64,000 nucleotides of DNA from NCBI RefSeq assembly GCF_024758005.1, contig NZ_CP103288.1, forward strand, positions 1,922,001 to 1,986,000. Reading direction: 5' to 3'. This document shows positions 1 to 64,000 of the stretch, in pieces. Both the position numbers and the translations under genes were made by a program. A model generated the notes under the pieces. The model was not told where the DNA came from and searched no databases. It saw nothing but the letters and a program-made list of their open reading frames with translations. Source of the DNA: Pseudarthrobacter sp. NS4 (GTDB taxonomy: Bacteria > Actinomycetota > Actinomycetes > Actinomycetales > Micrococcaceae). How positions within the stretch are numbered: the first letter of the stretch is position 1; each line of letters opens with the position of its first letter.

Positions 1-266
1 GTATCCGGATGCGTTTTCTTGCGTTGTCAGTGACATGGAAGTCCGGGCTGGTGTTGCCGTACCCGCTTGCATGGCCGTTCACCCCCAGCACACCCTCGAT
101 TCTTCCTCAAAATGATTGCTTCGTGATCTGATAATCCACTGGAGCCCTCCATAAGACCCGCCCGAAAACTGCCCGGTGGGGGACCCTAAAGCTACAGTCA
201 AAAACGACCGTAAAATCGGTGGTTTGAGGGGCCGAGAGGCCAGAGAATGCTTGATGTCGGGGGAAT

Positions 267-722
267 ATGGCAGTCAACGGCCACCAGGAACACGATGATG
301 CAGTGCGTACCGAGCATGAAGCGGCTCTTGCCCGCGGGGAGCAACGGGTTTTGTACCTAACCAAGGACGGGATGCTGCACAGCTACACCAAAAAAGAGTT
401 GGGAGGTCCACCTAACGGAAGTACACGGTGGTGGCAGAACCTGCCCGCGCTGCTGTTCCTGCTGCCCATGCTGTCCCTCGGCATATACGTATTCATCACA
501 AATCCGGTTGGAAAGGCGAGTGCCCAATGGGCAACCTTGTTCGGTGCAGTGCTGATGGCCCTGGCAGCCGTTTACCTCATCTGGGAAATGGTGGTTGTGT
601 ATCGCAGTCGGGAGGAACGCCTCCGGCGGGGATCGCCTGATCCACTTCGCATCTCCGGGGCCAAGACCAAGCTTCCCGAGTCCTATACGCAATCACAACC
701 AATTAGGAAGAGCCGATGGTGA
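267..722 (+). CDS. Hypothetical membrane protein with two predicted transmembrane segments
   Basis: 151 residues, not recognised. The N-terminal half is polar and acidic. Two hydrophobic stretches follow at about residues 57-75 (rich in Leu and Pro) and 88-112, then a basic, Arg/Lys-rich tail, so both ends probably face the cytoplasm. The ATG at 267 follows a GGGGG run at a short distance; two upstream ATGs at 247 and 254 are in other frames. The gene stands alone, with no coding neighbour within 300 bases downstream. No function is proposed. Confidence 0.6.
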   Translation: MAVNGHQEHDDAVRTEHEAALARGEQRVLYLTKDGMLHSYTKKELGGPPNGSTRWWQNLPALLFLLPMLSLGIYVFITNPVGKASAQWATLFGAVLMALAAVYLIWEMVVVYRSREERLRRGSPDPLRISGAKTKLPESYTQSQPIRKSRW

Positions 723-1081
723 ACGATCCCTGATCCTTTAGTAAGACGGGGACGCGCTAATCGAGAATTTTTGATGTGAATCGCTGCCATAAGTGGCGGC
801 GTACTTGAGGCGGTAACCGACACTGGTCCCCAGGTGTGAAGAGTAACCAGCCTCCGCATGGATGCACTGGGTTGGCTCCAGATTCAGCACATCAGCTACC
901 GTACGCCAGGCTGAACCCGGCGAAGGAAGCCGAACTGTGAATGCTGTTATTCCATGCTGCAGGCAGGGCCCTTCCTCAGCTTGAGAACCGGTGACAGCCT
1001 CTAGATGCGAAGGAGGGCCGCCCCGGGTCGGGGCGGCCCTCCTTGTGGCAGCAGGAACCTGCCTGCATGATGGTGCCGGTG
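723..1081. other. Intergenic region
   Basis: About 360 bases between two convergent genes. No ORF with convincing codon use or ribosome-binding site was seen. Its only clear content is the strong hairpin at 1010-1044. Confidence 0.6.
1010..1044 (-). terminator. Strong hairpin terminator, possibly bidirectional
   Basis: A perfect 15-bp stem (1010-1024 with 1030-1044) and a 5-base loop. It lies just past the stop codon of the minus-strand secreted-protein gene (stop at 1082) and also follows the plus-strand gene ending at 722. There is no long U tract on either side, so termination is inferred from stem strength and position. Confidence 0.75.
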
Positions 1082-1420
1082 CTAGAGGACGTCAACGACG
1101 ACGACGAGCACGTTGTCCACGACGGTGACATCCACGACGTCCTGGACGTCGATGTCGTTGTCGTTCAGGGCGTTGACCGTAATGCCGTTGAGCACGTTGT
1201 TCACGGGAACGTCCACGTCGATGTTGCTCAGGATGTCACCGTTGACGGTGACGAGCTGGATCTGGTCGATGTCTACTGTGCGGTCCGCGTTCACTGCCGC
1301 GGCGACAAGGCCGCCGACGGCTCCTGCGTTCTGGTTGGTGGCTGCCTGGGCCATTCCGGCGCCGCCGAATGCCAGCGAAGAGGTGAGGGCTGCTGTGGCA
1401 AGTGTCTTGGTGATCTGCAT
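1082..1420 (-). CDS. Small secreted Val/Asp-rich protein
   Basis: 112 residues. The N-terminus is a typical Sec signal peptide: basic start (MQITK), hydrophobic core, and an AQA-type cleavage site near residue 26. The mature part of about 86 residues is dominated by Val, Asp, Asn and Ile, has no Cys, and has alternating hydrophobic/acidic character (for example NDNDIDVQDV), ending in a VVVV-containing tail. That pattern suggests beta-rich structure or self-assembly at the cell surface, but this is inference. A GAAGGAG ribosome-binding site sits about 8 bases before the ATG, supporting the start. It does not match chaplins or rodlins in any motif I could recognise. Confidence 0.7.
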   Translation of the reverse strand: MQITKTLATAALTSSLAFGGAGMAQAATNQNAGAVGGLVAAAVNADRTVDIDQIQLVTVNGDILSNIDVDVPVNNVLNGITVNALNDNDIDVQDVVDVTVVDNVLVVVVDVL

Positions 1421-1610
1421 GGGTCGTACTCCTTCGTTGAGCGAAAGGGGGTTCTAATCCCGGTGCGTGCCTCACGTTACGCATGGGGCTGATGTTCAGC
1501 AAATCGGTCGTAAGGTTACTTACTATTGTCCGTGTCCGGGCATCATCCGGACGTTTGCGCGCCGAGTACCAGTCCTATATATGCGCCCAAAACGAGGATC
1601 AATCAACGGT

Positions 1611-2054
1611 TCAGGGGTTTTCCATCAGGACCTTGAGGTTGGCTAGGGCCTTCTCGTCGTCTCGCTTGAAGATCAGCTTTAGAAGGGGGAGGGCGAACCG
1701 GGCCAGCCCGGTTACTTGGAAATCCACTTTGCTGATGAGTCGACAGGTGTTGGCACCGGTGGGCTCGACCAGGTATGAGGCGACTCCGGTCATCTTGCCC
1801 GAGGGTAGCTCGAAGGCGACGAAGCGGCCAGGTTCGTAGGCGATGAAGCGATTACGGGTGACGATCTTCATCCCTGCGAATCGCCGCGTTAGTTCATGCT
1901 CGGTGCCAACGCCGAGAGGACCCGGCGTGATGCGCCGTATCTCGTCGATGCCGCTTTGCCATCTGGGCGCGTTCGTGTGGTCTGCGACGAAATCGAAGAC
2001 CTTTGAAGCCGGAGCCTGCAGCTCGGTGATCGTTTCCAGTTGGAGCCTTCTCAT
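1611..2054 (-). CDS. SRPBCC family protein (polyketide cyclase/dehydrase-like)
   Basis: 147 residues, the usual size for a single START/SRPBCC helix-grip domain. The N-terminal strand (ETITELQAPASKVFDFVAD) and following N-x-P-x-W segment are typical of the polyketide cyclase 2 group, which bind hydrophobic ligands or lipids in an internal cavity. The specific ligand is unknown. The ATG overlaps the stop of the upstream minus-strand reading frame by ATGA, suggesting translational coupling to that small, apparently interrupted gene. Confidence 0.8.
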   Translation of the reverse strand: MRRLQLETITELQAPASKVFDFVADHTNAPRWQSGIDEIRRITPGPLGVGTEHELTRRFAGMKIVTRNRFIAYEPGRFVAFELPSGKMTGVASYLVEPTGANTCRLISKVDFQVTGLARFALPLLKLIFKRDDEKALANLKVLMENP

Positions 2055-2308
2055 GAGGCTTCCTTTCTCTGCTTCACCGTTTCCCCCGGTAGCGGGAAAT
2101 TCGCTCCAGGTGTTCCAGCCCCTCCGGTGCTAAGGCCCCAGCGTAGCTTTTCAATCCTCTGGGGCAGTTGTGCGATGAAGTTTTGAACGAATACTTTCCA
2201 GACTCCGTCGTCATCAAGATCGGTGCGCCGCCACTTGAGTACGGATTCGTCCAGATGGGGCAGGAACCTGCGTCAGGTGTGGCCATGGTTGCCGTCAAGT
2301 TTGTGCAT
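2051..2308 (-). pseudogene. Small conserved-looking reading frame interrupted by an in-frame TGA
   Basis: Reading from the ATG at 2308, 11 residues are followed by TGA at 2273-2275. The same frame then stays open for about 73 codons with protein-like composition (segments HLDESVLKWRRTDLDDDG and QLPQRIEKLRWG) and ends with a TGA that overlaps the SRPBCC start by four bases. The perfect overlap and the acidic/aromatic content suggest one original gene of about 85 residues carrying a nonsense change, perhaps Trp TGG to TGA. No selenocysteine context was recognised. The family is unknown. A sequencing error is an equal possibility. Confidence 0.45.
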
Positions 2309-2687
2309 TCTCAAGATTAGCTCAATTAGTAACGTCGTTGTATAAACACTCTTCCTTTGACTTGCCCCTGCCCCTAGTGTGGATTTCCCCAAGCTCGTCC
2401 AAGGGGTCAATGAAAATGCCAGTGGCGCAGACAGGGGAAGTTGGGCCGGAGGATTTGCAAGAGCCCGGCATTCCGGAATCATCCGAGGCGGGTCGGCGAT
2501 CATCTGATGAGTGGATGAGCAACTCGACGCTGCTGCTTCGAGGACCCGGGCAATTCAGGCGTGCAGACTGGCCATGAGCCAGAGTTGAGCAGAAACAGTC
2601 CTGAAGGTGTGGTTATTAAGTTTATGGGCGTTTGCCATTGCTGCTAAAGGTCCTTCCGCTGACTTGATCACGGTGACCCGGGCTGGT
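2309..2687. other. Intergenic region, AT-richer in part
   Basis: Short open frames exist on both strands, including a 66-codon minus-strand frame ending near 2322, but none has a good ribosome-binding site or a recognisable domain. It probably carries the promoter for the two minus-strand genes below it. Confidence 0.4.
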
Positions 2688-2987
2688 TCAGCTTTCGCAC
2701 TCGGTGCAGCACTTGTTTCCGTCGCTTTCCCTGGCGAGTTGGCTGCGGTGGTGAACCAGGAAGCAGGACACGCAGGTGAACTCGTCGGGTTGGACCGGCA
2801 CAATGTGGACCAGCAGTTCTGCACTTGAAAGGTCAGCGCCGGGAAGTTCGAAAGTATCGGCAAGGTCGCCGTCGTCCACGTCGATGACAGCCGCCGCGGG
2901 TGAGGCCTTGTCTGTCTTGAGCTCATCGGGTGGCTCCGCCGTCTCGTCATCGGCCCTTGTGCGGGGTGCGTCGTAGTCGATGGACAC
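2688..2987 (-). CDS. DUF4193 family protein
   Basis: 99 residues, full length for this actinobacterial family. Recognised by the SIDYDAPR start, the acidic Asp-rich middle, the ELPGADLS motif and the C-terminal Cys cluster FTCVSCFLVHHRSQLA followed by a terminal CC-x2-C. The Cys pairs look like a small zinc site. The start is GTG with AAAGGAG six bases upstream. Function is not established for the family. Confidence 0.88.
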   Translation of the reverse strand: MSIDYDAPRTRADDETAEPPDELKTDKASPAAAVIDVDDGDLADTFELPGADLSSAELLVHIVPVQPDEFTCVSCFLVHHRSQLARESDGNKCCTECES

Positions 2988-3134
2988 TGGTTCTCCTTTA
3001 TGTCTTGCCCAGGAGGTATGTCGGGATCACCCTCGGCAGTGCCGGTGCGGGTCTGTCCGGTGCGCGACGCCGGAATGGACCTTTCCGGTGTCAGCAGCAG
3101 GACAGGCCCGCAGTCCCCGGTGGCTTCTTGTGGT

Positions 3135-3629
3135 TTAGGTTTGGGTTCCGGCATATGTTCCACTGCCAGCGGTGTCACTTTCGCTGGTGCTGGTTCCGCG
3201 GTTTGCTCCGGTTGCTTCGCCGCTGTGGGTGATCGGTATCTTCCGTGACGGTCTTTCCTGCTGCTCGGATACCGGGATCCGGACTTCGAGGATCCCGTCG
3301 GTGTAGGAAGCGCGGATGTCTTCTTCCTTGACAGCCCCTGGCAGGGCTACTGTCCGGGAGAAGGTGCCGTACCGGAATTCTGAGCGGTACCCGCTCTTGT
3401 CTTTGTGCTCCGATTTCTCCTCATGGCGTACGTCGATGCGAAGCTCGTCCCCGGTCAGCGTGATGTCAACGTCCTTGCCAGGATCAATCCCTGGCACCTC
3501 AGCTTTGACCACCATCGAATCGCCCTCGCGGTACTCCTCAACCCGGAGCCAGGACCTTGCTTCGCCTTCCAGGAACCGACGGACAGGATCGGCAATGTCC
3601 ACGCCGGACCACCGCAGAAGATTGTTCAT
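3135..3629 (-). CDS. Hsp20/alpha-crystallin small heat-shock protein
   Basis: 164 residues. ATP-independent holdase chaperone expected to bind unfolding proteins and form oligomers in the cytoplasm. The alpha-crystallin domain spans about residues 35-130, with the conserved AEVPGIDPGKDVDI region, the YRSEFRYGTFSRTVALP strand pair and the closing DGILEVRIP motif. The C-terminal tail carries an I-x-I-like KIPI motif and then a Ser/Thr/Gly-rich extension. The ATG at 3629 was chosen because AGGAGG lies seven bases upstream; an upstream in-frame start at 3671 lacks this. It sits next to DUF4193, consistent with a stress-related neighbourhood. Confidence 0.92.
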   Translation of the reverse strand: MNNLLRWSGVDIADPVRRFLEGEARSWLRVEEYREGDSMVVKAEVPGIDPGKDVDITLTGDELRIDVRHEEKSEHKDKSGYRSEFRYGTFSRTVALPGAVKEEDIRASYTDGILEVRIPVSEQQERPSRKIPITHSGEATGANRGTSTSESDTAGSGTYAGTQT

Positions 3630-3924
3630 CGTGCTGCCTCCTATTTGCTGCCCAGCCCCCGCAACCGACACGGCCGGGGCCGGGATCGGATTTGAACAGC
3701 ATTAAAATACGCCTGCATGGCCCTGTTGTTAAGCCCGAAGAAATGCCCACCGACGGGGGACTGGCGGGCTTTCGTAGACGCGCTGCAGGCAGCAGGTTTT
3801 GACCATCAGCTGAATGATCCCGGAGACGAAAAGCTCGAAACTGATCTTCTCTTGGCGTGCGATGTACCCTTAGCGGGATCCTCAGACCCTGGTTTTGGGA
3901 AACTGGAAAGGTGGAACAAAAGAG

Positions 3925-4194
3925 ATGACACTCCAAAACGAGTGGGACCGACTTGACTCAGAGACGCGCCAGTGGCTCTTGGATAATCCAGGATGCGTAA
4001 TGGTGCCGCACACCGTCAGTGCCAGGATCAAGGAAATTGCTGCAGGGCACATCGAAGTTGATGAACACGGCCAAATGCTGCTTTCCCGAGAGGACCTCGA
4101 TTTCATCCGCGAGAAGGGCACGGGTGTCGGAACACGCGAAATCAGCGAGGAATTGCAGTTCTTTGATGCAACGCAGCCCCGAAAGCGCGAATAA
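3925..4194 (+). CDS. Hypothetical small protein
   Basis: 89 residues, hydrophilic, no signal peptide or membrane segment. Contains a helical N-terminus (NEWDRLDSETRQWLLDNPG) and a charged C-terminal half. The ATG at 3925 follows AAAGGTGG and AAGAG stretches; a TTG at 3895 could add ten residues. Codon use is typical of the surrounding genes. The family is not recognised. The 250 bases between this gene and hsp20 contain short open frames without support. Confidence 0.6.
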   Translation: MTLQNEWDRLDSETRQWLLDNPGCVMVPHTVSARIKEIAAGHIEVDEHGQMLLSREDLDFIREKGTGVGTREISEELQFFDATQPRKRE

Positions 4195-4287
4195 GCCGCA
4201 GCCGCGCAGGACAGTGCAGTCTGCTGTGTCGTTCCTGCTCAATATGTGGGGCATCGCCTTTTTTCGGCCAGGCGCGGAGTTAGGGGC

Positions 4288-4891
4288 CTAGCGACCGCTC
4301 AAGAAACTGTTTGTGAGCAGTCTCAGGCTTGCGGGAGTAGCTGCCAACTCTATGGTCCCTTTATCGGTACTGACCGTTAGGACTTCATTCCGCGGAAAGG
4401 TTGACCACTTGGGCCTTGCCGGCTGGCCAACCAGGCGCAGCTCTGGAGCTTGCGATGAGTCCGCTGCCAGTCGCGGGGATCGTTGTCTGAAACAGGAACC
4501 GGCCCGGTTCAATTTTCGCGTATCCTGCTGCCCACTTCCCCTTGAGTGTTGATCCACTTTTCCGAAGGGCGCATTGGAAAAGACCTTGTTCGGCGTCCCG
4601 TGCAACACGTCGTCTTTGCATGGAAATGATCGGCGACGAGACCAGCGCAGTTAGGGCAATGGTGGCCGGAATGAGAATGGCCAGCGCCGGCCAGTGTCCC
4701 ACGATGGCGCTTAAGGGAGGGAACGCGAACAGCAGGATTACCGCCGCCGGAAGGACATGCAGGCTACCCAAGTCGTAGACCTTTTCCACCCAGCTTCGGG
4801 GCGCCGGCTCCAGGTTCACTTCCCTCATCGGCAGTCTTTGACCTTCCTGCACACATGCGTACGCTACGCCCTTACCCTCGGGTTGGCTCAT
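4288..4891 (-). pseudogene. Frameshifted conserved membrane protein, possibly DUF2550-like
   Basis: From an ATG at 4891 (AGGA eight bases upstream) one frame encodes a polar N-terminus, a membrane hairpin at about residues 45-85 and a soluble part beginning near FQCALRKSG, then runs to an odd end at 4385. A second frame continues from about 4480 to 4288 with sensible protein (LRLVGQPARPKWSTFPRN and VLTVSTDKGTIELAATP). Joining the two gives a coherent protein of about 200 residues with an N-terminal anchor and a C-terminal beta-rich domain. The shift lies at about 4440-4490. The DUF2550 comparison rests on a CALR-like motif and is tentative. Confidence 0.55.
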
Positions 4892-4929
4892 AGAGAGGTT
4901 CCTGTGCCGAGACGGTTGAATTTGGACTT

Positions 4930-5181
4930 TTAGGGCGGGCCATGTTTGGGGAGGCGGCTGCGCCGGCGGTTGGCTGCGAAGTAGGTCAGAGAGGCCATGG
5001 CGGCGAAGAAGAACACGATGGCGAGAAAGTAGTTGGAAATCAGCAGCATCCAGATGCAGCACAGCAGCAGTGCCGGCGGGAGGAGGATGGCCGTTGCCCA
5101 GAATGTCTTGCCTTGGTGCCGGCTGGTTCCGTCCTTGTTTCCTTGGGCCGGATTTTCCTGGTTGTTGGGTTCAGAGTTCAT
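4930..5181 (-). CDS. Small membrane protein
   Basis: 83 residues. Polar Asn/Gln-rich N-terminus, then two adjoining hydrophobic helices at about 28-48 and 49-68, and a basic Arg-rich tail that probably stays in the cytoplasm. It lies 38 bases upstream of the frameshifted membrane gene on the same strand, so the two may form an operon. GGAAA precedes the ATG. Family not recognised. Confidence 0.6.
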   Translation of the reverse strand: MNSEPNNQENPAQGNKDGTSRHQGKTFWATAILLPPALLLCCIWMLLISNYFLAIVFFFAAMASLTYFAANRRRSRLPKHGPP

Positions 5182-5294
5182 GCCGTTTCCATGCCGATGG
5201 GGTAGCGCTCGGGAGTCCGGTGCGGTGCCGGTTCGGAATCGTCGGGCGGATCCGTAACGATGATCGTGGGTGGACGTGATGCTGGTGTTCTGAT

Positions 5295-5708
5295 TCAGAG
5301 GTGCCCGGGAGGGTGGGCCGCTGTGGCGGTGGATGGGTGCTCTATGGCCAGGACCGAGATATCGATGCGCCCGGGGATGAGGCCGGTGTGGCTGATGGTC
5401 CGGGCGAGCTGCTCCCGGACGGCCTGGGCGACGTTCAGCGCTGAGAAGGCGATATCGGTGGCGATGTCGAGTTGGACGTCGGCGATGCCGTTGTGGACGC
5501 TGACGAAGACGCCGTCGCGCCGGGCGAAAGTGGCACGGGTGTCTGTCCTGCGGAGATTTTTGATTGTTCCTGTTCCCAGGTGGGTGAGAAGGCTTGTCAG
5601 GGTCGGTTCGAGTCGGAGGACACCTGGTGTATCCAGGGCGGTGCGGGCAGCAAGGTCGGCTATGAGGCGGTGGCTGATCAGCCGGGCTTCGAGGGGATGG
5701 TCAGACAT
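5295..5708 (-). CDS. Asp23/Gls24 family envelope stress protein
   Basis: 137 residues. Asp23/Gls24 proteins are soluble or membrane-tethered proteins tied to alkaline and cell-envelope stress in Gram-positive bacteria. The family pattern is visible: an N-terminal helix leading to TPGVLRLEP, a central SVHNGIADVQLDIATDI strand segment, a helix (VREQLARTI) and a C-terminal strand ISVLAIEH. It overlaps the upstream Asp23-fusion gene by eight bases and is the last gene of a three-gene minus-strand operon headed by the ECF sigma factor. Confidence 0.8.
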   Translation of the reverse strand: MSDHPLEARLISHRLIADLAARTALDTPGVLRLEPTLTSLLTHLGTGTIKNLRRTDTRATFARRDGVFVSVHNGIADVQLDIATDIAFSALNVAQAVREQLARTISHTGLIPGRIDISVLAIEHPSTATAAHPPGHL

Positions 5709-6285
5709 CGTAGAAATCCTCCACCGTGATGTTGATGGTCCCGGCGTTCAGCCCGACGTGGGCTGTGATCACGCTGATGATCCGCTGACGCAGCAGCTCG
5801 GCGGTTCCGGGAATGTCAGTGCCGGAGGCAACGGCGATTCGAAGGTTAACCGAGATGTCGGCGGTCCCGGCCGGGCGCGGGCCGTCCGCGATATCCGGGA
5901 CAGGGTGGACGCGGCAGCGACGGGCACGTACTCCCGGAAGGGCATCGGCGCCGAACCAGATGACTGAGATGATGGCTTGTTCGCTCATCGCGATGCCCCC
6001 CTGGTCACCCCGGTAGACGGGGAGCAGGTTGCCCCTTCGGACTTCGGCGCGGGCCAGGTTCATGACGGCGTCCTTGACGACGTGATGCGGCTGCAGGGAG
6101 GTGTCTTCTGCATCATTATCCCGAAGCCTGCGGGTGGCTTCCGCTAGGTTTGCCAGACTGGCCCGTGCCGTCCGGCACTGGACGCAGCCGTTTTCATGGG
6201 CGGTGGGGGGCTCTTTGATGGCTGCCCAGGCCTCATCGATGCTGCGGCCACAGCCCAGGCGGGGGATTGTTTGATCTATTGCCAT
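5701..6285 (-). CDS. Zinc-finger anti-sigma-like domain fused to an Asp23/Gls24 domain
   Basis: 194 residues. The first 45 residues contain H-x3-C-x2-C (HENGCVQC), the zinc motif of anti-sigma domains that hold ECF sigma factors. Residues about 65-194 are Asp23/Gls24-like, with HHVVKDAVMNLARAEVRRG, a DISVNLRIAVASG strand and a C-terminal NITVEDFYDV. There is no membrane helix, so any control of the sigma factor would be cytoplasmic. The gene overlaps the upstream ECF gene by ten bases and the downstream asp23 by eight, which implies translational coupling. That this protein inhibits the adjacent sigma factor is inference from motif and position. Confidence 0.75.
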   Translation of the reverse strand: MAIDQTIPRLGCGRSIDEAWAAIKEPPTAHENGCVQCRTARASLANLAEATRRLRDNDAEDTSLQPHHVVKDAVMNLARAEVRRGNLLPVYRGDQGGIAMSEQAIISVIWFGADALPGVRARRCRVHPVPDIADGPRPAGTADISVNLRIAVASGTDIPGTAELLRQRIISVITAHVGLNAGTINITVEDFYDV

Positions 6286-6878
6286 TGACTCATCTTTTCC
6301 GCGAGTTGAGCGCGTGCCCTAGCGAGGCGGCCTCTGACCGTCTGTTCACTGACCTTCAGCGTTGCCGCTATTTCAGCGTAGCTGCGTTCGTGGATTTCCC
6401 GCAGGAGCCAGCAGGCGCGCTGCTCGGGCGGGAGACTTAGCAGCGCTGTTGCCAGGCCGTCCATCTCACAGGAGATTTCCGCTTCCCGGGCGGGATCGCC
6501 TCCGGCTCCCGGCCCCGTGGAGGACCCCGCAGTTGCTTGCAGAGTCGCCGATTCCTGCACGACCTCCGCCTGACTGGAACGTCGCCGCAGACTGTCCAGG
6601 CAGCGGTTGATGGCCATCTGGTAAAGCCACCCGCTGAAAGCCTGCACGTTTTTCAGCAGCGGCAGCTTTCTCCAGCAGGCCACCAGGGTGTCCTGCACGA
6701 CGTCTTCGGCGTCGCCCCGGTCATGCAGCATCCGGAAAGCGAGACGGAAAAGTCTGCCCTGATACGCCTCGACGAGGTATTCGAAAGCTTCCAGGTTGCC
6801 GTCCTGGGCCCGAGCGACGACGGTCGCTTCGTCCAGATCCTCGGGCCGTGTCAGGACAACGGGTTCACGTTCATCCAT
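6276..6878 (-). CDS. ECF-type RNA polymerase sigma factor
   Basis: 200 residues. Region 2 is clear (FRLAFRMLHDRGDAEDVVQDTLVACWRKL, residues about 45-75 including the promoter-melting segment), as is region 4 (LPPEQRACWLLREIHERSYAEIAATL and the recognition helix VSEQTVRGRLARAR). A Gly/Ser/Pro-rich linker joins them. The ATG at 6878 gives the standard ECF length; longer in-frame starts add an unlikely leader. It heads an operon with the zinc-finger/Asp23 fusion and another asp23, and faces a divergent asp23-amaP operon across about 210 bases, so both operons are plausible targets. Confidence 0.9.
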   Translation of the reverse strand: MDEREPVVLTRPEDLDEATVVARAQDGNLEAFEYLVEAYQGRLFRLAFRMLHDRGDAEDVVQDTLVACWRKLPLLKNVQAFSGWLYQMAINRCLDSLRRRSSQAEVVQESATLQATAGSSTGPGAGGDPAREAEISCEMDGLATALLSLPPEQRACWLLREIHERSYAEIAATLKVSEQTVRGRLARARAQLAEKMSQWQ

Positions 6879-7087
6879 CGTCAACGCCGTCCCCTTTGCC
6901 CCCCGAACCGCGCCACCCAGGGTCCGGGGCTTATGAACAATGTTTTCAGACGGCGCCGGTAATGGGAATGCCCCGGTGCGGGGAAGCAGGGACAAAACAG
7001 TCTGCCTATCCGCGTGACATTTGGCGGGGACGTGCGTCTTTAACCATGTAGGCAACATCGCATCGGTTGATTGAGGAGATGGTTCCC
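6879..7087. promoter_or_regulatory. Divergent promoter region between the ECF operon and the asp23-amaP operon
   Basis: About 209 bases separate the two start codons. Both operons encode Asp23-type proteins, so shared control by the ECF sigma factor is a reasonable guess. I could not assign -35/-10 elements with confidence. A GAGGAG ribosome-binding site at 7073-7078 serves the GTG at 7088. Confidence 0.45.
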
Positions 7088-7588
7088 GTGACAGAAACCC
7101 AGCAGAGCCGCGAACAGTCCGGTGGCACGGTGGCGACCGAGGAGGGGCAGAAACGGGACGCCCCCGTTGAGAAGCGCCGCACGACCGACCTGCTGCACAC
7201 GGACCGGGGGGATACCACCATTGAGGAAACGGTGGTCCAGAAGCTGGCCGGCATGGCTACCCGTGAGGTTCCCGGTGTGTATGCGATGGGAAGCGCTGCC
7301 CGGCGAGCGTTCGGCGCGATGACCGAGCGGATTCCCGGTTCCCAGACGAATGTCAGCGGTGGGGTGAGCGTGGAGAAGGGCGAACGCCAGGCCGCCATCG
7401 ATTTGAGCATCGTCGTCGAGTACGGAATGTCCATCGTCGAGGTGAGCCAGGATATCCGGCGCAATGTCATCCAGTCGGTGGAGCGCGCGACCGGTCTGGA
7501 GGTGCTGGAAGTGAACGTTCACGTCACCGATGTTCATCTGCCCGAAGAAGAGCAGGCCGAAGAGGACACCAAGAAGCCTTTGGAGTAA
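7088..7588 (+). CDS. Asp23/Gls24 family envelope stress response protein
   Basis: 166 residues and the most canonical Asp23 protein here. A polar, charged N-terminal 35 residues precede the domain: TTIEETVVQKLAGMATREVPGVYAMG, a short helix ARRAFGAMTERI, then the strands AAIDLSIVVEYGMSIVEVSQDIRRNV and LEVLEVNVHVTDVHLP, and an acidic tail. The GTG at 7088 is preferred because GAGGAG lies nine bases upstream; a TTG at 7067 is possible. It is the first gene of a plus-strand operon with DUF2273, asp23, DUF6286 and amaP. By analogy with staphylococcal Asp23 it is probably held at the membrane by AmaP. Confidence 0.92.
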   Translation: MTETQQSREQSGGTVATEEGQKRDAPVEKRRTTDLLHTDRGDTTIEETVVQKLAGMATREVPGVYAMGSAARRAFGAMTERIPGSQTNVSGGVSVEKGERQAAIDLSIVVEYGMSIVEVSQDIRRNVIQSVERATGLEVLEVNVHVTDVHLPEEEQAEEDTKKPLE

Positions 7589-7646
7589 CCACGTCCCCCG
7601 CTCTGCCTCGTTTTCGGGAGGTAACCGATTTTGGAAGGAGTGCCGC

Positions 7647-7826
7647 ATGTCCACTACACGATGGTGTCTGGGAGTCGGCCTGGTACTAGGAATCGTCTTG
7701 GCCTTCGGAGGTTTTACTGCCTTGGTGATAGTGGTCCTGTTTGGCCTGGTTGGGCTGATCGTGGGCCGTGTTGCGGAAGGGAAACTGGATCTGCAGGCAT
7801 TGTTCGGTAAAGCATCCAGCCGATGA
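7647..7826 (+). CDS. DUF2273-like small integral membrane protein
   Basis: 59 residues. Two hydrophobic segments (about residues 7-22 and 23-42) joined by a short FGG turn are followed by GRVAEGKLDLQALF, which matches the conserved G-x-G-x-IDL ending of DUF2273 proteins. These are found next to asp23 and amaP in Firmicutes as well. GGAAGGAG seven bases upstream fixes the ATG. The stop overlaps the ATG of the next asp23 gene by ATGA, so translation is coupled. Confidence 0.8.
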   Translation: MSTTRWCLGVGLVLGIVLAFGGFTALVIVVLFGLVGLIVGRVAEGKLDLQALFGKASSR

Positions 7827-8218
7827 ATGCCACTGCAGCGCAGGCAGGCTCCCGGGACCTGGCTTCGCGGGGGCGCACTGTCCTTGACCGTAAGGTGCTG
7901 GAGAAGATCGCCGGTCAGGTCGCCAGCGAAGAGTCTTTCGCCGGCGGGTCCTCAGGAGGGTTTCTGGGCATCGGAGCACGTTCGGACTTTTCTGCCCGGC
8001 CCAAAGTAACGGTGGAGCTTGCGGGCAATATCGCCGTGCTCAGGGTGGAAATAGGGCTGCTCTACCCGGTACCGCTGCGCCAGGCAACCGAACAGCTGCG
8101 ACGCCGGATCAGCGGACGTGTCAGCGCCCTGACCGGGGTGGAGGTGCGCCAGATCGACATCACAGTGTCCTGGCTGAAACCAGCCGATGAATCCACCGGC
8201 CGCCGGAGGCTGTTATGA
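7823..8218 (+). CDS. Short Asp23/Gls24 family protein
   Basis: 131 residues. The Asp23 pattern is seen in VLDRKVLEKIAGQVASEE, the strand pair PKVTVELAGNIAVLRVEIGLLYP, and the closing GVEVRQIDITVSWL. The usual PGV motif is replaced by a Gly/Ser-rich loop, so this is a divergent paralogue of the 7088 gene. Both ends overlap neighbours (ATGA with DUF2273 upstream, four bases with the DUF6286 gene downstream), showing a tightly packed operon. Confidence 0.82.
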   Translation: MNATAAQAGSRDLASRGRTVLDRKVLEKIAGQVASEESFAGGSSGGFLGIGARSDFSARPKVTVELAGNIAVLRVEIGLLYPVPLRQATEQLRRRISGRVSALTGVEVRQIDITVSWLKPADESTGRRRLL

Positions 8219-8796
8219 GCCGGCGCGATGGGAAAGCCACGCCCCTGCGGCACCGTCCCAGCCGGGCTGTTCCTGCTCTGATCCTGGGAACGCTGCTGTT
8301 GGCCGCCGGCGTGGCAATGGTATGGGCGGCGCTGGCCCGACTGTCCACGGGTTCGTGGCCGGTGTTTCTGGCCGGACCCCGGAACTGGCTGACCGGCTTG
8401 ACCTGGAACGATCCGGAAGTCTGGGCCGTCGGCGCTGCGTCGGCGGTCGTGGGACTGGTCCTGCTGGCGGCAGCACTGGTTCCGGGCCGCTTTAACGCCT
8501 TGCGGCTGCGGGTGCCCGGGGACGAGGGACAAGTCCCGGTGGCAGGTACCCAGGAGATTGTCATGACGCGGCGGGCCGTTGCGCGGTACGCGGCTACCCA
8601 TTGTGAAGACGTCGACGGCGTCCGTTCGGCGTCGGCCACGGCCTCGGCACGCGCGGTCCATCTGAACGTGACCACGGCTCTGCAGCAAACACGGGAGCTG
8701 CGCGGCCGTGTCATTGCCCAGGTCAGGGCTCAACTGGCCGGTGCCGGGCTCAACCCGGTCCCAAAGATCACGGTGTCCGTCCGGTCCAAGGAATGA
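8215..8796 (+). CDS. DUF6286-like membrane protein of the Asp23 operon
   Basis: 193 residues. A basic N-terminus, a first membrane helix at about 19-43, a second at about 70-90, then a soluble C-terminal domain of about 100 residues (TRRAVARYAATHCEDVDGV, a helix RGRVIAQVRAQLAG, final strand PKITVSVRS). The C-terminal fold resembles the soluble domain of AmaP and Asp23 itself, a feature of DUF6286-type proteins found in actinobacterial asp23 operons. It likely presents an Asp23-like domain on the inner face of the membrane. Assignment to DUF6286 is from memory of domain layout. Confidence 0.68.
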   Translation: MSRRDGKATPLRHRPSRAVPALILGTLLLAAGVAMVWAALARLSTGSWPVFLAGPRNWLTGLTWNDPEVWAVGAASAVVGLVLLAAALVPGRFNALRLRVPGDEGQVPVAGTQEIVMTRRAVARYAATHCEDVDGVRSASATASARAVHLNVTTALQQTRELRGRVIAQVRAQLAGAGLNPVPKITVSVRSKE

Positions 8797-8827
8797 CCGC
8801 GGCCGCATCCCGGAAAGAAGGCACCCC

Positions 8828-9448
8828 ATGCGACAACACGCCGGAGCCCTGAACCGCACCTGTCTGGTCATCCTTGGCATTCTCGCCCTGGCCGCCGGAG
8901 TCCTGATACTGCTGATCGCCAACGGAACGCTGCACACCATGAACCCCGCAACGGTGACTGCAGAGAGTCCCGTCGTGACAGGGAACCTGCACACCATCTT
9001 CAGCTCTGCCTTTGCTCAAGCCAGTGTCTTGGTGGCCGGGGTTGTCATGGGCGCCCTGGGGTTGTCGTGGATCCTGGCACAAATTCCACGAAGGAATCCC
9101 GCCGAGAGGTACCGGCTGCATCAGGACCCCGCCGCCGGAACCACGCTCTGTGATACCTCGGTGCTGGGCTCCGCGGTGGAAAACCAGATCAATACCCTGC
9201 CCGGGGTTGTCGGTTCCTCAGCACTGCTACGCGGCACCGCCATGGAACCGGATCTAACGATAAAAGTCACGGTCAACAACCGCGCCGACATCCAAGACGT
9301 CCTCCACAACATCAACACCAGGGTCATTCCGGACCTCTCCACGGCCTTGGAAACACCACTGCGGAGGACAGGAATCCAGCTCGAGGTCAGTGGCCGCAAC
9401 GCCATTTCCGGCACCACCGTACAGACCACCGGCACCGTCATCTACTAG
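8828..9448 (+). CDS. amaP: Alkaline shock response membrane anchor protein AmaP
   Basis: 206 residues. Two membrane helices at about 10-30 and 60-80 flank a short external loop, and a soluble C-terminal domain follows (LGSAVENQINTLPGV, then PDLTIKVTVNNRADIQDVL and GIQLEVSGRN). This matches AmaP, which tethers Asp23 to the membrane. AAGAAGG six bases before the ATG at 8828 supports the start. It closes the asp23 operon. Its stop lies two to three bases from where homology to an antisense lsr2 fragment ends. Confidence 0.82.
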   Translation: MRQHAGALNRTCLVILGILALAAGVLILLIANGTLHTMNPATVTAESPVVTGNLHTIFSSAFAQASVLVAGVVMGALGLSWILAQIPRRNPAERYRLHQDPAAGTTLCDTSVLGSAVENQINTLPGVVGSSALLRGTAMEPDLTIKVTVNNRADIQDVLHNINTRVIPDLSTALETPLRRTGIQLEVSGRNAISGTTVQTTGTVIY

Positions 9449-9450
9449 GA

Positions 9451-9646
9451 ACAAGCCGCGCGGGCGGGGACGGAGGATTTTCCGGCCGGCATCCATGTAT
9501 GGGCGGAGGACCGACCGGAGTTCTTCGGCATGGGCGCTGTTGAGATCAATTTCGGAGGAGCTGTCATCAAGGGCGAAGTTCAACGTCTCTTCGGCTTCGC
9601 TGCCGTCAAGGTCATCTTCAACAACCGTGATTGTCTTGGTTGCCAC
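9451..9646 (-). pseudogene. lsr2: Truncated lsr2 (N-terminal dimerisation domain only)
   Basis: From a GTG at 9646 the frame encodes TKTITVVEDDLDGSEAEETL, then a segment like SEIDLNSAHAEELRSVLRPYMDAGRKI. This is the Lsr2 N-terminal domain, which dimerises. After about 65 residues similarity stops at 9451 and the frame runs antisense through the end of amaP to 9254. The C-terminal DNA-binding domain with its R-G-R minor-groove motif is missing, and I see no ribosome-binding site. Lsr2 is the actinobacterial xenogeneic silencer; a protein with only this domain could poison a full-length Lsr2 by forming mixed dimers, but decay is the simpler reading. Confidence 0.75.
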
Positions 9647-9907
9647 AAGACACTATCAGCGACCCTGGGGCCCAGGACCTTATTAGCAGTTGATACCGAG
9701 AGAAGGTCCCTCGCGGTCCTCGCCACGGGCGGCGCCGAAATAGTTCGCCGACATAGTTATAGGGCAGTGGTGGCCAAGTCGGGAATGTCCCGGTTCCAAG
9801 GAAGTGGGACACTGTCATTCGTCTGGCCTGGCGGCTGTTGGGGGGCCTTCACCGTGCAATAAATCGTTCGAGGTGACGCGGGGCGGGGGAGTTCCTACGA
9901 TTAGCTC

Positions 9908-10645
9908 ATGGAATCGCCGGGGCACGCCGAGCACATCATCAGCCTGCACCAGCTGGTGGCAGACAGTGCTGATATTCAAACGGTCTTGAAGGGCCTGACC
10001 GGTTTCGCTGCAGATGCGATCAGCAAGGCAGCCGGCGAAAGGATCGACTGTGCGCTGACCTTGCGCCGGCGCAAACGGACCGCCACCGTGGCGGGTAGCA
10101 GCGACAAGGCCGTCATGCTTGACCACGTCGAACAAAGCCTTGCCCAGGGTCCCTGCCTGGACGCCTTGAACGTGGGCCGCCCGGTCCTGCTGGATGATGT
10201 AGCAACAGACAAGAACTGGCCCAGGTACAGCCGGGCCTTGGCGGCAGAGGGGTGCCGCAGCGCCCTTGGCGTGCCCATGGACCTGGGGAAAACAGCTGAG
10301 GCGGTGCTGAATTTTTTCGCTCCCACCGCCGGCGTGTTCACTGACACTGTCATCAAGGAAGCCGAAGGGTTCGCGCACGTGGCCGGCAGTACCCTGCGCC
10401 TGGCGATCCGGATCGAGACCGCTGAACAGCTCAACGCGGACCTGAAAACCGCCATGGCCACCAGGACCATCATCGATGCCGCATGCGGCGTCATCATGGC
10501 ACAGAACCGTTGCAGCCATGACGATGCATTCAAACTGCTTGCCAAAGCCTCCAGCCACCGGAACCAAAAACTCCACCACGTCGCAGCAGATATCATCGCC
10601 CGCCTCGGAGTCACCCCCGACCAGCCCCTGCGCTTTGATGACTGA
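9908..10645 (+). CDS. GAF and ANTAR domain transcription antitermination regulator
   Basis: 245 residues. A GAF sensor domain at about 20-165 (segments LAQGPCLDALNVGRPVLLDD and GCRSALGVPMDL) is followed by an ANTAR RNA-binding domain at about 175-235 (LKTAMATRTIIDAACGVIMA, then DDAFKLLAKASSHRN), including the conserved alanines and the AxGxIMA-like core. ANTAR proteins bind paired hairpins in nascent RNA and block termination. This layout is common in Arthrobacter and mycobacteria, usually with unknown targets. No adjacent operon is an obvious target. Confidence 0.9.
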   Translation: MESPGHAEHIISLHQLVADSADIQTVLKGLTGFAADAISKAAGERIDCALTLRRRKRTATVAGSSDKAVMLDHVEQSLAQGPCLDALNVGRPVLLDDVATDKNWPRYSRALAAEGCRSALGVPMDLGKTAEAVLNFFAPTAGVFTDTVIKEAEGFAHVAGSTLRLAIRIETAEQLNADLKTAMATRTIIDAACGVIMAQNRCSHDDAFKLLAKASSHRNQKLHHVAADIIARLGVTPDQPLRFDD

Positions 10646-10884
10646 CAACCGCGTCTCCATTCCCGGTCCTGCCGTATTCTAAGGGTCCGCCGCATGGACT
10701 AGTTCAGGGTGATGTCATGGCTGTCCAGCCGGCGCCGGGCGGTTTGGGGGACCAACCGGTGCCGGCCGGACGGCAAAAGAGTAGCCACAGCATGGTGCGC
10801 CTTATCTGCACGAGGGACAGGTTCCCGGTTCGGTCGGGGCCGTGAAAGCTCCATGTGCCGTAGGTGGGTTATTAGCCTAGGTCT

Positions 10885-10890
10885 TATGAT
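10885..10890 (+). promoter_or_regulatory. Candidate -10 element for a leaderless marR transcript
   Basis: TATGAT lies six bases before the ATG at 10897 and no Shine-Dalgarno sequence precedes that ATG. Transcription would then start at or next to the A of the ATG, giving a leaderless mRNA, which is frequent in actinobacteria. No convincing -35 was found. Confidence 0.45.
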
Positions 10891-10896
10891 TCACTA

Positions 10897-11340
10897 ATGC
10901 CTGACATGGATTCATGGCCGACCGGCCGCCTGTTATCAACAGCGGCCAGACTGGTCGAACATTCCTGGAACGAGAAGCTGGCCGGTGCCGGCCTCACCCA
11001 TGCCGGGGTGATAGCCCTTGATGTCCTCTCGGCAGCCGAGGAGCCCATGAGCCAGGCGATGATTGCCCAAAAGGTCCGTGTGCAGAACCAGACAATGGGT
11101 AAAACCTTGTCCCGCCTGGAGGCCTGGGGCTACATCCGCCGCCAGCCCAGCCCTTCTGACCGCAGAAGCCAGGTTGTCTCCATCACCGACGTCGGCGCCC
11201 GGGTGATCAACGAGGCCCGTGAAGTGGACCGCACGGTATTGACACGCGTGCCAGTGGATGGGGAAAAGCTACGCAAGGAACTGCAAACCATCGTGCTCCT
11301 ACTCGCCTCTGGAGCCAAGGAACCGCCGGGTGACCGGTAG
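10897..11340 (+). CDS. MarR family transcriptional regulator
   Basis: 147 residues, typical MarR length. The winged helix runs from about residue 35 to 100: GVIALDVLSAAEEPMSQAMI, the recognition helix region VRVQNQTMGKTLSRLEAWGYI, and the wing RRQPSPSDRRSQVVSITDVG with the family's D-x-R-S signature. Such proteins usually repress stress or efflux genes and respond to phenolic ligands. No divergent gene is adjacent, so its target is not evident here. Confidence 0.9.
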   Translation: MPDMDSWPTGRLLSTAARLVEHSWNEKLAGAGLTHAGVIALDVLSAAEEPMSQAMIAQKVRVQNQTMGKTLSRLEAWGYIRRQPSPSDRRSQVVSITDVGARVINEAREVDRTVLTRVPVDGEKLRKELQTIVLLLASGAKEPPGDR

Positions 11341-11587
11341 ATGATGCGCGACTACCTTTCTTCTGCTGGTCACGGGGACGGAGTAGGCGTACCTGTCGGT
11401 AGGTATGAGCGGTAGGCATCAAGAGCGCGGCCGAGTACGGGTATGTCAACTTTGGTACTGGCGGTCCCGGCCTTGACCCGCCCTGAGCTGCATGTTGTCG
11501 AACCCGAGACCGCCCCCGGCCTTGTCCGTCAATCTTTCCGGTGCCCATTCACGCGTTCGGCATGTCGCTCCCCGCCGTTAGCTTAAT

Positions 11588-11791
11588 TCAGAGGGGGCGG
11601 ATGTTTTCCGCCTGAGGACCCTTCTGGCCTTGGACGAGGTCGTACTCGACTTTTTGGTTCTCCTCCAGTGAACGGTAGCCGCCGGAAGAGATCGCGGAGT
11701 AATGGGCAAACACATCCCCGGAACCATCGTCAGGGGCGATAAAACCGAAGCCCTTTTCCGCGTTAAACCACTTCACTGTGCCTGTTGCCAT
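11588..11791 (-). CDS. cspA: Cold-shock protein CspA family
   Basis: 67 residues, the standard CSD size. The RNP1 and RNP2 motifs are present as [19 protein letters not shown] and DVFAHYSAI. Nucleic-acid chaperone that melts mRNA structures. The ATG at 11791 is preferred over one three codons upstream because GGGTGG lies six bases before it and MATGTVKWF is the usual start. The 249 bases on its downstream side up to 11340 hold no gene I can support. Confidence 0.95.
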
Positions 11792-12040
11792 GCGTGCCAC
11801 CCTATCCGACTTCTTCTAACCGCAAGCACGGGTGTACCAGCGGGCGGACATCCATATCCGCTGGTCTCCAACGTAGAGCCGCCTCTTTGCTGGGACAAGA
11901 GACACAGCAATGAATGTCACCAGCGAAACGTGATGCTGTGGGCGAGTGCGGACGGCAGTTCCTTTTCTAGCTTTTCAAGGCGCCTGCGTTCTTCATCTGA
12001 CAACGCCCTGGGGAACCTTCATGCGCACGAATGGACGAGC

Positions 12041-12334
12041 CTATGGCTGCTGATGGATAGGTGTGGTAGCCGGGTGCAGCCTTGCCAGCCGCTCATAGTG
12101 GCTGGCGACTCCGTCGCCGGGACCCTGCCCGGTGGACTATGAGTGGAGCGAGTTCGCACCGTTGGAACAACACACTGCCAGGGCCCGGGTAATGGAGTCA
12201 CCCAAGGCTGCCATGGACGTGGGCGGCGGCGATAAGGTTGGCTGCGGCGCGGTCGGTGCAGGCTGCGCGGCCGTGAACGCCGCGAGCATGACCAACGGCA
12301 GGAGCAGGAAGCGCGCAATTCTCGGCACGGCCAC
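12041..12334 (-). pseudogene. Remnant of a secreted SGNH/GDSL hydrolase
   Basis: A GTG start near 12334 leads into a signal peptide (hydrophobic core LLLPLVMLAAFTAAQPA), a Pro/Thr-rich linker and the block I catalytic motif ALGDSIT of SGNH hydrolases. A TAG interrupts at 12137-12139, after which the same frame continues with STGQGPGDGVASHYERLARL, which matches the SWSTG..SHY region of actinobacterial secreted SGNH enzymes; the TAG sits where Trp is expected. The frame ends at 12041, so most of the enzyme, including the catalytic His block, is gone. It is followed by about 240 bases without a gene, up to cspA. Confidence 0.7.
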
Positions 12335-12643
12335 CTCCCTTTTGTGGGCCAGCGGTCCACATCGACAACTCGCTTTGTCAGCCTTGCCGACCCGTACAAG
12401 CCGACGCTATGTCCCCGTTCCTGCCCATGTCCAGCTTCACGGGACCTGCTTGGCATAGCGGTTGCCTGTTTGCCGGGAAAACCGAGCGCGGCACGGTCAC
12501 GGCCGGCAGCGGTGGGATGCGTCCCTCTTTGTCCCACCGGGAGTGTCCCGCTTCTGAGGTCATGGAACGGTTTCGAGAGGGCCTGTTTCTGCTGCGCTGC
12601 CCGCCGTAGGCTATGGGCATCCATCACAGCCCAGGAGGTATTC
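12335..12643. other. Intergenic region
   Basis: About 309 bases between the divergent SGNH remnant and the next gene. No supported ORF. An AGGAGG at 12632-12637 is the ribosome-binding site of the gene starting at 12644. Confidence 0.45.
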
Positions 12644-13126
12644 ATGCGCACGGCAAAAGCTATGACCGAAACCGAGCAGGTCCATCGTCTTTCTGAGAAC
12701 CTCATGACCCACCTGGCTAAGGGCAGGGAATGGGCAACCCCTGGGGCGCAGGCTGCACTGCAAAGAGCGGTGGCCGGGCTTGATACAGGGATTGAAACGG
12801 CATCTCCGCGCGTGCAGGAGCTTTTGCGGCACCTCGCTGATGAGCTGGCGGGCGGGGTGGAAACACTGACTCCGCGGGTCCAGGAACGTCTGAAGCGGGT
12901 CGCACCGCAAGCCGCTGTTGTCATCGTGGATCCCGGTCCGGCTGAGACTGGACGGCCGGCGTCGCGGAAGGTGTGGTGGATCGCCGGTCTGCTGGCAATC
13001 GTCGGGTTGGGGGCGTGGCGCTCCTTGCGGACGCCTGCTGTAGAGCCCATGCCCACGGCACCTGCACAGGAACCCGTCGCCACGGAAGTCGATGCTGATC
13101 CGGACCTTGCCGCGGGCCGTATATAA
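12644..13126 (+). CDS. Hypothetical single-pass membrane protein
   Basis: 160 residues. The N-terminal 95 residues are soluble and amphipathic, with three similar helical segments (TPGAQAALQRAVAGLD, SPRVQELLRHLADELA, TPRVQERLKRVAP) that look like an internal repeat of about 25 residues. A membrane helix follows at about 112-128 (VWWIAGLLAIVGLGAW), then a Pro/Ala-rich tail. Probably tail-anchored with the helices in the cytoplasm. AGGAGG lies six bases before the ATG. Function unknown. Confidence 0.7.
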   Translation: MRTAKAMTETEQVHRLSENLMTHLAKGREWATPGAQAALQRAVAGLDTGIETASPRVQELLRHLADELAGGVETLTPRVQERLKRVAPQAAVVIVDPGPAETGRPASRKVWWIAGLLAIVGLGAWRSLRTPAVEPMPTAPAQEPVATEVDADPDLAAGRI

Positions 13127-13284
13127 AGGAAAAACATCTACTTGATCGCCACGTCGTAGTTTCGTCCAGTTGGGGACCGGTTCTCCTTGGTGAATTGGCA
13201 TGGCCATCCTTTATTGTGCTGACCGGACGGTGCAGCGGACTGGTTCTTACGTCGCGGTTGGGAGCTTTCCGGGACAAGCGAGAA

Positions 13285-13308
13285 GGCGGGTTGAGAGTTC
13301 AACCCGCC
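13285..13308 (-). terminator. Hairpin terminator after the MatC-like carrier
   Basis: A perfect 10-bp stem (13285-13294 with 13299-13308) with a 4-base loop, just past the stop of the minus-strand carrier gene at 13332. On the minus strand the stem is followed by TTCT. Confidence 0.7.
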
Positions 13309-13331
13309 CTCTTCACGTGTCATCGAGGAGG

Positions 13332-14603
13332 TTAGATTACGACGAACAGGAGCCAGGCCAGCAGGGGTGCTGCGACGATCATGGACATTCCCCAGATCAT
13401 CATGCCGCGGAAGGTTTTTTCGCGTTTTTCTTCTTCAGTGTTGGCAACGACCAGTGCGCCGCCCGTAGAGAAGGGGCTGGAATCAACGGCCGAGGCGGCG
13501 ATGCAGAGCGCGATCACGAAGCCCAGAACGCCTACGGAACCGGTGATGAGCAGTGGGGCTGCCAGAGGGACGAGCACGACGAACATCGCGTTGGTGGAGG
13601 CGAAGGCCGATACCACGCCTGCCACGACCAGCATCATGAGCGCGGCGAGGAGGGGTGTGCCGATGCCGGCGACGGAGTTGGCGAGTTCTTTGATGACGCC
13701 GGCGCTTTCCAGCATGCTGATGTAGGTGACGATGCCGCCGATCAGGAGGATGACGTTCCAGCCGATGTGCCCGAGGGCTTCCTTGGAGTGCTGGGGGTAC
13801 AGTGCCGAAAGGGTCACGGCGGCGGCGAGGGCGAGGAATCCGACGTCGAGCTTGAAGCCAAGGGCGCCCACGAGGATGCTGACCATCAGAACCAGGGTGA
13901 CGATTTTCTGGCCGGTCCACGTTGCGGTTTTCACGATGGTTGCGGTGCCGCCCCCAAGGTATGAGGTGGTGGGATCAGCGGTCTCCTCTTCGCGTCCGCG
14001 GCGCATCAGCTCGGGTCCTCCCAGCAGAATGAACGCCACGGCGTTGATGACTACGTTGGCGATGAAGGTCCAGAGGAAGAGCTGGCCGGCATCTACCGAG
14101 ATCCCGATTTTCTCGAGAACGCCGTCGACGATGTTGTAGTAGACGGCGATGGGGGAGAATCCGCCGGCGTTGGTGCCGTTGATGATGCACAGGCCCACGA
14201 GCAGCGGGCTGATCCTGTAGCGCTGGGCGAAGGCAAGACCCACGGGGATGAGGATGGCGTTGGTGGCTGCGGAGAGCGCGCCGGATCCGGTGATGATGGC
14301 GGCGAGGATGAAGAACACCCACGGGACAAGGGCGACGCGTCCCCGAACAGCTCCCACAGCTCTTCCAACGATTTGGTCGATGGTGCCGTTGGCCCGGGCC
14401 ACGCCGAAGAGGTAGGTCACGCCCAACAGTGTGATCAGCAGGCTGCCCGGGAAGCCGGAGGCGATTCCGGAGGCTGTCTGGCCGAAGTACAGTACGCCGA
14501 GGAGGAAGGCGACAACGAGGGCGACGGCGCCCATGTTGATTTTGCGCCACATTGAGAGGCCGAAGATGAGGACAAGGCCGGAAACGGCCACGAGTTCTTG
14601 CAT
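13332..14603 (-). CDS. MatC-like dicarboxylate (malonate) carrier, SLC13/ion transporter superfamily
   Basis: 423 residues with about eleven hydrophobic segments. The pattern ITGSGALSAATNAILIPVG, the NGTNAGGFSPIAVYYN loop and a second half ending in ASAVDSSPFSTGGALV resemble the MatC and related SLC13 dicarboxylate permeases, in which two re-entrant hairpins carry SNT-type motifs. The substrate is therefore probably a C3-C4 dicarboxylate, with malonate suggested by the MatC N-terminal domain. The ATG at 14603 has GGAGAT ten bases upstream. The regulator gene immediately upstream appears broken, so control may be altered. Confidence 0.78.
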   Translation of the reverse strand: MQELVAVSGLVLIFGLSMWRKINMGAVALVVAFLLGVLYFGQTASGIASGFPGSLLITLLGVTYLFGVARANGTIDQIVGRAVGAVRGRVALVPWVFFILAAIITGSGALSAATNAILIPVGLAFAQRYRISPLLVGLCIINGTNAGGFSPIAVYYNIVDGVLEKIGISVDAGQLFLWTFIANVVINAVAFILLGGPELMRRGREEETADPTTSYLGGGTATIVKTATWTGQKIVTLVLMVSILVGALGFKLDVGFLALAAAVTLSALYPQHSKEALGHIGWNVILLIGGIVTYISMLESAGVIKELANSVAGIGTPLLAALMMLVVAGVVSAFASTNAMFVVLVPLAAPLLITGSVGVLGFVIALCIAASAVDSSPFSTGGALVVANTEEEKREKTFRGMMIWGMSMIVAAPLLAWLLFVVI

Positions 14604-14606
14604 GGC

Positions 14607-15340
14607 TTAGTTGATCTCCACTTGGTAATCGGAATGATGATGCCAGCCCATAGGACTCGCGGTACTCGGCGACGTCGCCGGTATGAGTGCGTGCGGTGCG
14701 GTTGATTCTGACGAGGGGATCCCCGCCTTCGCAGTTCAAAAGTGCGGCCTGGTCGTCGGTGGCCTGGGTGACCGAAAGTTCCTTGGTTGCCGAGCCGATG
14801 ATGAGCCCGATCCGGTTTTCGTATTCCGGATACAGCAGGTTGCCGAGTTCATTGAGGTTAATGTCAGCGATCGGCTGAAACTGCGGCAGCGGGAGCCAGA
14901 TGTCTTCGACCAGGAAAGGGGTGTCCTGCCACAAACGAAGACGGTGCAGGTGCAAGATCGGGGAATGTTTCGGGATGTTCAGGGCTGCTGCGACGTGGGT
15001 GGGCGCGTCCTGCGTGTTCCGTTCGAGGATGCGGCTGCCGGGGGTTTGTCCGGTTCCTCCCTGCATTCGGAAGAAACGGAACAGGGAGTGCTGGAATGTA
15101 GCCCGACGAACATACGTGCCGCGTCCCTGGTGGCGTTCCAGGATTCCGTCAGCGGCGAGCTCCGCAAGGACTTGCCGGAGCGTTCCCACTGAGATGCCGT
15201 ACTCCTCAGCCAAGGCAGACTCGGGCGGCAGCGGTGTTGTGCTGGGCCATTCGTTTGCCCGGACGCGCCGGATCAGGTCGTCTTTGACCCAGTATCTGCA
15301 GGACTTCTGGGCGCGGGGGAGGAGCTCGTCGAGTGTGGAG
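14607..15340 (-). pseudogene. Decayed GntR/HutC-type regulator
   Basis: The frame encodes a GntR winged helix (WVKDDLIRRVRANEWP, PLPPESALAEEYGISVG, LRQVLAELAADGILERHQG) and a UTRA ligand domain (segments PILHLHRLRLWQDTPFLVEDIWLP and GDPLVRINRTART). Two faults are visible. There is no ATG, GTG or suitable start before the helix, since a TAA lies just upstream; a TTG at 15213 would lose part of the DNA-binding domain. At the 3' end a one-base shift at about 14635 replaces the expected ending YQVEIN with a long out-of-frame extension. In the correct frame the stop is at 14607, four bases before the carrier ATG, so it was the natural local regulator of matC. Confidence 0.72.
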
Positions 15341-16012
15341 TCTTATGCGCGGGACCTTCTGCGATGGTTCCGTTTTCTGTGGGGTTCTGGCAGGGAATGG
15401 GAAGGGTCCTGGCCACCTCTTCTAGACAGCCCTTGCGCTGCAGCCGGGGACCGCGACAGTCCTGCCCTGCGGGCGCCTGAAACTCGCTTCACTCAGATTC
15501 GGAGGGAGAGGGGCGAACGGCAGAATGCGAGTCATGCGTTGCTGCTAATACCGCGAGGTCCTGAATGAGCTGTTGTATCTCACGGTCACGGTCACGGTCA
15601 CGGTCTCGAGGCGGGCTTTGTGAAAGCTGGACGAATTTCCCGGGGTGAAGGAGAACAAGAGGCCGGCCTGGGGACGGCACTGCAGCCTCCTCGGGCCCAA
15701 TTGGGTCCGAAAACTCTGGTTGTCCCACACAGCCTCCCTTAACGCGTTTCTGCCGATGCTGTTCCGAGTGCGGCGGGAGGGTTTTCCTGAATCGTCATTG
15801 ATAGATCCCTTACGTCTGGAGGGATATTCCCTGCAGCAGACTTTAGTAAGGCCTTGGCTACTCTAATTTGGAGGGCTCCAACAAAAATATGCCTGTCATT
15901 TCGGTGCAGATGCACCGGATCGCCCTATGCTGCGAGAGGCGAGAGGTCATCTGGTTCGGTTCCTTCACCGCCATGACCGCCATGACCGCCGCAACCGGAA
16001 CTGTCCTGCTCA
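15341..16012. other. Intergenic region with a short tandem repeat
   Basis: About 670 bases without a supported gene. It contains four perfect copies of CACGGT at 15581-15604. Several open frames exist on both strands but lack ribosome-binding sites and recognisable domains. Confidence 0.4.
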
Positions 16013-16474
16013 TCACCGCCGCGCCGCATGTGAGAGGCCTCTATTGGGAAAGGACGGTCGGAAAGTCGATCGTTCACCGTTCCCTGAGCAGATGCCGGCC
16101 CTATCGGGTGAGACCTTTCTGTGTTTGCTTGGTGGCGCCAATTGCTGCGCGGTTTTGCGGGCGGTGGGGGCTTTGCTGTGCGTGGAGAGCGCTGCGACCG
16201 GCGGAGTTGCCTGGTTGCGGTCTGCGATAAGTCTTGCCTCCACCGCTTCCCTGTCTCCGATGTGGTCAAGGCTCCTTGCGAGGGCTTCCCTGCGTTCTGC
16301 CGAATCGTAAGTCGTCACGGCTTCGTCCGTCAGCTGTTCGGGCTGGGCGTTGTCGGCATCGACGCTTTGGCGTTGGGCTTTGTCGGCCCGTTCGGCTTCG
16401 GCGAGAAGCTGTCCGGCTTGGGCGTTGTCCCCTGCCTCATCCAGAGCTAATGGAGGGCCTCTCAAGCCGCACAC
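16013..16474 (-). CDS. Uncharacterised fragment, possibly from a plasmid relaxase tail
   Basis: The open frame covers 153 codons. Its first 95 residues are Ala/Glu/Asp-rich and helical (LALDEAGDNAQAGQLLAEA, ARSLDHIGDREAVEARLIAD) and end near NQATPPVAAL; the remainder looks non-native. The style recalls the long helical C-termini of actinobacterial TraA/MobF relaxases, but no catalytic motif is present and the assignment is weak. Its position beside a dispersed repeat, an insertion sequence and other fragments supports a mobile-DNA origin. Confidence 0.3.
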   Translation of the reverse strand: MCGLRGPPLALDEAGDNAQAGQLLAEAERADKAQRQSVDADNAQPEQLTDEAVTTYDSAERREALARSLDHIGDREAVEARLIADRNQATPPVAALSTHSKAPTARKTAQQLAPPSKHRKVSPDRAGICSGNGERSTFRPSFPNRGLSHAARR

Positions 16475-16517
16475 TGGCCAATTTAGATAGCCGATAACGG
16501 ATATTCCGTCAGCCTGC

Positions 16518-16650
16518 CTCGGCCGGCAAACCCGTGCTTGCTAATCACGGGGCCGGAACTGGTGGCGGCTTTGGTCCGTCCGTGGCTGGGGGTCAATTCG
16601 GGTTATCCACGGCTGGAAGTAGGAGCCGTTGGGGTAGCTCCCTGACAGCT
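16518..16650. repeat. Dispersed intergenic repeat 1, copy A
   Basis: About 133 bases closely matching 43249-43380 in the same orientation, with roughly 85 percent identity by eye and one or two single-base gaps. Shared core blocks include GGCCGGAACTGGTGGCG, GGTTATCCACGGCTGG (16601-16616) and GCCGTTGGGGTAGCTCCCTG. The GGTTATCCAC block resembles a DnaA box. It encodes nothing I can recognise. Confidence 0.8.
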
Positions 16651-16768
16651 GACGAAGGCGTCGCTAACCGCGGTGATGCTGCCATCTTTCATCTGTTATC
16701 AGGCACCTGCAGGGTGCTTGATTACGGAAGGCTTCAAAGTCGGGCGGGGGAGGGGCCGGCGGCGCCTG

Positions 16769-17611
16769 TCACGATCGGGTGTCGAGGTAGTGCAGAATCG
16801 CCCGGGCCGTTTCCTCCGGGGCGCTGAGGTGGGGGCAGTGCCCGGTGGCCTGAAGCTGCACCAGGGTGCTGTGTTCCAGATTCTTGTGCAGGTAGGCGCC
16901 CACTTCCGGCGGGGCAAGCCGATCGTTGGAGCACTGCAGAATCAGGCAGCTGGTGCGCACCTTTTTCAGTTCAGGGCGGGTGTCGGAAAAAAAGGTTACC
17001 CCGGCGAAGTGCCGTGCGATGGACGGATTTGTCCGGCAGAAGCTGACACGCAGGTCCTCCGCTAATTCCGGCTCCTGCGGGTTGCCCATGACCATGGGCG
17101 CCAAGGCCGCGGCCCAGGCGAAATAGTTGCTATCCAGAGATGCCAGCAGGCCCTCGATGTCTTCCCGCGAAAACCCGCCCACGTAGCCATCGTACGGGTC
17201 ATCCGTATGACGGGGTGAAGGAGCAAGCAGGACCAGGTGGGAGAAACGGTTGGGGTCCTGCACTGCGGCGATCACGGCGATCATCGTGCTGACACTGTGG
17301 CCCACCAGGATGACGTCCTCAAGTTCAAGGGCAGCGCAAACCTCCAGCAAGTCCGACGCGTACCCATCCAGGGACCCGTACTTCTCCCAGTCATAGACGC
17401 TGATGTCGGAGTGTCCTGCACCAACATGATCAAAAAGCACCAGCCGGTAATCATCAATGAAATAGGGCAGCAGCTTCCGCCACATAGCCTGATCGCAGCC
17501 AAAACCGTGAGCAAACATCAACACAGGCCCATCATCCCGGCCGAATATGGTGACATTGTTCCGGCCGATTACCGCAGCAGCTGCTTCGATCACGTTCTCA
17601 CTGACCCTCAC
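16769..17611 (-). CDS. RsbQ-like alpha/beta hydrolase
   Basis: 280 residues, the normal size for the RsbQ/KAI2/D14 group. Matching motifs are HGFGCDQAMWR (oxyanion region), LFDHVGAGHSD, the nucleophile elbow GHSVS, an acid residue near CSNDRLAPP, and the catalytic His in GHCPHLS. In Bacillus, RsbQ is needed with the phosphatase RsbP for energy-stress activation of sigma B. No RsbP partner is seen nearby, so here it may hydrolyse or sense a small signal in another pathway. Flanks are repeat 1 on the 3' side and remnants on the 5' side. Confidence 0.88.
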   Translation of the reverse strand: MRVSENVIEAAAAVIGRNNVTIFGRDDGPVLMFAHGFGCDQAMWRKLLPYFIDDYRLVLFDHVGAGHSDISVYDWEKYGSLDGYASDLLEVCAALELEDVILVGHSVSTMIAVIAAVQDPNRFSHLVLLAPSPRHTDDPYDGYVGGFSREDIEGLLASLDSNYFAWAAALAPMVMGNPQEPELAEDLRVSFCRTNPSIARHFAGVTFFSDTRPELKKVRTSCLILQCSNDRLAPPEVGAYLHKNLEHSTLVQLQATGHCPHLSAPEETARAILHYLDTRS

Positions 17612-18097
17612 GTAGGGTGGCGTCCTGTCCCAGACTATCCACGGGAAATAGAGAATCCTAGGGATCCTCCCACATAACCTTCAAGGTGACGTCGATTCAG
17701 CCCGTTACATGCGACGCGGCTTACGCGACTCCTCCGACAGGGACCATGATCGCGATCAGAGCGTTGTCGGCCAGGGTATGGGCGAACCAAATTGGAGCCC
17801 GTCCAAAGTGCGACTCGCGGCCGAACCGCTCGGGGTCGACGTCGGGATGGGCGAGGCCGTTGTCCTAGTGGATGCGTAGCAGCTTGGCAGCATAGGCCGA
17901 GGACAGGCGGCCAAGCTGAAAGCGTAGATGGATCTAGCTACGCTGGAGCTTGCAAGCTTTCGCGGCCGAATAATCAATTTCGCATTGTTGGAGCACCTTA
18001 ATGGGACGGCAGCTATACGCTCGACGCCTCGTCTCAGGCGTCCCACATTCAGTCAGCACTTAAACCTGGGTGACATAGCAACCCCATTCAGAAACGC
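17612..18097. other. Intergenic region with a degraded coding fragment
   Basis: Contains a minus-strand fragment (17721-17925, listed separately). The rest has no supported gene and ends at the left inverted repeat of the insertion sequence. Confidence 0.45.
17721..17925 (-). pseudogene. Short coding remnant with an in-frame TAG
   Basis: One minus-strand frame reads GRLSSAYAAKLLRIH, then TAG at 17865-17867, then NGLAHPDVDPERFGRES and IWFAHTLADNALIAIM before a TAA at 17721. The protein-like composition on both sides of the stop suggests an old gene fragment. The family is not recognised and no start codon is evident. Confidence 0.35.
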
Positions 18098-18132
18098 GGG
18101 ACTGTCCGATAAACGGTGTGTGGAGTCCGGCC
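18098..18132 (+). repeat. Left terminal inverted repeat of the IS256-family element
   Basis: Begins GGGACTGTCCGATAAACGG and pairs with 19444-19478 in reverse complement, with about 31 of 35 positions identical. It lies downstream of the transposase gene. Confidence 0.85.
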
Positions 18133-18211
18133 GGTTTTCATTATTGAGTGGTTCTTTCGAACCGGCCGGCGAAGGTAATCGCGAACGCGTTTAGTGCAGG
18201 CTTCCACCTCA

Positions 18212-19423
18212 TCACCCAGCGTGCCCGACCGCCGCCGGTGGGTCAAGAGATCTGGTGACCAGATACAGGCATTTCAGGGCCGCGGTCTCGTTCGGAAAAT
18301 GCCCGCGGGCCCTCACTGCCCTTCGGTAGCGTGCGTTGATCGACTCGATCGCGTTCGTCGTGCAGATCACCCGCCGGATCTCCACGTCGTACTCCAGGAA
18401 CGGCACGAATTCAGCCCAGGAGGATTCCCAGAGCCGCACGATCGCCGGATATCGCTGGCCCCACTCGGCCGTGAACTCAGCGAACCGGTCCTTCGCCGCT
18501 TGCTCGGACGGGGCCGTGTAGACCGGCTTGAGCGCCTTGACGATGCCGTCGCGGTGCTGCCGTCCGGCATAGCGGAAGCTGTTGCGGATCAAGTGCACGA
18601 TGCACTGCTGCACAACCGTTCGCTCCCACGTCGTCGTGATCGCCTCCGGCAAGCCCTTGAGCCCATCGCAGACGGTGATCAACACATCCTCCACACCCCG
18701 GTTCTTCAGCTCGGAGAATACCTGCAGCCAGAACCGGGCACCCTCGCCACCGTCGCCGGCCCAGATGCCCAAGATCTCCCGCTCCCCGTTTGTGGTGACC
18801 CCCATGACGACGTAGAACGGGGTGTTGCGCACCTGCCCGTCACGGACCTTGACCACGACTGCGTCAACGAAGAGCACCGGGTAGATCGGGTCCAAAGGCC
18901 GGGCCGACCATTCGGCCAGTTCCCCGGCGACTTTCTCCGTGATGCGGCTGATGGTGTCTTTGGAGACTCTGGCCCCGTAGACCTCCTCGAAGTGCGCCGC
19001 GATTTCCCCGGTGGTCAGCCCCCGGGCAGAGAGCGAGAGCACGATCTGGTCGATCCCGTCCAGACGCCGTTTCCGTTTGGGCACGATCACCGGGTCGAAC
19101 GAGCCGTCCCGATCCCGGGGCACCTCAATCTCGACCGGGCCGATCTCGGTCAGCACGGTCTTTGACCTGGTGCCGTTGCGCATGTTGGCTGCGATCGGTG
19201 TCTGGCCATGCTCGTGCCCGAGGTGCTCGGTCAACTCGGCTTCCAGCGCGGTCTCGAGCACGTTCCTCGTGAGCTGGTTCAGCAGCCCGCCGGGGCCGAC
19301 CAGGCTCACGCCCTGTTCCTTGGCCTGCGCGAGCAGCCGCTCCGCAAGCTCCTTCTGATCGATGATCTCTCCCGTCACAGGATCGATCATCACCCCTGTC
19401 ATCTCGGTCGTGGACTCTGACAC
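18212..19423 (-). CDS. IS256-family transposase with a C-terminal frameshift
   Basis: 403 residues as read. The mutator/IS256 domains are intact through the DDE core: the DEDE-type acids lie around VLFVDAVVVKVRDG, VCDGLKGLPEAI and TNAIESINARYRR. Near the end, after YLVTRSLD, a one-base loss in the G run at 18240-18242 diverts the frame to an early stop at 18212. One base more would restore the standard tail (ARWVMRWKPALNAFAITF) and a stop at 18141. The start is taken as GTG at 19423, with AGGAG six to seven bases upstream; an upstream ATG at 19456 is less likely. Activity without the last 20-odd residues is uncertain. Confidence 0.9.
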   Translation of the reverse strand: MSESTTEMTGVMIDPVTGEIIDQKELAERLLAQAKEQGVSLVGPGGLLNQLTRNVLETALEAELTEHLGHEHGQTPIAANMRNGTRSKTVLTEIGPVEIEVPRDRDGSFDPVIVPKRKRRLDGIDQIVLSLSARGLTTGEIAAHFEEVYGARVSKDTISRITEKVAGELAEWSARPLDPIYPVLFVDAVVVKVRDGQVRNTPFYVVMGVTTNGEREILGIWAGDGGEGARFWLQVFSELKNRGVEDVLITVCDGLKGLPEAITTTWERTVVQQCIVHLIRNSFRYAGRQHRDGIVKALKPVYTAPSEQAAKDRFAEFTAEWGQRYPAIVRLWESSWAEFVPFLEYDVEIRRVICTTNAIESINARYRRAVRARGHFPNETAALKCLYLVTRSLDPPAAVGHAG

Positions 19424-19443
19424 GGCCGTCTCCTCTCGGATTG

Positions 19444-19478
19444 GGCCGGACCCCACACACCGTTATTCAGACAGTCCC
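19444..19478 (-). repeat. Right terminal inverted repeat of the IS256-family element
   Basis: Reverse complement of the left repeat with about four mismatches; lies upstream of the transposase start and probably contains its promoter. Confidence 0.85.
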
Positions 19479-19606
19479 TGGGTTAGTCCCGGCTACTATC
19501 AGGAGCCAGTGGAGTGGCTGCTTAGCGGTAATGGTTGTTGGCGGTGGCGGTGTTCGCCGTTGACTTGGGGCCAAGCCTTGCTCTGGCAGTTCGAGCTTTG
19601 GGTTCC

Positions 19607-20637
19607 TCAGGGCAGGTCGAAGGGCAGTGTTTTGTAGGCGGTGTTTTTGTTCATGTTCCAGCCGGCGATGAGGCCGGAGCCGATCATTTGGTCGCTGAGG
19701 CGGGCGAGGCGGTAGGCGGGGTCGGTGTCGAGTGCTAGTTGGAGGAATTGGTGGGCTTTGCTGCCTTTGCCTTCCCACCAGTTGATGTAGCCGATGGCCG
19801 TGAGGACCGGTGCGGAGTGTTCGGGGCTGGTGCGGGTGTAGGCGTGCAGGAGCAGTTGCTGTGCCCACTCGATGCGTGACCACCTCGGGGCGGCTTCAGT
19901 TTGGGCGAACAGGATCTGCTGCATAGGTTCGTCCACTCCGGGGATGTCTGCGATGAGCCGGTCGCGGATTGCCGGGAATTGCAGGTTGGCGACCAGGGCA
20001 TGGCAGTCGTCGTCGTTCGGGAAGGTTCTGGAGTCGAGCATGTTTGACCAGAGTTTCCTGCCCTGCTGCAGAGCGGAGTCGATGGGCTGGGTCCTGATGG
20101 TTTCCATGTGATGTTCGACGGCGGCCGCTTTCGTTTTTCCTGGCTGGTGGTTGGGAGGGTGATCCGATCGGTTGGTTCGATGGAGCTGCCCCGGTAGATG
20201 AATTCGGCGTTGATCGCACTGGTCTCGGTTGAGCTGACGGGCAGGGCGAGGCTGGTGCCGGGGTCGCCGTCGTAGGGGGAGGTTTCGTCTCCGACGAAGA
20301 GTCCGTCCCGGATGGTGATGCCCTGTTCGGCGAGGACCCCGGTGAGCGCGGCGATGGTGCCGGCGTGCGGCCTGGCCTGTCCGGGGTGGGCGGTTTCGCT
20401 GGTGTAGACGGCGAAGAGGATGGATGTGGCGTTGGTGTCGCTGGTGAGATAGTGGGCGACGGTGCGTGCGTAGGGGAGTTCCTGCCCGGGTTGGCGGGGG
20501 AGATCGATGCGCAGGGTCGCGCCGATGCTGTTCTCGTTCAGGGTGATGCAGACCAGGCTTTCCTGCGGCCAGAAGCCCAGGGTGTGGCCGATGAAGCTGA
20601 GTACATCTGATGGTGTTTTGATCGTGAGCTTTTCCAA
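19607..20637 (-). pseudogene. DUF4192 family protein, split by a frameshift
   Basis: The N-terminal half (TPSDVLSFIGHTLGFWPQESLVCI and GATLRIDLPRQPG, residues about 8-50) is characteristic of DUF4192, an actinobacterial family of unknown function. After about 170 residues the frame is lost in the five-T run at 20134-20138, and the rest of the protein (HHMETIRTQPIDSALQQGR, AIGYINWWEGKGSKAHQFLQ, LADPAYRLARL-like C-terminus) continues in another frame to the stop at 19607. Adding one base in the run restores a protein of about 342 residues. It lies just beyond the insertion sequence. Confidence 0.8.
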
Positions 20638-21076
20638 GATCCCGTGGTTCCCTTCACCCTGGTTCTTCCGTGTTGTTGTGCGGTTGTTGGTTGTGGGCGT
20701 CGTTCTGGTAGGGGACCACCCGCTGGGTTGAGGGGCCGGAGTGCAACTTGGGGAACCGGCGCCGGGGCGAAAACTTCAGCTGGAGGCAAGGCATCACTGT
20801 TCTGGTGATGAAGTTTCCGGTTCCGGGGTCGGCGCGGTAGCGCCCTGGTTGCGTGGAGGACCCGCCCAGCGATCATGGGGCATATCAGAATGACAAGCAG
20901 TCATAAAGCTTTTGCTCATTCATCGGGGTACTGGGATCAGGCAGCATGACTTCTGCGGAGGATGAGATGTCACGCCGCAGGGGAGTCCGTTCCCTGAGTC
21001 GCCGGGTAGGAGTAACCGAAGTGCCCGCCTAAGTCGGGTATCAACGGTAGGGGGCTTTGGATGGTTTGATTAGTCG
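20638..21076. other. Intergenic region with a possible structured leader
   Basis: About 440 bases between divergent genes. The last 150 bases before the lytic transglycosylase contain several short complementary segments (for example GCCGCAGGGG, TTCCCTGAG, CCGGGTAGG and CCCGCCTAAGTCGGG). Cell-wall hydrolase genes of actinobacteria often have a ydaO-type leader, but the conserved riboswitch core was not clearly found. Confidence 0.35.
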
Positions 21077-21826
21077 ATGCTTCGTCTCAGACGCCTCGTG
21101 GTCCTTATCCTGTTTGCGGTTTGTGTCACCACCGCGTCATTGTTCTGGGCGCTTGGGCAACCTGGCGTGGACGTCCGTCGTGCCTTTTCTCCACCGCCGC
21201 GTGCGGAGGCGGAGCTCGAAATGCTGTCCTCCGGTATGACCGCCGCCGTGAACGTCACCAGAAACCCGGACGCCCAGTGGGTTGTTTGGACTGCAGGGCA
21301 GACCGGAATCCCTGAACGCGCGCTGCGGGCGTATGTTGCCGCGGCTGTGACCGTGAATGCTACTGCTCCGGCGTGCGGGATCGGTTGGAACACTGTGGCG
21401 GCCGTTGGTTTCGTCGAAACAGCACACGGGACATACGGCGGCGGCAGCCTGACAGCCGCGGGGCAGGTGAGCCGCCCGGTTGTGGGCCCGGTCCTGAACG
21501 GTGCCGGATTCGCCGCTATCGCCGACACGGACGCGGGCGCCCTGGACGGGGATACCCGCTGGGACCGTGCTGTGGGACCGATGCAGTTCATTCCTTCCAC
21601 GTGGCAGCTCGTAGGGCGGGACGGGAACGGGGATGGAACGGCGGATCCGTTCAATGTCGATGATGCCGCCCTTAGTGCGGCGACTTATCTGTGTGCCGGC
21701 GGCCGTGACCTCACAACCGCGGGCGGGTGGACCGACGCGATCTACGCCTACAACCAGTCCGATGCCTATATCCGGCAAGTGCGTGACCAGGCCACGGCCT
21801 ACGCAGCAAAGGCTGGCACCAGGTAA
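21077..21826 (+). CDS. Secreted lytic murein transglycosylase
   Basis: 249 residues. A membrane anchor or signal sequence spans residues 5-28. The catalytic domain carries the conserved glutamate in VGFVETAHGTYGG, the substrate-binding GPMQFIPSTWQLVG motif, the Asp-rich DGNGDGTADPFN segment and a late AIYAYNQSDAYI motif. Such enzymes cleave the MurNAc-GlcNAc bond of peptidoglycan and release anhydro products. A second hydrolytic activity is not seen. It faces the DUF4192 gene across the possible leader region. Confidence 0.88.
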   Translation: MLRLRRLVVLILFAVCVTTASLFWALGQPGVDVRRAFSPPPRAEAELEMLSSGMTAAVNVTRNPDAQWVVWTAGQTGIPERALRAYVAAAVTVNATAPACGIGWNTVAAVGFVETAHGTYGGGSLTAAGQVSRPVVGPVLNGAGFAAIADTDAGALDGDTRWDRAVGPMQFIPSTWQLVGRDGNGDGTADPFNVDDAALSAATYLCAGGRDLTTAGGWTDAIYAYNQSDAYIRQVRDQATAYAAKAGTR

Positions 21827-21895
21827 GCAGTCAGCGGTCGGGCTGTTGCGGGTGTGTCCCCGCCCAAGTGTTAATCCAGCGCCTTCGCGGTAGGC

Positions 21896-22037
21896 CAAAA
21901 AGAGTGTGGACAGTGTCCACACTTCCGACCTCGGACTGGGCTTTACAGCCGCCGGACTGCTCAGGATTCCGCATGTTTTCGCGGGTCCCCAGTGTTTTTC
22001 AAGGGCTGGAATGCAGTTCGAGTCCCACCTCGGGCAC
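21896..22037. repeat. Dispersed repeat 2, copy A: hairpin plus tRNA-like 3' segment
   Basis: About 142 bases matching 49081-49223. It opens with CAAAAAG, contains a 9-bp hairpin (21903-21911 with 21915-21923), a shared GGATTCCGC block, and an almost identical 34-base end that includes GTTCGAGTCCCACCTCG, which resembles a tRNA T-loop and acceptor end. No complete tRNA can be folded here. Confidence 0.75.
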
Positions 22038-22468
22038 AGTGTTTCCGCAGGTCAGACGGTTTTTGTTCGCTGCGTGTTGACAAAGCTTGACGCCGTCCTG
22101 CTCTTGTGATTAAAGGCTCATTCAGCTGCTTGTGAAGTTGCATCAGTGACGTTCGGGCAGAAGCACGCGGGCTCGCTTGGAGGCACCGGCGTCCGCTACC
22201 GAGTTGCTACGAGAATTGCCAGCCAGGCAGGAACTCGCACGACTCAACGAAAATTTAGGCGATACCGTCATCGCGCTCGTTCAGCCGGCGAGACGCCTCA
22301 TATCGCAAGGCTTCGAGACGACTTCTGGGGTGAAGCCCTTGAGCTGCCTTCACCGGGCAGTTTCGGGAGAGCCTGCAAAAGGCGCGCAGGAATCCTGCTC
22401 CGGGACGGGCCAGTTGTGGTGCCGCTGGGGCGATTATCTGGCTTCGTAAAAACTCACCGGTCCGCTTT
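22038..22468. other. Intergenic region
   Basis: About 430 bases between repeat 2 and benE. Plus-strand frames at 22146-22517 and 22177-22449 have some helical, protein-like stretches (ELPARQELARLNENLG) but no ribosome-binding site or family match; they may be remnants. Confidence 0.35.
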
Positions 22469-23794
22469 TTACGATCCTGCATGGTCCGGACGCTCCAGCA
22501 GCTGCGAGGCGGCGTAACCGATGACCAGGCCGCAGAAGGCTGCGTGGATGCTGAACAGGTCCAGGCCGGAGATGGTCACCACGAAGGTCACCAGCGCGCC
22601 CAGCGTAAAGGTGGAGGAGAAGGCGGTCACGAATGCCTGCTGGAGTGCGCGCAGCATCGCAATTCCGCCCAGGACCAGGACGAATTCCCTGGGCGTGGCA
22701 AGCATCAGCCGGGTCAGGGTGGGGGCCAGGGCTGCGAAGAGCAGGGCGAGGCAACCATAGGTCACCGCTGCTGTGTACTGCCGTTCTTTAACTCCCGACG
22801 ACGTCAACAGGGCGTTCGTAGGGCCCGTCACGCAAGCCGATACCGCGCCGAAGCCGGCGTTCAGCAAGGAGAACGCGCCGGAAACGATGGCGAAAACGTT
22901 CACGGGCGGCCGGTGTCCGGCCGTCCGAAGCACGGCGATGCCCTGGCCATTCTGGACGAACAGCACCGTCAAGGCCAGGGGAACCACCAGCTCCAGCTGC
23001 GACGCCCACGTGAACACCGGAGGGGTGAAGACCGGGGCGGCCAGGAGGGGTCCCGGCTCCGCGGGAACAAACTGCCCGCTGACCGCCACCGCCAGGCAAC
23101 CGGCCACCAGCGTCCCCAGAACGGGGGGAAGGAATTTCCCCAGGGCCGGCAGGGCGGTCAGGAGCAGGAACGCGCCCACCATCGGGGCCGCGACGGCCGG
23201 GTTGGCTTGGCTTGAGGAGACGATGTCCGTGCCGAAGCGGAGGAACACGGCGGCGACCATGGCCATGACGATCGGCAGGGGGATCGTCGCCATGATCCGA
23301 CGGACCACTCCGGTGGCGCCCAGTGCCAGGATGAGCAGGCCGGCAGTGAAGAACGTGCCCACCACCTCCGCAAAGGAAAGGTGCTGCAGCGACGGCCCGA
23401 GCAGTACCGTGCCGGGAATCGACCAGGCGAACGCCAATGGCTGCCGGTACAGCAGCGACATAATCAGTGTCGCGGCACCGCCGGAGAACATGATCCCGAA
23501 AACCCACGAGGCGAGCTGGTCCTGGCTCAGCCCGCCCGCTGCCCCGACGGCGAGGGTGACGGCGATGGGCCCGGAAGCCGTGAAGACCAGGCCAATGGCG
23601 CCGTTGGAAAGGTAGGTCGGGGCTACGTCCCGGAGGAAACGGCGTGGTCCGGCTGGACGGGCTCCGGGCCGTTCCAGGAGCGGTTGCTGCGCAGGCGGCA
23701 TCTCAGCGGCCGCCAGCCCGGGCGCCGGCTCATGGGGGACGGGCGCTGCTGCGGTCTCGGGTTGGGTGGCTGGGTCCTGGCGGAAAGTGGGCAT
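22469..23794 (-). CDS. benE: Benzoate/H+ symporter BenE
   Basis: 441 residues with about twelve membrane segments, full length for the BenE family. The region SNGAIGLVFTASGPIAVTLAV, FAWSIPGTVLLGPSL and FGAVSACVTGPTNALLTSSG are diagnostic. It imports benzoate with protons. The ATG at 23794 has AGGAG six bases upstream; a longer start at 23890 would add an unlikely leader. It lies downstream of catA on the same strand, separated by a hairpin at 23831-23852, so partial read-through from the catA promoter is likely. The window also encodes a second importer, BenK. Confidence 0.92.
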   Translation of the reverse strand: MPTFRQDPATQPETAAAPVPHEPAPGLAAAEMPPAQQPLLERPGARPAGPRRFLRDVAPTYLSNGAIGLVFTASGPIAVTLAVGAAGGLSQDQLASWVFGIMFSGGAATLIMSLLYRQPLAFAWSIPGTVLLGPSLQHLSFAEVVGTFFTAGLLILALGATGVVRRIMATIPLPIVMAMVAAVFLRFGTDIVSSSQANPAVAAPMVGAFLLLTALPALGKFLPPVLGTLVAGCLAVAVSGQFVPAEPGPLLAAPVFTPPVFTWASQLELVVPLALTVLFVQNGQGIAVLRTAGHRPPVNVFAIVSGAFSLLNAGFGAVSACVTGPTNALLTSSGVKERQYTAAVTYGCLALLFAALAPTLTRLMLATPREFVLVLGGIAMLRALQQAFVTAFSSTFTLGALVTFVVTISGLDLFSIHAAFCGLVIGYAASQLLERPDHAGS

Positions 23795-23830
23795 CCGGGC
23801 TCCTGGCTGCGTGGTCAGAAAAGGCAGGCA

Positions 23831-23852
23831 CCCCGGAGATGCAGCTCCGGGG
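23831..23852 (-). terminator. Hairpin between catA and benE
   Basis: Perfect 8-bp stem CCCCGGAG/CTCCGGGG with a 6-base loop, just after the catA stop at 23906. No U tract follows, so it may attenuate rather than fully stop transcription into benE. Confidence 0.6.
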
Positions 23853-23905
23853 CGCCTGGGTTGCCGGGACCTGGCACCGGCCTCAGGCAAGCAGGGGCAA
23901 AAGTC

Positions 23906-24790
23906 CTACTTGGTCTCGCCTTCCTTGGCGAGGACGTAGTTGTACACAGCGTCCTCGCCGGCTCCACCATCCGTGCGGGGTTTGGGGTCCAGCATCAGTT
24001 CAGGCTTGACGGCCGAGGCGATGTCGTCTGCGTTGTGCGGGTCACCCGGGAAGTAGAGCTGCTGGGTGACGGGCTGGTAGCCGGGTGCCGACACCTTGAT
24101 GTGGATGTGGGCCGGACGCCAGGCGTGCCAGCCGGCCGCCTCAATGAGCTGACCGCAGGCGCCGTCCGTGGGGATCTGGTACGGCGCCGGGCGCATGGTG
24201 TTGATTTCGAAACGGCCTTCGTCGTCGGCCTTGACCGTGGCCCGGAAGAGCCACTCCGGCAGGCCCGGGGCGTACTGCGAGTAGAAGCCGGCGGCGTCCG
24301 CGTGCCAGATCTCCACCTGCGCACCCTGGAGGGCATTGCCGTTGGTGTCCGTGAACTGGCCGGTGAAGCGCAGGGGGGTGCCCTCTTCCCCGTCGCGCAT
24401 GAGGACAGTGGCCGGCGTCGCAAGCTCCGGAGAGCCGGGTACGTAGTACGGGCCCTCGATGGTGCCCCTCGTGCCGGGACGGTCCTGGGAGTTGACGTCT
24501 TCCACCGTGTGCTCCAGCCACACGTCCAGGAACAGCGGCCACTCGCCGTCGGTGCCTACCTTGATCAGCCACGCCTTCAGCGCGTTGTATTCCTCGTAGG
24601 TGACCTGGTGCTCAACGACGATGTCATTGGCGGCCTTGATGAGCGCCCCGGCCAGCAGGCTCACGCGCTCCTTGGGCACCGTCAGTTCCGAGAGCTTACC
24701 GGAAGCGGCGAAGCGCTCGGTGGCCTTCGATCCGGCTTCAACGGCAGTGCCCTCTTTCTCGTTCCGGGTATCCAGCTGGGTCTCAGTCAT
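23906..24790 (-). CDS. catA: Catechol 1,2-dioxygenase
   Basis: 294 residues, normal for intradiol dioxygenases. It cleaves catechol to cis,cis-muconate using non-heme Fe(III). The four iron ligands can be placed at Tyr116 (GPYYVPG), Tyr204 (APYQIP), His228 and His230 (PAHIHIK). An N-terminal helical dimerisation domain precedes the catalytic beta-sandwich. The ATG at 24790 follows GGTGGAGA. It is transcribed away from benABCD from a shared 325-base region with a candidate operator. Confidence 0.96.
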   Translation of the reverse strand: MTETQLDTRNEKEGTAVEAGSKATERFAASGKLSELTVPKERVSLLAGALIKAANDIVVEHQVTYEEYNALKAWLIKVGTDGEWPLFLDVWLEHTVEDVNSQDRPGTRGTIEGPYYVPGSPELATPATVLMRDGEEGTPLRFTGQFTDTNGNALQGAQVEIWHADAAGFYSQYAPGLPEWLFRATVKADDEGRFEINTMRPAPYQIPTDGACGQLIEAAGWHAWRPAHIHIKVSAPGYQPVTQQLYFPGDPHNADDIASAVKPELMLDPKPRTDGGAGEDAVYNYVLAKEGETK

Positions 24791-25115
24791 GGCGGTCTCC
24801 ACCTTCGTCGTTGAAATTGGGGCCAGGAAGGTCTCCTGTACCCGCCGCGGGACGCTGGCACAGGAGAACCTGCCGTCCGTGGCGTCGCGTGATGTCTGTC
24901 TCATCGTAGGTCCGAAGATAATGACGAAACAAATATTGATAAGGCTGGTTTCTAGTCATTATTGGGACATAAAAGCACCCTTGGTCGACCCTAGGTGTTT
25001 GCCGGATGTGAGACCAGTCACGAGGGGGAAGAATTGCCTCTAACGTCCACCGCCGGCATCGCCAGCCAGGACCTCCCGCCCTTCCGTCCAGCAATCTCCA
25101 ATGAGGGAGCACGCC
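24791..25115. promoter_or_regulatory. Divergent catA/benA control region
   Basis: About 325 bases between the two start codons, AT-richer than its surroundings around 24910-24980. It holds the inverted repeat at 24918-24962 and must carry promoters for both catA and benABCD. A GAGGGAG ribosome-binding site precedes benA. Confidence 0.7.
24918..24962. promoter_or_regulatory. Inverted repeat, candidate operator for BenR or CatR
   Basis: ATAATGAC at 24918-24925 and its exact reverse complement GTCATTAT at 24955-24962, with AAAC following each half at similar distance (1 and 3 bases). The centre-to-centre spacing is 37 bases, about 3.5 helical turns. It sits near the middle of the divergent promoter region. 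Confidence 0.55.
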
Positions 25116-26501
25116 ATGACCGAGAACCTGATCCATGCCCGCGAGGTCCTTGCCGACGCCGTGATAGACGACCGTGAGAACGGCATCATCCGGGCCAAGC
25201 GCGAAATCTTCACCGACCAGGAGATCTTCGAGCTCGAGATGAAGCACATCTTCGAAGGCAACTGGGTGTACCTGGCCCATGAGTCCCAGATCCCCAACGT
25301 GGGTGACTACTTCACCACTTACATCGGCCGCACCCCGGTGATGATCACCCGGGACAAGGACGAGAAGCTCAACTGCATCGTCAACGCCTGTTCGCACCGC
25401 GGCGCCATGCTGTGCCGCCGCAAGACGGACAACCGCACCACCTTCACCTGCCCGTTCCACGGCTGGACGTTCAAGAACTCCGGCGAGCTGCTGAAGGTCA
25501 AGGACTCCCGGAACGCCGGCTACCCCGAGACCTTCAACAAGGAAGGCTCGCACGACCTCACCAAGGTGGCCCGCTTCGAGTCCTACCGCGGCTTCCTGTT
25601 CGGCTCGCTGAAGGCTGACGTGCTTCCGCTCGAGGAGCACCTGGGCGACGCCACCAAGGTGATCGACTCGATCGTTGACCAGTCACCCGACGGCCTGGAG
25701 GTGCTGCGCGGTTCCTCCACCTACACCTACGACGGCAACTGGAAAGTCCAGGCGGAGAACGGCGCCGACGGCTACCACGTCACGGCCGTGCACTGGAACT
25801 ACGCCGCCACCACCGCCCGCCGCAGCGCCGGTGACTCCGCCAACACGACCAAGGCCATGGACGCCGGCAAATGGGGCAAGGTCAAGGGGGGCTTCTACTC
25901 CTACGACCACGGGCACCTGCTGCTGTGGCAGGAATGGACCAACCCCGAGGACCGCCCGCTCTGGGACCGCCGCGAGGAACTGGTCCAGAAGTACGGCGAG
26001 GAGATGGCCAACTTCATGATCAACATCTCGCGCAACCTGTGCCTGTACCCGAACGTGTACATCATGGACCAGTTCTCCTCGCAGATCCGCCACTTCCGGC
26101 CGATTTCCGCGGACCAGACCGAGGTGACGATCTACTGCATCGCTCCCAAGGGCGAGTCCCAGGAGAACCGCTCCAAGCGCATCCGGCAGTACGAGGACTT
26201 CTTCAACGCCACCGGCATGGCCACGCCGGACGATTTGGAGGAATTCCGCTCCTGCAACAAGACCTACTGGGCCACCAGCGCCCCGTGGAACGACATGACC
26301 CGCGGCTCCACCCACGAGATCGCCGGTCCGGACGAGCAGGCCCAGGCCCTGGGCATGACCAGGGTCATCGCCTCCGGCGTGCGCACCGAAGACGAAGGGC
26401 TCTACCCCATCCAGCACGGGTACTGGAAGGAAGTCATGGACCGTGCCCTGGCGGAGGAAGAGGAGCGTTCCGCGCCGGACTGTGTCCCCGTCTCCGCCTG
26501 A
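25116..26501 (+). CDS. benA: Benzoate 1,2-dioxygenase, large (alpha) subunit
   Basis: 461 residues. Rieske-type ring-hydroxylating oxygenase that converts benzoate to the 1,2-cis-diol with BenB and BenC. Rieske ligands are Cys92 and His94 (CSHRGA) and Cys112 and His115 (CPFHGW). The catalytic domain shows the bridging Asp218 and iron ligands His221 and His226 in [14 protein letters not shown]. The ATG at 25116 has GAGGGAG six to seven bases upstream; an ATG five codons earlier has none. First gene of benABCD, with benB starting 35 bases downstream. Confidence 0.96.
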
Positions 26502-26536
26502 CAGAGCCCACCGGAACCAGAGAGAGCGCAGAACCC

Positions 26537-27073
26537 ATGACCAACCTGACCCAAACCGCCCCGGTCCTCAAGGCCGCGGAGGAGATTGCAACCCTCGAAA
26601 CCGTCCGGGCGTTCCTTTACCGGGAAGCCCGTCTGCTGGACGACCGCCAGTTCGATGAGTGGCTCGAGTGCTACCACCCCGACTCCGAATTCTGGATGCC
26701 GGCCTGGGACGTGGATGACCAGCTGACGCAGGACCCGCAGAACGAGATCTCCCTTATCTACTACGACAACCGCGGCGGCATCGAGGACCGGGTGTTCCGG
26801 ATCAAGACCGACCGGTCTTCGGCCACCTCCCTCCCCGAGCCGCGCACGGGGCACAACATCACGGACGTTGAGGTTTTGGCGAACGACTGCGGCCGGGTCG
26901 AGGTGCGCTTCAACTGGTTCACGCTCTACTTCCGCTACAACACGACGGACACGTACTTCGGCACCAGCTACTACACGATCGACCTTTCCGGCCCGGAGCC
27001 GGTGATCCTGAAGAAGAAGGTAGTCCTGAAGAACGACTACATCCACCACGTGGTGGACGTCTACATGATCTGA
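26537..27073 (+). CDS. benB: Benzoate 1,2-dioxygenase, small (beta) subunit
   Basis: 178 residues, typical of ring-hydroxylating beta subunits, which have an SnoaL-like cone fold and hold the hexamer together. Characteristic segments are VRAFLYREARLLDDRQFDEWL, HPDSEFWMPAWD, YYDNRGGIEDRVFRI and the C-terminal KKKVVLKNDYIHHVVDVYMI. It lies between benA and benC in one operon. Confidence 0.95.
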   Translation: MTNLTQTAPVLKAAEEIATLETVRAFLYREARLLDDRQFDEWLECYHPDSEFWMPAWDVDDQLTQDPQNEISLIYYDNRGGIEDRVFRIKTDRSSATSLPEPRTGHNITDVEVLANDCGRVEVRFNWFTLYFRYNTTDTYFGTSYYTIDLSGPEPVILKKKVVLKNDYIHHVVDVYMI

Positions 27074-27143
27074 CCTGCCCGCAGGGCATGCCACAACTTT
27101 TCCCCGGGACGCGACGACGCGCCCGCCCAGTCAGGAGGACCCC

Positions 27144-28715
27144 ATGGGCCACAAAGTAGCCCTCAGCTTCGAAGACGGCGTCACCAAAGTCATCAAGGTC
27201 GGCGACTATGAGACCGTCATGGACGCGGCCTACAAGGCGCGCATCAACATTCCGTCAGACTGCCGCGACGGCGCCTGCGGCACCTGCAAGGCGTTCTGCG
27301 ATTCCGGTTCCTTCGACCCGGGCGACTACATCGACGACGCCATGACCGAAGAGGAGCTCGAAAAGGGCTACCTGCTGACCTGCCAGGCCGTCCCGGAATC
27401 GGACCTGGCCATCCAGATCCCGGCCACGTCGGAGTCGGCCAAGACGGCGGCGGCCACCTTCAGCTCCACCATCAAGGAGCTCAACCGGCACACGGACTCC
27501 ACGGTGTCCTTCACCCTTGAGGTGGACAACCGGGACGCACTGGCGTTCCTTCCCGGCCAGTACGTCAACCTCAAGGTCCCCGGGACCGACGCCGAGCGCT
27601 CCTACTCCTTCAGCAGCGGCCCCGAGGTGCAGGACACGTCCTTCATGGTCCGTGTCACCCCGCAGGGCGCCATGTCCGAGTACCTGCGCGACCGCGCCGC
27701 AGTAGGCGACTCGATCGACTTCACCGGCCCCTACGGATCGTTCTTCCTGCGGGAGCCCAAGCGGCCCCTGCTGCTTCTGGCCGGCGGCACCGGCCTGGCC
27801 CCGCTCCTGTCCATCCTGGAAAAGCTCTCCGAAAACCCGCCGTCCACCCCGGTCCACCTCATTTACGGCCTCACCCGCGAGGCGGACATCGTGGGCCTGG
27901 ACTGGCTGCGTGCCTACGAGGCTAAGCTGCCCGGCTTCACCTGGGATTACATCGCCTCCGAGCCCGGTACCTCCGCCCCGCACACCGGCTACGTCACCCA
28001 GATCATCGAACCGAAGCACCTTAGCGAAGGCGACGTGGACATCTACCTTTGCGGCCCGCCCCCCATGGTCAATGCCGTCTCCAAGTGGCTGGACACCGAA
28101 GGCATCCAGCCTGCCAACTTCTACTTCGAGCGGTTCGCGCCGAAGGAGACCACCGGAGGCGACGCCGAGACCGGAGTCCCGGCGCCGGCCGAGAAGATCC
28201 AGGCCGAAGGCGACACGATGAGCCGCGGCGAGGCAGTGTCCTCGCTGGAGACCGGCCGGCTGGATTTCCGCAAGGAGGACAGCTTCGTCCAGCTCGACGC
28301 CCGCATGGGCCTGGAGTTGGCGGTCAGTGAACTGCTGCTGGGCCGGCTCAGCGAGGAGCAGCTGCGCCAGTTCCGCCGGCTCGCCGAAGCTACTACGGCG
28401 TCAGTGGACGGCGGGAGCATCAGGGATCCCGAGGAGTTCGCGCGCACCAACGAGGAATTCCACGAGTACCTCTTCATGGTCTGCGACAACCCCATGCTGC
28501 TGGAGTCCTACCGCCGCCTGGATGTGCACGCCCAGATGGCCGCGGTCCTCGAAGCCGGAACGCCGATCTTCGCGCGGGTCACCCAGGACCACCTGGACAT
28601 CGTGGACGCCTTCGAACGAGGTGACAAGGACAGCCTCCGCGCCGTTATCACCGCGCACGCTCACGACGCGAAGGACACCATGGCCGGCGCCATCGACGCC
28701 AAGGCCGCCCTCTGA
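27144..28715 (+). CDS. benC: Benzoate 1,2-dioxygenase electron-transfer component with a C-terminal FCD-like domain
   Basis: 523 residues. Residues 1-100 are a plant-type [2Fe-2S] ferredoxin (CRDGACGTC plus a later Cys), 105-235 an FAD domain (RSYSFSS for FAD binding) and 235-335 an NAD domain (LLLAGGTGLAPLLSIL, CGPPPMV). A Pro/Ala-rich linker leads to about 165 extra residues resembling the FCD ligand-binding domain of FadR-type regulators: EFHEYLFMVCDNPMLLESYRRL and HLDIVDAFERGDKDSLRAVI with AHAH. A plain BenC is about 340 residues. AGGAGG precedes the ATG. The benD ATG overlaps the stop. The role of the extra domain is unknown; substrate sensing or subunit binding are possible. Confidence 0.93.
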   Translation: MGHKVALSFEDGVTKVIKVGDYETVMDAAYKARINIPSDCRDGACGTCKAFCDSGSFDPGDYIDDAMTEEELEKGYLLTCQAVPESDLAIQIPATSESAKTAAATFSSTIKELNRHTDSTVSFTLEVDNRDALAFLPGQYVNLKVPGTDAERSYSFSSGPEVQDTSFMVRVTPQGAMSEYLRDRAAVGDSIDFTGPYGSFFLREPKRPLLLLAGGTGLAPLLSILEKLSENPPSTPVHLIYGLTREADIVGLDWLRAYEAKLPGFTWDYIASEPGTSAPHTGYVTQIIEPKHLSEGDVDIYLCGPPPMVNAVSKWLDTEGIQPANFYFERFAPKETTGGDAETGVPAPAEKIQAEGDTMSRGEAVSSLETGRLDFRKEDSFVQLDARMGLELAVSELLLGRLSEEQLRQFRRLAEATTASVDGGSIRDPEEFARTNEEFHEYLFMVCDNPMLLESYRRLDVHAQMAAVLEAGTPIFARVTQDHLDIVDAFERGDKDSLRAVITAHAHDAKDTMAGAIDAKAAL

Positions 28716-29542
28716 TGGCAGCGCCGTACGCCGGGCAATTCGTGACCCCCGGCAGGTTCGGCGGCAAGGTCGCCGTCGTCACCGGTGCAGCCCAGGGGAT
28801 CGGCCGGAAAGTGGCCGAACGCATCGGCGCTGAAGGCGGGGCAGTGGTCCTGGTGGACCGCGCGGAACTGGTCCACGACGTGGCCCGCGCCATCGAAGAA
28901 GCCGCCAAGGCCTCCGGTTCCGGGGGCTCGGCCACGTCCGTCGCTGCGGACCTGGAGACCTTCGCCGGTGCTACACAGGCCGTCAAGGCAGCGCTGGCCG
29001 CCCACGCACGCGTGGATGTCCTGGTCAACAATGTGGGCGGCACCATCTGGGCACGCCCCTACGAGGAATACGACGAGGACAAGATCGAGAAGGAGATCCG
29101 CCGCTCGCTATTCCCTACCCTCTGGAGCTGCCGGGCGGTGCTGCCGGCGATGCTGGAACAGGAGTCGGGGACCATCGTCAACGTGTCCTCGGTGGCCACC
29201 CGCGGCATGCACCGCGTCCCGTACGCCGCGGCAAAGGGCGGCGTCAACGCCCTGACCCAGGCCTTGGCCATGGAGGTGGCTGGCCGGGGCATCCGCGTAG
29301 TCGCCACCGCGCCGGGCGGCACCGAGGCGCCGCCGCGGAAGGTCAAGCGCGGGCCGGAAGCCCAATCCGCCACCGAGAAGGCCTGGTACCAGGTGATCGT
29401 GGACCAGACCGTGGAATCGTCCTTCATGAAGCGCTACGGCACCCTTGACGAGCAGGCCGCGCCCATCGTCTTCCTCGCCTCCGACGAAGCGTCCTACCTC
29501 ACCGGCAGCATCCTCCCGGTGGCCGGCGGGGACCTGGGGTAG
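28715..29542 (+). CDS. benD: 1,6-dihydroxycyclohexa-2,4-diene-1-carboxylate dehydrogenase
   Basis: 275 residues, a classical short-chain dehydrogenase. It oxidises and decarboxylates the benzoate cis-diol to catechol, using NAD+. Visible features are the nucleotide motif TGAAQGIGR, the NNVGG segment, the catalytic Ser region NVSSVATRG, and YAAAKGG holding the active Tyr and Lys. The ATG overlaps the benC stop (TGATG), so translation is coupled. The next gene, benR, begins four bases after the stop if its GTG start is used. Confidence 0.94.
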   Translation: MAAPYAGQFVTPGRFGGKVAVVTGAAQGIGRKVAERIGAEGGAVVLVDRAELVHDVARAIEEAAKASGSGGSATSVAADLETFAGATQAVKAALAAHARVDVLVNNVGGTIWARPYEEYDEDKIEKEIRRSLFPTLWSCRAVLPAMLEQESGTIVNVSSVATRGMHRVPYAAAKGGVNALTQALAMEVAGRGIRVVATAPGGTEAPPRKVKRGPEAQSATEKAWYQVIVDQTVESSFMKRYGTLDEQAAPIVFLASDEASYLTGSILPVAGGDLG

Positions 29543-29545
29543 CCC

Positions 29546-32428
29546 GTGGACCCCCGCCGGAAGGGGCGGGCAGGCAGCTCCGGTAGACTTGCGGCCATGA
29601 CTGCGAGGTCCGCCCAGGGCGATATCGGTGCGGATTCGCCGCTGGTAGGCCGCGATGCGGTGTTCGGGGAGCTCCTGGAAATCGTCCGCACGGTCCGCAA
29701 GGGCAAGGTGGCCACCGTGGTCCTCACCGGCCCCTCGGGTTGCGGAAAAACCGCCGTGCTGGAGTCCTTCCTGGAGCATTGCCGCACGGGCGCGCGCGGC
29801 GTCGGCGTCCTCTCTGCCATGGGCGATGAGTGGGAAGCGCAGTTCGCGCTCGCCGGATACTCCCAGCTCATGCTCACCTCGCCGCTGCGTTCGGCAAAGG
29901 CGTACGACGGCGGTCCGCACCTTCCGGCGACGCCCGTCGCCGCCCTGAGTGCGGACCAGGTGGTCAATTACGCGTCGACGCTGAGCACCCACCTCGAAGG
30001 GCTGCAGTCACACGGAAGCGTGGTGGTCGCCGTCGACGACGTCCACAAGCTGGACGTGGAAAGCCTGCGCATCCTCACGTTCGTCATGCGCCGGCTGCAT
30101 GGCAAGCGGATCCTTTTCCTGCTCACGCTGAACCCCGCGGATGCGCCACGCATCCCCGCCGGCGTCCTGGATTTCCTGACCGGGCACCAGGTGGTCCGGA
30201 TCCCGATGGAGCCGTTCACCGCGCAGCAGGTCCAGGAAGTGGCCCGGCGCCTGCACGGCATCGACCTCAGCGTCACCGCGGCGCACGGGCTGGTCCGGCA
30301 CACGGGCGGCCTGCCGCAGCCCGTGGTAGAGCTGCTGCGCGAGCTGCCCGCGGAAACCTGGCTGGCCTGGTTCCCGTCGCTGCCGCCCACCTCCCGGCTG
30401 CGCGCCAGGGTGCACAGCGTCCTGGATGCCGCCTCGCCCGGACTCGTCGCCGTCGCCGAAGCCGCGTCCGTGCTGGGCCGCAGTGCGGGGCTGTCGGAAG
30501 TAGCCTCCGTCAGCGGAGTGGAGTCCGTCCTCGAAGCCCTGGACGAAGGACACCGCGCCGGCCTCCTGCGGCTGTCCGTGGACCAGGCGCGCTCCGCCGT
30601 CGTGTTCGTTGAACCCGGCACCGCCGAAGCGATTTACGAGCAGATCGTTCCCAGCCGCCGCATCGCGCTGCACCGCCTGGCCGCGGAGGCCGTGGAGCCG
30701 GAGGGCGAAAAGCTGGGGCACTGGGTCTCGGCAACGCCCGCCGCGGACCAGGCGCTCGCCGAAGAACTCGAGGATTTTGCCAACCGCCAAGCGGCCGTGG
30801 GGGCATGGCAGGACGTGGCGACGGCATTGTTTTCCGCGTCCCGCCTGTCGTTGGACATCCGGTCGCGCAACGACCGGCTCCTGCGCGCAGTCGACGCCCT
30901 GGTGGGGGCCGGCAATGTTGCCGAGGCGCAGACCTGGTCCGCCGCCGTCGACGCCCTGCCTCCCTCGCCGCTGCGCTCCTCCGTGCTGGGCTACCTGTCC
31001 ACCGTGTCCGGCCAGAACGACAGCGCCCAAAGCCAGCTGGAAATGGCGTGGCGCACCAGCAACCCGGAGCGCGAACCCAAGGCGGCAGCCCAGGTGGCGC
31101 AGCGTTTTGTCCTGCACGGGGTGGCATCCTGGGACGGGCCGATGATCACCGGCTGGGCGGAACGTGCCATGTCGCTGACCGAGCCCGGAACGCCCGCCCA
31201 TGTCGAGTCGGAAGCCATCTATGGCCTGGGTCTGTATGCCAGGGGCCGTCTGGGGGAGGCAGAGGCCTCGTACCAGCGCGCGTTCGGCCACGCCGCCGAG
31301 AATGCGCAGAAACAGCGCGTGCAGATGGGTGCCGGCTGGCTGGCGCTGAGGATGGACAACGTCGAATCGGCCCTGGCGAACTTTGAGTCGGCGGCCCCCA
31401 CCGAGTACCGGGGCGGGTCGTTGCGGATTTCCCTGTGGGCCGAGGCATGGCTGGCCCGCACGCACCTGGTCCTCGGAAACTGGGACGCCGCTGCGGCCAC
31501 CATAGCCCGTTCCAGTGTCCGCCTGGAAACTTCCCGGATGCCCCTGATCCGGCCTCTGCTGTACTGGACCGCGGCCGAGCTCTGGTCCATGCGAGGGGAC
31601 TGGGACCGTGCCCGCTACTACGTTTCGCAGGCCGCGGTCCAGCCGGGCACCTACCGGGCAATGCAGGTGCCGGCCAGCCTGGCGCGGGCCCGGTTCCACG
31701 AGGCGCGCGCTGACTATGAGAGCGCCCTGGCCGTGCTGCAGCCACTGACCGAGCTGGACCCGTGGACCGAGGACCGCGTGTCCTTTTGGCCGTGGCAGGA
31801 CACGTACGTCAACGCCTTGGTAATGACGGATCAGCTGGATACCGCTGAAGCATTCCTGACGTCCTTCGAGGGGCTGCGGCGCGAGCGCGAAATCCCGTCG
31901 GACATGGCACGGATGGCGTGGGCGCGGGGCCGGCTGCTCGCGGCCCAGGGGGACCCCGACGCGGCCCGGGCGCATTTCGAGGCCGCCCTGGGCCACCTCC
32001 GCGGGCTCAACCGGCCCTACCTGCGGGCCCGGATCAGTTTTGCCTTCGGGCAGAGCATGCGCCGCGCCGGGAAGCGGCGGCTGGCGTCTTCGGTGCTGCG
32101 TGCGGCGAGGGACCTCTACGACTCATTGGGCGCGGCCACCTATGTGGAGCGCTGCGACAGGGAACTCAAGGCGACCGGTCTCGACGTCGGAAATTTCCCC
32201 GACCCTTCCGACACGGTGCTCACCGCCGCCCGGGACCATCACATCCAGCTCACGGCGCAGGAGCAGGCGGTGGCCGAGCTCGTGGCCGGGGGTGCCACCA
32301 ACAAGGAGGCCGCCCGCGCCCTGTTCCTCGCGGAGAAGACCGTGCAGTACCACCTCACGCGGCTCTACCGGAAGATGGGCATCCGCTCCCGCAGCGAACT
32401 AGCCGCCGCGTTCCGGGCCAAGGACTGA
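29546..32428 (+). CDS. benR: Large ATP-binding LuxR-family regulator, probable BenR
   Basis: 960 residues from a GTG at 29546, or 943 from an ATG at 29597; the choice is open because neither has a strong ribosome-binding site. The N-terminal P-loop NTPase has Walker A GPSGCGKTAV and Walker B-like VVVAVDDVHKLD. A long helical, TPR-like middle follows. The last 60 residues are a LuxR-type HTH (LTAQEQAVAELVAGGATNKEAARALFLAEKTVQYHLTRL in two segments). The C. glutamicum ben cluster also has a LuxR-type regulator after benD, so activation of benABCD, and perhaps catA and the transporters, is likely. A terminator overlaps its stop. Confidence 0.88.
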   Translation: MDPRRKGRAGSSGRLAAMTARSAQGDIGADSPLVGRDAVFGELLEIVRTVRKGKVATVVLTGPSGCGKTAVLESFLEHCRTGARGVGVLSAMGDEWEAQFALAGYSQLMLTSPLRSAKAYDGGPHLPATPVAALSADQVVNYASTLSTHLEGLQSHGSVVVAVDDVHKLDVESLRILTFVMRRLHGKRILFLLTLNPADAPRIPAGVLDFLTGHQVVRIPMEPFTAQQVQEVARRLHGIDLSVTAAHGLVRHTGGLPQPVVELLRELPAETWLAWFPSLPPTSRLRARVHSVLDAASPGLVAVAEAASVLGRSAGLSEVASVSGVESVLEALDEGHRAGLLRLSVDQARSAVVFVEPGTAEAIYEQIVPSRRIALHRLAAEAVEPEGEKLGHWVSATPAADQALAEELEDFANRQAAVGAWQDVATALFSASRLSLDIRSRNDRLLRAVDALVGAGNVAEAQTWSAAVDALPPSPLRSSVLGYLSTVSGQNDSAQSQLEMAWRTSNPEREPKAAAQVAQRFVLHGVASWDGPMITGWAERAMSLTEPGTPAHVESEAIYGLGLYARGRLGEAEASYQRAFGHAAENAQKQRVQMGAGWLALRMDNVESALANFESAAPTEYRGGSLRISLWAEAWLARTHLVLGNWDAAAATIARSSVRLETSRMPLIRPLLYWTAAELWSMRGDWDRARYYVSQAAVQPGTYRAMQVPASLARARFHEARADYESALAVLQPLTELDPWTEDRVSFWPWQDTYVNALVMTDQLDTAEAFLTSFEGLRREREIPSDMARMAWARGRLLAAQGDPDAARAHFEAALGHLRGLNRPYLRARISFAFGQSMRRAGKRRLASSVLRAARDLYDSLGAATYVERCDRELKATGLDVGNFPDPSDTVLTAARDHHIQLTAQEQAVAELVAGGATNKEAARALFLAEKTVQYHLTRLYRKMGIRSRSELAAAFRAKD

Positions 32429-32446
32429 CCGGAACGCGGCGTTTTT
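32405..32446 (+). terminator. Rho-independent terminator of the ben operon
   Basis: A perfect 12-bp GC-rich stem (32405-32416 with 32429-32440) followed by GTTTTT. The left arm lies inside the last codons of benR. It separates the ben operon from the convergent catRBC operon, whose last gene stops at 32458. Confidence 0.9.
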
Positions 32447-32457
32447 GGTTCGGGTCC

Positions 32458-32736
32458 CTACTTGACGTCGGAGGGATGCTTGGCCAGCGGCACCACCGAG
32501 ATCTCCATGTACGGGAACAATGGAAGGTTCTGCAGGATGTCGTGGAGTTCGTCGTTGGAGTCAACGTCGAAGATCGAATAGTTGGCGTATTCACCCACCA
32601 CGCGCCAGATTTCCGGCCACTTCCCCGAGCACTGCAGTTCCTGCGAGTAGGCCTTCTCCTTCGCCTTGATCCCGGCCGCCTCGGAGGCGGGCAGGTCTGC
32701 CGGCAGTTTCACGTCCATGTGGACCAGGTACTTCAC
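32458..32736 (-). CDS. catC: Muconolactone delta-isomerase
   Basis: 92 residues, the normal length. It converts muconolactone to 3-oxoadipate enol-lactone and forms a decamer. Recognised by KYLVHMDVKLPADLP, a central KEKAYSQELQCSGKWPEIWRVVG and the C-terminal LPLFPYMEISVVPLAKHPSD. Last gene of catR-catB-catC on the minus strand. The following enzyme genes (catD, catIJ) for 3-oxoadipate are not in this window. Confidence 0.96.
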   Translation of the reverse strand: MKYLVHMDVKLPADLPASEAAGIKAKEKAYSQELQCSGKWPEIWRVVGEYANYSIFDVDSNDELHDILQNLPLFPYMEISVVPLAKHPSDVK

Positions 32737-32763
32737 TGGGTTTCCTTTCGTGGAAGGGGTGGC

Positions 32764-33867
32764 TTAGCGGTCGCGGCGGTAGCGCTCGAGCTTTTCGTCG
32801 TTCACCCCGGTGCCCACGCCGGGGCCTTCGGGGACGCGGATGCGCCCGTCGATGATCTGCAGCGGTTCGGCCAGCAGGTCGTCCGTCATGTCCAGGTAGT
32901 TGGACAGTTCCGCGGCGCGCTTGGCGGTGTGGGCGAAGGCGGCGCCAAACACCACGGAAGCCACGGTGCCCACCTGGGTGTCGATCTGGTTGCCGATGTA
33001 GACGTCGATGCCCATCCCCTCGGCCATTCCCACGATCTTGGCGGCCTCGGTGAACCCGGAGCGGGCCGTCTTGACCGCCAGCAGGTTGGCCCCGCCGTTG
33101 AGGATTTCCTTGGCGGCTTCGCCGAGGTTGGGGGCGGATTCATCCGCTGCGATGGGGATGGGGGAGTTGGCCACCAGCCGGCGGCGGCCCAGGATTTCGC
33201 GGGCGTCATCCGGTTCCTCAAGGAACTGCAGGCCCAGGTCCGCGGTGCGGCGGAGCACTTCGGCGGCCTCGTTCGCGGACCAGCCCCGGTTGGCGTCCAT
33301 GTACAGTTCGGCGTTCTGGCCGAGGCCCTCGCGCAGCACGCGTGCCGCGTCTATGTCCAGGTGGATGGGGCGGCGGCCGGTCTTCAGCTTGAACGTGTTG
33401 ATGCCGTAGGTTTCGCGGAACTCCAGGGCCAGGGCGAGCAGTTCCTGCGCTGGCTTGAAGCCGAGCATGTGGGAGACCCGCAGTGAGTCGGTGTAGCCGC
33501 CCAGCAGTTTGGTGACGGGCTGTCCCAGCGTCTTGCCGATGACGTCCCACACAGCGATATCCACGGCGCCCTTGGCGGTCTGGTTGTGGATGGTCCGGTA
33601 GAGGATCTCCTGGATCTTCTCCCGGTCAAAGATGTCGACGCCGATCAGTTGCGGAGCGAACACGTCCTGCACCACCGCGACGATGGACTTTTGCGTCTCA
33701 CCGTAGGTGTACGGACGCGGCGGGGTGTCCGCGATGCCCACCACGCCGTCGTCCGTGCGGAGGCGGACCAGCACATGGTCGGCTTCGTGGACGGACCCGG
33801 AGGCGAAATGCAGCGGGTGGCGGTAGGGGATCGAGTAGGGAATCGCCTCAATGGCTGCGATTTTCAT
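32764..33867 (-). CDS. catB: Muconate cycloisomerase
   Basis: 367 residues, enolase superfamily. It lactonises cis,cis-muconate to muconolactone with Mn2+ or Mg2+. An N-terminal capping domain precedes the barrel, which has the catalytic K-x-K motif (FKLKTG), metal ligands in YMDANRGW, FLEEPDD and ADESAPN, and a second base Lys in LLAVKTARSG. The ATG overlaps the catR stop by four bases. Confidence 0.95.
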   Translation of the reverse strand: MKIAAIEAIPYSIPYRHPLHFASGSVHEADHVLVRLRTDDGVVGIADTPPRPYTYGETQKSIVAVVQDVFAPQLIGVDIFDREKIQEILYRTIHNQTAKGAVDIAVWDVIGKTLGQPVTKLLGGYTDSLRVSHMLGFKPAQELLALALEFRETYGINTFKLKTGRRPIHLDIDAARVLREGLGQNAELYMDANRGWSANEAAEVLRRTADLGLQFLEEPDDAREILGRRRLVANSPIPIAADESAPNLGEAAKEILNGGANLLAVKTARSGFTEAAKIVGMAEGMGIDVYIGNQIDTQVGTVASVVFGAAFAHTAKRAAELSNYLDMTDDLLAEPLQIIDGRIRVPEGPGVGTGVNDEKLERYRRDR

Positions 33868-34784
33868 GAAGGGGAAAACCTTTCGTCAGTGGGAAGCGGT
33901 TCATGCCCTGGCGCGGTGGCCGCCACGACGACGTCCAGGAAGTTGTGCAGCAGGGCGGAGCGGTGGCCGCGGAGCCAGGCCACGGCGAGTTCCACGGGAG
34001 GTGCGTTTTCGATCTCCCGGTAAGCGACGCCGTCGAGCTGGAAAGCCCGGACCCGGGACGGCATGACTGCCACCCCGCCCCCGGCGGCCACGAAGGCGAG
34101 CATGGTGGAGGTTTCACCTACCACCTGGGTGATGCGCGGCTGGAAGCCGGCCTGGCGGCAGAGGTCCGAGGTGATGCGGTACAGGACGGATTCGGGTGCA
34201 TAGCTGATGAAGTCCTGGTCCTGGAGTTCGTGCATCGCCACCGGCTTGTCCTCGGCCAGGGCGCTGAACGAGGGGACTGCGACGACGAGCGGTTCCTGGT
34301 CGACGACGCGGTAGTCGATCTCCTGGGAGGCGACGGGCGGGCGGAGGAGCGCGGCATCCAGCGTACCGTCCCGGAGCCCGGCTTCCATGGACGGGGTAAG
34401 CATCTCGCCATTCAATGCCAGCGACAGACCCGGCAGCATCTGCTTGGCCAGGCGCGCGATCTGCGGCATCACGCCGTAGGTGGCCGATCCCGAGAAGCCG
34501 ACCCGAAGGACGCCCGTGGCTCCCTTGCCCACCTGGTACACGTCCGCCTTCAGGGTTTCCATGTCATTGACGATCTGCCGCCCGCGGTCCAGCAGGAGTT
34601 CGCCGGCCGCGGTGAGGTCCACGCGGCGGGTGGTGCGGTTAAGCAGCCGGACCCCCAGCTGTTCCTCGAGCTGGCGGATCTGCTGGGAGAGGGGCGGCTG
34701 GGCCATGTGGAGGCGTTTGGCCGCCCTGCCGAAGTGCCGTTCTTCCGCCACCGCAATGAAATAGTTCAGCTGCCGGATGTCCAC
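33864..34784 (-). CDS. catR: LysR-type regulator, probable CatR
   Basis: 306 residues. N-terminal winged HTH (LNYFIAVAEERHFGRAAKRLHMAQPPLSQQIRQLE in two segments) and a periplasmic-binding-fold effector domain typical of CatR/BenM, which bind cis,cis-muconate. It is the first gene of its operon, cotranscribed with catB and catC, rather than divergent from them as in Pseudomonas. The 127 bases between this gene and benK contain an AT-rich stretch around 34830-34870 likely to hold the promoter and the autoregulatory site. Confidence 0.9.
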   Translation of the reverse strand: MDIRQLNYFIAVAEERHFGRAAKRLHMAQPPLSQQIRQLEEQLGVRLLNRTTRRVDLTAAGELLLDRGRQIVNDMETLKADVYQVGKGATGVLRVGFSGSATYGVMPQIARLAKQMLPGLSLALNGEMLTPSMEAGLRDGTLDAALLRPPVASQEIDYRVVDQEPLVVAVPSFSALAEDKPVAMHELQDQDFISYAPESVLYRITSDLCRQAGFQPRITQVVGETSTMLAFVAAGGGVAVMPSRVRAFQLDGVAYREIENAPPVELAVAWLRGHRSALLHNFLDVVVAATAPGHEPLPTDERFSPS

Positions 34785-34911
34785 TGTGCTGCCCTCCCAC
34801 GCGCCCTGCCAAGGGTCGGCCCTGGACGACTATTGATTCAAAGAATAACCCTAAAAGTACTTACTAGTGCATTTCTTCGACTCAATGACGTTCAGGGCAG
34901 ACCGCTGTGCG

Positions 34912-36297
34912 CTACTGGGGCTGCTTGGCCGCCACGTTCGCTTCGGTGCGGTGCCCGGCGATCTCTTCGACCTGGTGTTCGGCTTCCTCGAGCTTGCGCT
35001 GGTGCGGGACCAGGACGGTCACCAGGCCGCCCAGGAGCGCCACGCCGCCGTAGATGTAGAAGGCCGTGGAGCCGCCGATCCCCGCAGCCGCCAGCCAGCC
35101 GCCGATGATCGGACCAAGCACGCCGCCCAGCCGGCCCACGCTGGCGCACCAGGCCACGCCGGCCGCGCGGGCATTGGTGGTGAAGTAGTTGGACTGGAAT
35201 CCGTAGATCAGCACCTGGGTCCCCAGCGTTCCCACGCCGGCCACGGCGATGAAGGTGAAGAGGACGGGCAGCGGGAAGTTGAAGGTCATGAGTACCAGCG
35301 AGACCGTGGCAAGACCGAATGTCGTGGCGATAACCCGTTGCGGGCCGCTCTTGTCAGCCAGCCGGGAGGCGATCAGGCCTCCCGCCACTGCGCCGAGGTT
35401 CAGTGCCAGCGGGAAGAACAGGGAGTAGGTCCGGCCGTAGCCGTAGCCCTCCATGATTCTGGGCAGCCAGGTGTTGAGGCCGTAGGTAAGGAGCAGGCCG
35501 CAGAAGGACATGAGCCCCAGCAGGACCGAAGCCAGCGCGAACTGCCTCGAGAAGACGGCGGCGAACCCGGACTTCTGCGGCGCCGCGCCCGTTTCCAGGA
35601 TGACGCGCTCTTCGAGGAGCGGCACGCCCGTGCGCTCCGCAGCGGCGAGGGCTTCCTCTTCCCGGCCGCGGGACAGCAGCCAGCGGGGAGACTCGGGGAG
35701 TTTCCGCCACGCGATGGGGAGCAGGATGACCAGCGGAAGCGCGCCGATGATGAAGAGGCCGCGCCAGCCGAGGCTGTCGTGGAACATGATGCCCATGATG
35801 GAGGCGAGCACGCCGCCGGCCGGAACGCCGGAGTACACGATGGCGTTGTAGAACTGGCGGCGCCCGGCCGGAGCGAACTCGGCCATGGTGGCGCCGGCGC
35901 TGGCGATGACCACGCCCAGGCCCAGGCCGGTGATGAAGCGCATGGCGCCGAAGGCCGGCAAGGTGGTGGTTAACGCCGTGACGAACATGCCCACCGAGAA
36001 CCAGGCGATGCCCAGCAGCATCAGCCGGCGACGGCCGAAGAAGTCGCCCACGGCGCCGCAGATCAGTGATCCCACCAGCACGCCGATAAGGGCCCAGGAG
36101 CCCAGGAGCCCGGCGGTGGCCAGGTCGAACTTTCCGATCTGGCCGGGATCGGCGAGGAGGCCCGGCAGGACGGTGCCGTAGATGACCAGGTCGTAACCGT
36201 CAAAGAGCAGGGCCGTGCAGATGATGAAGGCCACCCAGTTGGCGGTGCGGGCCTCCTTTTGTGGATTTTCAGCGATAACCGCGTGCGGTTGTGTCAT
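34912..36297 (-). CDS. benK: Benzoate MFS transporter BenK (aromatic acid:H+ symporter)
   Basis: 461 residues, twelve predicted membrane helices, AAHS family. Signatures include FDGYDLVIYGTVLP in helix 1, the loop 2-3 motif GAVGDFFGRRRLMLLG with D and RRR, and SPRWLLSRGREEEA in the central loop. It takes up benzoate with protons. It is upstream of catR on the same strand, about 127 bases away, and its own promoter region carries a palindrome at 36441-36459. Confidence 0.92.
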   Translation of the reverse strand: MTQPHAVIAENPQKEARTANWVAFIICTALLFDGYDLVIYGTVLPGLLADPGQIGKFDLATAGLLGSWALIGVLVGSLICGAVGDFFGRRRLMLLGIAWFSVGMFVTALTTTLPAFGAMRFITGLGLGVVIASAGATMAEFAPAGRRQFYNAIVYSGVPAGGVLASIMGIMFHDSLGWRGLFIIGALPLVILLPIAWRKLPESPRWLLSRGREEEALAAAERTGVPLLEERVILETGAAPQKSGFAAVFSRQFALASVLLGLMSFCGLLLTYGLNTWLPRIMEGYGYGRTYSLFFPLALNLGAVAGGLIASRLADKSGPQRVIATTFGLATVSLVLMTFNFPLPVLFTFIAVAGVGTLGTQVLIYGFQSNYFTTNARAAGVAWCASVGRLGGVLGPIIGGWLAAAGIGGSTAFYIYGGVALLGGLVTVLVPHQRKLEEAEHQVEEIAGHRTEANVAAKQPQ

Positions 36298-36440
36298 GTC
36301 CGGGTCCTCTCAGGGGTGATTGCATGCGCTGGCACGACTCTGGGCCAGCGGCCGTTTCCGGGTTCCTTTCAGCCTGACAGGTGTGTGACACGGGACATAT
36401 GAGGTAACTACCCAGGGTTCCGCCCGGGGGTCTCTGTGTA

Positions 36441-36459
36441 CTTATTTCGAATGAATAAG
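36441..36459. promoter_or_regulatory. Palindromic site upstream of benK
   Basis: CTTATT at 36441-36446 and AATAAG at 36454-36459 form an inverted repeat with a 7-base centre, in an AT-rich stretch between benK and the divergent maleylpyruvate isomerase-like gene. A LysR or LuxR operator is possible. It does not match the 24918-24962 repeat. Confidence 0.4.
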
Positions 36460-36520
36460 ACGTTTAGATGGAAGAGTAAATATAGATGACACCTCACCGG
36501 CCTGCCGCTAGGCTGGCGCA

Positions 36521-37219
36521 ATGACCACTCCCGCACGCCTTCATTCCGACCTGTCCCGCCTGGGCCGGGAAACCGACATGTTCCTTGCCACCGTCGCGTC
36601 CTTGTCGGACGACGAAATGGCCGGCCCGTCGCTGTGCGACAGATGGTCCAGGGCGCACGTGATTGCCCACGTCGCCGCCAATTGCCGTGCGCTGGTCGAA
36701 CTCATCGACTGGGCCGCCACGGGAGAAGAGCGCCGGCTTTACGCCTCGCCCGAAGCCCGCGCCGGTGCCATCTCCGCCTTGGCAGCGCTGCCTCGGGAGG
36801 AATTGCTGGAGGAGTTGCGTGCCTCGGCCAAACACTTCGCCGAGCAGGCGCAGCGGCTGGCCGGCACACTCGTTGCTCCGGAAGTCAAGGTTAACGGCGG
36901 TCCACTTCCGGCAACGTCCATCGTGGCGCTCCGGATCGCGGAAGTGGTGGTGCACCACCATGACCTGGACACGGCCTGGACCATCGAGGAAGCCGATCCG
37001 GACTCGTTGCTGGATTCCCTCGAGGCCGTAGTTCGTTCGCTGGGTGCCTGGGATGTGCCAGGCATGACCCTGGTCACCGAGGAACGCGACCAGTGGGTTA
37101 TCGGCAACGGCGCGCTGCGCGTTGAGTCCGACCGTGAGGGCCTGCTCCAGTGGCTGGCGCGCGGTGATGCCGCGCATATCGAGGCGGAGGGCTCGGTGCC
37201 GGCACTGCCGCGCTGGTGA
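36521..37219 (+). CDS. Maleylpyruvate isomerase family mycothiol-dependent enzyme
   Basis: 232 residues. The N-terminal DinB-like four-helix domain has the metal-binding pattern WSRAHVIAHVAANCRAL (first His) and VVVHHHDLD (later His pair), and a C-terminal sterol-carrier-like part ends the protein. The family includes mycothiol-dependent maleylpyruvate isomerases of gentisate catabolism, but most members have unknown substrates. Its place beside benK suggests aromatic metabolism; no gentisate dioxygenase is in the window, so that link is not proven. Confidence 0.82.
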   Translation: MTTPARLHSDLSRLGRETDMFLATVASLSDDEMAGPSLCDRWSRAHVIAHVAANCRALVELIDWAATGEERRLYASPEARAGAISALAALPREELLEELRASAKHFAEQAQRLAGTLVAPEVKVNGGPLPATSIVALRIAEVVVHHHDLDTAWTIEEADPDSLLDSLEAVVRSLGAWDVPGMTLVTEERDQWVIGNGALRVESDREGLLQWLARGDAAHIEAEGSVPALPRW

Positions 37220-37502
37220 GCCGGCCGGCACGAACGGCTCCAGCGGCATCCCGTCGAGGGACCTGCATAGTCCGGCGGGAGTATTTTCCTTGCTCCACCG
37301 CTTCTGCGATTCCTTCGGCCGCCCGCACCACCCGGTCGTCAAAGTCCTGGTCCGATGACTCAACCAACCTGGCAAGGGGCATGACACGGCGTTGTCGAGC
37401 AAGGGAAAGCCCATATGGTTGTGAAAAGCGTTCGTGTCCGCTTCCGGAAGCGCGGTCGTTGTCTCAAGGGGTTGAATCGGTGAGGTGGGCCTGTTGACAG
37501 TG

Positions 37503-38367
37503 TCAACTCCAGGGATTCGGGGTGAAGACTATGCCGTTTGAAGGTGCTGTCATGCCTTTACGTAGTGCGAGGGTGTTCATGACTGGGTTGATGCATTGGT
37601 CATAGAGCCGTGGAAAGAGGCTGTGTATCGGGATGAAGGTTCCCTGGATTTGACCGACCACTGTTACCGGCCGTGGCCGTTTCGAAATCCGTAGTATCGC
37701 CTTGGCGACTCTGTGTGGGAGACAACGGGGGGTAGCGGGTGGACGGGCTTGCGGGTGTAGTTCGCGGCGTGCTGGTAGATGGGCGTGTCGATTGTTGTCG
37801 GCAGGACCAGGCAGGTGTGGATGTCCTTGGCCGTTCATAACTCCTGGCGCAGTACTTCCGTGAAACCGAGCAGCCCGAATTTGCTGGTCACGTAGGGGGA
37901 GACGTATGGCGAGGTGATTTTGGAGTAGACCGATCCGTAATGATCAGCGTTCCCTGGCGCTGATTGTGGAAGTGCGGCAGCACCGCGCGGGCGGTGTGGA
38001 CGGGTCCGAAAAGGTTTGTTTCGATGATCTGGCGGAACACCTGGGGCGGTGTGGTTTCGAAGGTTCCGTAACTGTAGACGGAGGCATTGGCGACACAGAC
38101 GTCGATGCGGCCGAACGCTTCGACTGCTGCGCGCACGAGGTCTTCTACCTCGGACTCCTGACTGACATCGGTCGGCACGGTGATGACCTGCGCCCCGTCC
38201 TCGGCGCATTCGGTGGCTACTTCTTGCAGGGTTTCTGTGCTGCGGGCGGCGAGAACGAGCCGGGCACCGTCCTTCGCGAACGCATGAGCGCTGGCCCGGC
38301 CAATGCCGCTGGAGGCACCGGTGATCACCACCACGGCTCCGGGTGCAGCGCGTTTTCCCGGTTTCAC
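37503..38367 (-). pseudogene. Short-chain dehydrogenase pseudogene
   Basis: The N-terminal part is a good SDR: ITGASSGIGRASAHAFAKDG, the acidic residue for cofactor choice, NASVYSYGTFE. Three lesions follow. A frameshift near 37936 breaks the catalytic region, whose Tyr-Lys motif continues in another frame as YVTSKFGLLGF. A TGA at 37835-37837 sits where CGA (Arg) fits. A second shift near 37715 precedes the last block (VAKAILRISKRPRPVTVVG, NPVMNTLALRKG). Repaired, it would be about 285 residues. Three separate lesions argue for real decay. Confidence 0.85.
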
Positions 38368-38406
38368 CGGCTTTGCCGAAGGTGGGCAGCCCCTGCGGGG
38401 TGATAG

Positions 38407-39102
38407 TTAGCGGACACGGTCGAACAACCGCAGCAGGCTTTCGGTGACCACCCCGAGGACCACGTGGGTTACCGCGCCCCTTGCGTGTGCCTGCCAGGGG
38501 TATTCCGTTGGCCCTGAGGCCAGCCCCAGTGCAGGGGCGACCACTTCATCGTTGATCACAAACAGGCCAAAACCGTACAGGGCACCTCCGCCCGCCTGCA
38601 TGACCGGTACTTTCCTTCGGACAACGGCGTGCAGCGCTCCGGGCAGAATGCCCAGCGCGTAGTGCAGGGCAACGCCCGAAGGGTTTGGTTGGCCGGTGTG
38701 AACGTTGATGCCGCTGAGAGCGGCTAGTTTCTCGACTCCGACGTGGGCGACGTCCTTTCCTGCCGGCTGCGCCTGTCGCTGCCGGTCCAGTGCCTCCTTC
38801 TCAGCATCGGTGTACTCGACATCGGTCCCGCCCTTGCGGGCCTGCAGTTCGCGCACAACCGCGTCCGGGTCTTCATGGTTGTACAGAAACCATCCGACGC
38901 GGTCCATCGCCCACACACCGGCCGCGCCGGCTACTGCGCCGAGCAGCATATCCAGAGCAACGCTGGGCTGTGGTTGGTGTATCTGCTGGGCGGGAGCAGT
39001 GCTGACCGGGACGGGAGAGTCGTCCAGGTGCCCGTTCCCGGAGGACTGCGGGGAGGCTGTGCGGCCCTCTGGCAGGTTTTCGGCTGTCGTGGGATGTGTC
39101 AT
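38407..39102 (-). CDS. Membrane protein of a local paralogue pair (YagU/DUF1440-like)
   Basis: 231 residues. A polar N-terminus of about 45 residues, then a membrane segment with AVAGAAGVWAMDRVGWFLY, a charged linker, and two or three more hydrophobic segments (GVALHYALGILPGALHAVV, GGALYGFGLFVINDEVVAPALGL, and a C-terminal TEYPWQAHARGAVTHVVLG). It is homologous to the protein at 40509-41108 over these motifs. Family name is tentative. It lies 74 bases downstream of a broken alcohol dehydrogenase on the same strand. Confidence 0.7.
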   Translation of the reverse strand: MTHPTTAENLPEGRTASPQSSGNGHLDDSPVPVSTAPAQQIHQPQPSVALDMLLGAVAGAAGVWAMDRVGWFLYNHEDPDAVVRELQARKGGTDVEYTDAEKEALDRQRQAQPAGKDVAHVGVEKLAALSGINVHTGQPNPSGVALHYALGILPGALHAVVRRKVPVMQAGGGALYGFGLFVINDEVVAPALGLASGPTEYPWQAHARGAVTHVVLGVVTESLLRLFDRVR

Positions 39103-39176
39103 CGAGGGATCCTTTCAATGGTTCGGGCAAACTTCCGTCACACCGGAAGGAACCCAGGTGCCGGGGTGGGGGTGTG

Positions 39177-40351
39177 TCAGGGTTTGAGAACGACCTTGAT
39201 GCAGTTGTCCTGCTTTTTTTGGAAGACTTCGTAGGCTGCGGGTGCTTCATCCAAAGGGATCTCATGGGTCGCCAGGTCGGTAACCCCGAGCGGGTCGGAA
39301 GGATCCTCGACCAGCGGCAGGAGGTCATCGATCCACGCTTTGACGTTGCACTGGCCCATGCGCATCTGGATCTGTCTATCGAACAAAGTCAGCATCGGCA
39401 TCGGATCTGCCATGCCGCCGTAAACACCGCTGATGGAGACAGTCCCACCGCGGCGCACAGCGTCAATACAAGCGTGCAGAACGTTCAACCGGTCCACACC
39501 GGCCTTCTCGATGGCTTTTTGCGCGAGCGGATCCGGCAAAAGCCCCGCTGCCTGCTGGGCGAAAGCCCCTACCGGGGATCCATGTGCTTCCATCCCGACG
39601 GCGTCCAGAACGGAGTCCGGGCCCCGGCCGCCGGTCATGTCCCGCAACTCATCACCTATGGTGTCGCTGTAATCCATGGCTTCCACGCCGTGCCGTTCGG
39701 CCATGGAGCGCCGCTCGGGCACCCGCTCGATGCCGATGACCCGGTAACCCAGATGGACGCCGGCGCGGGCCGCGAACTGCCCGACCGGACCCAGCCCGAA
39801 AACCGCCAGCGTGCCACCGTCAGGTACGTCCGCGTACTGCACGCCCTGCCAGGCAGTGGGCACAATGTCCGAAAGGTAGAGGTACCGCACATCGGGCAGG
39901 TCCTGACCCACCTTTATCGGGCCGTAATCGGCGAAGGGGACCCGCAGGTATTCCGCCTGCCCGCCGGGAACCGAACCATACAGCTCCGAGTAACCAAAGA
40001 TCCGCCCACCGAGCCCCTTTTCCCTGACCTGCGTGGTCTCACACTGCGACTGCAGGTTCAGGCTGCACATCAGGCAGGTCCCGCAGGCGATGTTGAAGGG
40101 AATCACCACCGGGTCCCCGACCGCCAGGTTCGACACATCACTGCCGACCTCTTCGACAATCCCCATGGGCTCATGACCCAGGACATCACCCTTGCTCATG
40201 TAGGGCCCCGCACCTCATACAGGTGCAGGTCCGACCCACAGATCGCCGTGGAGGTAATCCTGATGATCGCGTCGGTCGGCTCCTGGATGACCGGGTCCGG
40301 CACCTGTTCAACGCTGACCGACCGCTTTCCCTGCCAGGTAAGTGCCCTCAT
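39177..40351 (-). pseudogene. Zinc-dependent alcohol dehydrogenase, split by one frameshift
   Basis: An ATG at 40351 opens with [20 protein letters not shown] and reaches the catalytic-zinc Cys in [10 protein letters not shown]; the frame then fails at 40203-40209 in a GGGCCCC run. The rest, [19 protein letters not shown], the structural zinc site CGTCLMCSLNLQSQC, the Rossmann motif GLGPVGQFAA and a normal C-terminus, follows in the next frame to 39177. One extra base restores an enzyme of about 391 residues, of the glutathione-independent formaldehyde/threonine dehydrogenase-like MDR group. A single homopolymer lesion leaves sequencing error possible. Confidence 0.85.
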
Positions 40352-40508
40352 GACCACAAGCTCCCCGTCATTGGTAAGTATGCTTAGCAGTCCCAGTATG
40401 TTCACGTTTACTACCGAAAGGAAGGGGACCTCGTGGATTGGATCCAATCCCACGACAGAAGTAAGCGCTCATCGATCGGCAATTTACTGCCAGGACGAAG
40501 GTGATCGG

Positions 40509-41108
40509 GTGAATAACCAGCAGGCTACCCGGAGATGGGCTCCGGTGGCAGGCCTCCGCTCTTCAGGCCTTGATGCGGTTTTAGGTGCAGCCGCAGGTGC
40601 CGCCGGCGTCTGGGCCATGGACCAGATCGGGTGGTTCATGCTCGGGCACGAAAACCCGCAAACCCTTACCCGGGACCTGGCAGCGCGCGACAAAGATGCG
40701 GCTGGGAAAACCGGGATGGGAAAGCAGGTCCGCGCGGTGCAGGCCGCCGCCCCAGGCAGTGCTGCCACTGCCGGCGCGTTCAAAAAGGCCACGCAGGTCA
40801 GCGGGGTGAGCCCGACCGATCAGCAGCCGGGAACGGGCGCGGCCCTGTTTCACTATGCGCTGGGAATGCTGCCCGGCGCCCTCTATGCAGCAGCACGCCG
40901 GAAACGACCATCGGTGGGCACCGGATCCGGCGCCCTGTACGGGTTGGCATTGTTCGTGGTCATGGACGAAACACTCGCGCCGCTGACCGGGATAGCCGCT
41001 CCACCAGGCCGATATCCCTGGCAAGCACACACGCGCGGCCTGGCCGCCCATCTCGTGCTCGGCATGACCACCGAAACCCTCCTGCGCGCAACCGACCGCC
41101 TCCAATGA
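40509..41108 (+). CDS. Membrane protein, paralogue of the 38407-39102 gene
   Basis: 199 residues from a GTG at 40509 with AAGG about eight bases upstream. The same ordered motifs occur as in the other copy: AAAGAAGVWAMDQIGWFML, a charged/Ala-rich linker, ALFHYALGMLPGALYAAARR, GSGALYGLALFVVMDETLAP and RYPWQAHTRGLAAHLVLGM. The two genes flank the alcohol dehydrogenase on opposite strands. Function unknown. Confidence 0.7.
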   Translation: MNNQQATRRWAPVAGLRSSGLDAVLGAAAGAAGVWAMDQIGWFMLGHENPQTLTRDLAARDKDAAGKTGMGKQVRAVQAAAPGSAATAGAFKKATQVSGVSPTDQQPGTGAALFHYALGMLPGALYAAARRKRPSVGTGSGALYGLALFVVMDETLAPLTGIAAPPGRYPWQAHTRGLAAHLVLGMTTETLLRATDRLQ

Positions 41109-41265
41109 ACACACTCTAGCCTCAGCCCTCGGACAGACCCTTCGGTGACCCCACAGTCGGGCCTCCCTGGCCGTTATGCCAGTTGCCCCTGGTTCATACG
41201 CTCGCGTTGCTGCGCCGAGGATGAGTACCTTCGACCAGCCGCAAATCTTTCTTCAGCACAACCGT

Positions 41266-42222
41266 TCACGCACGGCCACCCGTCCGCTCCGTCAGGGCGT
41301 GACCACGACCGCGGCGCAGGCGTATGGCCACGATGACCATGAGAGCTGTGCCCACGACGATGCTGGCGTCGTGGAGCCACCGAAGGAAGGACAGCCAGGC
41401 GAGGTCTATCTGCCAGGTGGCGAGCCCGGCGCCTACCAATGTGGCCGACGGGACCAGAGCCAGAGCGATCATGACGCCCGTCGTGAGCACCGATCTGCTT
41501 GCGGCGATGAGTATTGCACCAGCCAGTCCTGCAGCGATGGTCACAACCGTGCTGCTCCAACTGAAGGTGGTCCAATATTCGACGAGCACGCCAGAGGAAA
41601 GATAGCCGGTCGTGTCCCCGAGGGGCCTGGTGCCGAGACTGCGCAGTAGCAGCGTGCCCGCCGCAGCCCCGAGGACGAGGACACCGTAGCCCTTCACCGT
41701 ATCGAGCAACCCCCATTTCCAAGCCCTGTTCCCACCGACGGCGCCGAGACTGACTCTCACAAGCGGCTCGAACCCCGGAGCGATTAACATGGCCCCAATG
41801 ACCAGATGCACTGCGTTGGTACCAATCCCGGCGGCGGCCACGAAACCGGCGATGGCCATCACGACCAACTTGAAGAGGTCCATGTTGCTCTCCCGCCCGA
41901 TCACGAAGTCCATTTCCTCGAAGGAAGAAGACGACGAAACATCTCTGGCGATCGCGGTCGCTGAAGACGCCGAGATCATCCCCACCGGCTCACCGATCGA
42001 GACGGAGACGTCCTGCTCGGTGCCGGACCCGTGCCCTTCCAAGACGTGCATCAGCTGTGGCAGTGCCCGGTCGGTGAGCTCGAGGTTGACGACGTCACCC
42101 GGGGGCTGGAGGGAGATGCCCCTCTGCACCGAAAGTGTGATGAGTCCTGGCAACCGACGGATCTCCTCGAGCAAGGAGTCGGTCCGATGTGAGGGCAGGG
42201 ACACGGTGACTGTGCGGGGCAT
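41266..42222 (-). CDS. DUF389 family membrane protein
   Basis: 318 residues. A soluble N-terminal domain of about 110 residues resembling the DUF389 sensor part (PRTVTVSLPSHRTDSLLEEI) is followed by a hydrophobic domain of about six segments with the family hallmark VHLVIGAMLIAPGFEPLVRVSLG. AAGGAG eight bases before the ATG at 42222 fixes the start. Family function is unknown; a transport role is often assumed. Confidence 0.85.
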   Translation of the reverse strand: MPRTVTVSLPSHRTDSLLEEIRRLPGLITLSVQRGISLQPPGDVVNLELTDRALPQLMHVLEGHGSGTEQDVSVSIGEPVGMISASSATAIARDVSSSSSFEEMDFVIGRESNMDLFKLVVMAIAGFVAAAGIGTNAVHLVIGAMLIAPGFEPLVRVSLGAVGGNRAWKWGLLDTVKGYGVLVLGAAAGTLLLRSLGTRPLGDTTGYLSSGVLVEYWTTFSWSSTVVTIAAGLAGAILIAASRSVLTTGVMIALALVPSATLVGAGLATWQIDLAWLSFLRWLHDASIVVGTALMVIVAIRLRRGRGHALTERTGGRA

Positions 42223-42391
42223 GCTCGGGCTCCTTCGTCGGGTCATCGAGGCGTGCCCATGGAGGCGGCCCGCCCTAACGGGTCCGGACGGCAATCGGAC
42301 TGGCCCGTTGTCGATCATCCAATCACGTCGCCCAGTCGGACGTCGTGACGCCACAAGCCGACACCGAAGATCCAGTGTGGAGGAACAGGGA

Positions 42392-42712
42392 GTGGCCGAG
42401 CCAAAAACCTCCCTACACCGAGGAGCCCGCATCGTTTCCCAAGCGCTCAGAGCGCAGCTTTTCCCTCAACAAGGGAGGTCTTTGCTGTTTGGTGCCGAGG
42501 TCGACGCCGAGATGGAGCGCGGCCGGGAGCTCCAGGCAGGCATCAAGGCCGAGGAAACCATCCAGTTGCCCCCGCGCGGCACGAAGAAGAGCAAAAAAGT
42601 CCAAAAGCAGGAGGAGGAAGAAATCCGGCGCGGGCGTGAACTCCGAGAGCAGCAGCAAAGCCGGGACCCCGAACCGGGCCAGGACTCGGGGCAGAGGCGG
42701 GACAAGGACTAG
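42392..42712 (+). CDS. Hypothetical charged small protein
   Basis: 106 residues from a GTG at 42392 with GGAGG and AGGGA upstream. The C-terminal half is very rich in Lys, Glu, Gln and Arg (for example KKSKKVQKQEEEEIRRG) and probably helical. No domain recognised. Competing open frames exist on both strands, so this call is moderate. Confidence 0.42.
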   Translation: MAEPKTSLHRGARIVSQALRAQLFPQQGRSLLFGAEVDAEMERGRELQAGIKAEETIQLPPRGTKKSKKVQKQEEEEIRRGRELREQQQSRDPEPGQDSGQRRDKD

Positions 42713-43248
42713 CCCCCGCAAGAAACCCGGGACGCTGAGTGCCGAATGTCCGCCGCATCGGGGCAGGTGATGCCCGGTTATGGCGGCCAGTTCACTTGCC
42801 ACACGCCCGGTTCCACAAGGTGGCCCCGCAAGGCCACTCACCGAAATCAGAAACACCGGATGCGATCAAGCAAGGAGAAACCAGCCATCTTCAGCAGGGA
42901 AACCGTTGCAGCGTCTCTCCCGCGCTAACCGAGGCCGACCATCATCGGGTAGTGCATCCTGCCGGTACAGTAAACGGGGCCTTTCAGCGGTTGCAGCAAC
43001 CCGCAGCACACGCCCTGCAGCAGTCCCGGAAGGGACCATCCCCAGATTCCCCGAGGAGGGCTTCGATCATGACCATGGTGGATAACGCCGTTTACGTTCC
43101 AAAAAACTAGAGGCGCGCTACGCTGCTGCAGATGGTTGCCCTGTTGAACACATCCTTTCTGCTGCATCCGATGTCGTCTAGAAACGGAGCGCTGGCCTGA
43201 AATCCAGACATTTTTCGGCACGGTCCCTGTGGTCGCTAGCCCTTAACC
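42713..43248. other. Intergenic region
   Basis: About 535 bases without a supported gene. Several short frames overlap but have no ribosome-binding site. It leads into dispersed repeat 1, copy B. Confidence 0.4.
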
Positions 43249-43380
43249 TCGGTGGGGCAAACGCGTGTTTGCTGATCACGCGGCCGGAACTGGTGGCGAC
43301 TTCATTCCGTCCCTGGCTGGGGTCAATTCAGGTTATCCACGGCTGGAGTAGAGAGCCGTTGGGGTAGCTCCCTGGCAGCA
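43249..43380. repeat. Dispersed intergenic repeat 1, copy B
   Basis: Matches 16518-16650 in the same orientation. Here the GGTTATCCAC block (43331-43340) is joined by its exact reverse complement GTGGATAACC at 43387-43396, just past the end of the similarity, forming a 10-bp inverted repeat with 46 bases between. Copy A lacks that second half. Confidence 0.8.
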
Positions 43381-43530
43381 GTAGCGGTGGATAACCTACG
43401 AAAATTGTTCCCGGCTGTGGGCCGGCCGGCCGGACTTCTCGTTCGAACCTAGATCAGTTCCGGTTGTTCCGAGGACCAAGGCAAGGCGCCGTGTGTCAGC
43501 TTGGAGTTGCCGCTGTGAAAGGCTGCAGTT

Positions 43531-44763
43531 ATGGACAACTCACCTCGGGAACACGACCTCGTTCTCTACGGAGCGACGGGTTTCGTTGGCCGACTGATCG
43601 CCGGCTACGTCGCGGAGCATGCACCGGCCGGTATGCGAGTCGGACTCGCCGGCCGGTCCAGGTCCAGACTCGGGGCGGTTCGATCGCAGTTGCCGGTCGC
43701 GGCGCACCGATGGGCCCTCATCGAAGCCGACTCGGAGGACGCGGACTCGATCGCCGCCCTGGCCGCGGGCACACGCGTGCTCTTCACAACCGTCGGCCCG
43801 TACGCGAAACACGGACTACCTGTCGTCGACGCATGCGCACGGGCCGGTACCCACTACGCCGACCTCGCCGGTGAGGTGTCCTTCGTCCGGGAGGCAATCG
43901 ATCGCTACGACGCTCTGGCCAGGACGAGCGGGGCCAGGATCGTGCACTCCTGCGGCTACGACTCCGTTCCGTCCGACCTCGCCGTACTGCTGCTTCATCA
44001 GGCGGCAGAAGCCGATGGCGCTGGTGGTTTGGTCGAGGTCCAACTCATTGCTACGGCCAAGGGTGGCATCAGCGGAGGCACGCTCGAATCGATGCGCGGG
44101 CAGCTCGACGCGATGCGATCGAGCACCGCCCTGAGGTCATTAGCCGCGGACCCCTACGCGCTGAGCCCCGACCGCACAAGGGAGCCGACGACACAACAGC
44201 CTCCTGACACCGGTCCTGTGCGGCGTTCCGACGACGGCACCTGGACCGCGCCTTTCATCATGGCCGCGATCAACACCCGGATAGTGCGCCGCAGCAACGC
44301 ATTGCAGGGCTGGGCCTACGGCCGCTCCCTTCAGTACGGCGAGGTGATGGGGGTGGCCCCCGGACCGGCAGGAGCGGTCATCGCCAGGGCAATGGCACTC
44401 GGGCTCCGGGCATTCACGGGCGCGATGGCGTTCCCGCCGACCCGGAGGGTGCTCGACCGCTGTCTTCCGGCACCAGGTGCGGGCCCGAGCACCAACACGC
44501 AGCGCGCGGGCTGGTTCCACTCCCAAGTAACCGTCCGCACCGAGAAGGGCCACCGATACCAGGCGATTGCTGCTGGCCCCGGGGATCCCGGCTATGCCGC
44601 CACCGCCGTGATGGCAGGCGAGACTGCACTCGCTCTTGCCCTCGACGGTGACAGGCTGCCGACCGCGAAAGGATCGCTGACACCGGCCACTGCACTCGGC
44701 AACGTGCTCATGCAGCGACTCCGTGCGGCCGGCCACACTTACGACGTAACCAAACTCGTCTGA
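43531..44763 (+). CDS. Saccharopine dehydrogenase-like trans-acting enoyl reductase family protein
   Basis: 410 residues. N-terminal Rossmann fold with LVLYGATGFVGRLIAGYVAEH (G-x-T-G-F-x-G) and GLAGRSRSRL, then TVGPYAKHGLPVVDACARAGTHYADLAGE and HSCGYDSVPSDLAVLL, all typical of the Sccpdh NADP-binding family that includes mycobacterial trans-acting enoyl reductases. Probable NAD(P)H-dependent lipid or unknown reductase. It stands alone between repeat 1 and a gene-poor stretch. Codon use is somewhat richer in CGA and CGC than nearby genes. Confidence 0.85.
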   Translation: MDNSPREHDLVLYGATGFVGRLIAGYVAEHAPAGMRVGLAGRSRSRLGAVRSQLPVAAHRWALIEADSEDADSIAALAAGTRVLFTTVGPYAKHGLPVVDACARAGTHYADLAGEVSFVREAIDRYDALARTSGARIVHSCGYDSVPSDLAVLLLHQAAEADGAGGLVEVQLIATAKGGISGGTLESMRGQLDAMRSSTALRSLAADPYALSPDRTREPTTQQPPDTGPVRRSDDGTWTAPFIMAAINTRIVRRSNALQGWAYGRSLQYGEVMGVAPGPAGAVIARAMALGLRAFTGAMAFPPTRRVLDRCLPAPGAGPSTNTQRAGWFHSQVTVRTEKGHRYQAIAAGPGDPGYAATAVMAGETALALALDGDRLPTAKGSLTPATALGNVLMQRLRAAGHTYDVTKLV

Positions 44764-45225
44764 ACCAGGTCCTGCAGGTCAGCTGATAACCGGGCAATCA
44801 TTGACTGGACCAGTCCGACCAGCGGTCCAATGGGATTTCCCCGAGGGAGTATGCCAGGTCATCTAGTGATCGCGACCAGCGATGCGTTCCAAATCCGGCT
44901 TCTAAAGGGGCGGGTTCACGGTCCAGGGTGTGTTCGCCGGGTCGCGGATCCTGTCGATACTGGAGTCCGCAGCCAGTGGTGCGAACCAGCCGTTCCAATC
45001 GGTGGTTTCCGGGCCGGCAGTGGAAAATAGCTCGAAGGTCTCGCCACGGCTTATCTCTTAAAAGTGGCTCCAGCCTTCACGCCGGAGTCCAGGCCAGCAC
45101 TCTGCTCCAGTCGGGGAAGCCCAATACGCAGCCCTCTCCCCTGCCCATTTTCAAACGCCCATAACGGATCTTTTGTTAACCTGCCCAGGACTGAACAAGC
45201 CCCTGCTTCCTGCCGCACGGGAGCT
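44764..45225. other. Intergenic region
   Basis: About 460 bases. No supported gene; short frames on both strands without ribosome-binding sites. Confidence 0.4.
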
Positions 45226-45441
45226 CTATTGCTGTACATCGCCGTCGAGGCGGCGGAGGGTTTCAAGTCGTTGCTTCGTCAGTTCAATGTCGGTGGAATT
45301 GACCATATCGGCCGTGCCGGGTCGGCTCGGGGAGCGCCGCAGCTGACCGCTGTTGAGCATTGCCAGTACTTGGTTGACGTCGATGTTCAGCGCCCTGGCT
45401 GCCTGTTCGATGGTGAGGTATTGGTGGTAGCGGCGAGTCAC
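45226..45441 (-). CDS. Excisionase-like helix-turn-helix protein
   Basis: 71 residues. YHQYLTIEQAARALNIDVNQVLAMLNSGQL matches the MerR/excisionase-type HTH of small recombination directionality factors and plasmid regulators. The remainder is polar and basic. No integrase gene is nearby, but a resolvase fragment lies 435 bases away. Probably a relic or an orphan regulator. Confidence 0.6.
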   Translation of the reverse strand: MTRRYHQYLTIEQAARALNIDVNQVLAMLNSGQLRRSPSRPGTADMVNSTDIELTKQRLETLRRLDGDVQQ

Positions 45442-45876
45442 ATCGCACTCCCGGTGGGGTTGTAGCTTGAATGGGGGGATTGAAGCGGGTCGGCGCGGGG
45501 ATGTGGTGGCAGGGCCTGGGCAATCAATGAAGTTTCAGCCGCCGCCCGGCGCCGAGTTGGGGGCTAACGTGGGGGAGTCTGCGTCCAGATCTTCCATTCG
45601 GCACTCCCGCCATTTCCCAGTACCTCAACCAAAGGCCTTCAATGCTGGTGATGTTGAGTTCTATCAAGCCCGATGCGGTCTGCCGTGCACTCACACTGCT
45701 ACCTGATCATCCTGGCGGGCAGCGCCTGCCTATTGATCAGTATACTTACTAATTAGAGGGTACGGGTTTGCGGTGCGTCAGCCAACAGGGAGTGCAGAAT
45801 TTTTGGCCGGGGAGCGCCTCTGCCCTGTTTGCCGACAAGTTCGGTTAGGGGGTGCGGGGAGATGACGTGAAGTGCT
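45442..45876. other. Intergenic region
   Basis: About 435 bases without a supported gene. The stretch near 45735-45760 is unusually AT-rich (contains TATACTTACTAATTAG) and could be a promoter. Confidence 0.4.
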
Positions 45877-46068
45877 TCACTCAAGCTTGGCGTGGCGCAG
45901 GTACTGATAGACGGTCTCCCTGCTGATGCCGTAGTCACGGGCAAGGGCGGCTTTCGGCACACCGTTGCCGGCGCGCTGAACCAGCTCGGCCGCCGGTTCC
46001 GGTGTGAGGGTCTTTTTCCGCCCTTGGTAGGCGCCGCGCTGCTTGGCCAAGGCGATGCCCTCTGGGCG
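45877..46068 (-). pseudogene. C-terminal fragment of a serine resolvase/recombinase
   Basis: About 63 residues: EGIALAKQRGAYQGRKKTL and a C-terminal HTH (KAALARDYGISRETVYQYL). This is the end of the catalytic domain plus the HTH_7 DNA-binding domain of Tn3-type resolvases. The N-terminal catalytic serine region is absent; upstream codons to 46188 are unrelated. A relic of a transposon or plasmid. Confidence 0.75.
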
Positions 46069-46394
46069 ACAACGCCAAGCGAGTCGGATCTCTGGAATCG
46101 GCACCGCTAGTGATCGATCTGTCCGGCGCCGGCGGGCCCAGTGCATCCAGCCACTAATCCCCACGGGGAAGTTTGGGTCACCGAACACGAGGTATCGCGC
46201 CCATAGCAGAAATGACGCCTCTGAAGCTGCTCAATCTTGCAGACAGCAGTGTTTCCCGGGCGCCGATGCGCACTGGAGCCAATCTCATAAAGGGGACGGG
46301 ATGGCCCGCCGGCCGGCCGAATAGGACTGTCCCAATTCTGAATCTACCTGAGTTGTAAAAAGAAGGTTGTTCCCAGGGCTGGCCCGTGCCGTTA

Positions 46395-46442
46395 GGGTGA
46401 TCACGGGCGGTGTCGATGAAGAATCGCCCGGTTGGGTGATCA
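46395..46442 (+). promoter_or_regulatory. Direct repeat upstream of the repeat-peptide operon
   Basis: GGGTGATCA occurs at 46395-46403 and again at 46434-46442, 39 bases apart start to start, with GGGCG and CGCCC between them able to form a small hairpin. It ends 49 bases before the peptide ATG, a suitable place for an operator or activator site. Confidence 0.45.
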
Positions 46443-46491
46443 GGTGCCGGTAACGGAGCTGATCCTAGCGATTCGATTCTCGGGAGGAAGC

Positions 46492-46767
46492 ATGACCAGT
46501 CCAGAGCAGGATCCAAGCCAGCAGGAAGGCCCCGCGGACGGCGGCGCGGACGGCGTCCCCGGCATGCATGATGGAGGTGCCGACGGTGGGGCTGACAGCG
46601 GTGCCGACGGAGGAGCTGACAGCGGTGCCGACGGAGGAGCTGACAGCGGTGCCGACGGAGGAGCTGACAGCGGTGCCGACGGAGGAGCTGACAGCGGTGC
46701 CGACGGAGGAGCTGACAGCGGTGCCGACGGCGGAGCCGATGGGGGAGCCGCAGAACGGGGCATCTAA
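46492..46767 (+). CDS. Repeat peptide, candidate precursor of a modified ribosomal peptide
   Basis: 91 residues. A polar leader of about 14 residues (MTSPEQDPSQQEGP) precedes a region made almost only of Gly, Ala, Asp and Ser: six copies of ADSGADGG after an irregular stretch, then AERGI at the end. There is no signal peptide, Cys, aromatic or Lys residue. GGGAGG lies about six bases before the ATG, so translation is well supported. The JmjC/cupin gene starts three bases after the stop. A short leader, repeated core and adjacent oxygenase resemble multi-core RiPP precursors; that reading is inference. Confidence 0.7.
   Translation: MTSPEQDPSQQEGPADGGADGVPGMHDGGADGGADSGADGGADSGADGGADSGADGGADSGADGGADSGADGGADSGADGGADGGAAERGI
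46591..46734 (+). repeat. Six 24-bp tandem repeats inside the peptide gene
   Basis: The unit starting GCTGACAGCGGTGCCGACGG is present five times without change and a sixth time with one base difference (46711-46734). Each unit encodes ADSGADGG in frame. Identity at third codon positions shows recent duplication by slippage or recombination. Confidence 0.95.
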
Positions 46768-46770
46768 ATT

Positions 46771-47976
46771 TTGAGCACCACCCGCACGGACTTTCAGGAC
46801 CCCGGCGCACTGGAAAGCGGCGGGGTCCTGGAGACACGCCTGATTAACATTGGCCGTGAGAGGTTCGCCGGCGACGTCTGGGGGCGCACGGCGCTGCTCA
46901 CGCGTGGCGCCGGTGACTTCTCCGATCTGTTCTCTGCCGAGGCTGTCGACGAACTGATCTCGCGCCGTGGACTGCGCACACCTTTTCTCCGCGTTGCCAA
47001 GGGCGGTTCTACATTTCCCGACTCGTCATTCACCTCTCCCGCCGGCGTCGGCGCCACCATCTCTGACCAGCTCGACGACACAGCGCTTTGGCGCAAATTC
47101 GCGGACGGTGCCACGCTGGTGCTGCAGGCTCTGCACCGCACATGGGAGCCGGTCTCGGACTTCAGCAGCAGGCTGAGCACAGAGCTGGGACATCCGGTGC
47201 AGGCCAATGCCTACATCACGCCGCCTCAGAACCGTGGATTCGACGATCACTATGACGTGCACGACGTCTTCGTCCTGCAGATCGAAGGGACCAAGCGCTG
47301 GATCATCCACGAGCCGGTTCACCGCGACCCCTTGCGTAATCAGCCCTGGACTGACCGCCGCTCCGCCGTGGCCGAGGCCGCGAAAGGCGATGCCCATATT
47401 GACACCGTGCTTGAGCCAGGGGATGTCCTCTACCTGCCGCGTGGCTGGTTGCACGCCGCCCAGGCGCAGGGCGAGGTCTCCATCCACCTCACGCTCGGAA
47501 TCCACAGTTGGACCCGCTACGCGTTGGCCGAACAGCTCGCGCAGGCCGCGCTTGCAGCGCTGTGCGATGATCCCGAGATGCGCCGTACGTTGCCGTTGGG
47601 TGTCGACGGGCCGGGTGCGGAGCTCGACGTCGTCCGTGAGCGCCTCGCCGCTGCTGTCGGTGAGGCTGAAACCAGTTCTTTGTTCCACTGCATCCGGCGA
47701 GGTCAGGGCCGGCCGGCACCGCTGGGACCGTTGGCCCAGCTCGCGGCTGTCGACGGCCTGGGCCCCGAGTCCGTGGTCCGGCTTCGCGATGCACTGGAAG
47801 CACGGCTGGAGGGATTGCGCCTGACCACGCGCGTGGGTTGGCACGACTTCCCAGCGACCGATCTGCCGTCTGTAACGCGCCTGCTCGACGGGGAGCTTCA
47901 CATCGCGGGTGATCTCGGCGTCGAACTCGTTGAAAGACTGCTGCGCGCGGGGGTCCTCGTTCCCGTTGAACAGTAA
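46771..47976 (+). CDS. JmjC/cupin-4 oxygenase (RoxA/NO66-like)
   Basis: 401 residues, the size of bacterial ribosomal oxygenases. Fe(II) and 2-oxoglutarate-dependent hydroxylases of this group act on protein side chains. The iron site can be placed at His160 and Asp162 (DDHYDVHD) and His228 (YLPRGWLHAA); Lys175 in GTKRW may bind 2-oxoglutarate. A helical, winged-helix-like C-terminal third follows, as in RoxA. The start is TTG at 46771; no in-frame ATG exists near. It follows the repeat-peptide stop by three bases and overlaps the next gene by eleven. Known relatives modify ribosomal proteins; here the encoded repeat peptide is the natural candidate substrate. Confidence 0.85.
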   Translation: MSTTRTDFQDPGALESGGVLETRLINIGRERFAGDVWGRTALLTRGAGDFSDLFSAEAVDELISRRGLRTPFLRVAKGGSTFPDSSFTSPAGVGATISDQLDDTALWRKFADGATLVLQALHRTWEPVSDFSSRLSTELGHPVQANAYITPPQNRGFDDHYDVHDVFVLQIEGTKRWIIHEPVHRDPLRNQPWTDRRSAVAEAAKGDAHIDTVLEPGDVLYLPRGWLHAAQAQGEVSIHLTLGIHSWTRYALAEQLAQAALAALCDDPEMRRTLPLGVDGPGAELDVVRERLAAAVGEAETSSLFHCIRRGQGRPAPLGPLAQLAAVDGLGPESVVRLRDALEARLEGLRLTTRVGWHDFPATDLPSVTRLLDGELHIAGDLGVELVERLLRAGVLVPVEQ

Positions 47977-48892
47977 TCTAGACAGTGACGCCACAGTGGC
48001 GGCCACGGAGCGCTTCTTCTGCTCTGAAGGCGCCCGGTTGCGCGGAGACCCGATTGCAGGCACAGCGTCGCACGGCGTCGTCTGGGTCCTCATCGAGTAC
48101 CGGGGCGGCTGGCCTCTAAATGGCTTCGAAGGGCTTGATCTCGAGCCTGAGACCAAAGCACTCGTGCTCTCCGCCGCGAAGGCGGCGCGGGCGCGGGTGC
48201 TGCTGGTGAGACGGCCCGGCCCCCGCCGCCGTGAGGGTCAGAGCCATTGGGCAGTACTGCACCATGAGGATTCGGGCGAATATCGTCAACAATGGGGAAC
48301 GTGGGGCAAGGATGAGGATCTGGCGGAGATTGCCAGAGCCCTCAGCCTCCCCGGAACGCCCGGCTATCCGCCCGTCATCCTGGTCTGCACTCACAGTCAA
48401 CATGACCAATGCTGTGCAGTGTGGGGACGGCCGGTGGGACGTGCGCTGAGTGAGCGGTGGCCGGAGCTTGTGTGGGAATGTTCGCATGTAGGAGGTGACA
48501 GGTTCGCAGCCAACGTCGTGGTTGCACCCGACGGTGTCTACTACGGAAATCTGGACGTGGAGTCGTCCGTAGCCACGATCGAAGAACACCTCGCGGGCCG
48601 TATCCACGCAAAGCATTTGCGCGGATACACGGATCTCTTCCCAGCACAGCAGACCGCTATCGGGGCCACGATCAGGCGTTTCGGCCCGGCCGGCCGGAAT
48701 GACTACAGGGTTGTCGAGACCTCCCGCGACGGTGATCATTGGCGGATCCACATCACCGGCTGCCCGCCTCACCCGGCGCGTATCGACGTCGAACTGCATG
48801 CTCACCGCGGCCCGCCGTGCCGGTTGACCTGCCGCGGACCGGCAATGAGTTCGGCCATGGTCTACGAGCTCATTTCGATCCGCGCAGTCTAA
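47966..48892 (+). CDS. Sucrase/ferredoxin-like [2Fe-2S] protein
   Basis: 308 residues from a TTG at 47966 that overlaps the oxygenase stop. The family has a thioredoxin-like ferredoxin fold. Matching motifs are the N-terminal Cys in FFCSEGARLRGDPIAGTA, CTHSQHDQCCAVWGRP with clustered Cys, and WECSHVGGDRFAANVV. These Cys and His residues are expected to hold an Fe-S cluster. The overlap with the oxygenase gene implies joint function, perhaps electron supply or iron reactivation. Confidence 0.85.
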   Translation: MNSNLDSDATVAATERFFCSEGARLRGDPIAGTASHGVVWVLIEYRGGWPLNGFEGLDLEPETKALVLSAAKAARARVLLVRRPGPRRREGQSHWAVLHHEDSGEYRQQWGTWGKDEDLAEIARALSLPGTPGYPPVILVCTHSQHDQCCAVWGRPVGRALSERWPELVWECSHVGGDRFAANVVVAPDGVYYGNLDVESSVATIEEHLAGRIHAKHLRGYTDLFPAQQTAIGATIRRFGPAGRNDYRVVETSRDGDHWRIHITGCPPHPARIDVELHAHRGPPCRLTCRGPAMSSAMVYELISIRAV

Positions 48893-49023
48893 AGGACGGG
48901 TTTACCGAAGGCAGTTCGTTTGTCGGTGAGTCGACGAAGGTTCCAATCGACCCGGCGACCCAGGCCTCGAGCACCGCAGCGGCTGGCAGCGCTGACCGAA
49001 AAGCGCGTTCGGCACAACTGAGA

Positions 49024-49057
49024 ACTGCCGCGCCCCCTGAAGTGAGGGCACGGCAGT
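49024..49057 (+). terminator. Hairpin downstream of the oxygenase operon
   Basis: ACTGCCG at 49024-49030 pairs with CGGCAGT at 49051-49057, with a further GCCC/GGGC pairing inside. It lies 132 bases after the sucrase/ferredoxin stop. There is no clear U tract. Confidence 0.6.
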
Positions 49058-49080
49058 CGCTTGGAGTCGCTTAGAATCTG

Positions 49081-49223
49081 CAAAAAGGCGGCGTGTGCAA
49101 TGCGCACACGTTGGTCGTTGAACTCGGTCGTACATTGGCCGAACGGGCTCGGATTCCGCGTGTTTCCACGGGTGCCCGGTGTTAGCCAGGGCTGGAATGC
49201 AGTTCGAGTCCCACCTCGAACAC
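49081..49223. repeat. Dispersed repeat 2, copy B: hairpin plus tRNA-like 3' segment
   Basis: Matches 21896-22037 with the same opening CAAAAAG, the same total length and the same end. The hairpin here has a different sequence (CGTGTGC at 49092-49098 with GCACACG at 49104-49110) but the same position, so base pairing is kept while bases change. The GCAGTTCGAGTCCCACCTCG end is identical between copies. Confidence 0.75.
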
Positions 49224-49258
49224 GGATGCCTGTTGGGGACCCCCTCCTTTACCTCGGA

Positions 49259-50473
49259 CTAGTTGCTGAGGTAGCCGTTCGGGTCCAGGACATACTTCGT
49301 GGCGGCTCCGGCATCGAATTCCGCGTAGCCCCGCGGGGCATCCTGGAGCGAAATGGCCGTGGCGTTGACCGCCTTGGCGATCTGGATCCTGTCATGCAGG
49401 ATCGCCATCATCAGCTGCCGGTTGTACTTCATCACCGGGCACTGGCCGGTCGCGAAGGAGAGGGACTTCGCCCAGCCCGTGCCCAGGGACAGGGACAGGC
49501 TGCCCTTCTGGGCCGCCTCGTCCGCGGCACCCGGATCCCCGGTGACATAAAGGCCAGGAATGCCCAGGGACCCGCCGGCGGCGGTGAGGTCCATCAGCGA
49601 GTTGAGTACGGTGGCCGGTGCCTCCTGGGCCCCGGCGCCGTGTCCGCGTGCCTCGAAACCTACCGCGTCGATACCGGCATCGACCTCCCGGACGCCGAGA
49701 AGCTGCTCGATCTGGTCAGCAGGGTCGCCGTTAGCGACATTGACGGTTCCGCAGCCAAAGGACCGGGCCTGGGCCAAGCGATCCTCATTGAGATCCCCAA
49801 CGATGACGACCGCGGCCCCGAGCAGTTGGGCGCTGGCCGCTGCGGCAAGCCCCACCGGACCGGCCCCTGCGACATAGACGGTGGACCCAACACCGACGCC
49901 TGCCGTGACAGCCCCGTGGAAACCGGTCGGGAGGATGTCCGAGAGCATGGTCAGGTCCATGATCTTCTCCAGAGCCTGGTCCCGATCGGGGAAGCGCAAC
50001 AGGTTCCAGTCCGCGTAGGGGACCAGGACGAACTCCGCCTGCCCGCCGACCCATCCGCCCATGTCGACATAGCCGTAGGCGGACCCGGGACGGTCCGGGT
50101 TCACGTTCAGGCAGATCCCGGTCTTGCGCTCCTTGCAGTTCCGGCAGCGCCCGCAGGAGATGTTGAAGGGGACCGAGACGATGTCCCCGACCTTGATGAA
50201 CTCAACGTCGGGCCCGGTCTCGATGACTTCCCCGGTGATCTCGTGCCCCAGGACGAGACCGGCCGGGGCGGTCGTGCGACCACGAACCATGTGCTGGTCC
50301 GAGCCGCAGATGTTGGTGCTCACCGTGCGCAGGATGACCCCGTGCGGGACCTTCCGGCCGACATTGATGGGATTGACGCCGGGGCCGGCCTGCAGTTCAA
50401 AGCTGGGATACGGGGTATCGATGATTTCCACGATCCCCGGCGCCTTGTATGCAACGGCTTTGTTACCTGACAT
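49259..50473 (-). CDS. fdhA: Glutathione-independent formaldehyde dehydrogenase
   Basis: 404 residues, zinc-dependent medium-chain dehydrogenase of the FdhA type. Catalytic zinc Cys in STNICGSDQHMVRGR and HEITGE; structural zinc site CGRCRNCKERKTGIC; Rossmann motif VAGAGPVGLAAAAS; and the family-typical GSLSLSLGTGWAKSLSFATGQ insertion. It oxidises formaldehyde to formate with tightly bound NAD. It lies on the same strand downstream of the Rieske oxygenase and reductase genes, so it probably removes formaldehyde released by demethylation. Confidence 0.92.
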   Translation of the reverse strand: MSGNKAVAYKAPGIVEIIDTPYPSFELQAGPGVNPINVGRKVPHGVILRTVSTNICGSDQHMVRGRTTAPAGLVLGHEITGEVIETGPDVEFIKVGDIVSVPFNISCGRCRNCKERKTGICLNVNPDRPGSAYGYVDMGGWVGGQAEFVLVPYADWNLLRFPDRDQALEKIMDLTMLSDILPTGFHGAVTAGVGVGSTVYVAGAGPVGLAAAASAQLLGAAVVIVGDLNEDRLAQARSFGCGTVNVANGDPADQIEQLLGVREVDAGIDAVGFEARGHGAGAQEAPATVLNSLMDLTAAGGSLGIPGLYVTGDPGAADEAAQKGSLSLSLGTGWAKSLSFATGQCPVMKYNRQLMMAILHDRIQIAKAVNATAISLQDAPRGYAEFDAGAATKYVLDPNGYLSN

Positions 50474-50714
50474 TGAATGGCTCCTGTGGGTTGTCGGTCG
50501 GACCCTCACGGTGATTTTGGCCGCATCAGACTGTCGGAGGCAGTCGTTGTCAGCTTTCGTGAAGGAAGTTGGGTCGGTTGATACGTGCAGCGCGTACCGT
50601 TTTGGGCAAGGAAGCGTTCAGGCGGACCGTCACAATGGATGGGGGTTTGTGGCCGGCATCTTCTGCCGTGAAAACAATCCCTAATGCTGTCCGGCCTGGA
50701 GCAGCTGGAAGCCG

Positions 50715-52130
50715 CTAGGCATCAATCACCAAATCGGTCCGCGCGGTGGAGCAGCAGGGCAGGAACTTGCCTGCATCGATTTCCCGTGCCCGGATCCCGC
50801 CCTGGTGGTTCATCTCCACCTCTCCGGAAAGCTTGACTACCTTGCAGGAGCCGCACATGCCTTCCTTGCAGTTCGCGCCGATCCTGACGCCCGCACGCTG
50901 GGCCGCCTCGAGGATGTGTTCGGCGGGGTCGACGCGCACATTGATGCCGGTGCGCATGAAGGACATGGTGAGGCTTCCCGTTCCGACCGTGTCGAAGCTC
51001 GAGGCATCAGGGGACACGGCCTCCGGCCCCACGTCCCGACTGCCGCCGGAGGCTTCGGAATAGGACGCGTCCGAGTCGACGGTTTCCAGCGGCAGCCCCG
51101 TGGCCTTCAGGGTTCCCTCGGTGTCGTAGCCGGGTTCGTAGAGCCCGAACGCGGTGGGCTGGCTTTCATAGTAGTCCTCGGCGGACTCGGCGATTTCCTC
51201 GGCGATTTCCTCCGCGATGTCCGCTGCAAGGGCAACTTCAGCCTGGTATTCAAGGAGCGTCTGGCGGTCGCCAGAGAAGAATTCCATGTAGATGGAGGTG
51301 TCATCGACGCCGACCTTCTTGAGGAGCTCGGTGGCGGTGTTCAGGTAACCCTCGGGGCCGCAGGCATAGACCTGGCGGCCGTTGGCATCCGGGGCAACCT
51401 CGTCGAGCATGGCCGCCGTCAGCCTTCCGCTGAGCCATTCCCACCCCTCGGGTTTGTTGCGGTCGCCCAGGGAGTAGAAGACCTTGACTCGCGAGTCCAC
51501 GGAGGCGATGTAGGCCAGCTCCTCGTGGAAGGCATAGCCTCCGGCCTCCGCTCCGTGGTAAAGCACCACAACATCGGCCTGTCCGGGCAGGGAGTGGATG
51601 GTCCGCACCATCGACATGATGGGGGTGATGCCTGCACCGGCGGCCAGCAATAGGTACCGTGCCCGGCGGTCGGCATCGGGCAGGTGGAATGCCCCGACCG
51701 GTCCGAGCATCTCGAGGACGGTGCCAGGTTTGACGTTCTCGTGCACCCACGGTGAGACCAGTCCCGTGGCGTCGCGTTTGACTGTGATGTTGAAGGTCCA
51801 CGGCTGGGTGGGTGAACTGGACAGCGAGTAGCTGCGGTCCACCGGATCCTGGTCCTCGCCGTTCACGGGAAAGGCGACGTTCACGTACTGGCCCGCACGG
51901 AACGCCAGGGGTGCACCGTCGCAGCGGCGGAACACGAAGGTCATCATGCCGCCCACCTCGGGAATGGTCTCGACACATTCCGCCATGAACTCCTGCGGGT
52001 GCCACGGGCCCAATGCGTGGGCGGCCCGGGCGGGTGCCTCGTTGCTGCCCATCACCCTGTTCCACGGCATCTCAAGACCGCGAATGCGCTGCGGCTCCTG
52101 GATTGCCGTCTCAGTGCGGAGTTCAATCAT
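50715..52130 (-). CDS. Rieske oxygenase reductase component, GbcB-like
   Basis: 471 residues. Order: FAD domain (RSYSLSSSPTQ), NAD domain (LLLAAGAGITPIMSM, CGPEGYL), then a long acidic low-complexity linker at about 285-380 (AEEIAEEIAESAEDYYES and Ser/Asp-rich stretches), and a C-terminal plant-type [2Fe-2S] ferredoxin (CKEGMCGSC plus CC near the end). Domain order matches GbcB-type reductases; the linker is longer than I would expect. The ATG at 52130 overlaps the oxygenase stop by four bases. It passes electrons from NAD(P)H to the oxygenase upstream. Confidence 0.88.
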   Translation of the reverse strand: MIELRTETAIQEPQRIRGLEMPWNRVMGSNEAPARAAHALGPWHPQEFMAECVETIPEVGGMMTFVFRRCDGAPLAFRAGQYVNVAFPVNGEDQDPVDRSYSLSSSPTQPWTFNITVKRDATGLVSPWVHENVKPGTVLEMLGPVGAFHLPDADRRARYLLLAAGAGITPIMSMVRTIHSLPGQADVVVLYHGAEAGGYAFHEELAYIASVDSRVKVFYSLGDRNKPEGWEWLSGRLTAAMLDEVAPDANGRQVYACGPEGYLNTATELLKKVGVDDTSIYMEFFSGDRQTLLEYQAEVALAADIAEEIAEEIAESAEDYYESQPTAFGLYEPGYDTEGTLKATGLPLETVDSDASYSEASGGSRDVGPEAVSPDASSFDTVGTGSLTMSFMRTGINVRVDPAEHILEAAQRAGVRIGANCKEGMCGSCKVVKLSGEVEMNHQGGIRAREIDAGKFLPCCSTARTDLVIDA

Positions 52131-53431
52131 GCCAAGTGCTCCTGCACGCGCTGAACGTACCAGTTGATGAACGCCTCGACCTGGTATTCGCTCTTCATGT
52201 AAGGGCCGGGCTCGTAGGCGGGGCTGCTGGCGCCCTTCTGGCACAGCTCCACGAACGCCTTGTCCTGCAGATTTGTCTGCTTCCAGGTGTAGGTGAGTTT
52301 CTCAAGATCGTAATCGACGCCTTCCTCGGCGTCGTCAGCCACCAGCCACGTGGTGCGTACCAGGGTTTGGTGTTCGTTGACGGGGAAGACGGCGAACGTG
52401 ATGACGTGGTCCCCCTGGAAATGGAACCAGCTGTTGGGCTGCAGGTGCATCGAGCAGCGGCCAAGGCGGAAGTCCCGCAAGTCACCGAGCAGCTTCTTGG
52501 AGAGCCTGCGCCCATCGGGGGAGAACGATTCGCCTTCACCGTCGAGCGATTCCCGTGAGATGCGGATTCCCGCTACGCGCGTGTCAAGCTCCTCGACGAC
52601 CTCGTAGGGAAGGCCATAGCGGCGGCAACGCTCCTCGAGCGAGGCCTGCGCTTCCTTGTTGCGGTCCCACACTTCCTCGAGGTGGGCCGGGATCAGCCCC
52701 TCCGTCAGGCCCCAGGTGGGAAAGAGGGAACAGGCGAGCTCCGGGTGGCCGTCGCAGTGGTAGCACTCACGGTTGTTCTCCATGACGAGCTTCCAGTTGC
52801 CCTCTTCGATGATGTTCTGCTGGTAGGCGATTTTCGTCTTCGACAGATCGTGGGGTGCGAGGTAAGGCTCAAAGATCTTAGAGGTTTCGTCGAAATCCGC
52901 CGGCGGTTCATCCGCAATGCAGACGAAGATGAGTCCGGCGACCATGCGGCTGTGGGCCCGCTTGAGGCCGAAGCAGCCCTTGTCGAACTTCGTTTCCCCA
53001 GGTGCCGAGGCGTGGATCAGATTGCCGTCGGGCGAGTAGGTCCAGGAGTGGTAGCCGCAGACCAGGTTGCCTGTTGACCCCGAGGGTTCGGTCAGGACGC
53101 GGGCGCCGCGGTGGCGGCACACGTTGTGCAGGACGTTCACGCCGCCGTCGTCGTTATGCAGCACGATCAGGGAGTAGGGCCCGTAGTCGACGGTGACGTA
53201 GTCGCCCGGCTCCGGGAGCTCGGCGATGCTGGCGGCAAAGATCCAGTGCTGGCCAAAAATGGCCTGCATGTCGACGTTGAAAATCGTCGGATCAGTGTAA
53301 AAGGGTGCATCGAGGGAATATCCCGCACGCCGGAGATGGAACAACTCGGAGATCTCCGCCAGCTGCTCTGCAGGCAATGATGAAGCGAGTTTTCCGCGGG
53401 CGTTGAGGGACAAGTTCACTGGAACAGACAT
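52127..53431 (-). CDS. Rieske oxygenase alpha subunit, GbcA-like N-demethylase
   Basis: 434 residues. Rieske ligands in NVCRHRGA and CGYHSW; mononuclear iron site in NNRECYHCDGHPEL. The overall pattern (HWIFAASIAELPEPGDYVTV, HNDDGGVNVLHN) resembles GbcA and related oxygenases that demethylate quaternary amines such as glycine betaine or stachydrine. The ATG at 53431 has GGGAGG seven bases upstream. It heads an operon with the reductase and probably fdhA. A divergent LysR gene is 160 bases upstream. The exact substrate is not known. Confidence 0.85.
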   Translation of the reverse strand: MSVPVNLSLNARGKLASSLPAEQLAEISELFHLRRAGYSLDAPFYTDPTIFNVDMQAIFGQHWIFAASIAELPEPGDYVTVDYGPYSLIVLHNDDGGVNVLHNVCRHRGARVLTEPSGSTGNLVCGYHSWTYSPDGNLIHASAPGETKFDKGCFGLKRAHSRMVAGLIFVCIADEPPADFDETSKIFEPYLAPHDLSKTKIAYQQNIIEEGNWKLVMENNRECYHCDGHPELACSLFPTWGLTEGLIPAHLEEVWDRNKEAQASLEERCRRYGLPYEVVEELDTRVAGIRISRESLDGEGESFSPDGRRLSKKLLGDLRDFRLGRCSMHLQPNSWFHFQGDHVITFAVFPVNEHQTLVRTTWLVADDAEEGVDYDLEKLTYTWKQTNLQDKAFVELCQKGASSPAYEPGPYMKSEYQVEAFINWYVQRVQEHLA

Positions 53432-53590
53432 AATTTTCCTCCCGGGGGGCCTGGGTAGTGTGCAATTCGTTGGGACCACGGGTGGTGGGTGCAACTGGAG
53501 TAGCCAAAAAAGTTTGTAGTCATGAGATTAGACACAATTGACCTGCAACAAAAGCGCAAGATTCAGAAGATAACCATGCATAATAGGTGC

Positions 53591-54523
53591 ATGATCGATG
53601 CAAGACTCGTAACTCTTCGGGTGTTTGCCCAGTGCGGCACCATAGGCGCGACCGCGGAGCTCACGGGTTATTCTCCCTCCGCCGTCTCCGCGCAATTGCG
53701 GGAGCTTCAGCGGGTGCTTGGAATGCAGCTGCTGACGAAGGACGGCCGGGGTGTGCGGCTGACCGCCACGGGCCGCTTTCTCGTGGCGGGCTCGGACACC
53801 CTCATTGCCGAGTGGGAGAGCCTGCGCGCCGCAGCCATGGAGGCCGGCGACCAGGTCCAGTCCCATTTTGGCCTCGGCGGATTCTCCACTGCGGCCGCCC
53901 AGTTGCTCGCGCCGCTGGCCGCCACCCTGCGTTCAACACGCCCCCTGCTGGAGGTGCAGGTACTCGAGGCCAACCCGGCCCGCTGCTTCGATTTGTTGGT
54001 TGCCGAGCGAATCGACCTCGCAGTCGTCGTCGCGATGCAGTCCGACACCTACGTTGAGGACGACCCGCGCTTCGAGCAGACCGTTCTGCTCGACGATCCC
54101 TTGGACGTGATCATTCCCTCCAACCATCCGTTTGCGTCGCGGGAAACGGTAACGCTCGAAGAGCTGGCGTCGGAACCCTGGATCACCGAGTCCGCCGGTT
54201 CCACCTACCATTCCCTATTCACCGCGGCGTTCACGGCAGTCGGTGTGACGCCGCGGATTGCCCATGAGGCCGTTGAATGGGAAACCCAGATCGCCTTCGT
54301 TGGTGCGGGGCTGGGCGTGGGCCTGCTGCCGCGACTGGCGCCCCTGCGTAGTGCCGAAAATGTGGTTCGACTGCGCATTACTGGCAAGGGGAAGCCCGCG
54401 CGCCGGATTGTCGCTGCGGTGCGCAGGGGCAGCATCGCGTCGCCCCTGATCCAGGAGTCGCTCGGCATCCTGCAGGTCAGCGCCAATCGGATTCTCGCCG
54501 CCCGACCCGAAGACGATCTCTGA
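53591..54523 (+). CDS. LysR family transcriptional regulator
   Basis: 310 residues from the ATG at 53591 (longer starts at 53576 and 53522 are possible). Winged HTH at residues 2-60 (LVTLRVFAQCGTIGATAELTGYSPSAVSAQLRELQ in two segments) and an effector domain ending near residue 295. Its divergent placement opposite the Rieske operon is the classical LysR arrangement, so it probably controls that operon in response to the substrate or a demethylation product. Confidence 0.88.
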   Translation: MIDARLVTLRVFAQCGTIGATAELTGYSPSAVSAQLRELQRVLGMQLLTKDGRGVRLTATGRFLVAGSDTLIAEWESLRAAAMEAGDQVQSHFGLGGFSTAAAQLLAPLAATLRSTRPLLEVQVLEANPARCFDLLVAERIDLAVVVAMQSDTYVEDDPRFEQTVLLDDPLDVIIPSNHPFASRETVTLEELASEPWITESAGSTYHSLFTAAFTAVGVTPRIAHEAVEWETQIAFVGAGLGVGLLPRLAPLRSAENVVRLRITGKGKPARRIVAAVRRGSIASPLIQESLGILQVSANRILAARPEDDL

Positions 54524-54969
54524 AATCGCATGGTCGCGATTCGTTGCCGACGGGCCAGCAGTTCCAGAAAGTGGCGACACGTCCGCGCGGCCACCTTTCT
54601 TCGCCGCACTGGACGGGCCGCCCGCTGTGGACTCACCCACGGCGTGGCCCTGAGTGCCTCGGAATAGCAGCGTCCGGTTGTGGAGCCGGGCCAGATGGCC
54701 ACCCAACTCATTTGGCTTCGTCATGTGAGTGTCTGCCGGGCAGCCCATGAGACGGGAGAAGGAGGTGTCGCCAGAGCGAATCACTCAGGGCCTGTACCTG
54801 ATCCCAGGAGTCTTTCCTTGGCCCCGTAGTGGATGGTTCCACTGCGGTCCGGCGAGTCCCGCCTCGAGGGGTATCCCGGCCCGAGGCTCCATCGTACGCT
54901 GGGTGAGGAGGCACGTCGGCGAAGTCAGAACAGTCAGGACCTTTCGTCTCCCGCTCTGGAATGCGAAGT
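54524..54969. other. Intergenic region
   Basis: About 446 bases between the convergent LysR and AI-2E genes. No supported ORF or clear terminator was seen. Confidence 0.45.
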
Positions 54970-56121
54970 CTAGTGACTGTTCTGCCTGGGAATCACGACT
55001 TTATGAACAATGATCACGGCAGATGCGGCCAGCGGCACAGCTACCAGCGCCCCTAAAATCCCGCCCAGCGTTCCTCCCGCGACGACGGCGACCAAGACGA
55101 GCGAGCCCGGTATTTCCACGGCCTTATCCATGATCCGCGGTGTGAGGATATAAGCCTCGACCTGCATGTACAGCAGGTAGTAGATTCCCACCACTAGCGC
55201 TATCTCTGGCGAAGCCGTAAGACAAACGGCGGTAATGATTACTGAAGAGACCAGCGTGCCCACCATGGGCACGAAAGACCCGAAAGCGGCTACAACTGCC
55301 AAAAGCAGCGGTCCAGGCGCCCGGATCAGGGTCAGGAACAGTACGGACAACAGGCCGTTAGTCAAGGCAAGAACAAAATTGCCGACCAGGTATCGGCTGA
55401 TCGATTCTGCGGTGCTTTCTGCGATATCGATAATGGCTGCCCGCTGGCTTGCGGGCACCAGACGGTAGGCCGCCCTCTTCGTCCTGGCCAGGGTCGCTGT
55501 GAAGTATACGGTGAGGATGAACACGAAGATCGCTCCGGTGATGCCACCCACGAGTCCCGCGCCGATGGAAAGGAGCCCGCCTCCGAGGGTAGTGAGGTTT
55601 TCAGGGTTGCTTAGGAACCCTGTCATAGCCGCAGCCAGTTCATCCAGGTTTAGGTAACCGGAGAGAGTGGCTGCCATGTTTTCTACCCAGTCCAAACGCA
55701 GGATTCGTTCGACCAGCACCGGCAGGTAAGCGATCAGGGCGCGGATCTCAGCGACCAGCCGGGGAATGATCCAGTACAGCAAACCGGCGCCGGAAAGCCC
55801 CATGGCTGCGATCACGAGGACGACCGCCAATGGCCTGGGCACTTTCCTGCCCTCAAGCCCTTTGACCACGGGGTCGAGCCCGAGGGCGACAAAAGCGGCC
55901 AGGCCGACATAAACAATCAGCGTTGCCAGGGAGGAAACCGCAGCCCAAACGACCAGCCCAACCCCGACGCCGAGGGTGCCGGCAAGGCCGACCCGGAAAG
56001 CGTGGAACTGCCCCGGCCGCGTACCGGATGATCCGGCAGGCGCTCCGGCAGCAGACCCGAACGGCCAACCGGCCCGGCGCTGCTTCCTCACCGGAGTACC
56101 CCGTTTCCTGACTGGCCCCAT
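54970..56121 (-). CDS. AI-2E family transporter (PerM-like)
   Basis: 383 residues with about eight hydrophobic segments. Family marks include LATLIVYVGLAAFVALGLDPVV near the start, FVFILTVYFTATLARTKRA in the middle, LIRAPGPLLLAVVAAFGSFVPMVG and the C-terminal LGGILGALVAVPLAASAVI. AI-2E proteins export autoinducer-2 or act as Na+/H+ antiporters. The N-terminus is basic and Pro-rich. The ATG at 56121 gives a usual length but lacks a ribosome-binding site. Confidence 0.85.
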   Translation of the reverse strand: MGPVRKRGTPVRKQRRAGWPFGSAAGAPAGSSGTRPGQFHAFRVGLAGTLGVGVGLVVWAAVSSLATLIVYVGLAAFVALGLDPVVKGLEGRKVPRPLAVVLVIAAMGLSGAGLLYWIIPRLVAEIRALIAYLPVLVERILRLDWVENMAATLSGYLNLDELAAAMTGFLSNPENLTTLGGGLLSIGAGLVGGITGAIFVFILTVYFTATLARTKRAAYRLVPASQRAAIIDIAESTAESISRYLVGNFVLALTNGLLSVLFLTLIRAPGPLLLAVVAAFGSFVPMVGTLVSSVIITAVCLTASPEIALVVGIYYLLYMQVEAYILTPRIMDKAVEIPGSLVLVAVVAGGTLGGILGALVAVPLAASAVIIVHKVVIPRQNSH

Positions 56122-56579
56122 CGTTGGCTCAGTTAGTCCGGCAGAAGAATAAGCCGGGCGCTGCAGCAGGGAACCATGCAGCTGCCGCAACGCAGTTGAG
56201 CAGGGCAACCGGCCGTGATGCATCCGCCATCACAGCCAGGGACTCTCTGCCAGGCCGCCCCGGTTTTCCGCTCTCCATGTCCGTCACGGTACAGAGAATC
56301 GACAGCGGCTGCCAGAGCACCGGCCGAAGCTACCGTTGACCTACTCAGAAGCCTGCGGCATCAACATCTGACCGGATAGTTCAAGGCGTAAGGGCAAAGC
56401 CATGATGGCCATAGTGAGCCGTTAGCAAAATGCTCGTCCGCTGGCGCGGCCGGGTGCCGTTCTTGGGGGTGCTTTTGCAGAGCTCCATGACTTTTCGACT
56501 TTTACCCTGCGGCAGATGGGCCTCAGCCGGCCACAGCTCCGCAAGCTTCGCCAGCCGCACACTGCGACCACCCGACCCG
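56122..56579. other. Intergenic region
   Basis: About 458 bases upstream of the AI-2E gene and downstream of the broken nuclease gene. No gene supported. Confidence 0.45.
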
Positions 56580-58353
56580 CTATAGCTGCAGATCATCGAA
56601 CATATGGAGTTCCCGGGCCGGGGTTGGCGTGGCCAGTGCTTCCTGGGCCTGGGGGAGAGGCTCGTATTCGTTGTCCATGGGGTCCCAGTCGAAGAGATGG
56701 ACGAAGTCCAGTCCGGTAAGTTCGCTGATCCTGCGCACCGGGACCTGGAACGTGGCCGGGGTGAAAGCTTCCCTGAGCATGCCTTCCACCAGTTCGTACT
56801 GGCTGATCATGTAGGCGCTTGCTGAGCTGCTGCCGTCCGGCCGCCGGAATACCGGATTTTCCAGAACGCCAGCGGGATGCGCGTTCCCCGGACATCCGGA
56901 TCGTCGGCTGCGAAGACCGGGCCGGTGAACACCGTGAGCCGGCGTTTTTCGGCCTTCGCGGTGTCCAGCAGGTAGTCTTCAAGGCCTGCCCACAGCGATG
57001 CTCCCTGGTTGAACTTTTTGTGCTGGGGGGAGCAGTTGGTGAAGTGGAACGTATCGTCATTGGCGGCGCGTGCAACGATGTCCGGACCCCAAGCCGGATC
57101 GAGGCGCCGGACCAGGTGCCCGCGGTCAAAGTCATTGTCCGCATAGAGGTCCTCACCGGTCTGCTCGGACCGGTTCAGGCGGGGGTCGAAGTACCACTTG
57201 TCCCGGTCACGCCTGGGTGATCGGCTGAGTTGTACGTCGATGTTCACGGCGGTGTAAAGCGCCAGGCGCCTGCTGCGTTGCATAACGAGAGTGGTGGTAG
57301 TTCAGTACCGTTGGATCCTGCCCGTTGGCCGGGCGGCGGTTCTGTGCCGCATCCGTACGCTGTTCCGCCGTCAGGACCGGCAAAGGTACGGGGGTGCCCA
57401 GGAAGTCAGGGTCGTATCCCCTTCTCCCCGAGTAATCGGGGTCTATCGCCACGGCCTCTTCGACCGCAGCGCTGCCTGGAAGCGCTATCGGGTTCTGGCC
57501 GGCAGGCACCTGGCCTTGTTGCTGTGCTGCCTGCACCGCGCCGACCCGGACTGTGATCTGCAGGGGGATCGTGAGGGAAACGGCCCCGTCCGAGGGGGCG
57601 GCGGCCTGTTCCGGTACGGGCTGTGTCAGCAGCCGGGCCTCGACCGGATTCCGGGACGAAAGTGGCAGGGAGGGCGGGCTGCGTGCATCCTTGACCAGTG
57701 CGCGTTCGTCCACGGTCATATCGTCGGCGCCCAGCGGCAACGAGGGGGCGGTTCCGCCGGGCCGTGATTTCACAGCGACCGCCACCACCGTCACATCAAG
57801 GCCGGCATCGGTCCGGAAAAAGGTGTCCGGTTCCAGGTCAAACTGCGACGTGGCGAGGGGAAGGCCGTTGACTCCGTTTTGGAAGTTGAATTCCAGTCGC
57901 GAGAAACGGGCGGACGCTGCGTCGGGCAGGACATGGTTGTTTGTCAGGGCCCAACCGCGGCGAGATCATGAATCCGGTGCCGAAGGAGCGGATCTGGAAC
58001 CGGTCCCGGACGATCACCCTGCCGACACTGCGTGAAACCGTCATATCCAGTTCCAGGAACGCGATGCCAAGCAAGTTGTTTCCGCTGATGATCCGCTCCG
58101 GCACTGGATCATCCAGGTCCTTGCCCCGTATTGCCGGGGAGGTGTCCTCGGTCGCCCTGAGTGCATCTACAACCACCGGCTGACGCAGGACCCGCCGGGT
58201 GCGCAGTTCCAGCCGTTCCGGCGCATCCACGTTGAGGATGCTTCCTTGCGCGGTATGTGCTTCAGCGATCTTTTCTTCCGTGCCCGCACGTGGACCCCGC
58301 CGCGCCTGGAACCGTGACTGGGTGGCGGTGAGCACATCTTCCGGTATTACCAT
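56580..58353 (-). pseudogene. Trypsin-like/non-specific endonuclease fusion with several frameshifts
   Basis: Four reading-frame segments run in order. From an ATG at 58353 the N-terminus reaches FGTGFMISPR; near 57950 the frame shifts to the trypsin-like block with catalytic His (LTNNHVLPDA); near 57288 it shifts into a DNA/RNA non-specific endonuclease domain with the DRGH motif (NDFDRGHLVRRLDPAWG) and NCSPQHKKFNQGAS; near 56825 it shifts to a helical tail. The trypsin-like part has no visible G-x-S-G segment, and the jump from ERALVKDA to NPVEARLL suggests an internal deletion. It follows the subtilase gene by 68 bases on the same strand. Confidence 0.75.
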
Positions 58354-58421
58354 TGGTCCCGTCCTCGGGTTTCACTTCGCAAGGGAGCCACTGCCCGCTT
58401 CGGCAAGAGCGCCGGATCAAA

Positions 58422-59654
58422 CTAGCTTGCGTTCGTGGGTGCCTGGACCAAACCCGCGCCGACGTCCACCGGATCCGTACCGGCTTTAAGCGGCTTGAAC
58501 GTTCCGGAAGCGATCAGTTTGGACTGCAGGAGCACCGGACTCAGCGGTCCCTGCGCAAGAAGACGTTCCGCCCAAAGCGCCGCCACGCCCGCAACATGCG
58601 GGGTGGCCATGCTGGTTCCGCTGATGGTTTTGGTGCCGCCGTTGAGCCAGGCGCTGAAAACCCCGACGCCGGGACCCGCCACGGTCGCCATCGTATTCGA
58701 GAAGGGTGCAACAGTGAGTCCTCCGCCCCCGTCTGCCAGGGCGGCAACGGAAGTAATGCCAAAGGCCGCAGCCGGCGGGGCAACATTGATCTCGTAGGCT
58801 GGATTGCCGGTGCGTTCACTTTCGTTGCCGGCGGCTGCGACGACGATCGTCGTCTGGGCGACTGAGGCCCGGGCGTTGAGGAGGTTGGCAAGCTGTTCAA
58901 AGAGCCTGACGTTGGCGCGGTAGCCTTCGAGGGCTATGGATGTGGCGGCGGGGATGGACAGGCCGTTCACGTTGACCAGCTCATCCACCCAGCCGGGGAA
59001 GTCCATTCCCAACGACATGGAGATGACGTGGGCGCCGTTGTCGGCTGCCCACAGCATTGCGGTGGCAAGGATGTCGCTGCTGCCGCCGTTCGGGCCTCCG
59101 AGGACTTTGCCGATCACCGCCTTCTGTACGCCACGTGCGACGCCGATCCGCTGGCCGGTGAGGTCCCGGCCGAAGATCGTCCCCGCGCAGTGCGTGCCGT
59201 GGCCGTTGTCGTCGTCGGCGCTGCCGGCACCCGTGAAGTCTTTCGTGACCAGGTTGACACCGGTGAACGCCGGATGGGTGGCGTCGATGCCGGTGTCCAG
59301 GACCGACACTGTAACCCCGGCGCCCGTGAAGGGCGAAGTATCTGCGCCCACAGCCTTGACGCCCCATGTCACAGCAGCAGCGGCCGCTGCAGCATCGGCT
59401 TCGAGGGGTTCGATGAGCTTCATCGGCATCGCGGGGGCGAAGCCGAGGACTGTCGGGTCATTCCGCAACGCGTTGAGGGTGGCACTCGAAGGGTTCTCGT
59501 CACTCTCGACCGTCATACCCACGGCGCGTTCAGCGATGTTCTGAACGGCGCTTTCCAGCCCAGGGGCTGCTCCCGGTCCATCGAAAGGATCGCGGGTGGC
59601 GCCCAGGGAAGGGGCTCGCAGAATGACGATTTTTTGGTTGAGCAGCTCGGGCAT
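58422..59654 (-). CDS. S8 family serine peptidase (subtilase) without signal peptide
   Basis: 410 residues. Catalytic triad is complete: Asp in VSVLDTGIDATHP, His in DDNGHGTHCAGT, Ser in ISGTSMATPHVAG. The N-terminal 90 residues resemble an inhibitor-like propeptide (VESDENPSSATLNALRNDP, LGFAPAMPMKLIEP). No signal peptide is visible from the ATG at 59654, which has AAGGAG seven bases upstream, so the enzyme is probably cytoplasmic or leaves by another route. It pairs with the trypsin-like/nuclease gene downstream. Confidence 0.92.
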   Translation of the reverse strand: MPELLNQKIVILRAPSLGATRDPFDGPGAAPGLESAVQNIAERAVGMTVESDENPSSATLNALRNDPTVLGFAPAMPMKLIEPLEADAAAAAAAVTWGVKAVGADTSPFTGAGVTVSVLDTGIDATHPAFTGVNLVTKDFTGAGSADDDNGHGTHCAGTIFGRDLTGQRIGVARGVQKAVIGKVLGGPNGGSSDILATAMLWAADNGAHVISMSLGMDFPGWVDELVNVNGLSIPAATSIALEGYRANVRLFEQLANLLNARASVAQTTIVVAAAGNESERTGNPAYEINVAPPAAAFGITSVAALADGGGGLTVAPFSNTMATVAGPGVGVFSAWLNGGTKTISGTSMATPHVAGVAALWAERLLAQGPLSPVLLQSKLIASGTFKPLKAGTDPVDVGAGLVQAPTNAS

Positions 59655-59871
59655 CTTGGGCTCCTTGGCCTCTACACGGAAGGGTTTGCGTCTCGGACGC
59701 AACGGCTGTCTTCAAAGGTGGACGTCTGGTTCCACATGATGCCAGTCCTACGTCCGGCGGCGTTACACCGGCGTTACCGGTCGGGTCCTATTCTTCTTCA
59801 CCGGGCCGGCAACTTGCAGGGCCGCCGGCTATAACGACCGCGGCAACCGGCCCTGGGTCCAGCTGAACTTC

Positions 59872-60468
59872 TCATCGGACAACCCGGTAGCGCACATGCG
59901 TCACCAAACTTGTACCGCTCACGTCCAGCGGCTCCAGCCTGAGATTTCCGACGCTGTCCAGGAGACGCTCGCCCCCTCCGAGGATGAGCGGCGCGGTGTG
60001 GAGGCGCAACTCGTCGATCAGCCCGGCGGAAAGGTATTGCTGCACGGTTTTCGCTCCTCCGGCTACGGCGATGTCCTTGCCCGCCGCAGCTTCCCGCGCC
60101 TGGGCAAGTGCGGACTCGATCCCGTCGGACACGAAGTTGAAAGTAGTGCCGCCTTTCATCTTCAACGGAGGGCGTGGGTGATGAGTCAGGACAAACACGG
60201 GGGCGTGATAAGGCGGTTCGTCACCCCACCAGCCACGCCAGTCCTCATTCCATGGTCCTGGTCCGGGTCCTGCGTACATGTTGCGGCCCATGATGAAGGC
60301 GCCTGCCAGGAGAATGCCCTCAATCGCCGCCGCATTCGCTTCGGGTTCTTCGAACATCCAGCGGTGGAGGTCCTCTCCGCCCTCGCCCAACGGCTCGGAC
60401 ATGCTCTGGTTCGGCCCGGCGATGTATCCGTCGAGCGACATGGTGAGGTCACATGTAACGCTGTTCAT
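59872..60468 (-). CDS. Dihydrofolate reductase family protein (RibD C-terminal domain)
   Basis: 198 residues. The fold's marks are present: CDLTMSLDGYIAGPNQ at the start, FIMGRNMY, VFVLTHHPRPPLKMKGG, GKDIAVAGGAKTVQQYL and the C-terminal LRLHTAPLILGGGERLL. Related proteins are NADPH-dependent reductases, often annotated as riboflavin-pathway-like but of unknown substrate. The ATG at 60468 has AAGGAAG upstream. It diverges from the BTAD regulator gene. Confidence 0.88.
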   Translation of the reverse strand: MNSVTCDLTMSLDGYIAGPNQSMSEPLGEGGEDLHRWMFEEPEANAAAIEGILLAGAFIMGRNMYAGPGPGPWNEDWRGWWGDEPPYHAPVFVLTHHPRPPLKMKGGTTFNFVSDGIESALAQAREAAAGKDIAVAGGAKTVQQYLSAGLIDELRLHTAPLILGGGERLLDSVGNLRLEPLDVSGTSLVTHVRYRVVR

Positions 60469-60697
60469 GGCTTCCTTGCGGGCTGGGCAGAAACAATAAG
60501 AACGCGGGACGATACCGGCAATGCTAATGGGGCTCCGCTGTGGCTGGAAGGTGTGTGGGGTTTTGCCCCGTCGGCTGTCTGAGAGACGTCTCTCCCTAAG
60601 GAAACGGGGGGCAATTGTCCGTTGACTTTCCAGTTGAACGTGAGGATCCTCGATCTTACATATTCGGTGTAGTAAACCCTGCTGAAATCGGGCTGCC

Positions 60698-61423
60698 ATG
60701 GGCAATGATGACGGTGGAATTTTGGAATTGGACCTCATGGGCTCCTGGCAAATTCGCCGGGAGGGGCGAGTCGTCCACGTTGCTGCACGGCAACAGCGCC
60801 TTATCGCGGCACTGGCAGTCCACGGTGCCAGCCTCCGGAATTACCTTGCCGGCATGCTTTGGCCTGACTATCCGGATGCCAAGGCCCTGGAAAGTCTCCG
60901 GGTAGCGGTCCACCTGATGACCAGGCAGGTACCAGGCCTGCTGGTGAAGGATGGGGCCCTGCTGTCCCTGGACAACCGGGTTGCTGTGGACCTGCACAGG
61001 GTCCGCGCCCTGCTGAAGGATGCCGCCGTCGCGAACACTGGCACCACGTGGACCCTGCTGCGGGACTTGCGCGACCTGGATTTCCTGCCTGGCTGGTACG
61101 AGGACTGGGTATTGTTCGAGCAGAGCCGGCTACGGCACGACCTGCTTCGAGCTTTTACGCTGGTCTCACGGCAGTTCGCTGCCGGCGGGGATCACGAGGC
61201 CGCCGCGGAAGCGGCTGTGGCCGCCCTGGAAATAGAACCCCTCTACGAGAGCGCGGTACGGGTCCTTGTCACGTCAGAACTGGCGCAGGGTAACCTTGCC
61301 GCCGCTCTTCTCGCCTACGACAAATACCAGGAACGGCTGCTGGAGGACATGGGTGTTCGACCTTCCGAAGGTTTGCGGCAGCTGATCAACGGGATCATAA
61401 GGTCCCCTGCCCCGGCCGCTTGA
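60698..61423 (+). CDS. SARP-like regulator with BTAD domain
   Basis: 241 residues. N-terminal OmpR-like winged helix (ELDLMGSWQIRREGRVVHVAARQQRLIAALAVHG in two segments) and a C-terminal bacterial transcriptional activation domain of helical repeats (ALEIEPLYESAVRVLVTSELAQG, AYDKYQERLLEDMGVRPSEGL). This is the minimal SARP layout without a sensor extension. Its last 29 bases overlap the convergent metallo-hydrolase gene. Target unknown; the divergent reductase is a candidate. Confidence 0.88.
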   Translation: MGNDDGGILELDLMGSWQIRREGRVVHVAARQQRLIAALAVHGASLRNYLAGMLWPDYPDAKALESLRVAVHLMTRQVPGLLVKDGALLSLDNRVAVDLHRVRALLKDAAVANTGTTWTLLRDLRDLDFLPGWYEDWVLFEQSRLRHDLLRAFTLVSRQFAAGGDHEAAAEAAVAALEIEPLYESAVRVLVTSELAQGNLAAALLAYDKYQERLLEDMGVRPSEGLRQLINGIIRSPAPAA

Positions 61424-62255
61424 GGGCGGAAGGGCGGCGCCGACGTCGCGGCACGCGCTGAGGATGTGGCTGTGGTGCAGAGGCCAGCTTCCAGGAGTTC
61501 AGCATCGTCAGGGCTTCTGCCAATGGCATGTGCAGCGCGGGACCGTGCCCGGGGAGTATGACTGTGGTGCCTACGCCGTACAAGCGGTGGAGTACAGCAA
61601 GAGCAGCGGTCGGGTCGGCGTGGTACATGGGATGGAGCATTTGCGGTCCGACGGCTCGGCTAAGCGGGTGGCCGCCAACAAATGAATCCCCGACGGCGAT
61701 CGCGCCGGCCCGAGGCAAGAAAATTGCGGCGCTGCCTGGCGTGTGGCCGGGCAGCAGAATCGCTTCAGGTGAGCCTGGCAGGGTCTGGAGTTTCCCAGGG
61801 TCCCATGCCCGGGCTTGGGCTGCCGGCTTTGCCGTAAGCGCTCCTGCCTGTATGACGTGGACCATCCAGCGGAAGACACGTGGGCGCCACGCCCGGACGA
61901 CGACCTGGCTGAACCTCACCTGGTGCTTTTCCTTCCCCTGGACGTGGGCCAGCTCTTCGGGGGCGCACAGGATGGGTGTTCCATATGACGTGGAGAAGAA
62001 CGCCGCTGAGCCGGTATGGTCCACATGGCCGTGGGTAATCAGGACGGCCCTGGCGCCGGCAGGATTCAGGCCCAGATGGCGGATCGACTCCAGGACCAGA
62101 GGCCGGTCTGCGGGGTAGCCGCTGTCAATGAGGATGAAGCCGGTCTGGTCGCGGGCCACGATCCAGTTGGAAGCTGGTCCTTCGACGAAATACACGCCGG
62201 GCGCCTGCTCGGAAACACTGCCAGCAGGGCTCCATCCATGGGGTGAGTGCGGCAC
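61395..62255 (-). CDS. MBL-fold metallo-hydrolase
   Basis: 286 residues. Metal-binding motif THGHVDHTG, a later Asp/His in LLPGHTPGSAAIFLP, GDSFVGGHP and a final His in LPGHGPALHMP give the full beta-lactamase-fold metal site for two zinc ions. The basic C-terminal tail is not conserved in kind. It is a member of a broad hydrolase group; the substrate cannot be told. The 3' end overlaps the convergent BTAD gene by 29 bases. Confidence 0.88.
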   Translation of the reverse strand: MPHSPHGWSPAGSVSEQAPGVYFVEGPASNWIVARDQTGFILIDSGYPADRPLVLESIRHLGLNPAGARAVLITHGHVDHTGSAAFFSTSYGTPILCAPEELAHVQGKEKHQVRFSQVVVRAWRPRVFRWMVHVIQAGALTAKPAAQARAWDPGKLQTLPGSPEAILLPGHTPGSAAIFLPRAGAIAVGDSFVGGHPLSRAVGPQMLHPMYHADPTAALAVLHRLYGVGTTVILPGHGPALHMPLAEALTMLNSWKLASAPQPHPQRVPRRRRRPSALKRPGQGTL

Positions 62256-62300
62256 GGGTTCATCCTAGCGGGCCATGCCGGCGGCATTTCAGGGCTCCGT

Positions 62301-63011
62301 TTACACAAGCGGCCATGGGTAGCGCATGCCGGTGTGGTCAACCGGCAGCACGCCTTCGCGCAGCACGCGCCGCACCCTGCGCTGCAGGGCGGCGACTTCC
62401 AATTCGTCGAGGACGGCAGCCATGGCGGACGGCACGGCCTGTGCCAAAGGCGTGACGTCCGCGAGCAGGGAACCGGGGACGGGATCACCGGCGAACTCCC
62501 AGATGACCGTGCGCAGCTTGAACCCGGCTGAGAAGCACAGCCCGTGGTCGATGCTCCACACCCGTCCGTCATGGCCGCGCAAAACGTGTCCGCTCTTGCG
62601 GTCGGTGTTGTTGGCGATGTAGTCGAAAAGCGCGATTTGCATAAGGCAGGGGTGGGTCTCCGGCGCATGGGAGTAGAGCGTGAAGTAATGCTCACGGAAG
62701 TCGCACTCGACGAACCACTGCAAAGAACCAATCCCCATTGGGGCTTCCGGACGGATCACCGTTGGCGGCACCAGGCCCCACCCCAGGTACTCACTGAGCA
62801 GGTACGCCGCGTATTCCCGCTTGTACAGTCCCGGCTCGAAGTCGGACAGCGGCCGTTCCCCGGCCTCCGGCTTGTAGATGGCGCAGGCAGAATCCTCCCC
62901 GCTGGAGACGCGGACCAGGAAAGTCCCGTTGCTGCTGCGCGGCATGCGCCCAAGCAGCTCGACGCGGCCCCCGCCGAGGAGTGTCAGCTCCCGTCCCGAC
63001 ATCTGGTCCAT
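62301..63011 (-). CDS. SCO1664 family protein (PI3/PI4-kinase-like fold)
   Basis: 236 residues. Residues resembling a small kinase fold are seen: SSNGTFLVRVSSGEDSACAIYKPEAGERPLSDF in two parts, the catalytic D-x3-N in ALFDYIANNTDRKSGHVL and the metal Asp in VWSIDHGLCF. SCO1664-family genes normally sit next to MSMEG_4193-type phosphatases, as here. The stop-start distance to the upstream phosphatase gene is one base, implying an operon. Confidence 0.87.
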   Translation of the reverse strand: MDQMSGRELTLLGGGRVELLGRMPRSSNGTFLVRVSSGEDSACAIYKPEAGERPLSDFEPGLYKREYAAYLLSEYLGWGLVPPTVIRPEAPMGIGSLQWFVECDFREHYFTLYSHAPETHPCLMQIALFDYIANNTDRKSGHVLRGHDGRVWSIDHGLCFSAGFKLRTVIWEFAGDPVPGSLLADVTPLAQAVPSAMAAVLDELEVAALQRRVRRVLREGVLPVDHTGMRYPWPLV

Positions 63012-63012
63012 G

Positions 63013-63645
63013 TCATGGCACCCGCAGCCCGCTCAGGGGCTCCGACGTCGAATTCACCGTCAGCACGGCAGGTGCCTGGCCCTCCACGTAAGAAATGGCC
63101 GACACCGAACCGGGGCTGATGACGATCCGCTGGAACAGGTCCAGGTGCATCCCCAGGGCATGGGCCACAGCCGCCTTGATGGGGTCGGCATGGGAGAAAC
63201 ATACGACGACGGCCCCTGGGAATGCGGCACGCAGCACCTCGAGTGCTCCCACAATCCGGGACTGCATCTCCAGGAAGCTCTCCCCGTCGGGGAAACGGAA
63301 CGTCGAAGGACTGTGCTGGACCGCCTGCCACTGGGGCAGGCCGGCCAGGTCGGCGAGCGCAGCGCCGGTCCACCCGCCGAAGTCGCATTCGGTCAGTCCT
63401 GCGTCCTCGTCCACCACCAGCCCGGTGCGGACCGCCGAAGGCTCGGCAGTCTCCCGGGCACGCTCCAGCGGCGAGGAGTACAGCGCGTCAACCGGAACCG
63501 CAGCCAGCCGTTCGGCCACCCCCTCCGCCTGTGCCCGGCCCCGGTCCGAAAGATGCAGCCCAGGTGCCCGCCCGGGCAACACCATGCCCGTGGTCGGCGT
63601 CTCCCCGTGGCGCACCAGCAGGAGAAGGGTGCTCTTAGCAGTCAT
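63013..63645 (-). CDS. Histidine phosphatase, MSMEG_4193 type
   Basis: 210 residues. The catalytic VRHGETP motif near residue 12, a second Arg in YSSPLERARETAEP, an acid in LTECDFGGWTG and the late catalytic His in VVCFSHADPIKAAVAHALG are all in place. The ATG at 63645 gives the usual phosphoglycerate-mutase-like size; it has no ribosome-binding site. A 53-bp tandem repeat fills its upstream region. It is the first gene of the operon with the SCO1664-family gene. Confidence 0.9.
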   Translation of the reverse strand: MTAKSTLLLLVRHGETPTTGMVLPGRAPGLHLSDRGRAQAEGVAERLAAVPVDALYSSPLERARETAEPSAVRTGLVVDEDAGLTECDFGGWTGAALADLAGLPQWQAVQHSPSTFRFPDGESFLEMQSRIVGALEVLRAAFPGAVVVCFSHADPIKAAVAHALGMHLDLFQRIVISPGSVSAISYVEGQAPAVLTVNSTSEPLSGLRVP

Positions 63646-63655
63646 CAGGCTAAGC

Positions 63656-63761
63656 GTAGCGGCAGGGGCCCCACCCGAGCTTGCGAGGGAAGGGGGAGCA
63701 GCGGAGCGGTAGCGGCAGGGGCCCCGCCCGAGCTTGCGAGGGAAGGGGGAGCCGCGAAGTG
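63656..63761. repeat. Tandem 53-bp direct repeat
   Basis: Two adjacent copies, 63656-63708 and 63709-63761, each starting GTAGCGGCAGGGGCCCC and sharing CCCGAGCTTGCGAGGGAAGG. They differ at about five positions. Each copy can fold on itself. They lie between the phosphatase start and the divergent gene at 63840. Confidence 0.9.
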
Positions 63762-63839
63762 GTAAGCCGTCCAACGGTGTCCGCGGGATAATCCCGGAAA
63801 TCCTCGATTCCCTGCAGGTGCGGGGATTACGGTATAGGG

Positions 63840-64000
63840 GTGAGTGATCGTCCAGATATCTTCACAGTTGGCGAACTGCGTGCCGCCGGCCATGTCCAGA
63901 AGGACCTGCGCCATGAAATCCGCGACAACCTCCTCGCGGCGCTCGCCGCCGGCCGCGATCCGTGGCCCGGGCTGTACGGTTTCAGCCGGACGGTCCTTCC
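63840..64000 (+). CDS. AAA+ ATPase of the magnesium-chelatase/MoxR type, partial
   Basis: Only the first 53 codons are in the window, from a GTG at 63840. The segment FTVGELRAAGHVQKDLRHEI followed by RDNLLAALAAGRDPWPGLYGF resembles the N-terminus of actinobacterial ATPases annotated as magnesium chelatase-like, just before the P-loop, which lies beyond the right edge. Such genes usually precede a VWA-domain partner. It runs off the end of the window. Confidence 0.65.
   Translation, partial: MSDRPDIFTVGELRAAGHVQKDLRHEIRDNLLAALAAGRDPWPGLYGFSRTVL

Follow-up and report, generated by a model that had tools for sequence, protein, structure and literature searches.

A JmjC oxygenase gene recurrently paired with an aspartate-rich repeat peptide gene in Actinomycetota: a candidate peptide-modification system

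The gene trio and its encoded proteins

The window, a whole stretch of 64 kb analysed from Pseudarthrobacter sp. NS4, contains three tightly packed genes on the forward strand between 46492 and 48892. The first encodes a 91-residue peptide and its ATG at 46492 is preceded by the ribosome-binding site GGGAGGAAGC. The second encodes an oxygenase and is separated from the first by 3 intergenic bases. The third encodes a Suc_Fer-like protein and shares 11 bases with the end of the oxygenase gene, its likely start being the TTG at 47966 picked among several candidates. This layout confirms what a sequence-only reading of the window had described. The features are as follows.

46365..46491, + strand: 5′ leader with ribosome-binding site, common to the Arthrobacter-group loci in an alignment of 19 upstream regions
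46405-46411 and 46423-46429, + strand: inverted repeat in the 5′ leader, read from the DNA
46492..46767, + strand: Asp/Gly/Ala-rich repeat peptide gene, 91 aa, putative substrate, ATG start and TAA stop
46525..46593, + strand: 23-residue-type unit EGPADGGADGVPGMHDGGADGGA in the peptide gene, compared with the units at other loci
46576..46736, + strand: 24-bp tandem array coding for the ADSGADGG expansion, 6.7 copies with 97% matches
46771..47976, + strand: JmjC_2/Cupin_4 oxygenase gene, 401 aa, TTG start, ribosomal-oxygenase fold by model
47966..48892, + strand: Suc_Fer-like gene (PF06999), 308 aa, with CX8C (C141/C150) and HX3D (H174/D178)

No sigma-70 promoter was found in 46000-49200. A known RNA element was rejected, the one Rfam match over 45800-49300 (47160-47222, minus strand) being below the gathering score. 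A tRNA-linked island was rejected as well, tRNA being absent from the whole window, and so was anti-phage defence, with no PADLOC match for any of the three proteins.

The window peptide has six ADSGADGG copies and contains 18 Asp, one His and no Cys, with 21 acidic residues against 1 basic. TRF gives the 24-bp array a score of 301, and its 97% identity indicates a young array of recent expansion. In the 4.44-Mb genome, all 7 occurrences of the GADGGAD DNA pattern fall within the peptide gene. At the peptide start, a unit of about 23 residues common to the relatives is present. Next to this longer unit, which is shared and probably ancestral, the 8-residue repeat has expanded locally.

The Pfam and NCBIfam family models gave no match for the 13 peptides tested, DUF6021 reaching E = 1.4 with one of them, and the window peptide scored far below the cut-offs of the NCBIfam MSCRAMM adhesin models. 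The RTX calcium-binding repeat is the nine-residue GGxGxDxUx. It was rejected for these peptides, as their Asp-Asp spacings are mostly 4 (1320), 11 (262) and 8 (239) with 166 of spacing 9, and no Pfam match was obtained; Asp is mostly followed by Gly-Gly-Ala. Where they have a database name, it is hypothetical protein or, in 2 of the 59 listed relatives, BatC protein.

The oxygenase matches PF08007 JmjC_2 (E = 1.3e-28) and PF13621 Cupin_8 (E = 2e-9). Its iron ligands H160-x-D162...H228 as well as K175 are invariant in alignments of 22 and 25 rows, and N146 is invariant too. The full His-Asp-His iron site noticed earlier is thus borne out within a JmjC_2 domain, and K175 is presumably the 2OG ligand with the role it has in NO66. 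The structural model matches NO66, MINA53 and YcfD over the whole length, C-terminal domain included, with 23–27% identity to NO66. Hence, the model is that of a complete ribosomal oxygenase whose iron site is intact, in keeping with its earlier placement among enzymes that hydroxylate side chains of proteins.

In the nearest solved enzymes, the target of hydroxylation is a His or Arg of ribosomal proteins, not Asp. Several bacterial JmjC_2 enzymes carry the copied database name lysine demethylase/histidyl hydroxylase NO66. A second oxygenase copy was not found in the 4.44-Mb genome at E <= 0.001. A plasmid origin of the oxygenase was rejected, as none of 21 plasmid records covers 80% of the query and all are below 60% identity.

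The third protein matches PF06999 Suc_Fer-like (E = 2.6e-18), and all 20 aligned rows have C19, C141, H143, C149, C150, H174, G176, G177, D178 and C289. It is like the Apd1/Aim32 [2Fe-2S] proteins in the PF06999 match and CX8C, but the HX3H that accompanies CX8C in Aim32 (PMC8482512) is replaced by HX3D in 20/20 aligned rows, so that the cluster ligation may differ. As Foldseek gave no PDB match to the model at E <= 0.001, the fold is assigned from Pfam only.

Recurrence and conservation of the peptide beside the oxygenase

At E <= 1e-10, the oxygenase turns up in 52 of the order's 297 genomes and in 130 of the 394 from the class, and its presence in the same genus is patchy, with 2 of the 8 listed genomes, the window's own included. 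Among the 30 loci read in the order, again with the window's own, a DGGA-type repeat ORF lies directly upstream of the oxygenase in 28, and a different acidic ORF does in L017 and L018. An oxygenase search of genome contigs yielded 583 relatives, the best 80 of which are the named loci. They include loci from Arthrobacter, Pseudarthrobacter, Paenarthrobacter, Streptomyces, Brachybacterium, Brevibacterium, Leucobacter, Flexivirga, Nocardioides, Microlunatus, Terrabacter, Janibacter and Knoellia. A DGGA-positive upstream ORF is present in 75 of the 79 evaluable ones among these best 80.

One Asp-rich criterion was applied to all sets, namely at least 10% Asp, at least 55% small residues and an ATG or GTG start with a ribosome-binding site. 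A stricter Asp cut-off of at least 15%, at which 25 of 40 weak oxygenase loci pass, is too tight for the 23-residue unit, so 10% was used. Such an ORF is found just upstream of the oxygenase in 29/30, 22/22, 76/78, 9/10, 27/40 (the weak oxygenase relatives) and 30/39 loci of the individual sets, or 193 of the 219 evaluable loci. With the DGGA-repeat criterion combined, the count is 203 of 219, the window's included. The opposite strand gives 0/219, a control that covers the Asp-rich criterion (193/219) alone and not the DGGA-repeat addition. Elsewhere, the Asp-rich criterion finds 0.004 per 720-nt window in 2.7 Mb of strand sequence. Hence, pairs consistently without a repeat peptide, named earlier as the refuting outcome, are the opposite of what we found.

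Both criteria fail at 13 of the 40 weak JmjC relatives and at L128, L158 and L239. An Asp-rich ORF is visible nonetheless at L158 and L239, and both the oxygenase and the peptide look broken at L128. Three loci at contig ends (L094, L133 and L229) were left out as not evaluable, and L140-L149 were omitted from the peptide counts because their genomes were already represented. The locus sets overlap, the window locus being L001 and some named records being genomes already in other sets, so the 219 loci cannot be taken as that many independent cases. After removal of identical peptides, 149 DGGA-type and 44 other Asp-rich ones are distinct.

The unit type EGPADGGAAGTPGVHDGGADGGA is present in at least two copies in 65 loci, with 214 units. 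The within-gene repeat pairs differ at codon positions 1, 2 and 3 by 84, 83 and 2105, of which the abundance of silent changes alone is independent because choosing units by protein pattern limits the changes at positions 1 and 2. These many silent changes show that the protein sequence was preserved as the DNA beneath it drifted. As regards a possible leader, the N-termini are recurrent, being EQDP/QDP in 41 and D[DE][DE]?[IMV] in 54 of the 193 distinct peptides. The GADGGAD DNA pattern alone is unspecific in large high-GC genomes, as it is found in 175 of 394, and in 10 large genomes without a strong oxygenase match its sites are scattered except for close pairs in two.

At divergent oxygenase loci, the same place is taken by other Asp-rich ORFs. 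These are of the GDADGTDGDATDTTDGD type or the STQVDP-repeat type, both with Suc_Fer, or, without Suc_Fer, of a 35-residue type that ends in GGDNDGTDSSSDFI. The peptide types were placed on a FastTree phylogeny of 161 oxygenases, which has local supports and in which long branches are flagged. They need 17 changes there versus 60.5 with shuffled labels, a clustering that near-copies favour. That the pairing persists across so long a divergence is the strongest reason to see the peptides as tied to the enzyme, in the simplest case as substrate.

The Suc_Fer profile matches in 22/30, 18/22, 69/80, 15/20 (L140-L159), 12/40 and 36/40 loci of the sets, and wherever it matched, the gene is downstream of the oxygenase on the same strand. 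A survey of actinobacterial genomes, suggested with the sequence-only reading, thus finds the trio to be a recurrent gene set, with Suc_Fer on the 3′ side in 69 of the 80 named loci. In 19 relatives, PF06999 is found in three genomes, each time close downstream of the oxygenase match. It is absent beside the oxygenase in 11 of the 80 named loci, while the family is common in the class (214 of 394 genomes), so it is not essential everywhere. Its far higher frequency in the class than in the 19 relatives means that the family has other roles too.

Neighbouring ORFs of at least 100 residues were clustered up to 8 kb on each side of the 80 named loci, less at contig ends, with shadow-like clusters dropped and families in at least 5 loci considered. 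The oxygenase is found in 79 loci, Suc_Fer in 68 and the next family in 14. Among these ORFs within about 8 kb, the search for a conserved protease, transporter or further tailoring family came out negative. A protease or exporter is common in RiPP pathways, most having one, but is not obligatory. The ribosomal-peptide system proposed earlier stands as a candidate, with its short putative precursor ORF recurrently beside a putative modifying enzyme, as counted above. In view of the missing protease and exporter among the ORFs of this size, we use ribosomal-peptide natural product as a working label.

Proposed modification and competing explanations

We put at about 60% the probability that the trio is a RiPP-like operon whose JmjC enzyme hydroxylates the peptide at Asp beta-carbons, with the Suc_Fer-like protein as redox partner. 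The small gene would provide an acidic repeat peptide as the dedicated substrate of the neighbouring oxygenase, a predicted 2-oxoglutarate/Fe(II) JmjC enzyme of ribosomal-oxygenase architecture. Within the D-G-G-A motifs, Asp would be hydroxylated at its beta-carbon repeat by repeat, which would yield a beta-hydroxy-Asp array. The Suc_Fer-like protein may serve as a [2Fe-2S] redox partner that holds the oxygenase iron reduced, or gives electrons or iron. Judged from its chemistry, the product would probably bind iron or some other metal and be retained in or near the cell.

The choice of Asp follows from the composition. Asp, Gly and Ala occur in every peptide examined, which is partly circular for Asp because its content was a selection criterion. 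The DGGA-type cores are nearly devoid of Tyr, Trp, Phe and Cys. Of the 149 DGGA-type peptides, 20 have no His in the core, and of the 44 others, 39 have none from residue 16 to the end. The usual point of attack of JmjC hydroxylases is a side-chain carbon, so that the Asp beta-carbon is left as the target shared by the peptides. Asp is favoured also because His, the target of the nearest solved relatives, is missing from many peptides. Thus, Asp is the most economical assignment. Asp beta-hydroxylation in RiPPs is known via other enzymes (PMC13060819), and SmaO makes beta-hydroxyaspartate, which SmaX converts to aminomalonic acid (PMC13097080).

Alternatively, the peptide is an acidic partner or regulator such as an inhibitor, chaperone or scaffold, and the oxygenase hydroxylates a ribosomal or other host protein. 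This agrees with the ribosomal-oxygenase fold over the whole length, the high acidity of the peptide and the lack of maturation genes among the ORFs of at least 100 residues. However, patchiness in the genus (2 of the 8 listed genomes) is unlike a ribosome-maintenance enzyme, the repeat number is highly variable and the peptide type shifts with the enzyme clade, so we regard such a partner as unlikely.

It is likewise improbable that the NO66/MINA53-like oxygenase acts on His in the HDGGADGG part of the unit. The closest solved relatives are His hydroxylases and HDGGAD is found in many 23-residue units, but the window peptide has a single His left, some units have Gln in its place and the His-free peptides counted above have none in the part examined.

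The chance is slimmer that Asp undergoes other oxidative chemistry such as crosslinking, decarboxylation or conversion to aminomalonate or a keto acid. Other RiPP oxygenases can exceed hydroxylation, as SmaX does (PMC13097080), but the HxD...H site and the ribosomal-oxygenase fold here favour plain hydroxylation. The repeat might also be an artefact of low complexity or have arisen by chance in high-GC DNA, to which the recent expansion of the nearly identical window array and the DNA pattern in large genomes without the system could point. This is contradicted by the finding of such a peptide next to the same gene in further genera, the silent-site divergence, the ribosome-binding sites and the empty opposite strands, and has practically no probability left.

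Relation to known systems and implications

The ribosomal oxygenases NO66/RIOX1, MINA53/RIOX2 and YcfD (PF08007) share the whole-length fold, HxD...H and the conserved N and K with the present oxygenase. They differ in that the gene here adjoins those of an Asp-rich repeat peptide and Suc_Fer and is patchy in the genus, with an enzyme of the low identity to NO66 given above.

BipG is a JmjC enzyme and the ornithine hydroxylase of biphenomycin (PMC12707348), and BipG and PbsQ of the biphenomycin-type clusters are JmjC/cupin hydroxylases on a ribosomal precursor peptide (PMC12707348, PMC12257519). The putative action here is alike, whereas those pathways involve one Orn, many enzymes, a transporter and a protease, against one clear modifying enzyme and a putative Asp-repeat substrate here. 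Eukaryotic RRE-like domains are fused to PF08007 JmjC, with bacterial JmjC homologues in RiPP-like contexts (PMC12710340). The C-terminal domain here has an order of strands then three helices, and the passage concerned describes neither an Asp-repeat peptide nor Suc_Fer. The Corallotide precursor has five repeated motifs with Lys hydroxylated by a 2OG-Fe(II) oxygenase (PMC13097080). It is similar as a repeat precursor with a 2OG oxygenase but differs in needing a graspetide synthetase, in Lys instead of Asp and in the other gene set.

Thus, JmjC tailoring, repeat precursors and Asp hydroxylation are already known singly, and the combined set looks undescribed. No description of the trio was found among the titles and abstract openings searched. 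Four repeat strings had a sole match in mostly open-access literature, by chance in a paper on pig feed efficiency, and 'BatC protein' was not found in the same literature.

A broader and rather doubtful extension is a broad, undescribed Actinomycetota peptide superfamily, in which JmjC enzymes of ribosomal-oxygenase type might write dense beta-hydroxy-Asp arrays on genetically encoded, length-variable Asp repeats (DGGAD, DGTDGD, STQVDP and the short SSDFI-ended). These would be tunable metal-binding polymers, their synthesis depending on iron, oxygen and 2-oxoglutarate and possibly reporting or buffering iron.

In summary, the proposed Asp hydroxylation, if true, would make the trio a system for peptide modification that is widespread in Streptomyces, the Arthrobacter relatives and many other actinobacteria, with a single clear modifying enzyme and the gene for its substrate next to it. 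The operon is compact enough for reconstitution in E. coli. The bacterial JmjC_2 enzymes would gain a concrete substrate to assay, and the ribosomal oxygenases would be linked to the RiPP enzymes.

Surroundings of the trio in the window

The 5′ leader of the trio (46365–46491) is strongly conserved within the Arthrobacter group and contains an inverted repeat; no Rfam match was found in it. The following features lie around the trio or farther off in the window.

45877–46188, minus strand: short ORF carrying an HTH_7 domain of resolvase type, just upstream of the trio
49259–53494, minus strand: neighbouring genes of the trio, from a TIGR02819 match and by-eye reading
63652–63764: tandem repeat of a 53-bp unit, 2.2 copies, 90% matches

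The short HTH_7 ORF is possibly a recombinase remnant. The first of the minus-strand neighbours encodes a glutathione-independent formaldehyde dehydrogenase (TIGR02819), and is followed by ORFs that by eye resemble ferredoxin-reductase-type and Rieske-type oxygenase genes. These genes probably serve C1 metabolism and are probably unrelated to the trio.

Distant and apparently broken relatives

Among the loci of oxygenase relatives (L numbers), two distant genes are on plasmids. The JmjC/cupin gene of Pseudanabaena galeata (L240, 3962–5182) is close to a LanM lanthipeptide synthetase gene. The cupin gene of Streptomyces albidoflavus (L241, 3810–5176) is preceded by a 48-residue hypothetical ORF and followed by an aldo/keto reductase, in a stretch flanked by IS112 copies. 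At the Streptomyces locus L128, the reading frames of both the peptide and the oxygenase appear broken.

Other peptides beside JmjC genes

Asp-Gly-Thr-Asp and similar repeat peptides occur at L162, L164, L167–L170, L172, L174, L177 and L182, and at L150–L156 and L159, the L150–L159 loci being from outside the window's class. Their Asp content is at most 33%, many have a DDD(I/M)xT- or DEDIxT-like N-terminus, and their genes neighbour JmjC and mostly also Suc_Fer (PF06999) genes.

Peptides of 35–38 residues adjoin a divergent JmjC gene at L171, L179, L180, L184–L188, L190, L191, L193, L196 and L198, and in several of these loci an S9-type peptidase-like ORF was read by eye upstream. The L171 peptide matched no Pfam or NCBIfam model. 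As exemplified by MDPIEVEVEDLAEVTSRD..GGDNDGTDSSSDFI, these short peptides resemble a classic leader–core precursor.
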